From positions 1 through 23,840 of IMG/VR virus record IMGVR_UViG_3300020371_000057: a stretch of DNA of 23,840 nucleotides; one strand, given 5' to 3'. Of this stretch, positions 1-23,840 are shown one piece after another. The stretch's first letter is position 1. The number at the start of each line of letters is the position of its first letter. Under the pieces are notes generated by a model. The model did no database searches, had not been told where the DNA came from, and was given only the letters and a program-made list of their open reading frames with translations. This stretch comes from a virus. A program made the translations under genes and the position numbers.

Positions 1-888
1 TGTCAGTGTGACATTTGCAATTCCACTTATGTAGTCACCGGCTGCACCGCCAGAGCTACCGGCTGAACCGGATGAACCATTGCTGACGTTTCCGTTGTAT
101 CCAGAGTTGCCAGTATTGCCTGTACTGCCATTAGCACCAAAGGCGCCACCAGCTCCACCGGCTCCACCAGAGCCGCCATTGCCAGCATTAGTGCCGCCGC
201 CGCCGCCAGAACCTCCGGAGCTGCCTGAGCCTGCAGATTGGTTATATCCTTGACCAACCCCACCAGCTCCACCAGAGCCACCACTACCACCGCTAGTAGA
301 GGTATTTCTAGAACAAGCCTGGCAATCCCACAGCGTAGGAAGGTACCATAATGGATTAATGCAAGACCCTGAACAGTAAGCACCGCCGCCAAAGCGATTG
401 ATACAAGAACTATTACACGCTTGACTTTGACTAGAGCTGTGATGTGCGCTATAATTAGCTGCTCCAAGAGACTGTGCGTAGGAACCATTGCCACCAGTAC
501 CACCATTGCCTCCATTACCACCGCCGCCACCACCGGCATAAATATCGCCGTTGTTTGTAATTGTTACACCGCTAGATGATGCTTGAATAGCGTCTCCACC
601 CGCAGCACCTGCGGCACCACCAGCGCCTTGAATCGCACCGTTATTGATAATAGTCAAAGTGCCACCCATGCCGCTAGGGATCGTCAATGCAGCATTGCTA
701 GTGGAAGTAGCTCCGACGATTATACCAGAATCAATAGTCAAAGTTTTATCTTTACTGTCAGCCCATGAACCACTTTCAGCAGTGTTGAATAAAGTTTGAA
801 GGTCTAAATCGGTGGTGGTGCTAGAAACAGTGAGACTGAGAGCATTATCAACAGCGGCGCCCAATCCAAGATAAATTTGTTGCATCAT
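1..888 (-). CDS. Glycine-rich tail-fibre tip adhesin, 3' end beyond window
   Basis: The frame is open from an ATG ATG at 888 to the left edge, giving 296 residues with no stop. The ATG overlaps the TAA of the fibre gene (TAATG), so the two are probably translationally coupled. Residues 1-110 look like short beta-rich repeats (TLTIINNGAIQG, VTITNNGDIYAG). Residues 85-135 and 199-283 are very rich in Gly, Ser, Asn and Ala (GGGGGGNGGNGGTGG, GGSGGAGGAGG). This resembles the glycine-rich receptor-binding domains of phage adhesins such as T4-type gp38, where such runs form packed polyglycine-II helices. Between the two tracts is an island with six cysteines: C158, C162, C172, C176, C189 and C192. 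The last residues (GDYISGIANVTLT) resemble the usual ends of such proteins, so little may be missing. Host attachment is inferred from gene position and composition. Antisense and other-frame ORFs here are shadows of this low-complexity coding. Confidence 0.8.
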   Translation of the reverse strand, partial: MMQQIYLGLGAAVDNALSLTVSSTTTDLDLQTLFNTAESGSWADSKDKTLTIDSGIIVGATSTSNAALTIPSGMGGTLTIINNGAIQGAGGAAGAAGGDAIQASSSGVTITNNGDIYAGGGGGGNGGNGGTGGNGSYAQSLGAANYSAHHSSSQSQACNSSCINRFGGGAYCSGSCINPLWYLPTLWDCQACSRNTSTSGGSGGSGGAGGVGQGYNQSAGSGSSGGSGGGGGTNAGNGGSGGAGGAGGAFGANGSTGNTGNSGYNGNVSNGSSGSAGSSGGAAGDYISGIANVTLT

Positions 889-3800
889 TAGCTTAGCCCC
901 GAACCGTTAATAATGAACTCGCCAGATGCGGTGCAAGCAATAGTACAAACGCCCAGAGATGCCAATGTCCTGTTGCCAGTAGAACCGTCAGCAGTGTTAT
1001 ACAAAGTGACGTTAGTCCCTTGAGTAATAGTGTTGTCCCCGGATGATCGGTTGAAGATAGTAATCATGTCACCAGCAGAAAACACGTTTGCTGGCACCGT
1101 TATGTTTGCGCCGTTAGTTGCCTCTCTAATTAAGTGACCTGCGTGCGTTGCAGCCAAGGTAAGGGTACTGGCATTGTGATTTGTAATTCCAAGCCGCCTG
1201 ACTGGGCCGATGGAATCTGTAATCGTCCCGCTGACGTGCAGCGTTGAGCTAGGATTTGCTGTGGCAATTCCCACTTTGCCGTCATTCTTGATTGTCATCC
1301 GCGCCTGTGGAGAAGCCGCCCCATCTGCAGTGGTGGAGAACACTAGGCCACCTGGCATGTCATTGCTGCCAGGCGTGCCGTCAATTACTCCTTCAATAGA
1401 AGCAGCTTGAACAAACTCACTACCATCAGCACCGTTGAAAGTAATACGAGCAAGCACATCGTTTGCAGTGACAGCAGTAAAACTTCCTACCGATGTTCCG
1501 CCAGAGCGTGCAAGGTATAAGCCTGCACTGTCGGCATCTGCGCTGCCATTATTAACAATAGAAATAGCGGTCCGATTCGCACCAGCTGCACTTCCTACAC
1601 CCTCTACCTGTAGATCAGGCTTAACGACGCTGCTGTTGTCAAAACCACCACGCGCACTAGACGTCCCAACCAACAACCGCCCAGAGTTGTCTACCTTGAG
1701 GCGCTCAATGCCTTCAGTCGTAACTTTAAAGTGACCATCAGAACCACTGTCAACAACCTCAGCTTCAGTGTTACCTTCGCCAATTTTGTCAGGAGTGCCA
1801 TTTTGGGCAGAAGTAATGCGACCTTGCGCGTCAACAGTAACGGTAGCTAGTGAATAGGTAGCAGCGCTTACACCAGTGTCGGCCAGTTTATCAGCAGTAA
1901 CAGCGTCGTTTGCAATTTTTGTAGTAGTAACTGCATTGGATGCGATTGAAGTAGCTCCGTCACCAGTAGACGTCACGTCACCTGTGTGGTTAGGGTGGCT
2001 GTACGAAGAAGTTTGGTCTACCCAAGACAGTGCACCAGAACCATCTGTTTTAAGAACCTGGTTGGCGTTACCATCAGAGGTCGGCAGTGTCAGCGTATAA
2101 GACGCAGCATCATCGTGTGAAGGTGATTTAATCTTTACACCGTGGCTGTTATCAGAACAGTTGAGCTGCAGTGTACCGTCGTTACCGCCTGCACCTTTAA
2201 CCTCAACAACACCTGTTCCGTTAGGGTTCAGTTTAATGTTGCCGTTAGTAGTGCTGGTATTGATTTCGTTAGCTTTGACATCAAGATTACCACCAAGTTC
2301 TGGTGATGTATCTGATACCACATTAAAGGCAATAGAACCAGAAGGAATGGTAACAAAGCCAAGCTGTTGATCTACTTGGAAAATAGGAGCGTCGGATTGG
2401 TTACCGCCGATCTTGAATTTACCGTTGTGGTCAGTAGTTGCGGTCCAAACTTTACCGTTGTTTAGTTCAGTAATCTGTTTGGTTTCATCCGGCACACCAC
2501 CATTTTCAGGCAGTGCATCGTAGTCCATACCGCTACCAACGTACTCCATCGTGTGACCGCTAGAAGCAATCTGGGAACGAAGGAAGAACTGCACAACATC
2601 GTTTGCAGTAATATCACCGTTAAGACCAAGATTTTGGCTACGGTCGCTGGCGTTAGGACGGCTAATTGTAACCCTATGTCCGTTAGTAGTAACAGTAGAT
2701 GACAGAATAGGATAAGTTACACTATTAACAGTGACCAACATATTGCTAGCTGGTTTAGTGTCATCACCGAACCAACCAGTGCCTTGAGAGATGTTATCAA
2801 CGTCAAACGTAATATCTCCATCAGAAGCGTCTGTTTCAACCTGTCCGCTGAAGATAGGTGCAGTAGACTTACCATCAGCAACCAATGCCTTCTCACCAAA
2901 GTCAGTGGTAGACGCAGCCAGGTTGGCTTGACCACCATTCAGTGCTTTGATGTGGTATTTGTTGAAGAAGGCGTAGCTAGAAGTGCACTGTGCATAGCCG
3001 TTGTTAGTGACAAGGATGCCAGGTCCGTTTAGACCAACGTGTGTATAGCTGTCTGCAACCATCGACCGCAAAGGACTTGTGGTCTTAGGCACAGCACCGT
3101 CAATCAACATACCGCCACCGGTAGGAGCGTTGGTAAGGTCACCAGCTTGTCCACCATCGGGATTGTGTGCATTCAGATCAGAGTTATCAATCTGACTGTC
3201 AGAGAAATTAGTACAGTTCTGAATGTACGGAGACTTGGTAATAAATGCGTTGTTGTAGAACGCAAAGTTCCAACCTTGTCTTACAGGCAAATCACCATCA
3301 AGAGTATTGGTACCTGTATTACCAGCTTGCATACCAGTAAGAGTCAGGTTCTGCACAAACGAACCACTGTTTAGCTCAAACAGAGCATGGTTGCCGTCTG
3401 CATGATCACCCTGTGTTGCAACAGTAGGGTGCACAAGACAGCTACGCAGCGCCATACCAATGATGGACACGTTGCGTCGTTTGATTTGGATAGGTGCAAT
3501 CTCTCGGTAGGTACCTGCAGCAACCATCACGGTCATGCCGTCACCGCCACCGATAACAGGAATCTGCAAACCGGAACCACCGCCAGCGCCGAGGTCAGAG
3601 TCAGCAGCAGACAGGATGTCACCAATCTGATACTCTTGCAACGTAGCGTTAGCAACGTCAGCAACAGTTGTAACTGCACCACTAGCTACAGTAATTGTAG
3701 CGGTCAAACCAGATCCAGTGGTACCGCCAGTCAGCGGAACGTTAGTGTAAGTACCATCAGCATAACCAGATCCTGCAACAAAACCGTCAGATACTACAGT

Positions 3801-5030
3801 AGAAACTGAAATATCTGCGTTGATATCATTGATAGCATCTCTAATAGTTGACTTAGGACCACTAATGCGGTGACCGGTCTTAGTATCGTCACCACCAGTT
3901 TTATCGACATAAATGACTTTATCTTGGGTTCTAAAAGAACCACCAGACGCAACGTCTAGCCAGGCTGTACCGTTCCAGATCTTAAGAGTTTGATCGTCAT
4001 CGTTTTGCAGCCAGGTTTTACCAATCTGATACGAACCTGTTGGAGTGCTGGTTTGCACTAGAGTATCAAAACGCTTAGCAGCAGCACTAGAAGTAAAAAT
4101 ACTATCATCGTCAGTCGTAGGACCATTGTTCTGCTCAGCTAGTGTAATAATATCATCAGCTTTAATACGATCAAGATCAACAGAACCTTGACCAATGCCA
4201 AGTGTGGTTTGACCACCAGAAGTGGTCTTAGTTAGACCAGTGCCATTTACAAGGATGTCCCCTGTAATGGCATCGTCAATCATGTCATTGATCTTTGCCG
4301 TAGTGGCAATGGTCGTGTCATTGTTAGGATTAGACTCACCAGAAATAATGATGTCATCAGCTTTGATCCTATCAAGATCAACACTGCCTTCACCAATACC
4401 AAGAGTTACTTGACCACCTGTGGCAGATTTAGTAAGACCACTATTGTCTACTAGCACATCAGTTTCCATAGCCGTGTCAATCTTAGAATCAACACGGTTG
4501 TCAATAGACGCCGTAGTAGCAATAGTTGTATCGTTATCAGGCCAAGATTCAGCACTTGTGATGGTCTCAGTGCCATCATCAAAGTAGTTATCTTCCAAGT
4601 ACTGTTTGGTAACAGCATCTTGTGCGTTGACAGGATCAGCCATGTCGGTAATCCTGTTACTGTTCAGGTCAACATTAGTGTTAAAGGATCCATTAGTTTG
4701 TGTTACAAACTGATCTTCAATCTCTTGAACAGTATAAAGTGTTTGAAGAAAGTCGTCGTTTAGATCTTGAGCACGGATAGCAGAACCTGCGAAAAATTCA
4801 TTCCGCAGGCTGTTGATGTCCGTATCCCTAAAAATCCTTACGTTACCTACACCAGTAGGAGGTGCAGTAGCAAACGTAATAACAGTAGTATCTATTGTGT
4901 AATCAGTGTCTTGAGTTTTTAGAACTCCGCCGACAGAAACTTTGACGTCGGATTCCTCTAGATATTCAAATTGAATGTTAAAGTTGACAGTGTTATTGTC
5001 ACCATTATGGAATGATTCAGTTGTAGCCAT
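888..5030 (-). CDS. 17: Tail fibre protein, T7 gp17-type N-terminus
   Basis: This 1380-residue virion protein attaches to the tail through its N-terminus and should contact the host. Residues 1-110 match the T7 gp17 N-terminal tail-attachment domain (FEYLEESDVKVSV, then VRIFRDTDI and AGSAIRAQDLNDDFLQ). Residues 163-295 hold two copies of a repeat of about 65 residues. Residues 371-710 read as a right-handed beta-helix of pectin-lyase type (KVIYVDKTGGDD, VMVAAGTYRE, VSIIGMALRS). Residues 910-1075 are typical fibre-shaft repeats (GNIKLNPNGTGVVEVKG, NAVTTTKIANDAVTADKLAD). The C-terminus (ASLGVCTIACTASGEFIINGSG) is beta-rich, and I see no self-cleaving chaperone domain. It is far longer than T7 gp17 (553 residues). 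The gene has its own promoter-like site upstream and is followed without a gap by the glycine-rich adhesin. No strong Shine-Dalgarno precedes the ATG. The fibre identity is secure; the host receptor cannot be inferred. Confidence 0.93.
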   Translation of the reverse strand: MATTESFHNGDNNTVNFNIQFEYLEESDVKVSVGGVLKTQDTDYTIDTTVITFATAPPTGVGNVRIFRDTDINSLRNEFFAGSAIRAQDLNDDFLQTLYTVQEIEDQFVTQTNGSFNTNVDLNSNRITDMADPVNAQDAVTKQYLEDNYFDDGTETITSAESWPDNDTTIATTASIDNRVDSKIDTAMETDVLVDNSGLTKSATGGQVTLGIGEGSVDLDRIKADDIIISGESNPNNDTTIATTAKINDMIDDAITGDILVNGTGLTKTTSGGQTTLGIGQGSVDLDRIKADDIITLAEQNNGPTTDDDSIFTSSAAAKRFDTLVQTSTPTGSYQIGKTWLQNDDDQTLKIWNGTAWLDVASGGSFRTQDKVIYVDKTGGDDTKTGHRISGPKSTIRDAINDINADISVSTVVSDGFVAGSGYADGTYTNVPLTGGTTGSGLTATITVASGAVTTVADVANATLQEYQIGDILSAADSDLGAGGGSGLQIPVIGGGDGMTVMVAAGTYREIAPIQIKRRNVSIIGMALRSCLVHPTVATQGDHADGNHALFELNSGSFVQNLTLTGMQAGNTGTNTLDGDLPVRQGWNFAFYNNAFITKSPYIQNCTNFSDSQIDNSDLNAHNPDGGQAGDLTNAPTGGGMLIDGAVPKTTSPLRSMVADSYTHVGLNGPGILVTNNGYAQCTSSYAFFNKYHIKALNGGQANLAASTTDFGEKALVADGKSTAPIFSGQVETDASDGDITFDVDNISQGTGWFGDDTKPASNMLVTVNSVTYPILSSTVTTNGHRVTISRPNASDRSQNLGLNGDITANDVVQFFLRSQIASSGHTMEYVGSGMDYDALPENGGVPDETKQITELNNGKVWTATTDHNGKFKIGGNQSDAPIFQVDQQLGFVTIPSGSIAFNVVSDTSPELGGNLDVKANEINTSTTNGNIKLNPNGTGVVEVKGAGGNDGTLQLNCSDNSHGVKIKSPSHDDAASYTLTLPTSDGNANQVLKTDGSGALSWVDQTSSYSHPNHTGDVTSTGDGATSIASNAVTTTKIANDAVTADKLADTGVSAATYSLATVTVDAQGRITSAQNGTPDKIGEGNTEAEVVDSGSDGHFKVTTEGIERLKVDNSGRLLVGTSSARGGFDNSSVVKPDLQVEGVGSAAGANRTAISIVNNGSADADSAGLYLARSGGTSVGSFTAVTANDVLARITFNGADGSEFVQAASIEGVIDGTPGSNDMPGGLVFSTTADGAASPQARMTIKNDGKVGIATANPSSTLHVSGTITDSIGPVRRLGITNHNASTLTLAATHAGHLIREATNGANITVPANVFSAGDMITIFNRSSGDNTITQGTNVTLYNTADGSTGNRTLASLGVCTIACTASGEFIINGSGLS
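4146..4544 (-). repeat. Two tandem ~65-residue repeats inside the fibre gene
   Basis: Fibre residues 163-228 and 234-295 are copies of one unit. Both contain NDTTIATTA near the start, SGLTK or TGLTK with GGQ.TLGIG in the middle, and GSVDLDRIKADDII at the end. The copies differ at many positions, so this is an old duplication within the shaft and not a recent DNA repeat. Confidence 0.8.
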
Positions 5031-5051
5031 TACACATTTTAGATGTTTAGG

Positions 5052-5066
5052 TTACGGGTGGATTAT
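5052..5066 (-). promoter_or_regulatory. Putative phage RNA polymerase promoter before the tail fibre gene
   Basis: On the minus strand the site reads ATAATCCACCCGTAA. Its nine bases CACCCGTAA are identical to the 3' part of the Syn5 RNA polymerase promoter as I remember it (ATTGGGCACCCGTAA). It lies mostly in the 32-base gap between gene 16 and the fibre gene, overlapping the stop codon of gene 16. This is the position of T7 promoter phi-17. The upstream half does not match Syn5, so the polymerase of this phage may prefer a variant. The call rests on one short match plus position. Confidence 0.45.
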
Positions 5067-8000
5067 TTGTTAGTCAGTGGGAACTTAGGTGGTTTCCCCT
5101 TTTTAATTTCTGTAGCGTTTTGTAGAGCTTGGTTATCAGCGATTGCAATTTCCCTCTTCATTTCATCTGACAGTCGGTTTACAGCACGCCCTTTAACTTC
5201 AAGCAATAACTGATCAAGTCTACTGTACAAACGATCAAAATCTTTAGCTGGAATCTCTTTACCACCAAGTCCAAGCAACACACCTCCTCTAGCTTTTTTG
5301 AGCTTGTCTCTCCATTGTTCAGCAGGCATTTCATTCATTATTTGTCTAATACCTCCTAGCAACAAAGGATCGTTACCCATTGCTTTGCGGATTGCAGCTC
5401 GTTGCGCGGGTGTGTATTTAGCACCATTTGGTGTGGCGTTCATTACTGGACGTGCATCGTACTCAATGGCAAACAAGAACTGACGTTCTTCGATCGCAGC
5501 GTCAGCTTCACGTACTTTGAAAGGCGTTGCTCCGTTCCTAAATCTAATGAAAGGGTTTTCAGAATATCCAATCGGATTGCCTGTCAGCCAATCAGGGGCT
5601 TCAGGGAGTGCGCCATCGGGATCAAGTGGGTCAAGAAAACGGTTACGGTTGCGGATAAGCTGACCTAACTCATTGTCAAGTTCACGGTAGGCAGGGCTAA
5701 TAATACGACCTGCTTCATTACGCAAACCAGACAGAGGTGCTAGTGAACTAATAAAACCTGATGCCCATCGATTCATTGCAGACCCATCACCACGCACGAC
5801 GTCCAGCATAGGTTCGATACCTGCGTACATAGAACGATCAGTGATTGAAGCTGCAATTACAAATGCTGCTTTTTGCATCAATGTCATTGCATCATTTTGC
5901 GTGATGCTATCGGCGTTGTCCATGACGTTTGCCATGAACGTAAGCATGTCACCGTAAGGTCCGAGATATTCAAAGGAGTGCCAGTTACCTTCGGTGTCTT
6001 GAACAGCACTTTTAGGCCAACCAAGTGTGTCACGTGTGCGTTGACGTGCTTTGTCAAAGTGACCAGAACCATGCAACCTGCCTTGGGACCACAAATGGAA
6101 TCCCAACAAACCTACCAACGAACCAAGTGCTACCTTGCCTCTAAGTTCAGCACGAATACCTGCAAGTTCAGCACGGTTAGTTACAGGATCTTTGACAGTA
6201 ATCCCTCGTGCAGTAAGAATCTCTTCAACCTCTTTGTTTGTAAAGTCACGTGCAGGGACATTTTGAATCAGCTTCTTGTAATCCTTCATGAAGGCATTTA
6301 CAGGAGTATGCTGAATAAACTGCCTTACAACGTTTGCTTGTGTTCGTGGGAACAGCAAGAAGGGACGCATCCAAGGGTTTTCCCTAATCAAAGTGGTAAA
6401 AGCTTTTACACCAGGAGTGTCAAGGTTCAGTGCAATTTCTTGGCTGATATAGTTAGTAGCAGGGTCGTCGATAAAACCAAACGAATCAAACTTTTGTTTG
6501 AACAACTCATCAGCACGCTTATCAACGTCACGTGTGATAGCCGCGCCTTTTGCAAACGCTTCGTCGTAGGCTTCAAACCGTGAACGTACGTTAGCCATAA
6601 CAGCTCGTGTAAAGCCGTCTGCTGCAGTCATAGCGTTTACACCAGCACGCAACACTGGGTTCTTACCAATGTCGTCAAGGACCTGTGCCATGTTGTACAA
6701 AGCCATCGGTCCGTCTTCACCATATTTCTGTGAGGCTTCGGCGTAAGAACGCAAGACACGCATCGTAGCCTTGTTCCTATTAACCAAATCTTCACGCATG
6801 ATGTAGTTAACGGAGTCAGGGTCACGAGAGGCTTTGTAAAAGGTGTAGCCTAAGTGTTTTGCACCTTTGAAGAAACTGTCAAACACAGCGTTGTATGCGT
6901 ACCAACCACGACGTAGTTGTTGAGGGTTAGTAATTGCACCCGCAAAGTGAGTGATTGGCTTGCTGAACATTAGAGCAGCGTTACCAGCAGCAGCTTTCAG
7001 AGGGGTACCAACTGCAGACAGAACTGAGTTGTAGATGTTAGAGTACATTCCCTGCACAATTTGATTAGGGATTTGCGGTTGACCATCTACGAAAGCTTTG
7101 TTAATAGCAGGCAAACTCTGTTCAACAAAGTTGTTAAGAGATGCCATAGAATCTACTTTGCCGTCTAGTGATTTGTAAGCCTCTGCCAAAGGCTTCAGAA
7201 ACATCGGACGCTCACGTGCAATTTGACGTAGTTGGTCTACAGTCATTTTTGCACGCCGCTTGCTGCTAACTACAATTTCTTCTGCAGTTTCAACTGCTTC
7301 TTTTGCCGCCGCTGCACGAGCTTTGCCTTTGAGGTTTTTTAGATTTCTTATACTGAGAGCTTGACTTTTGAGCTTGCCAGCAAGACCAGATTCACTCATC
7401 AAATACTCGATCCGGTTCAGAATCATGTCCTGAGCACGTAGTACGGTATCTGCATCAGTGGATTTTGCAGCGGTTTCAGCAATGTCAGAAACTTGTCCAG
7501 CCATAGATGTTTGAAGATATGCAGATGCTTTTTGCACATCCATATCAACAACTTTATCCAAATAATACCCAATGGCTTTGAGTGTTGCTACATCAGCAAC
7601 TTCTCCTACAGCCTTAACTTTGCCGCCAAGTTTTTGGTACTCATCCTTAAATTCGTTAAGGATTGCACGAAGGTGTCCAGGTGTAGCACGTGGATCAACA
7701 AGGATGTCTGCCAGTTCTTCGCCAGCTTTGTACACCTCATCAGACGTACGGTTTATAGAACCAGGAATTTCAACAGTGAACTTACCGCCGTTCCTGATCT
7801 TTTCTTTTGTGGCCTCAACCAATTCACGTTTTGGTGAATCGGTTGCCCTAAGAAAGTTTTCTAAGGTTGGGTCAGTAACGATGGCACCAAGACGACCATG
7901 TACAGTGCCGATGTTGTTCTTAATACGAAACTGATCGACAGCAGCAGCAAAGACACCCATGTCATCTGCTGGAATTACATTAGAAGCCCCAGAACTTAAA

Positions 8001-9010
8001 GTATCGTGAACACCCAAAGTTGGTGTTGTAGGTTCAGGATCAATCGACAAGTTTAGAGCACCTGCTTCGTCAAGAACCTCTTCACGCTTGGCATCTGTTT
8101 TTGCTACAGCTTCTGCAAAGTCCTGAGGCAGATCTTCGTCAGTTTCACGCAGTAATCCGCCTTTGGCAGACACAGCAGACTCATCTTCAAAAACGTATTT
8201 AGTTAGGTTTTTAGTACCGTGGATAGCTCGCCAAAACTTAACTGAGTTTTCAAGGACACCTGTAACCAGTCCAAACCGCATACCAGAATATGCGTTTTTA
8301 GCCAGTTTCATGTCAGGAGAATCACTATCCAAAGTCCGCCAGTCCGATGGCAAGAACGACCAGGTCTGAGGCCAGTTTTCCTGAAGGAATGCTTCAAAGT
8401 TGTCATCAACTTCGTTGATAGAAGAAGCGACATCAACAGCAGCACCAACACCTAGGTCAAGTCCCATGTTGCCCAGTGCTTTTACAACTTTGCTACGTTG
8501 TACTGTAGTTGGAAGTTTAGGTACGACTTTACCGACAAGTTTACCAGCAAGTCCGCGAAAAACTATAAACGGTACAATCAAACCAGAGATGTTACGGACA
8601 GCTTCAATAGCTTGGTTTTCGTATTTCTGTGCTTTTACAAAGTTTACACCTGGTATTCTATTTACCTGGTCAATAAAAAAATCATTGACACCTACAGCAG
8701 GTGCTGCCAACGTATCTAAAAGAGTGTCAACAAAACCCACGCTCCGATTCAATCCTGGTTGGAATGCACCACCAGCAGGTCTTTCTTCTTTGGCAGGTTC
8801 AGCAGGCTGACTTGCAGCAGGCTGAGGTTGTGCGGTTTGTGGTTGAGCAGGTTGAGGTTGAGCAACGTCTGGTTGTTCAATTTCTTGCTGTTCTTCTGGA
8901 CCTTCTGGTAGAGGTGTAAAACCCTCTACAAATTCGACTGTTTCATCAATAACTTGAGGTACTGACTCAAAAATCTCAGAAGGTGTAAATTGTACAATTT
9001 CTTCACTCAT
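5063..9010 (-). CDS. 16: Internal virion protein D (gp16-like)
   Basis: At 1315 residues it is almost the length of T7 gp16 (1318) and holds the gp16 position between gene 15 and the fibre. In T7 this protein forms the inner core and is ejected to build the DNA channel across the envelope. The N-terminus differs: residues 36-80 are a Pro/Gln/Ala-rich linker (QPQPAQPQTAQPQPA), and no lytic transglycosylase motif is visible where T7 has one. Hydrophobic or amphipathic stretches occur near residues 140-163 (ISGLIVPFIVFRGLAGKLVG) and later (ALGSLVGLLGFHLW). The C-terminal third keeps the T7 layout, with NPWMRPFLLFPRTQANVVRQF resembling the conserved block in T7 gp16 before its last helices. The start overlaps the gene 15 stop as TAATG, with a GAGG about 10 bases upstream. 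Confidence 0.9.
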   Translation of the reverse strand: MSEEIVQFTPSEIFESVPQVIDETVEFVEGFTPLPEGPEEQQEIEQPDVAQPQPAQPQTAQPQPAASQPAEPAKEERPAGGAFQPGLNRSVGFVDTLLDTLAAPAVGVNDFFIDQVNRIPGVNFVKAQKYENQAIEAVRNISGLIVPFIVFRGLAGKLVGKVVPKLPTTVQRSKVVKALGNMGLDLGVGAAVDVASSINEVDDNFEAFLQENWPQTWSFLPSDWRTLDSDSPDMKLAKNAYSGMRFGLVTGVLENSVKFWRAIHGTKNLTKYVFEDESAVSAKGGLLRETDEDLPQDFAEAVAKTDAKREEVLDEAGALNLSIDPEPTTPTLGVHDTLSSGASNVIPADDMGVFAAAVDQFRIKNNIGTVHGRLGAIVTDPTLENFLRATDSPKRELVEATKEKIRNGGKFTVEIPGSINRTSDEVYKAGEELADILVDPRATPGHLRAILNEFKDEYQKLGGKVKAVGEVADVATLKAIGYYLDKVVDMDVQKASAYLQTSMAGQVSDIAETAAKSTDADTVLRAQDMILNRIEYLMSESGLAGKLKSQALSIRNLKNLKGKARAAAAKEAVETAEEIVVSSKRRAKMTVDQLRQIARERPMFLKPLAEAYKSLDGKVDSMASLNNFVEQSLPAINKAFVDGQPQIPNQIVQGMYSNIYNSVLSAVGTPLKAAAGNAALMFSKPITHFAGAITNPQQLRRGWYAYNAVFDSFFKGAKHLGYTFYKASRDPDSVNYIMREDLVNRNKATMRVLRSYAEASQKYGEDGPMALYNMAQVLDDIGKNPVLRAGVNAMTAADGFTRAVMANVRSRFEAYDEAFAKGAAITRDVDKRADELFKQKFDSFGFIDDPATNYISQEIALNLDTPGVKAFTTLIRENPWMRPFLLFPRTQANVVRQFIQHTPVNAFMKDYKKLIQNVPARDFTNKEVEEILTARGITVKDPVTNRAELAGIRAELRGKVALGSLVGLLGFHLWSQGRLHGSGHFDKARQRTRDTLGWPKSAVQDTEGNWHSFEYLGPYGDMLTFMANVMDNADSITQNDAMTLMQKAAFVIAASITDRSMYAGIEPMLDVVRGDGSAMNRWASGFISSLAPLSGLRNEAGRIISPAYRELDNELGQLIRNRNRFLDPLDPDGALPEAPDWLTGNPIGYSENPFIRFRNGATPFKVREADAAIEERQFLFAIEYDARPVMNATPNGAKYTPAQRAAIRKAMGNDPLLLGGIRQIMNEMPAEQWRDKLKKARGGVLLGLGGKEIPAKDFDRLYSRLDQLLLEVKGRAVNRLSDEMKREIAIADNQALQNATEIKKGKPPKFPLTNK

Positions 9011-11688
9011 TAGTCAGTGCCTCGTCGTGCAAGATCATCTAAATAAAATTGATAGCTTTCTTCAGCAGTCGTTTGTGTTTGCCCTAAGTTTTGACTAATA
9101 CCAGCCCAGATAGATCCTAGGGTTTTCCACTCTTCAAGAGTCAGTTTTTTCGATAGATCAATTCCCTGTTCTTTAGCGTAAAAAACCATCATCCTGTGTT
9201 GGAATGGCAAGTCAAAAAGTTTTTTATTTACATCAACACCCATACGTTGTGCAGTCTCAATCATGTTGATAAACTGACCAGTGCCTACAGCAGCAGACCT
9301 GTTGGTATTACCACGAAGGTCTGTAAAGCGTGCCTGAGGGTCTTGAAGGGCTTGTAATTGGATGTTATGTACTTCGGCTACTGTTTTGTTTGTCAACGTC
9401 CCGTAGCGCCCTGCACCCCTATCTCCGAACAATTTATTGGCACCTTCTTCCCCTGCAGTTCCCTCAAAGAAACGAATGGTAGAAATTGCAGATTGCTGGT
9501 AAGGGTTACCTTCTGTGTACTGTACAGTCTTTCTAAACTTTGGACGAGTTACAGCTTGACGAGCTTCGACAGTGTCAGGGAGTAAATACTGTTGAGGATC
9601 TACCTTTTCACCATCAAAGATTTTTTCAACCAACGAACGACCCTGAGGTGTAGTTTGTGTAAGGTTGGCAATCATCAAAGAGTGTGCAGGGTAATTATCA
9701 AGTAATCCTGCACCAACAGCAGCTTGCAGCATTAGTTGAACAGGTTTTTCCACAATCGGTTTTGTTGTAAATGAATTAAGACGGTTTGCAATTTGCGTAT
9801 AGAAACCAGGCACTTGACCGTTGGTATAATTATAACTAAAAAGATCTTTTCTAAGTTGCTCCTTACTAACTAACTTAGTAAAATCATTCTCGATAGCGTC
9901 AAACAAATCGCCTGTTTGACCTTCTTCTTGCAGAGTTTTTACAAGAGTGTTTGCTACTTTATTTAGAGCAAAATCTTCAGCATCACGCTCAGCTTCGGTG
10001 CCGTAAATGTTAGGAACTTTTAAGTCTTCTTCTGAATAAAATCTACTTTCCGGGTCTTTTTTACCCTCCTTAATAAGTTTAAAAGTTTCGGATTTGGCCT
10101 CTGCTGATGCACGATCTTGATCGTAACCTTCCTCCTTTAGAAGTCGACGGTATTCTTTTTCATACATTTCTAAAGCAAGATTTTGTGCCTCCTTCACTTC
10201 GCCTTTAGCTTCAGGTTCTAGGATAGTTGATACAAATTTATACAATGAACCAACATCTGTTTCGAGTTGCTCTCCTCTACTAACAAAGAAGTCACCTAGC
10301 AATTCTTTCTCAAACTGTTTAGCTTTGTTTAAAAGGGCTTCATCGTTTTTACCCTGAAGAGTACCGAAGTATGGATGGGTTGGTTCCAGTTGACGTGTTT
10401 CAGCTAGCATTTCTGCATCTTCACGAAGACCTTGAATATCCTTTGCAGAAGCTGTGTAAGAATCTTCAAGCTCAATTAGTGCAGAAATGCCAGCTTCCTC
10501 GTTACTCAAGAAAGGAGGCTTTAAGTCCTGCAAATTAGAAACCATATCTCTAATATCAGCTACATTTACAGGCTTGTCATTTTCAAAAGCAGCTTTTACA
10601 CCTGCTACAGCTTGTGCAGCTAGTGTTCTAATTTCAATTTTATCTGCCTTCTCTTGATCATCGTATGCAGTGTTACGAGCAGACCGCACCGCTGACATAA
10701 CATCAGCCTTAAATTCAGAGCCAAACCTCTTTGAAGCTAGAACTGCTAGCAGCACTGGTTCGTAAGAATCATCCTGATTTCTAGCAAAGGTAACAAGTGC
10801 ATCTTTTAGTTCTGTTTGTGCACCAGGAAATCCAAGCTGTTTGCCTTTTGTATTGACAGTGACACTGACTTTATTTAGGTAGGTTTGGAGATCCTTTGTG
10901 ACTAAGAGATCATCCAAAGCACTAGCACGAGCCGTAGGTCCTGTATTGATTCCGTATTGTTTTACAAATTCTTTATGACGTTTTTGCTCATACGTCTTCA
11001 TCGCTGGGTAAAGGTGTTTTGCCTTTGCACCTAGCGGCGCTTGCATAATCCCTTTTTCTGTGAAAAATTGATTGCGAAGAAAACCAACAAGTGCTCTATC
11101 TTGTTGCGGCGACAGCTCAGGATCATTGATTTTTACTAAGGTACCATTAGCTAATTGTATTTCTTGTTCATTATTTGTACGTTGATCTTCGATAAAATTA
11201 CCATACTGCTGTCCAAGTGCATTAAGATACTTCTCCATATACATGGTGTATTTGTGGCCCGATACACCTTGCAAATACTCTTGGTGTGAGGCATCAGCAC
11301 CTTCACCAGAAATGCGTACACCAACCTCAGAAAGCTGTGCTTCTACATTGTTGGCTACTGACCTAGCTTTGTCATATTCAGCAATAGCTTCAAACTGTGC
11401 GTTTTCGTTTTTAAAAAACTCTTCTTCGACCTCAGCACGCATTTGATCAACGCGAAAGGTCTGTACTTCCTTGACCGCCTTCAGAGCAGTAGGAGCAAGT
11501 TCTACTAATTTTTGCAGGGAACTTTTTTCAACTTCGTACCCCGTCTGAATCATTTTGTTGAAGTTGTCACGTATGACAGCTATATTAGACTCTGCCAGTC
11601 TGCTCGGATCCGGTAGTTGTAGTGGATCAAACGAAGCTGCTTTCGTAAAGCCTTCAAACTGGAAGTCGCTAATTTGTGGTTGTGTCAT
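9010..11688 (-). CDS. 15: Internal virion protein C (gp15-like) with C-terminal muramidase-like domain
   Basis: This is an 892-residue core protein in the T7 gene 15 position; T7 gp15 has 747. Most of the chain is charged and helical, as expected for the ejected core. The extra length is at the C-terminus. Residues 725-892 contain IRFFEGT with a candidate catalytic Glu742, then KLFGDRGAGRYG, then RSAAVGTGQFI and a helical tail. That order (FxEGT, a Gly/Asp-rich loop, SAAxGxxQF) is the signature of phage lysozyme or muramidase domains that open peptidoglycan. In T7 the wall-cutting domain is at the N-terminus of gp16, the next gene. The assignment as gp15 rests on synteny and length; the lytic function is inferred from motifs. 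The start lies three bases after the gene 14 stop. Confidence 0.87.
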   Translation of the reverse strand: MTQPQISDFQFEGFTKAASFDPLQLPDPSRLAESNIAVIRDNFNKMIQTGYEVEKSSLQKLVELAPTALKAVKEVQTFRVDQMRAEVEEEFFKNENAQFEAIAEYDKARSVANNVEAQLSEVGVRISGEGADASHQEYLQGVSGHKYTMYMEKYLNALGQQYGNFIEDQRTNNEQEIQLANGTLVKINDPELSPQQDRALVGFLRNQFFTEKGIMQAPLGAKAKHLYPAMKTYEQKRHKEFVKQYGINTGPTARASALDDLLVTKDLQTYLNKVSVTVNTKGKQLGFPGAQTELKDALVTFARNQDDSYEPVLLAVLASKRFGSEFKADVMSAVRSARNTAYDDQEKADKIEIRTLAAQAVAGVKAAFENDKPVNVADIRDMVSNLQDLKPPFLSNEEAGISALIELEDSYTASAKDIQGLREDAEMLAETRQLEPTHPYFGTLQGKNDEALLNKAKQFEKELLGDFFVSRGEQLETDVGSLYKFVSTILEPEAKGEVKEAQNLALEMYEKEYRRLLKEEGYDQDRASAEAKSETFKLIKEGKKDPESRFYSEEDLKVPNIYGTEAERDAEDFALNKVANTLVKTLQEEGQTGDLFDAIENDFTKLVSKEQLRKDLFSYNYTNGQVPGFYTQIANRLNSFTTKPIVEKPVQLMLQAAVGAGLLDNYPAHSLMIANLTQTTPQGRSLVEKIFDGEKVDPQQYLLPDTVEARQAVTRPKFRKTVQYTEGNPYQQSAISTIRFFEGTAGEEGANKLFGDRGAGRYGTLTNKTVAEVHNIQLQALQDPQARFTDLRGNTNRSAAVGTGQFINMIETAQRMGVDVNKKLFDLPFQHRMMVFYAKEQGIDLSKKLTLEEWKTLGSIWAGISQNLGQTQTTAEESYQFYLDDLARRGTD

Positions 11689-11691
11689 TAT

Positions 11692-12330
11692 TTAAAGGTC
11701 GAATAATGGATTCATTTGTCCTGCAGTCTGGAAGCCTTGAATCAATCCTTGACCAATAGTCAAAGCTGCGTTGAATGATGGCATTCGTTGTTTACTTGCT
11801 ATTTCAAGGAAGGGTGCTTCTTGAATAGTTCCGAATGCATTCATGTCAGCTTGTCTCAGTTGGTCTGAAGTCTTAGCCATATTACGATCGTGTTGCTTAG
11901 ATGCGCTCTTTAGGCTTTCGACAAATCGTGCATTTTTCTGACCAAAAGCTCCAGCCGTCATCAATGCCTTAGCACGGTCAGCACTAACACCTTGCTGCTC
12001 AGTGGCATTTACATACCCCTCAGCTTCTACCAGCGATTTGAGCATGTCATCTTTACGAAAACTAAAGCCAAGCATCTGTTCGACAAACCTAGCCTGTTCT
12101 TGCTGCCATGCTGTGTTAGCTGCAGAGAAGTTTTGTTCGTACTGCTCTTTTGCATTTTGAACACGACGCTTGTATGCTTGTTGACGGTACTTATTTATAG
12201 TATCCGTTTTGTACTTATTCATTGCGTTTGAATAAGCAACCTGTCCGGCTCGTGCAGCAGCAGCGTTGAATCCACCTATGATGGAAGATGCACCTGATAC
12301 TACGCCAAGACCAATACTTATAGGGTCCAT
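11692..12330 (-). CDS. 14: Internal virion protein B (gp14-like)
   Basis: This 212-residue protein is close to T7 gp14 (196) in length and position. The N-terminus (ISIGLGVVSGASSIIGGFNA) is a hydrophobic, Gly/Ala-rich helix suited to membrane insertion; T7 gp14 is ejected into the outer membrane at the start of infection. The middle, residues 38-110, is a charged helix rich in Gln and Lys (QAYKRRVQNAKEQYEQNF), probably coiled coil. The C-terminus (FNAALTIGQGLIQGFQTAGQ) is again amphipathic. The gene overlaps the end of gene 13 by 13 bases in another frame and stops four bases before the gene 15 ATG. No Shine-Dalgarno is evident, which suggests coupling to gene 13. Confidence 0.9.
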   Translation of the reverse strand: MDPISIGLGVVSGASSIIGGFNAAAARAGQVAYSNAMNKYKTDTINKYRQQAYKRRVQNAKEQYEQNFSAANTAWQQEQARFVEQMLGFSFRKDDMLKSLVEAEGYVNATEQQGVSADRAKALMTAGAFGQKNARFVESLKSASKQHDRNMAKTSDQLRQADMNAFGTIQEAPFLEIASKQRMPSFNAALTIGQGLIQGFQTAGQMNPLFDL

Positions 12331-12770
12331 AGTCTTACGGTTTCTACTTGAAAGGTTTGATTGTATGTATCTGGAAAAATACGTAGAATTTTAAACCCTA
12401 GCATCTTTGCCATGCGTAGGGTTGTAGTTTGTTCAATACGTATGTGGCTCCATAGATACGGTTTATCTTGAGTTCTAAGCCATTTTCTGAAAAATTTGAT
12501 GGCTGCAAGTGGATGGTTTGCCATTTCTTTGCACATATGCAGCCAAAAACAATCTTGATAGAATCCAAATAAACCGAGTGGATTGCCTTCTTCTGTCAAA
12601 GCGATGTAGGATTCACTTGTGGTAACATCTAATGCGATGCCCAAAATAGGATTTACATAATGTTTTCTAATATCTTGATCACCTTCCTTTGTAATGTTGT
12701 TGATTACAAGAGGTATGTCATCGATTGTTGCAGGTCTGATGTGGAAGGGCTGGGTGGATTTGTTAGCCAT
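12318..12770 (-). CDS. 13: gp13-like virion protein with GNAT acetyltransferase fold
   Basis: The protein has 150 residues, against 138 for T7 gp13. It begins IRPATIDDIPLVINNI, the usual first strand and helix of a GNAT acetyltransferase, continues with ESYIALTEEGNPLGLFGFY in the central strands, and ends with TTLRMAKMLGFKILR, which matches the late GNAT helix and strand (R/N-x3-LxxxLGFK). T7 gp13 is needed for virion assembly and is not known to be an enzyme. The acetyl-CoA loop (Q/RxxGxG/A) is not obvious, so the fold may be kept for structure only. The ATG overlaps the gene 12 stop as TAATG. The gp13 role follows from position; the GNAT fold follows from sequence pattern. Confidence 0.82.
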   Translation of the reverse strand: MANKSTQPFHIRPATIDDIPLVINNITKEGDQDIRKHYVNPILGIALDVTTSESYIALTEEGNPLGLFGFYQDCFWLHMCKEMANHPLAAIKFFRKWLRTQDKPYLWSHIRIEQTTTLRMAKMLGFKILRIFPDTYNQTFQVETVRLWTL

Positions 12771-15745
12771 TAAGTTCTTCTGTAGAAGCGTCGATTGTAA
12801 TTACCTTCCCAATCTAGTCCTAGCAGGCTTACAGGGAAAGGTGTGTCTCCTATAATTTTTATAGAGAGGTTTTCGTTACGTTGATAAATCGGTACATCAT
12901 GTACGGCATCGGCAGCTAGGTTGACGTTGTTCAGTACGTACGTATTTGGCAACGTTACATTAACAACGTTGATCCACTCATCTTTACCAGTAATGTTGAC
13001 TTTGTATGATACAGGGCCGCTCAGTCCTGTAGCTACTTTAATTCTGTGGATAATCAAATCAGAAGTGTTATCACTGATGCTTCTGTTACCCTCACTAGCG
13101 GTGGCAAAGAACTTGGGTAATTCTACTGTCATGTCGTAAACATAACCGATAAGCAAGTCACGTCCACGGTAATCACCGTCTAGTGTAATTTGATTGTTAG
13201 ATATATTGGAATCTTCAAAGTAGAACACAGAGCCTTCAGCCTCATTGGTTGCAGAAATGGTATCACCAATGTAGGTACCGATAACTACAACTGCTAGCTT
13301 TTTACCTGTAATGTGATCAAACGGTAAGGTAACCGTTGTCTTTTTAGTAGACGAACTGTAGGCACGGTAAGGGTTGATGTTGAACATATCCAGACACACG
13401 TCTGTCTTTTCCCCTGTCGGCAGCGTCAGATAGCCTTCATCTGTAGACTGTGAAAGGTCATATGATGTCAAGTAAACGTTTGTACTGTCGTAGCTGACAA
13501 CATAGAATGTCGATTTATCGAAGAACTGCATAAGCAGTTTTCCAGTGATTTGCCACTTATACCAAGTCTGGACAGGGTTGTCACGTTGAATAAAGAATCT
13601 GTACTGGAATAGGTCACTGCTACCTGTCTTACCCATAGATACCAAAGACAATGCAGGCGATGACACCATAGTGTCTATGTCTGATGGTACAAACTCAGGG
13701 ACGTTTCGCGTTGCTTCGTCAATGGTCGATGCAGATTCTTTCTGCACATTGAGCATGTTAAAGAGTTTGCTGTACAGTAAGGACTTACTAATAAAACCTG
13801 CACCAGTACCAATAGACGCTGCTTCAAGTTGAGGGTCACATTCATATGCACTGATAGTATTAATTTTAGTTGTGGTAGGGCTAAGAATGTCAGCGTCAGT
13901 TGAAAGCAAGAATTGTTCGTTAGGAGCAAACAGCAACAAACCAACACTGACAGTTAAAACATAGTTCAGTGTAGTTGGTTTGAGAGACGTAGCTTGTAGG
14001 TCAATCGGATCATCTGCTGAAACAACCTGTGCAGTGCCTGCAAAGAAGTTAAAGTAATCACCAGCTTTGCTCATAATCACCGCTTCGTTGGACAAGAATC
14101 CAAGGCGATTACGATAAAAGAATAAGTTATTTAGTTTTTGACCAATAAAACTGGGTAGTGGGTTAGTGGTATTGTCACCAACTAGCCGATCAGTCCAATT
14201 TACAGGTTCATACTTGAATATACCGTTAGCTTGTCTAATAAGCTGATGCGGCATAGTCGTCTCGTCAAGTTCAAACTTAATACCAGGTGCAATGGTTTCT
14301 TCCCAAACACCAGGACCACGTGCAGCACTGTTCGTAGTGATAAACTTGACGTACATGTCGTCAGCATCTACGTCTTCACTGTTGTATAGCTTGACTACAT
14401 AGCCATTTTCACACTGATTAGGAAGCCTTCCAGCAACGTTGATTTGATCTTGAAAAGCATAAAGACCCTCTTCAGTTGCTGAGCCTTTTGTGCTAATTGT
14501 AAAGGCTGAAGTGCCACTAATATAAATACCAGGACCGACTTGCGTAGCAGTGATGCCAGAAATAGCGTTGATTAGACTTGTAAGCTCAGCAGCAATTTTA
14601 CCAGCGTCAACAGTGACACCAGCGGTATCAGCCTCATCTACGTTTTTAGGAGTTTCATACGTTTTATCTGTACCGTTAATAGTCACGGTATAGTTTGACA
14701 TATACGCAACGACAGAGATAACTACAAACGCTTCGTGTGGACGTGTAGTAGACGTCGTGGTTTTCATTGCAGTTGTCTTGTTTTTGTTCAAGACAAACGT
14801 GTAGTCATTGATTGTAAGGATCTCGATGTCACCAGCAGCAGCATCCTTAAGGTATGCACCAGATGGGATGTTTGCAGAGCCGATAGCACAAGCAGTAACC
14901 TCACTATCGTAGTCACCTTTTTCAACACCCTCAGTAGTAACCGCTGTGTTGTAAGCAGTCTGTGCGGTACCCATGTTGGTCGTAGCTGTCGTGAGCTGAC
15001 CAGAAGTATGTGTGGCAGCTACATCCTTTTCTACCTCGTACACACGATAACCATCACGTCTGAACCAAGGGTACTCATCAGTACGTTCATTACCCAAAGC
15101 ATAACCTGTAGGCATAGTGCCACCTTTGGCAATAACCCCTACATTTTTTGCACTGCCTACAAGACTATCATCTTTGACAATACGTTGGCCGTTGTCAATA
15201 CGTTCGAGCACACCAGACTTAAGTGTCTCTTCGTAGTAACCATTTTTATAAGTTACGTCTACGTCAAACAAGCTTTCTTTAGTAACATTCTGACCGTCGT
15301 TGGTTTTTGAAAACGTTGCCTGTGCAGTGTGCAAGTCAGACAACTCTGTGGCAGTTGTTGACTGTGCTGTGTTGTACGTATCTAGATCACTTTTAAGGTT
15401 AGTAACGTTGCAGGCAGCAGGCTGTCCAGTTGCAGCCGTAGTACCCATATCAACAGCACGTGGTTTACCATCAATCAAACTCCAAATGCGAAACTGTCCA
15501 TCAGTGGTGTCATACTGACAAACATACTTTTCATTTTCGTCCCGAAGGATTGGAAACCAACGACCACGTGTTTCAGCATCATAGAGTTCTGCTTCAAATT
15601 TGCCACCAGGGCGCTTTAGCAGTCCTAGTGCGTAGTCAGGAAAGACGTTAGTTGCTTCCTTAACTTGTCCTGGAAATTTAAGTTTGTCAGGTTGTTGGGA
15701 CACACCCAACAGCAAGTTAGGAATCCTTTGGGAAATAGTAGTCAT
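12770..15745 (-). CDS. 12: Tail tubular protein B / nozzle (gp12-like)
   Basis: This 991-residue protein forms the tail nozzle below gp11; T7 gp12 has 794. The start matches the family (ISQRIPNLLLGVSQQPDKLKFPGQ, then ATNVFPDYALGLLKRPGGKF). Typical later blocks are PSFIGQKLNNLFFYRNRLGFLSNEAVIMS and ADDPIDLQATSLKPTTLNYV. The end, LLGLDWEGNYNRRFYRRT, is the usual basic gp12 tail. The extra length is in the first third. Residues about 115-150 and 240-285 are rich in Ala and Thr and look helical (DTYNTAQSTTATELSDLHTA, GTAQTAYNTAVTTEG), and they flank a segment of about 90 residues ending in EYPWFRRDGYRVYEV. The gene starts inside the last codons of gene 11 (ATGA overlap) and ends on the gene 13 ATG. 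Confidence 0.95.
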   Translation of the reverse strand: MTTISQRIPNLLLGVSQQPDKLKFPGQVKEATNVFPDYALGLLKRPGGKFEAELYDAETRGRWFPILRDENEKYVCQYDTTDGQFRIWSLIDGKPRAVDMGTTAATGQPAACNVTNLKSDLDTYNTAQSTTATELSDLHTAQATFSKTNDGQNVTKESLFDVDVTYKNGYYEETLKSGVLERIDNGQRIVKDDSLVGSAKNVGVIAKGGTMPTGYALGNERTDEYPWFRRDGYRVYEVEKDVAATHTSGQLTTATTNMGTAQTAYNTAVTTEGVEKGDYDSEVTACAIGSANIPSGAYLKDAAAGDIEILTINDYTFVLNKNKTTAMKTTTSTTRPHEAFVVISVVAYMSNYTVTINGTDKTYETPKNVDEADTAGVTVDAGKIAAELTSLINAISGITATQVGPGIYISGTSAFTISTKGSATEEGLYAFQDQINVAGRLPNQCENGYVVKLYNSEDVDADDMYVKFITTNSAARGPGVWEETIAPGIKFELDETTMPHQLIRQANGIFKYEPVNWTDRLVGDNTTNPLPSFIGQKLNNLFFYRNRLGFLSNEAVIMSKAGDYFNFFAGTAQVVSADDPIDLQATSLKPTTLNYVLTVSVGLLLFAPNEQFLLSTDADILSPTTTKINTISAYECDPQLEAASIGTGAGFISKSLLYSKLFNMLNVQKESASTIDEATRNVPEFVPSDIDTMVSSPALSLVSMGKTGSSDLFQYRFFIQRDNPVQTWYKWQITGKLLMQFFDKSTFYVVSYDSTNVYLTSYDLSQSTDEGYLTLPTGEKTDVCLDMFNINPYRAYSSSTKKTTVTLPFDHITGKKLAVVVIGTYIGDTISATNEAEGSVFYFEDSNISNNQITLDGDYRGRDLLIGYVYDMTVELPKFFATASEGNRSISDNTSDLIIHRIKVATGLSGPVSYKVNITGKDEWINVVNVTLPNTYVLNNVNLAADAVHDVPIYQRNENLSIKIIGDTPFPVSLLGLDWEGNYNRRFYRRT

Positions 15746-16356
15746 CGTGTCAGAGCGTTATACGGTTGATAGTTGTTGTAGTAGTTTTCACCGTCACGCC
15801 AGCCAAAGATGGTGTATTCACCCTGATTGCAGTCATACTCCACTGCAGCAGCGCGTGTCAGCAGCTCTTGCTCTTGCAGCAGTTGGGTAAGCTGTGCCTC
15901 GCCAACGGTCTTGATAGCTGACATGCGTGCAGCTCGTGCAGTGATGTAGTTTTGAATAGCGGCGGGTACATCATCAAACTCGTAAAGCCAGGTGATGTCT
16001 ACCTTAAGATCTTTTTTAAACTTGTGTGTATGATGAAGCCGATCGTATAGTTTGTTACCACGACGCACTACATCATAGTCATCACGATGTTCATTGACAT
16101 TAGTGTCAATCTGCAGTGCATTGGTAGGATACAGGATTTCTTCAGTAGTTGAATCGGGCTTTAGCGTATAGTTACGCTCCTGGTTAAACATCCAACCTTC
16201 AGTTTGAACTTGCTTGTTGACTTCTCTCAGGGTGGTAAGAACAATAGCAACTTCAGGGTTTTGAAGGTCAAGCGTGGTGACAGGAGCCTGTCCCACGGAG
16301 CTAAGTATTTGATTTACAGCATCCAGTTCGGTGGACGCAGCGTATGTGACAGGCAT
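15742..16356 (-). CDS. 11: Tail tubular protein A / adaptor (gp11-like)
   Basis: The protein has 204 residues (T7 gp11: 196) and forms the ring joining portal to nozzle. It opens with STELDAVNQILSSVGQAPVTTLD, continues REVNKQVQTEGWMFNQERNYTL, and ends PYNALTR, all close to T7 gp11. I chose the ATG at 16356. The reading frame extends upstream to 16452, but those codons run through the capsid stop and the terminator hairpin and do not resemble the family. The first gene after the terminator, it heads the tail operon 11-16. No Shine-Dalgarno precedes the ATG; the leader is a U/A-rich run from the terminator. Confidence 0.94.
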   Translation of the reverse strand: MPVTYAASTELDAVNQILSSVGQAPVTTLDLQNPEVAIVLTTLREVNKQVQTEGWMFNQERNYTLKPDSTTEEILYPTNALQIDTNVNEHRDDYDVVRRGNKLYDRLHHTHKFKKDLKVDITWLYEFDDVPAAIQNYITARAARMSAIKTVGEAQLTQLLQEQELLTRAAAVEYDCNQGEYTIFGWRDGENYYNNYQPYNALTR

Positions 16357-16365
16357 AATAAAAGA

Positions 16366-16394
16366 TATAAAAAAAGGGCTCCCGAAGGAACCCT
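16366..16394 (-). terminator. Intrinsic terminator after the capsid gene (T-phi analogue)
   Basis: On the minus strand an 8-bp stem, AGGGTTCC and GGAGCCCT with one G-U pair, closes a TTCG tetraloop and is followed at once by a run of seven T. It lies between the capsid stop and the gene 11 ATG, exactly where T7 has T-phi. There it would trim most capsid transcripts and let a fraction read through into the tail genes. Confidence 0.9.
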
Positions 16395-16414
16395 TGTATA
16401 AGATCAAAAAAAGA

Positions 16415-17566
16415 TCAGAAGGCAGCGTTGCCAGTAGAACCGGTTGCAGCACCAGCGATCAGTTCGACGCAGGCAGCAGGGTTCAGGTAGTCAGCGCCCA
16501 TGGCGAGACGACCCAGGATCACGTCACCCTGATAAATCACGGAGACGTCACCGGAGGTCACTTGCACCTGAGGACCGATGGCTTCCACGCAAGCAGCAGC
16601 TTCACGTTGGAAGATCAAGCCACAGGAGTTTGCGAACTCGGTCTCTTCACCGTACTCGTTGTTGATGCCGGCTACGTCGTTAGCGGCGTCTTCAACAGCA
16701 GGAGACACGAAGTCACCAGTGTTGGTGGGAGCGGCGACACCAGGGTTAGTGGCAGAAGCCGTAGCACCGAACTTGGTGCCATACTGGCTGAAGAACGGAA
16801 TGTTCATGGACTTGAAGATCTTGATGCCAGCGATTTCGACGACACCTTGACCACGCTGACGTGCAGTACCTTGCTCGTCGCGGTTGATCAGACCAGAGTC
16901 ACCAACCTTTTGGATCAGCTCATAGTATTGGCGGGGGTTCAGAACACCCACGCGACCTTCGGTGCTAACACCCTTCTCATCCATAGCAGCGGCTGCATCA
17001 TAGAAAGCAGCGACCAGCTTGTCGGAATCGTAAGCTTCAGAAGCGTTACCAGTGCCGACGCGGATCTGGGTACCACCCGGCTCAACAAAGTTAGTCTTGG
17101 TGATAGGGGAAGCAGCACGAGCACCACGAGCAATCGTACGGAAGATCAGACGGTCATACTTCTCAGCGAGAGCATAGCCGATCTTACGTGAGATTTCAGA
17201 ACGCAGATCGTAGTGTGCGAGAGTCTCGTCAAGGTCGTAGACGAATGCGCTGGAGATCAGCAGGTCGTCAACGGTGACGGTCTTCTCGGCCACCGGGGGT
17301 GCACCGTTGCTGTTACCAAGGATGGCGTTACCAGGGGTGTGGTACTCAGCGGTCGTGCGACCGGTGTAGATGAACTGCATAGACTTACCGTTGGTAAGCG
17401 TACGCTTGGTCACCAGGTCACGAGCGATAGCATTGTACTCGAAACCTTTGAACATCTCTCCACTGAACAGCTTCAGATAGAGAGCGCGGGCGTCACCCGC
17501 GGAGTTAGCCTGACCAGGACGAGTCAGACTCGTGGTCAGAGTATTAGATTGATGTACGTTAGACAT
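16415..17566 (-). CDS. 10: Major capsid protein (gp10A-like)
   Basis: This 383-residue protein is the HK97-fold shell subunit of T7-like phages (T7 gp10A: 345). Matching features are LYLKLFSGEMFKGFEYNAI in the N-arm region, FIYTGRTTAEYHTPGNAI, and the E-loop and spine region KTVTVDDLLISSAFVYDLDE followed by YDLRSEISRKIGYALAEKYD. The C-terminal half contains VVEIAGIKIFKSMNIPFF and the closing LGRLAMGADYLNPAACVELI. A length extension such as T7 gp10B by frameshift is not visible before the terminator. The gene has a leader of about 160 bases with palindromes and a promoter-like site. No Shine-Dalgarno is seen next to the ATG, which is surprising for the most abundant virion protein. A terminator follows 20 bases after the stop. 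Confidence 0.96.
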   Translation of the reverse strand: MSNVHQSNTLTTSLTRPGQANSAGDARALYLKLFSGEMFKGFEYNAIARDLVTKRTLTNGKSMQFIYTGRTTAEYHTPGNAILGNSNGAPPVAEKTVTVDDLLISSAFVYDLDETLAHYDLRSEISRKIGYALAEKYDRLIFRTIARGARAASPITKTNFVEPGGTQIRVGTGNASEAYDSDKLVAAFYDAAAAMDEKGVSTEGRVGVLNPRQYYELIQKVGDSGLINRDEQGTARQRGQGVVEIAGIKIFKSMNIPFFSQYGTKFGATASATNPGVAAPTNTGDFVSPAVEDAANDVAGINNEYGEETEFANSCGLIFQREAAACVEAIGPQVQVTSGDVSVIYQGDVILGRLAMGADYLNPAACVELIAGAATGSTGNAAF

Positions 17567-17598
17567 TTTTAAGGAGTAAGATTAAAATAGACTTGCTC

Positions 17599-17657
17599 CC
17601 AAACGTTTGGAAATTTTTGTTGCAAAATTTTTGTGGTCTATCCCACCGTCTAGACGG
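17599..17657 (-). promoter_or_regulatory. Two perfect 12-base palindromes in the capsid leader
   Basis: CCAAACGTTTGG (17599-17610) and CCGTCTAGACGG (17646-17657) each equal their own reverse complement. They lie 36 bases apart, with an AT-rich stretch between them containing AAATTTTTG and AAAATTTTT. Both are noncoding and upstream of the capsid ATG. They could be short RNA hairpins that protect or process the capsid mRNA, or protein-binding sites. No T-run follows either on the minus strand, so they are not terminators. Confidence 0.5.
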
Positions 17658-17672
17658 CTAATGGGTATCCGC

Positions 17673-17688
17673 GTACGGGCCAAAAGCC
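17673..17688 (-). promoter_or_regulatory. Putative phage promoter before the capsid gene
   Basis: The minus strand reads GGCTTTTGGCCCGTAC, sharing CCCGTA with the site before the fibre gene and with the remembered Syn5 promoter core. It lies about 110 bases upstream of the capsid ATG, in noncoding DNA, which is the position of T7 phi-10. The match is only six bases, so position carries most of the weight. Confidence 0.35.
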
Positions 17689-17695
17689 AATGCAA

Positions 17696-17722
17696 GGGAG
17701 GTCCGACTCTGAGGTGCCTCCC
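17696..17722 (-). promoter_or_regulatory. Hairpin after a small cysteine-motif gene
   Basis: GGGAGG and CCTCCC form a 6-bp stem around a 15-base loop, starting six bases after the stop of the preceding small gene. Only a weak T-containing stretch follows, so it is more likely a processing or stability element than an efficient terminator. Confidence 0.4.
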
Positions 17723-17728
17723 AAGCTA

Positions 17729-17920
17729 TTACAGAAGATCTTTAAGACACTTCTTTTGTTTACGACACTGCGCCTTTTTTGTACCGCACTGACCACATCT
17801 TTTAAATACCGGTTGTCCCCCTGATTGAGGGAAGTAAGGTACAGGTGTAGCCTTTGCTAAAGAAGACTGGTGTTTCATGATGTATTTAATAATTTGTAGG
17901 CGTGGGCGCTTTCCGAACAC
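17729..17920 (-). CDS. Small basic protein with CxxC...C motif, unknown function
   Basis: The frame gives 63 residues from a GTG at 17920, or 49 from an ATG at 17878. The GTG has AAGGAG three bases upstream, a strong Shine-Dalgarno but tightly spaced; the ATG has none, so the start is unsettled. The conserved-looking part is PVPYFPQSGGQPVFKRCGQC followed by GTKKAQCRKQKKCLKDLL. Four cysteines (CGQC, then two single Cys) among many Lys and Arg suggest a small metal-binding or nucleic-acid-binding fold. It lies between a 27-residue gene and the capsid leader. I do not recognise a named family. Short length is the main reason for doubt; the cysteine spacing and the Shine-Dalgarno argue for a real gene. 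Confidence 0.55.
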   Translation of the reverse strand: MFGKRPRLQIIKYIMKHQSSLAKATPVPYFPQSGGQPVFKRCGQCGTKKAQCRKQKKCLKDLL

Positions 17921-17924
17921 CCAC
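17902..17924 (-). promoter_or_regulatory. Hairpin overlapping the start of the small cysteine-motif gene
   Basis: GTGGGTG and CGCCCAC pair over seven positions with one G-U pair, around the loop TTCGGAAAG. The 5' arm covers the GTG start codon and abuts the AAGGAG. If it forms in RNA it would limit initiation at the GTG and favour the downstream ATG. Confidence 0.4.
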
Positions 17925-17973
17925 TCCTTAAACCGTTCCTTCAGGCTTTACAATTGTGGAAAGCTCTTTGTAT

Positions 17974-18057
17974 TTAGTTTTTAGTTGTGCGCTTAACGAC
18001 GTAAGCAACGCCCCGATAGGTCAGGACGACTTCTTTTTTTTGTGCAGTTTGAGACAT
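17974..18057 (-). CDS. 27-residue micro-protein resembling DUF4278 N-terminus
   Basis: The frame encodes MSQTAQKKEVVLTYRGVAYV then VKRTTKN and a TAA. The block VVLTYRGVAY is the hallmark of the DUF4278 family of small cyanobacterial proteins (typically LTYRGVxY near the N-terminus), here cut off soon after the motif. A GGAG lies six bases before the ATG, the best Shine-Dalgarno in this part of the genome. An upstream in-frame ATG at 18069 would add four residues but has poorer spacing. Function is unknown. It is too short for ordinary gene callers; the motif and the ribosome site are the evidence. Confidence 0.6.
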   Translation of the reverse strand: MSQTAQKKEVVLTYRGVAYVVKRTTKN

Positions 18058-18073
18058 GAGAAACTCCATATAC

Positions 18074-18097
18074 CTTACCCCCCGTTCCATGAGTAAG
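18074..18097 (-). promoter_or_regulatory. Leader hairpin before the 27-residue gene
   Basis: CTTACTC and GGGTAAG form a 7-bp stem with one G-U pair around a 10-base loop that contains an ATG. It ends 16 bases before the ATG of the 27-residue gene. A role in mRNA stability or translation is possible; nothing more can be said from sequence. Confidence 0.35.
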
Positions 18098-18121
18098 ATG
18101 CCTGCGTCCCGAAGGATGAAC

Positions 18122-18136
18122 GTACGGCTGAAGTCT
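18122..18136 (-). promoter_or_regulatory. Possible phage promoter after the 48-residue gene
   Basis: The minus strand reads AGACTTCAGCCGTAC, sharing CCGTAC with the site before the capsid gene and CCGTA with the site before the fibre. It is noncoding, a few bases after a stop codon and about 65 bases before the 27-residue gene. The match is short, so this is tentative. Confidence 0.25.
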
Positions 18137-18138
18137 AG

Positions 18139-18285
18139 TCAGTATCCCAGTTTTTTCAATGCAGCGTTTCTTGCTTCTGCTGCCCTGACAACGTCTGAAG
18201 CTTTGGATTTGTTTTCTGGTTTACTAAGGTAACCACGCACAAAGTCAAGGACAACGTTGCTGTTCTTTTTCTTTTTGTTAGGCAT
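18139..18285 (-). CDS. 48-residue basic protein, unknown function
   Basis: The protein begins MPNKKKKNSNVVLDFVRGYL and ends EARNAALKKLGY. It has a Lys-rich head, a hydrophobic helix and a second amphipathic helix (SDVVRAAEARNAALKKL), so it is probably a small helical protein that binds nucleic acid or a virion partner. The frame is open further upstream to 18447, but that extension runs antagonistically through the 50-residue gene in another frame, so I start at the ATG at 18285. This ATG overlaps the end of the 50-residue gene by eight bases (ATGCCTAA), a normal coupling arrangement. I do not recognise a family. Confidence 0.65.
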   Translation of the reverse strand: MPNKKKKNSNVVLDFVRGYLSKPENKSKASDVVRAAEARNAALKKLGY

Positions 18286-18430
18286 TTTTTTTCTTTTTAG
18301 CCTTTGATTTCGGGAAACCAGCCTGCATATTGTCGTAGGCTTTTTTAGAGATAGTTGATTTGTTTTTGGGGCGAGAAGTACCAGCCGCTCTGCGAGCGTT
18401 GATGTTATCGTAAAGTCCTCGTTTAGCCAT
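18278..18430 (-). CDS. 50-residue conserved phage protein (MAKRGLYxNINARRxAG type)
   Basis: The frame starts MAKRGLYDNINARRAAGTSR, continues NKSTISKKAYDNMQAGFP and ends in a lysine-rich tail. The opening resembles small proteins that are common in marine phages and usually lie close to head genes; their function is not known to me. It starts six bases after the scaffold stop, so it belongs to the same transcript. It is about 40% basic or polar and has no cysteine. A virion or assembly role is inferred from location only. Confidence 0.75.
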   Translation of the reverse strand: MAKRGLYDNINARRAAGTSRPKNKSTISKKAYDNMQAGFPKSKAKKKKNA

Positions 18431-18436
18431 AACGTT

Positions 18437-19219
18437 TTAGAAATCAATGTCAGAATACTGAAGCTTGTCTACAACCTCTTGCCTGTAAGCAGGGTCACGG
18501 TCATAGCGTGGATCTTGCATAGCGCGTACAACTTCTGCCTGGCTACGGAAACCATTAACTGACTGTGCAGGTTTACCCTGAATCATGTTGTTTTCGTATC
18601 CGACAGAATCATTGTATTGCATTTGGAGTCCTTTGATTGCAAGGTTAATTGCAGCAAGGTTACCTGACTCGATAACACCGTCAAAAGCTTGAACAGTGTC
18701 TGCGTCTAGGTTTTCACCAGCCCAGGCAGTGATCTGTTGGTACTGCTGCTCGCCACCAACACTATCAAACACTTGACTTACTTCTTGTTCAGAAAGTTCT
18801 CTACCTTCTACTGCTTGTTGAGGTTCAAGTTGTTCTTGATAACGGAAGTAAAGATCTACCAGATCTTCAGATGACATGCTAGTCAACTCTGAGATCGACT
18901 CCTCACTGAGTTGTCCATTCTCATCGTACTCTTCAGTCAAATTTTGAAAGAAGGTAATTCCTTCATCAATATCTTCCGTCTGTTCTTCAGTGACCTCTTC
19001 TGATTCTTGCTGTCCTTCAGAATCTTGTGAACCAAGCTTCTTCTGCAATTCGATGTAAGCCTGTTCAAGATCTTGTGCTGATTTATATTTACCAGCTAGA
19101 AGACCTTCTTGCTGTGCTTGCATCTCTTCGCCAATAGCAAGAGTTTCAGCATCACGTTCCTCTGCAATTTGAATTGCTTGTGGATCGTTACTGGGATCGT
19201 AAGAAAGTAGTTCTGCCAT
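18437..19219 (-). CDS. 9: Capsid assembly scaffold protein (gp9-like)
   Basis: This 260-residue, strongly acidic, helical protein lies between portal and capsid genes. T7 gp9 (307 residues) guides procapsid assembly and leaves before DNA packaging. The segment LLAGKYKSAQDLEQAYIELQ is the usual marker of phage scaffold proteins of this class. It is followed by a Glu/Gln-rich stretch (EEVTEEQTEDIDEG) and, at the end, helices with QAEVVRAMQDPRYDRDPAYR, again typical. The C-terminus is the expected capsid contact. It begins five bases after the portal stop. Confidence 0.93.
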   Translation of the reverse strand: MAELLSYDPSNDPQAIQIAEERDAETLAIGEEMQAQQEGLLAGKYKSAQDLEQAYIELQKKLGSQDSEGQQESEEVTEEQTEDIDEGITFFQNLTEEYDENGQLSEESISELTSMSSEDLVDLYFRYQEQLEPQQAVEGRELSEQEVSQVFDSVGGEQQYQQITAWAGENLDADTVQAFDGVIESGNLAAINLAIKGLQMQYNDSVGYENNMIQGKPAQSVNGFRSQAEVVRAMQDPRYDRDPAYRQEVVDKLQYSDIDF

Positions 19220-19224
19220 GTGTT

Positions 19225-20799
19225 TTACTGGGGTGAACCGCCGAGAGCATTGTTAATTACTTCTGCAGCGTTAGGGTTTTTAGATGGATCAGCGATAGGT
19301 GCTTTTAACAAACCAGGAGCAGCTTGCATCATCGCCATGTTTTGTTGTTGTTCTGCTGCCTGTTCAGATTCCTCTTCTCTGTCTTCAACACTCTTGACAA
19401 GGTTGAGTACATCGATGCCTTGTGCAGCAGCAAGACGCTTGATAGCTTCGTCTGCGTTGATGTATGTCATCATCGCTTCTGGTCCAAGTGTCTGTGCGAT
19501 TGTCATGATAAATGCAGTCAAGGACTCACGATCCTGACCACGTCCGAGTGCGTTGATACCAGCAACAATAGTTGGAGCAACCAAATCTTTGGGATACTTA
19601 GGCAGTTGTCCTGAACGAGACAGGACCAACAGCTTACGGTTGAGGTAAGGTACAAGGAACTCAACTGTAAGCAGACTAAACAGTCCACCAAGTTGTTGTT
19701 CAAGTTCTAGCTGTGTCAGACGTACCTCTTCTGCTGTGGTACGTTCAGATTGACGGACACTTAACACAAGGAATGCTTCGAGAATGCGACGTTCAAGGCT
19801 TTGCATCATCTGCATAGCTGTAGAGAAGTCAGCAGTCTTACCTACTTGAATGACACCGATGTCTTCAGGTCGTCCTTGTACGATAGCGCCGTTACCTGCC
19901 TGTGCAATGGTCTGTGGTTTAGTTGTACTGGAGGGGCTGACAACAAACACAACTTTGGCAGCACTTGCACTGCCTTCTACCATTGCCTGTGACAAGGCAT
20001 TCAATGATTTGAGATCACCGAGAAATTCTTCGACTCGGCCGCGGCCATAGTTCTCACCGTCAACAGAGTTAAAGCGCAGGACCAACCAGGGGTTAGCATC
20101 CTTTGGAGCTTTGCCATCAGTTTTTGGAATGACTTTGTCAAAAACTTCTTGGTGCCAGACCCAACGATTGTTGTCTAGCTTGACGTGCGTGTAGATTTCT
20201 ACGTCATCAGTATGTACACCACCGTATGTCTTAGCCACAGAGCTATGTTTTTGCAGCTCTTGGAATTCAGGTGGTAATAGTTTTTTGTTAATAAGTTCTT
20301 TGGTTACGATCTCAATTACGTTACCATTGCCGTCACGTTCTACGACGTAGCGGTTGAGTGGGTAGTGTTTAATACCCTCTTTACCCATAAACAAAAGAGC
20401 ATTGCCACCAACGACTAAGTGTTTGATGGCCTGGTGTACAGCGACACGATCGCTTGAAGAAGCAATCGAGTCCATCACCATGCGTTCCATTTTGGCAAAG
20501 CTTAGATCCAACTCAGACCTAATCTCAGCGGGCAGTTCAGTGCCGAGCTTGTCGTCACGAATCTGCAGCTTGAAAAATGAGGTTTGCGGAGGCAGCAATG
20601 CAAGCATAAGTTTACTTGCCAAAGTCACAACCGCTTTGGATCCAACTGATTGCCAAGGTTGGCGTAGATGTTTATGTGTAGGACGCACCTCATCACGTTG
20701 GATAAGATACGGCAGGGTTAGTTCAGAGCACTCAACTGCAGTGTCAAGAAAATGTTGCCGGTAACTTGTTAGATGATCATACCTGCTGATTGCGCTCAT
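19225..20799 (-). CDS. 8: Portal / head-tail connector (gp8-like)
   Basis: The protein has 524 residues (T7 gp8: 536) and forms the 12-fold ring through which DNA enters and leaves the head. Clear matches to T7 gp8 include QPWQSVGSKAVVTLASKLML followed by ALLPPQTSFF, HQAIKHLVVGGNALLFM, GENYGRGRVEEFLGDLKSLN, VQGRPEDIGVIQVGKTADF, ERTTAEEVRLTQLELEQQLG and VAPTIVAGINALGRGQDRES. The C-terminal Gln/Met/Ala-rich tail is also typical. The region before the ATG reads GGTGATTAAATG, where GGTGAT can pair with the 16S tail. It follows the preceding gene by four bases. Confidence 0.97.
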   Translation of the reverse strand: MSAISRYDHLTSYRQHFLDTAVECSELTLPYLIQRDEVRPTHKHLRQPWQSVGSKAVVTLASKLMLALLPPQTSFFKLQIRDDKLGTELPAEIRSELDLSFAKMERMVMDSIASSSDRVAVHQAIKHLVVGGNALLFMGKEGIKHYPLNRYVVERDGNGNVIEIVTKELINKKLLPPEFQELQKHSSVAKTYGGVHTDDVEIYTHVKLDNNRWVWHQEVFDKVIPKTDGKAPKDANPWLVLRFNSVDGENYGRGRVEEFLGDLKSLNALSQAMVEGSASAAKVVFVVSPSSTTKPQTIAQAGNGAIVQGRPEDIGVIQVGKTADFSTAMQMMQSLERRILEAFLVLSVRQSERTTAEEVRLTQLELEQQLGGLFSLLTVEFLVPYLNRKLLVLSRSGQLPKYPKDLVAPTIVAGINALGRGQDRESLTAFIMTIAQTLGPEAMMTYINADEAIKRLAAAQGIDVLNLVKSVEDREEESEQAAEQQQNMAMMQAAPGLLKAPIADPSKNPNAAEVINNALGGSPQ

Positions 20800-20803
20800 T
20801 TAA

Positions 20804-21088
20804 TCACCCAATGTTAGTAGACGATCCCTGCATAGGAATACGAAGTTGACCCATACCACGTCCACCTGCAAGTTGCGATGCTTTCTTAGAACGCTTACGG
20901 CGAACACCTTTTTCACCGAGCTGTGCCCTGGAGCTTGCCGGTGGTGGGGTGTACTTGGGCTTCATCTCTTTCAGAGTTTCTTGATATTGCTTATTTTGTT
21001 CGGCCATCTGTGCTGCGTGTCTTTCAGCATCTTTTTTGGCACGTTTTTTTGCACGCTTTGCTTCACCTGCTGGCGTTGAAATACACAT
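20804..21088 (-). CDS. Small basic virion-type protein (T7 gp6.7/gp7.3-like)
   Basis: The 94-residue protein starts MCIS, like the MCFS start of T7 gp6.7, then has a Lys/Arg/Ala helix (AKRAKKRAKKDAERHAAQMA), a proline linker (YTPPPASS) and an end GVRRKRSKKASQLAGGRGMG followed by QLRIP. Proteins of this build, ending in a basic tail and a Gln-Leu-Arg-Ile-Pro or similar motif, sit just ahead of the portal gene in many podophages. T7 gp6.7 and gp7.3 are small virion or tail-assembly proteins in that place. A GAGG lies about ten bases before the ATG. Homology to either T7 gene is inferred from position and end motifs, not from alignable sequence. Confidence 0.7.
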   Translation of the reverse strand: MCISTPAGEAKRAKKRAKKDAERHAAQMAEQNKQYQETLKEMKPKYTPPPASSRAQLGEKGVRRKRSKKASQLAGGRGMGQLRIPMQGSSTNIG

Positions 21089-21090
21089 TG

Positions 21091-21282
21091 TTAAAGTTCC
21101 TCGTTTTGAATCCGTGAGTTGATCCAGTCCACAACACTACGCTGACCAGCTTGATACATGATCGTATTGATCTGTGCATCAGGACCGGGATTGGTCAGCG
21201 GGAAACGATCCTCTAGTTCGTTGACCAAAGCATCAACAGTAAGCCCAAGATTAAGCGTACTGTGGGAGGTCTGTATTTGCAT
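21091..21282 (-). CDS. 63-residue conserved hypothetical protein before the portal cluster
   Basis: I start at the ATG at 21282 (MQIQTSHSTLNLGL). The frame is open to 21345, but the upstream part lies wholly within the reductase small-subunit gene. The body reads VDALVNELEDRFPLTNPGPD and then MYQAGQRSVVDWINSRIQNE. This pattern (LVxELExRFP, then a GQRSVVxW helix) recurs in small proteins next to the portal gene of T7-like phages; their job is unknown. It overlaps the small-subunit gene by 32 bases and ends two bases before the next ATG. Acidic and helical, with no cysteine. Confidence 0.7.
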   Translation of the reverse strand: MQIQTSHSTLNLGLTVDALVNELEDRFPLTNPGPDAQINTIMYQAGQRSVVDWINSRIQNEEL

Positions 21283-21967
21283 GTTCAAAGAAAGCTGGAA
21301 CACGTGATGCTTTTGTAAAGGACAGCTCAGGAGCTTTGCCCTCATACATCAGACGATCACTAGAATCCATCCAAAATTTTTTGTTCAGATGTTTGACCGG
21401 GTTGCTCGCAGACAAAGGCTGGAGCACCCAGCTCATAGTTGCCTTCCTGAGATTATCAAGAGAAGGACTGATGTTATACCCCAGCTCGCTATGAACCAGA
21501 CTATTGGTAGCCACATGGATTTGTTCATCTCTAGAAATGTCAGCACTGACAGTTCTCATGCCAGCGTCACCAAGACTGCGAAAGAGTGGTAGAAGAACGA
21601 AGAAAATTGCACGCTCGGCAACCATCGCCTTGGTAATCGTGTGATCTTTATGCGAAGTCCAAGCTTCACGAAGCCGAAGGGCTTCAGCCTCAGCCTTCTC
21701 ATCAACCCCGTGAGCTGTGGCAATGAAACCAAGTGCGAGGTCATGTTTTTCTTCATCCTTGACGTTGGACACAAGTAATTCACGCGCCAACTCTGGTACT
21801 TCAGTGGCAAGAGCTTCATTGATAAAATCTCCCACAGGCAGTTCCATGTGACGCAAGGCAAGGGCACGTTTCAATACATCGTGTGCCCCTTCCTTGATCG
21901 TACCAGCAGTTGTTTGTACTGGTGTCCATGTTCTTTTTCGTTCGAGTAGTTTTTGATACGGGTTCAT
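21251..21967 (-). CDS. nrdB: Ribonucleotide reductase small subunit (class I beta), tyrosine-less
   Basis: The 238-residue protein is ferritin-like and should supply the radical for the large subunit encoded just upstream. The metal-ligand pattern of class I beta proteins is present: E72xxH75, E118 (AERAIFF) and E148xxH151 (SRDEQIH); the helix A acid is probably E42. In E. coli NrdB the radical Tyr122 is four residues after the first histidine; here that residue is Leu79. The C-terminus (RVPAFFEHANTDLPQYA) has Tyr237, placed like the transfer Tyr356 near the tail that docks on alpha. It is much shorter than NrdB (376). The ATG overlaps the large-subunit stop as ATGA. A non-reductase diiron oxidase is the alternative, but the gene pairing argues against it. 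Confidence 0.82.
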   Translation of the reverse strand: MNPYQKLLERKRTWTPVQTTAGTIKEGAHDVLKRALALRHMELPVGDFINEALATEVPELARELLVSNVKDEEKHDLALGFIATAHGVDEKAEAEALRLREAWTSHKDHTITKAMVAERAIFFVLLPLFRSLGDAGMRTVSADISRDEQIHVATNSLVHSELGYNISPSLDNLRKATMSWVLQPLSASNPVKHLNKKFWMDSSDRLMYEGKAPELSFTKASRVPAFFEHANTDLPQYA

Positions 21968-23331
21968 TCTTGACAGTCGCAGGTTTGTTCTTCATTAAGA
22001 ATGTCTGCAAGGTACTGGTCAACGTCATCTTGAAGTGCAGCGTAAACATCTGACTTATCTTGAGTGTCTCCCATAACTTGTAGACTGTAGTAAAGGGAGG
22101 TTTGCGGAGATTCCAACCACTCTTCGATAAAGGCTTCGTCATATGTAACGACATCACTCCAACTGTTGAAGCTATACCCGTGAAGAAGTCCCGTGCGGTC
22201 GAGCATGGTCATGATGCCATCGGCAACACGTTTGTAGTTTGCCCAACCAACTTCTGATGCGATTTCTACATCGCCATAATTATATGTTTCGACACCAAAG
22301 GTGCCACTATCTCTATCTACCGTGCCACCGACAGGCGGCGCGATTTCTGGTGTGCAAGTATAACCATCCAGATCCTTGCTTCGATAACTGCAGGAGGCAG
22401 TGGGTGCGATAGCAAAGGCTCGAACCATATTATGAGACCTAGCCATTGCGGCGGCAGACTCAATACCAACGGCAAACTTAGTGACCAGCTCATAGGCTGG
22501 TGTGCGTACCACTTCGCCTGAATTGTATTGGTCCAGAGCAATGCCGAATTGCTCATAAGTTACTCCGTACCGCCGTAGGAGATTTGCCAGTCCCAACATA
22601 CCGAGTCCGACTTGTCGATCGGTTTCGGGCGGGAGATACTCTCCTGAATCGCCAACGCCAGTTTTAGCATGGAGGGTACACAACTCCGACATGCCCTGAA
22701 CAAAAGCTCCTGGGATTTCGTCGAACTTACAGGCACCAAGATTGACGTGCTGCAGCAAGCAAGTTCCTCGTGAGGGCAGGTACACTTCCAGGCACACGTT
22801 ACCTCGGATCCGGTTTCCTTCGTTGTCATACTTTACTTTGTTGAGCCAGATGTCTCCAGCTTTGATGGATTGAAGAAGTTGTTCCTTGAACGTGCACGAC
22901 CGCCACCAACCTTCAGTAATGTTGATGCATCGTTTGACCCATGGCAGCTCATGACGAGGTGTTTCAATAAACTCAAGGGCATCAGCGTGACAAAGATCAA
23001 GGTGGCACACAACAGCACCGTTTTTATACACGCCGCCGCGACGGAGGATCTCATTTAGTGTCGAGTAGATTTTTGCGAAAGAAACTGGTCCAGATGCAAC
23101 CAATCCTTTACCATTTTCTGAACCTTTGGGTCGCAGTTCCGACAAGTGGACCGCGCAACCTGCTCCGAAACGTAAAGCATGTGATACAAATCTCCAGCTT
23201 GCTTCGATTCCATCTGGACCCTCCATAGAATCCTGGACAACAAATACCGTGCACGAAACCGGCAAGCGGGACGTTGGATCATCCATCCAAGATTGGACAC
23301 GTCCGGTGCGAGAAATTACTGAGGTGGTCAT
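21964..23331 (-). CDS. nrdA: Ribonucleotide reductase large subunit (class I alpha, compact)
   Basis: This 455-residue enzyme reduces ribonucleotides to deoxynucleotides in the host cytoplasm. The finger-loop motif NxCxE is N178, C180 (thiyl radical) and E182. The active-site redox pair is probably C27 and C201. The loop IAPTASCSY (308-316) matches the phosphate-binding APTxxxS block. Near the end Y414 and Y415 (TSLYYSLQ) match the E. coli Tyr730-Tyr731 radical path, and C451/C453 are placed like the swinging-arm cysteines. The Tyr pair and the adjacent beta gene mark it as class I. There is no ATP-cone domain, and the chain is far shorter than E. coli NrdA (761), so overall activity control is probably absent. 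The ATG overlaps the mazG-like stop (ATGA). Confidence 0.92.
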   Translation of the reverse strand: MTTSVISRTGRVQSWMDDPTSRLPVSCTVFVVQDSMEGPDGIEASWRFVSHALRFGAGCAVHLSELRPKGSENGKGLVASGPVSFAKIYSTLNEILRRGGVYKNGAVVCHLDLCHADALEFIETPRHELPWVKRCINITEGWWRSCTFKEQLLQSIKAGDIWLNKVKYDNEGNRIRGNVCLEVYLPSRGTCLLQHVNLGACKFDEIPGAFVQGMSELCTLHAKTGVGDSGEYLPPETDRQVGLGMLGLANLLRRYGVTYEQFGIALDQYNSGEVVRTPAYELVTKFAVGIESAAAMARSHNMVRAFAIAPTASCSYRSKDLDGYTCTPEIAPPVGGTVDRDSGTFGVETYNYGDVEIASEVGWANYKRVADGIMTMLDRTGLLHGYSFNSWSDVVTYDEAFIEEWLESPQTSLYYSLQVMGDTQDKSDVYAALQDDVDQYLADILNEEQTCDCQE

Positions 23332-23699
23332 TCGATAATCAGATCAAGAAGATGTGGTTCTTTATAGTTAGGTCCCTTCAGGACTTTGCCGTCTGCACGG
23401 TAGATAGGTTTGCCGTTAGCATCCAACTTAGACATGTTGGATTCGTGGACCCGACGCATGGCTTCGTCAAGGTCCCACTCCTGTGACGCAGCAAACTGGT
23501 AGCAAACGTACACAAGGTCTGCTAGTTCTTTGAGCTGGTCACAATCATCTTTCATGTGGTAAGCCTCATGAAACTCTGACCATTCCTCATCGATCAAAGC
23601 TTTCTGCACGCCTCTTTCCGCTACCCCAGTCATCAACATATACGCTGAGCGGAACTGTTCGGCCATCGTCATGAGGCTGCGATGAATGTAGGAGTTCAT
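23328..23699 (-). CDS. mazG: MazG-like nucleotide pyrophosphohydrolase
   Basis: The protein has 123 residues from the ATG at 23699. It shows the all-alpha NTP pyrophosphohydrolase pattern: DEEWSEFHEAY (ExxE-type metal ligands) followed by ELADLVYVCY (ExxD). The end, HESNMSKLDANGKPIYRADG then KVLKGPNY, is typical of phage MazG-like and phosphoribosyl-ATP-pyrophosphatase-like proteins. It may hydrolyse nucleotides or (p)ppGpp-like alarmones, which would suit the neighbouring reductase. The frame is open upstream to 23786, but that part lies over the conserved DUF3310 domain in another frame and looks non-coding. ATGs at 23672 and 23666 are further candidates, and none has a good Shine-Dalgarno. 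The stop overlaps the reductase ATG. Confidence 0.82.
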   Translation of the reverse strand: MNSYIHRSLMTMAEQFRSAYMLMTGVAERGVQKALIDEEWSEFHEAYHMKDDCDQLKELADLVYVCYQFAASQEWDLDEAMRRVHESNMSKLDANGKPIYRADGKVLKGPNYKEPHLLDLIIE

Positions 23700-23840
23700 T
23701 TTCAAGGTAGTGGATAGCTTTTTTAAGGTCTTGAGTCTTTGTGTCAGGACTCTTGTAACCGGCTCGGCAAATATATTTAATAGCATTGCCGAGATGATAG
23801 TTGAGGTCTTGGTCTCTAATAAAATCCCAAACTTCTATTG
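23587..23840 (-). CDS. DUF3310 protein, C-terminal part (5' end outside window)
   Basis: The frame enters from the right edge (first whole codon ending at 23838) and reads 83 residues to a TGA at 23587-23589. The segment VWDFIRDQDLNYHLGNAIKY followed by ICRAGYKS, and then DLKKAIHYLENEL, is the DUF3310 signature (LGNAIKYIxRAG...DLKKAxxYL) found widely in phages; databases sometimes label it nucleotide kinase-like, but the biochemical role is unsettled to me. After ENELL the tail of about 33 residues is charged and not recognisably conserved, and it overlaps the mazG-like gene in another frame. The location next to nucleotide-metabolism genes fits a nucleotide role by inference. Confidence 0.8.
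   Translation of the reverse strand, partial: IEVWDFIRDQDLNYHLGNAIKYICRAGYKSPDTKTQDLKKAIHYLENELLHSSQPHDDGRTVPLSVYVDDWGSGKRRAESFDR

Follow-up and report, generated by a model that had tools for sequence, protein, structure and literature searches.

A probable gp38-class tip adhesin encoded next to the gp17-type fibre of a T7-like cyanophage

The proteins by which marine T7-like cyanophages recognize their hosts are poorly defined. We analyzed a virus record of 23,840 bases (the window, taken at its whole length), at one edge of which a glycine-rich reading frame adjoins a tail fibre gene, and asked what this frame encodes, whether its product could recognize the host, and how it might be held on the virion. 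The genes in question are as follows:

888..5030, minus strand: T7 gp17-type tail fibre gene, 1380 aa (from PF03906)
886..890, minus strand: TAATG overlap of the fibre stop and the adhesin start (from the sequence)
1..888, minus strand: gene for a putative tip adhesin with a gp38-like polyglycine sandwich, 296 of its 306 codons (from the open reading frame, phrog_10745, the predicted fold and the completion by contig L269)

The reading frame, its completed end and the genome around it

The list of open reading frames gives the adhesin as a 296-codon frame on the minus strand (1-888), with its ATG at 888-886, running off the window edge. The original prediction that it starts on the stop codon of a gp17-type fibre held in both respects: the A of the ATG is also the last base of the fibre TAA (890-888), producing TAATG, and the N-terminal domain Phage_T7_tail (PF03906) was found at fibre residues 8-148 (1.7e-24). 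This junction suggests translational coupling of fibre and adhesin. An identical TAATG overlap occurs in contigs L225 and L231-L238 and in Sphaerotilus phage vB_SnaP-R1.

The predicted glycine-rich tracts were also present. Glycine accounts for 76 of the 296 residues (26%), followed by Ser (44), Ala (35) and Asn (25), and rises to 37-41% in residues 81-140 and 196-296. Of 5000 shuffles that preserved the composition, 53 had as many residues in GG runs as the adhesin, which thus exceeds 99% of them. Clustering of the tracts beyond what composition predicts is therefore modest; conservation is the stronger evidence. Relatives are encoded in about 80 viral contigs, and an alignment of 22 family sequences has 41 invariant columns, mainly Gly. 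A stop-free frame appeared in 0 of 2000 base shuffles.

The strong Gly/Ser/Ala bias, together with the incompleteness of the frame within the window, would suit a low-complexity by-product or a non-functional remnant. The missing end was found by an exact search with window bases 1-39, which returned one contig, L269 (IMGVR_UViG_3300020371_000139, 13,931 bases). Over its first 77 bases this contig is identical to the window end, with 0 mismatches. L269 and the window are probably adjoining contigs of one or nearly identical genomes, with which the 77-base overlap fits. L269 adds 10 codons (DNGNVAGTTS) and a stop, giving 306 aa in total, and the end resembles those of complete relatives such as L005 (...NNGAVAGGTV). 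The original prediction had held that an unrelated enzyme domain in the sequence to the left would speak against an adhesin; the continuation in L269 contained no further domain and no enzyme, and an enzyme domain in the missing part was rejected, as the frame stops after the 10 codons. The intact stop, the high-confidence fold described below, and the conservation of the gene, with its invariant Gly columns, across about 80 contigs and some isolates all stand against a remnant. Conservation and the completed frame refute that reading, whose probability we regard as negligible.

The capsid protein of the window is nearest those of Synechococcus podoviruses (94% to S-RIP2 and KBS-P-1A), in agreement with the T7-like cyanophage identity proposed for this DNA. 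L269 encodes a terminase of the T7 type and a T7-like RNA polymerase, the latter nearest those of the uncultured phage MedDCM-OCT-S28-C3 and the Synechococcus phages S-SBP1, S-RIP2 and KBS-P-1A. Judged by these nearest relatives, the window would be part of a T7-like cyanophage genome, presumably with marine Synechococcus-type hosts; the isolates nearest to it infect Synechococcus WH7803. In podovirus contigs L016 and L040, gp16, a gp17-type fibre and a member of the adhesin family follow in this order. Two further regions of the window, both on the minus strand, were assigned by eye: a 150-aa product at 12318-12770, between the gp12-like tail tube and gp14-like genes, looks like a GNAT-type acetyltransferase, and overlapping glutaredoxin-, nrdB-, nrdA- and mazG-like genes at 21091-23786 have the order seen in other T7-like cyanophages.

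Predicted fold of the adhesin and its variable insert

Downstream of its N-terminal peptide, the adhesin was divided into three parts:

487..849, minus strand: predicted beta-helix with a capping helix and the first glycine-rich motifs, residues 14-134 (from AlphaFold2 pLDDT and VIA-align to 6f45_D)
295..486, minus strand: 64-residue variable Cys-rich insert at the gp38 loop B position, residues 135-198 (from the S16 gp38 alignment, Cys positions and identity)
1..294, minus strand: predicted second glycine-rich sandwich block and final beta-helix strand, residues 199-296 (from alignments and the model)

The AlphaFold2 model, made from 22 alignment rows, had a mean pLDDT of 76.5. In ten-residue blocks, residues 21-130 reached 85-97 over most of their length; residues 140-195 were poorly modelled, as was the N-terminal peptide (below 50 at residues 1-7 and 9-13). 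A Foldseek search of the PDB with this model gave two credible matches, the receptor-binding domain of PP01 gp38 (7.8e-5) and S16 gp38 (5.9e-3). VIA-align placed the same two proteins on top, S16 gp38 (6f45_D) with Z 17.0 over 178 residues at 2.8 A and PP01 gp38 with Z 16.8, the next chain having Z 4.1. Among predicted viral structures (BFVD), the best match was a Rhizobium phage RL2RES protein annotated as a gp38-domain protein (1.3e-17). The proposed likeness to the polyglycine tip adhesins of T4-type phages was thereby upheld, and the model supports a beta-helix with a predicted polyglycine (PGII) sandwich of the gp38 class. In S16 gp38, glycine motifs 1-2 and 3-10 project from two beta-helix turns, with variable loops between them (PMC6851490), and in the alignment with this protein the window adhesin has its parts in the same order.

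At the sequence level, the phrog_10745 profile matched residues 16-168 (3.7e-34). Pfam GP38 (PF05268) gave no match, nor did Gp38_N or Gly_rich_2 (PF21722) at E up to 1; the Gp38_N profile does match S16 gp38. A profile comparison with S16 gp38 was weak (31 columns, 22% probability), and these columns fall at the expected place, GGDAI..VTITNNGDIYAGGGGGG in the window against GGDCI..LRINNQGWICGGGGGG; percent identity across long Gly tracts means little, as such tracts align easily. A sequence bridge from the window family to GP38 is provided by the SnaP-R1 homologue, which is aligned in the same set and clears the Pfam GP38 cutoff (25.9 versus 25 bits). Neither the whole window adhesin nor its beta-helix part found a match among isolate phages by tblastn, probably owing in part to masking of the Gly tracts; the queries that worked were the relative from L016 and the fibre-end domain. 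A PDB sequence search with the family profile returned low-complexity matches only. The prion-related Pfam family PRNT scored 15.8 bits, below its cutoff of 27, and a collagen-like trimer was rejected, no regular GXY repeats being seen in the adhesin.

The insert aligns with the S16 gp38 loop FRVGHTEA, the place of loop B in PP01, where residues 158-170 are essential for adsorption (PMC12892980). Its length ranges from 26 to 182 residues in the family, and its identity to the window is 0.16, versus 0.63-0.71 for the flanking Gly motifs. All six Cys of the adhesin lie within it (158, 162, 172, 176, 189 and 192), and in several relatives all of their 6-8 Cys are likewise confined to the insert. 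By analogy with loop B, the insert is a candidate receptor-binding knob and the likely site of host contact; that it is stabilized by disulphides or metal is a guess.

These features bear on a second reading of the gene, namely, that it encodes a fibre assembly chaperone like T4 gp38 or Tfa, released before maturation. The gene directly 3' of a fibre gene often encodes a chaperone, T4 gp38 is a released chaperone encoded at the same gene position (PMC12892980), and the roles of chaperone and adhesin could coincide. The fold, however, is that of the S16/PP01 tip adhesin, and a variable insert between conserved flanks suits receptor binding. Pfam and PHROG chaperone profiles gave 0 matches for the window adhesin, but chaperones are a diverse group. 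The next gene (L269:144-593, 149 aa) also matches no known chaperone family; its only match was phrog_9114 (function unknown, 2.7e-4), and a role as a fibre assembly helper is conceivable and unsupported. We consider a chaperone very unlikely.

The fibre end and the adhesin N-terminus

If the adhesin sits on the fibre, two short elements that face each other across the TAATG junction could hold it there:

891..1163, minus strand: predicted gp9/XD1-like fibre-end domain ("socket"), last 91 aa of the fibre (from AlphaFold2, structure matches and the adhesin-type genes downstream of it elsewhere)
850..888, minus strand: N-terminal "plug" MMQQIYLGLGAAV, adhesin residues 1-13, putative fibre-docking element (from motif counts)

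S16 gp38 grips its fibre trimer by three helices with one Trp each (PMC6851490). The window adhesin has about 15 residues ahead of its first strand and Trp only at positions 42, 181 and 187. With Gp38_N absent and the N-terminus short and devoid of such Trp, the gp38 attachment domain is lacking.

The last 91 residues of the fibre were modelled with pLDDT 97 and resemble T4 gp9 residues 75-166 (Z 8.4) and CBA120 TSP4 residues 91-183 (Z 8.2), values that, being near 8, are borderline by the structure tool's own note, as well as the end of the Pa223 capsid spike (Z 10.6). The top 11 rows of this search (Z 6.8-10.6) were nearly all phage tail or spike proteins, and the rest had Z of 4.1 or less. 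Since the matched TSP4 range precedes the XD1-XD2 linker at 179-188 (PMC8825819), the fibre end is likened to XD1. For XD1 in TSP4, gp9 and gp10, a lack of binding to trimeric partners has been reported, the chain passing through the domain (PMC8825819). The predicted fold is shared, but the domain is internal in T4 gp9 and CBA120 TSP4 and terminal in the window fibre; as the chain ends there, this objection does not carry over directly.

We surveyed the genes downstream of this domain by tblastn with six fibre ends, across the loci plus four records from isolates or single cells. All 29 distinct N-termini found there start -4 to +14 nt from the fibre stop. The motif M-x(1-3)-Q-x(0-1)-[MILA]-[LIMAY] was present in 22 of them, versus 4 of 453 starts located after other genes and taken as controls. 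As the test was post hoc and relatedness is common among the sequences, the nominal P of 4e-28 is too strong. The proteins that follow the socket vary: they are gp38-like (window, L231-L238 and SnaP-R1), Gly_rich_2 (L250, L248 and L243), a laminin-G protein (S-B28, whose peptide departs from the motif) or an SBBP beta-propeller (L223). A DUF7483 protein in L220 may belong with these, judged by its start, which is the plug peptide. Within the gp38-like family at the loci surveyed, 7 of 7 members with a plug come directly after a socket, versus 0 of 41 with other N-termini; the members without a plug carry an 'SGxISLSDI' module or GxW repeats. At the DNA level, a strict pattern for the plug, demanding Leu at one position, gave no match, and a relaxed one gave 10 stretches, several of them unrelated. 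On these sequence patterns, the linkage of fibre-end domain and peptide looks like an exchangeable socket and plug.

Comparison of fibres is consistent with this. The window fibre is 75.6% identical to that of S-SBP1 and 80.5% to that of MedDCM S45-C4 over the matched parts, the matches stopping at residues 1255 and 923, respectively, and both phages have other genes downstream of the fibre than the window. In L082 the fibre N-terminus is 99% identical to that of the window, and its end and the downstream genes differ. Closely related shafts with different ends and downstream genes fit tip swapping at the junction. A wider proposition is that a gp9/XD1-like socket and a plug of 10-15 residues let adhesins of unrelated structure, from the polyglycine sandwich and Gly_rich_2 to the beta-propeller, the laminin-G lectin and DUF7483, replace one another through recombination where stop and start are coupled, in T7-like phages as well as in siphoviruses and T4-like phages, with the same core bearing other attachment modules where there is no socket. 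We hold the case for so general a system to be evenly balanced.

Other arrangements were seen among the relatives. The adhesins of RHEph27 (L259:8878-9906) and RHph_I46 (L260:7673-8701) have three GxW repeats at the N-terminus, VKQAGAW, VNQSGVW and VKNAGAW in RHEph27, which recall the three Trp of S16 gp38 fitting pockets of a threefold fibre and may form a pseudo-threefold attachment module. In L002, L004, L016, L050 and others, the first 60-80 residues read 'SGxISLSDI...ISLSEYY...SGxISLSDFY', apparently three repeats, and this type of module was found only where the fibre-end domain is absent. L239:5001-6740 holds three small tandem genes in which fibre-end domains are successively followed by coupled starts, the last product being Gly-rich. 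In L068:1171-7062, one protein of 1959 residues ends in the same polyglycine domain, so a separate adhesin can be joined to a long fibre-like protein.

The survey also bears on where the adhesin is mounted. It could be a receptor-binding protein that is expressed together with the fibre but carried at another site of the virion, perhaps on a different short fibre protein. Contigs L231-L238 encode the terminal domain as a small gene of its own (141-147 aa in the two that were read), several genes past the long fibre, so that the adhesin pairs with the gene immediately before it, which need not be the main fibre. The long fibres of the window, L227 and SnaP-R1, however, themselves end in this domain, and we consider mounting elsewhere very unlikely.

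With these alternatives weighed, it is probable that the adhesin is a fibre-tip receptor-binding protein of the gp38 polyglycine-sandwich class, presumably docked on the gp17-type fibre of a T7-like cyanophage. We envisage that the fibre, presumably a trimer, is anchored at the short tail through its T7-type N-terminus and that its last 91 residues fold as the gp9/XD1-like domain. The adhesin would be made by a coupled translational restart at TAATG and dock on that domain through its N-terminal peptide, and the mature virion would carry one or three copies per fibre. The beta-helix would then extend the fibre axis, the glycine-rich strands would build the lattice, and the Cys-rich insert at the loop B position would form the far end, projecting to the host and touching its surface, probably at a Synechococcus surface receptor.

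Relation to known adhesin systems

The analysis names a concrete receptor-binding candidate for a Synechococcus podovirus lineage and a probable function for phrog_10745 and for "hypothetical" genes that follow fibres in Autographiviridae isolates; it also suggests a socket-and-plug rule by which phages could exchange tips. Glycine-rich gp38-like adhesins have been described in haloarchaeal tailed viruses (PMC8651126), and the genes listed for marine metaviromic islands include gp38 adhesins (PMC3909814). A literature search, with subscription papers mostly outside its scope, found no paper describing a gp38-like adhesin in a T7-like phage. At the fibre tip of Pam3, gp24 forms a glycine-rich lattice (PMC9608196); this Gly_rich_2 protein (PF21722) shares the lattice with the window adhesin but is trimeric, with a TNF-like middle domain in place of the beta-helix.

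With gp38 of the T2/S16/PP01-type Tevenvirinae (PDB 6F45 and 9V85), the window adhesin shares a gene placed right after the distal fibre, a predicted beta-helix with a polyglycine sandwich, and variable distal loops. The gp38 adhesins cap a fibre trimer as a single copy in the virion and set the host range. The window adhesin differs from them in lacking Gp38_N, in having the 64-residue Cys-rich insert for loop B and in belonging to a T7-like genome. It likely works like gp38; missing the attachment domain, it falls short of full membership in the T-even gp38 family, and it is apparently attached via an exchangeable short connector, unlike the usual gp38. The architecture was originally described as best known from the long fibres of myoviruses; it is not confined to them, as two T7-like isolates have it, with adhesins annotated "hypothetical" in both. 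Rhizobium phage RHEph27 (Autographiviridae) encodes the same core family in the same place after a T7-type fibre, its protein matching phrog_10745 over the full length (9e-74), but the fibre is short and the adhesin begins with a 45-residue N-terminus bearing the three GxW repeats. In Sphaerotilus phage vB_SnaP-R1 (Autographiviridae, Krylovirinae), gp42-gp43 have, as in the window, the terminal domain, TAATG, a plug-type N-terminus and a GP38-class adhesin; unlike the window, this phage lacks the long variable insert and has a freshwater beta-proteobacterial host.

Follow-up and report, generated by a model that had tools for sequence, protein, structure and literature searches.

The window, by which we mean the whole stretch of viral DNA analysed here (23,840 nucleotides), contains a micro-ORF between its scaffold and major capsid genes. 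It runs on the minus strand from an ATG at 18057 to a stop codon at 17974 and encodes 27 amino acids, MSQTAQKKEVVLTYRGVAYVVKRTTKN. The features of this region are, in the order of transcription:

18437..19219, minus strand: scaffold / head assembly gene, upstream of the micro-ORF (phrog_1052, E 1e-62)
18430..18278, minus strand: lysine-rich small ORF between scaffold and riboswitch (phrog_25774, E 4.1e-19)
18285..18139, minus strand: lysine-rich small ORF between scaffold and riboswitch; no convincing match when scanned without its first three residues
18073..18125, minus strand: aptamer of a Glutamine-II (type 2 glutamine, "downstream-peptide") riboswitch, RF01704, found by cmscan
18118..18122, minus strand: 5' strand of the aptamer pseudoknot, CGTTC, pairing with 18087..18083; invariant in 56 of 56 aligned sequences
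18092..18097, minus strand: 5' strand of aptamer helix P2, partner 18079..18074; two-sided changes in 6 of 6 pairs, 94% of cells paired (56 sequences)
18083..18087, minus strand: 3' strand of the pseudoknot, GAACG, pairing with 18118..18122; invariant in 56 of 56
18064..18067, minus strand: Shine-Dalgarno-like GGAG, 6 nt 5' of the micro-ORF ATG
17974..18057, minus strand: micro-ORF, 27 amino acids plus stop
18001..18018, minus strand: YRGVAY codons, a single DUF4278-like module; Y, R, G and Y are common to the aligned sequences, and the module aligns by hhalign to the third module of the host protein
17878..17729, minus strand: 49-amino-acid ORF with a cysteine-rich end (RCGQCGTKKAQCRKQKKCLKDLL), resembling an annotated hypothetical protein in the related record L002 (2732-2926)
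17631..17722, minus strand: second structured RNA (capsid leader element); hairpin GGGAGG-CACCTCAGAGTCGGA-CCTCCC, then core TTGGC...CCG-TACG-CGG...GACCAC
16415..17566, minus strand: major capsid gene, downstream of the micro-ORF (phrog_27239 and phrog_267, major head protein)

The minus-strand gene set of the window also includes a tail tubular A match. Pfam and PHROG searches found no family for the 49-residue ORF. A psbA query gave no match in the window, and L002 lists no psbA in this interval (18437 to 17566) either.

An earlier note on this DNA had placed a 27-residue micro-gene at 17974-18057 without naming a strand. The coordinates are correct and the strand is minus; read on the plus strand, the interval begins LVFSCALNDV and has no ORF from its first base. 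The ribosome-binding signal described in that note is also present, with GGAG at 18067..18064, 6 nt ahead of the ATG. It is indeed rare in this phage: a four-base motif, defined as GGAG, GAGG or AGGA, precedes 3 of the 20 listed window ORFs, the micro-ORF included, and is absent from the true upstream sequence of the ORF ending at 18139. The expectation that such DNA would usually be called noncoding agrees with the annotation of its relatives, as a CDS ends at the micro-ORF stop in four (L002, L003, L128 and L136) of the 11 named relatives that carry the micro-ORF.

The aptamer is the sole Rfam match at gathering scores in the whole window. It covers the full model (positions 1-60) at 47.0 bits against a gathering score of 33, with an E-value of 1e-8, and ends 15 nt before the ATG. 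The earlier note had missed this riboswitch heading the micro-gene. In an alignment of 56 sequences, 95.9% of cells are paired, both helices covary and two-sided changes occur in 11 of 16 pairs; the covariation score is 0.408, against 0.125 for shuffled alignments and at most 0.092 with partners slid by 1-3 columns. No variation occurs in the five pairs of the pseudoknot, which therefore speak neither for nor against it.

According to the accessible part of a review, glutamine binding raises expression in type 2 glutamine riboswitches (PMC6316151), and the portion available of a crystal-structure paper proposes a stabilising effect of the ligand on the pseudoknot that leaves the ribosome site free (PMC6698751). 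Simple folding of 92 leaders gave a mean openness of the Shine-Dalgarno motif of 0.311 when free and 0.354 with the aptamer formed; the motif became more open in 43 leaders and less open in 13, and that of the window was unchanged. A four-base motif precedes 95 of the 124 related ORFs described below among the matches listed and is absent from the other 29, so that its exposure is not the whole story. We think it likely that glutamine acts as an on-switch for the micro-ORF.

We collected relatives by two scans of viral contigs, each returning at least 120 stretches: one with an aptamer pattern, the other with the second RNA as query, so that the presence of this RNA in the latter set is by selection. 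Together with the window and named phage regions, the fetched contigs amount to 217 viral sources. Among the matches listed in them, the aptamer is followed by an ORF of 13-79 amino acids bearing Y[RK]G..Y in 124 of 129 cases, with an ATG start in 119 and GTG in five. Three of the five exceptions end soon after the aptamer (L102, L114, L121), and two look like chance (L028, L075). The parse demands CGTTCA[TC] and CGCA, and some divergent aptamers are left out by it (e.g. L056, L076, L089, L096 and L120).

Sixteen of the sources are named records, comprising 14 phage isolates (L003, L124-L135, L137) and two uncultured phages (L002, L136). Rfam identifies the riboswitch in 11 of them, including P-SSP7, which carries both riboswitch and micro-ORF (MKVTFVYRGVAYTRVIG) although the gene is not called there. 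It was not found in the fetched stretch of the other five: S-SBP1, 7B11-B, DSL-LC07, S-SRP01 and S-CBP3.

The codons of the micro-ORF evolve as coding, and its amino acids are under constraint. For 94 distinct 12-codon cores, compared in 807 pairs less than 30% different, pS is 0.42 and pN 0.125, a ratio of 0.29; other frames of the same DNA give pN/pS of 1.66 (131 pairs) and 1.16 (238 pairs). As the cores had been chosen by their motif, the ratio was recounted without the four motif codons, giving 0.40. Within the clade of the window, eight ORFs have a pooled pS of 0.51 and pN of 0.15. Both the search among relatives and the comparison of synonymous with nonsynonymous change, which the earlier note had put forward as checks, thus came out in favour of the gene. 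Altogether, the locus is almost certainly a type 2 glutamine riboswitch plus a coding ORF, with the micro-ORF encoding the downstream peptide.

A stricter aptamer pattern found at least 120 stretches in genome contigs, of which 80 were examined for peptides. Among the matches listed, an ORF with the motif follows the aptamer in 78 of these 80 loci. The distinct host proteins printed are 55-65 amino acids long from the first start codon (L190 is cut) and contain three modules, LTYRGxxY, LTYRRxxY and LxYRGxxY. The two exceptions are L171 and L169. The latter (PABE01000131.1), filed as a Porticoccaceae MAG, is cyanophage-like DNA with an aptamer, a micro-ORF having YRS for YRG, the second RNA and an apparent capsid start. 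A similar case outside the 80 is L225, a single-cell contig of Prochlorococcus in which a one-module ORF and the second RNA accompany an aptamer of phage type.

In the host protein, DUF4278 (PF14105) is complete, with a match to profile positions 1-57 at 44.2 bits. The 27-mer scores 17.3 bits over positions 42-57 of 57, below the gathering score of 25.3. Two longer phage ORFs (17.2 and 18.3 bits) and a 38-amino-acid form of the window ORF (20.5 bits) also stay below it, and a 20-amino-acid phage form has no match to this profile. The phage ORFs align to profile positions 37/41-57 only and possess one module, short of the full-length three-module domain. In a profile comparison by hhalign, the phage peptides fall on the third module of the host protein (probability 90.8, E 1.2e-6). 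In addition, among PHROGs the 27-mer matches phrog_5049 best (E 3.7e-4, residues 2-25), and the same family comes first for the host protein (E 1.1e-5). For the phage peptide we claim kinship in one module, and no membership in DUF4278. The resemblance to DUF4278 reported earlier stands, below the Pfam gathering score, but it concerns the last module and not the start of the family.

The window micro-ORF is 11 codons shorter, in frame, than the 38-amino-acid form of L002 and L319. In a clade alignment of eight ORFs, the missing codons are present in L002, L022, L319, L015, L293 and L334, and contig L030 has the same trimmed form as the window. Forms of 13-17 amino acids without this part are common in other phages among the matches listed. 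The earlier proposal of a host-derived peptide kept in trimmed form is thereby upheld as to a trimmed relation to the three-module host protein, seen in the third-module match and in the 11 codons fewer than in L002 and L319. That a phage took it from a host we infer, as the peptide is too short for rooting a tree. Around 1322-1362, L058 has a divergent aptamer-like match followed by a 60-amino-acid ORF with two YRG modules, a form between the one-module phage and three-module host ones.

The position of the unit is also conserved among the viral matches listed. A major capsid gene lies downstream in 99 of the 101 loci with at least 1500 nt on that side, at a median of 346 nt from the aptamer; a capsid match is absent downstream in L012, a short locus, and in L016. 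psbA is found upstream in 86 of 124 loci, its last aligned codon being 12-14 nt ahead of the aptamer in 35 of these, and a scaffold gene was seen in 62 of 124.

Between the micro-ORF and the capsid gene lies the second RNA. It was found by pattern in at least 148 loci (100 distinct strings), part of which were fetched for it; other copies include L124:2470-2562 and L133:2474-2563. Among the matches listed, 133 copies leave 700 nt of room, and all of them have the capsid start 37-101 nt downstream (median 55). A position-only parse finds three pairs of its UACG-type hairpin intact in each of the 109 distinct sequences; a first direct parse (108 of 108) had required a paired hairpin and was partly by construction. 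Five pair types occur at two of these three, for which the shuffle means are 47 and 55, and an outer pair is formed in 97 of 108 sequences (shuffle mean 51). RNAalifold on the raw MAFFT alignment gave a weak consensus of 11 pairs, four with two-sided change, because gaps are misplaced in that alignment. Helix P1 competes with the CCGT..ACGG hairpin for one CC, and the CCGT..ACGG palindrome rarely varies. The leader stems appear in minimum-free-energy folds, with z-scores of -2.1 for the window and -2.9 for P-SSP7.

A covariance model, R1, scores 93.7 bits on the window copy, which is itself included in the model alignment. The covariance model recovers the second RNA in 16 of 16 named records at E <1e-9, L125, L130, L134 and L136 having been used in building it. 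None of eight Prochlorococcus, Synechococcus or cyanobacterial MAG loci matched; L169 did. By pattern, the RNA occurs in two of 120 genome-collection loci among the matches listed, L169 and L225, both phage-like. Rfam gave no convincing match for it, and it looks like an undescribed RNA family. We rejected a Syn5-type phage promoter as the identity of its TTGG core, since the promoter sequence, taken from the accessible part of PMC3950665, has no match in the window at three or fewer mismatches. Host RNase E is raised during P-SSP7 infection, according to the portion seen of PMC10989914, so that a structured capsid leader might plausibly be used for protection or as a processing boundary.

The hairpin just ahead of the core of the second RNA carries the loop CACCTCAGAGTCGGA in 79 of the 145 copies listed, that of the window included, and is a tRNA T-arm in 66 (e.g. 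L006, L033 and L124). A complete tRNA gene ends there in six of the 145 listed copies according to ARAGORN (L133, L258, L261, L274, L320 and L329). These six, together with L046, L066 and L300, tRNA-like by eye, were left out of a test for an acceptor-like stem. With free geometry the test gave a modest excess, a mean helix of 5.67 vs 5.06. With a narrower geometry, 31 of the 41 distinct T-arm cases allow a stem of at least 5 bp, whereas swapping the tails gave 13.7 on average and never more than 21; this geometry was picked after the free-geometry outcome and is therefore partly fitted, and the pairing sequences differ widely. In all 20 T-arm loci open to this test, the acceptor-like 5' strand falls within the last part of the micro-ORF. 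The acceptor stem does not show in the minimum-free-energy fold of P-SSP7.

From these elements one could assemble a single composite RNA device covering the pre-capsid stretch of T7-like cyanophages, an idea we regard as rather improbable. The glutamine riboswitch would gate the micro-ORF, whose last codons would provide the 5' strand to a tRNA-like fold, made of an acceptor stem and a T-arm and abutting the leader RNA. Translation would open this fold, and host glutamine would thereby decide the cutting of late transcripts between psbA and capsid, as well as the stability of capsid mRNA. In the window, the micro-ORF ends about 250 nt ahead of the leader RNA, hence the two do not overlap; as another hairpin also replaces the tRNA-like part there, the device of the window would be a variant.

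The explanation we favour, and consider probable, is a real micro-gene of T7-like cyanophages, the downstream peptide of a glutamine riboswitch; more tentatively, this peptide may act in trans on a nitrogen-linked system of the host. That the ORF arose by chance in noncoding DNA might be suggested by its very small size and frequent lack of annotation, but the conserved frame, the motif and the aptamer contradict it: the recurrence of start region, frame and motif behind the same aptamer, together with the trimmed form shared with L030, is more than chance, and we give this reading practically no weight. Translation from an in-frame ATG at 18090, inside the aptamer, would yield the 38-residue form of the window ORF with its higher DUF4278 score. 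This ATG, however, lies in a part of the aptamer that is the same in all 56 sequences, and the aptamer ATG is in frame in only 39 of 124 loci among the matches listed, where about one third is expected by chance. We rejected such a start on these two grounds, as scarcely credible. It is also very unlikely that the window copy is a decaying remnant left non-functional by the 11-codon deletion: codons kept by six members of the clade are indeed gone, but the deletion is in frame and common to L030, the module is intact, the Shine-Dalgarno motif is kept, and the 13-17-residue forms lack the same part.

More serious, if still unlikely, is a role in cis, with the micro-ORF as a glutamine-gated capsid leader whose translation, more than its peptide, determines how the capsid leader RNA is folded, processed or translated. 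The capsid gene is where this would require it in nearly all loci with room, a covarying leader RNA stands between the two, and the acceptor-like strand overlaps the ORF end in every testable T-arm locus. Against it, the peptide itself is under amino-acid constraint, the window ORF stops well short of the leader RNA, and hosts carry the riboswitch and a DUF4278 gene without the leader RNA in the loci listed.

On the favoured explanation, high glutamine in the infected cell would lead to synthesis of the peptide. As one module of a nitrogen-linked small host protein, it would then act in trans on that system, either by imitating the host DUF4278 protein or competing with it, or through contact with glutamine synthetase of the kind that IF17 makes. 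A glutamine synthetase inactivating factor like IF7 or IF17 would be expected to bind and inhibit this enzyme. Host nitrogen control is our leading guess for the target, though a tentative one. An orphan micro-ORF thus becomes a testable unit, a phage gene probably sensing host glutamine, and a test is feasible since P-SSP7 has a laboratory host and the same riboswitch and micro-ORF. If true, the nitrogen state of the host would be tied to late infection through a viral peptide that is gated by glutamine and encoded ahead of the capsid gene.

In the accessible parts of the open-licence literature, we found no account of the one-module unit recurring before the capsid gene of T7-like cyanophages, nor of the adjoining leader RNA; the RF01704 seed may hold phage sequences. 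Glutamine riboswitches borne by phages are described, in the portions seen of these papers, for T4-like cyanophages and phage Melnitz (PMC9602691, PMC9964418, PMC9004378). Those are other types of phage and, as far as these excerpts go, Melnitz has a glnA-like aptamer tied to tmRNA and no YRG peptide. phrog_5049, the closest phage family, has no function given. With DUF4278 and the N-terminus of IF17 the peptide shares the YRGxxY module, and in hosts the same riboswitch lies upstream; the phage form differs from DUF4278 in having one module instead of three and in covering the last third of the profile only, under the curated cut-off. The micro-gene belongs to a described class, a type 2 glutamine riboswitch plus downstream peptide, a combination known from marine cyanobacteria which this phage has in reduced form. 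The 2010 description of the Downstream-peptide motif reports, in the part available, ORFs typically of 17-100 amino acids with conserved amino-acid sequence (PMC2864571), and the review cited above places the aptamer, in its accessible part, in marine picocyanobacteria (PMC6316151). Our unit resembles that class in its aptamer, above the gathering score, and in the ORF of 13-79 amino acids behind it; it differs in occurring in T7-like cyanophages, set ahead of the capsid gene.
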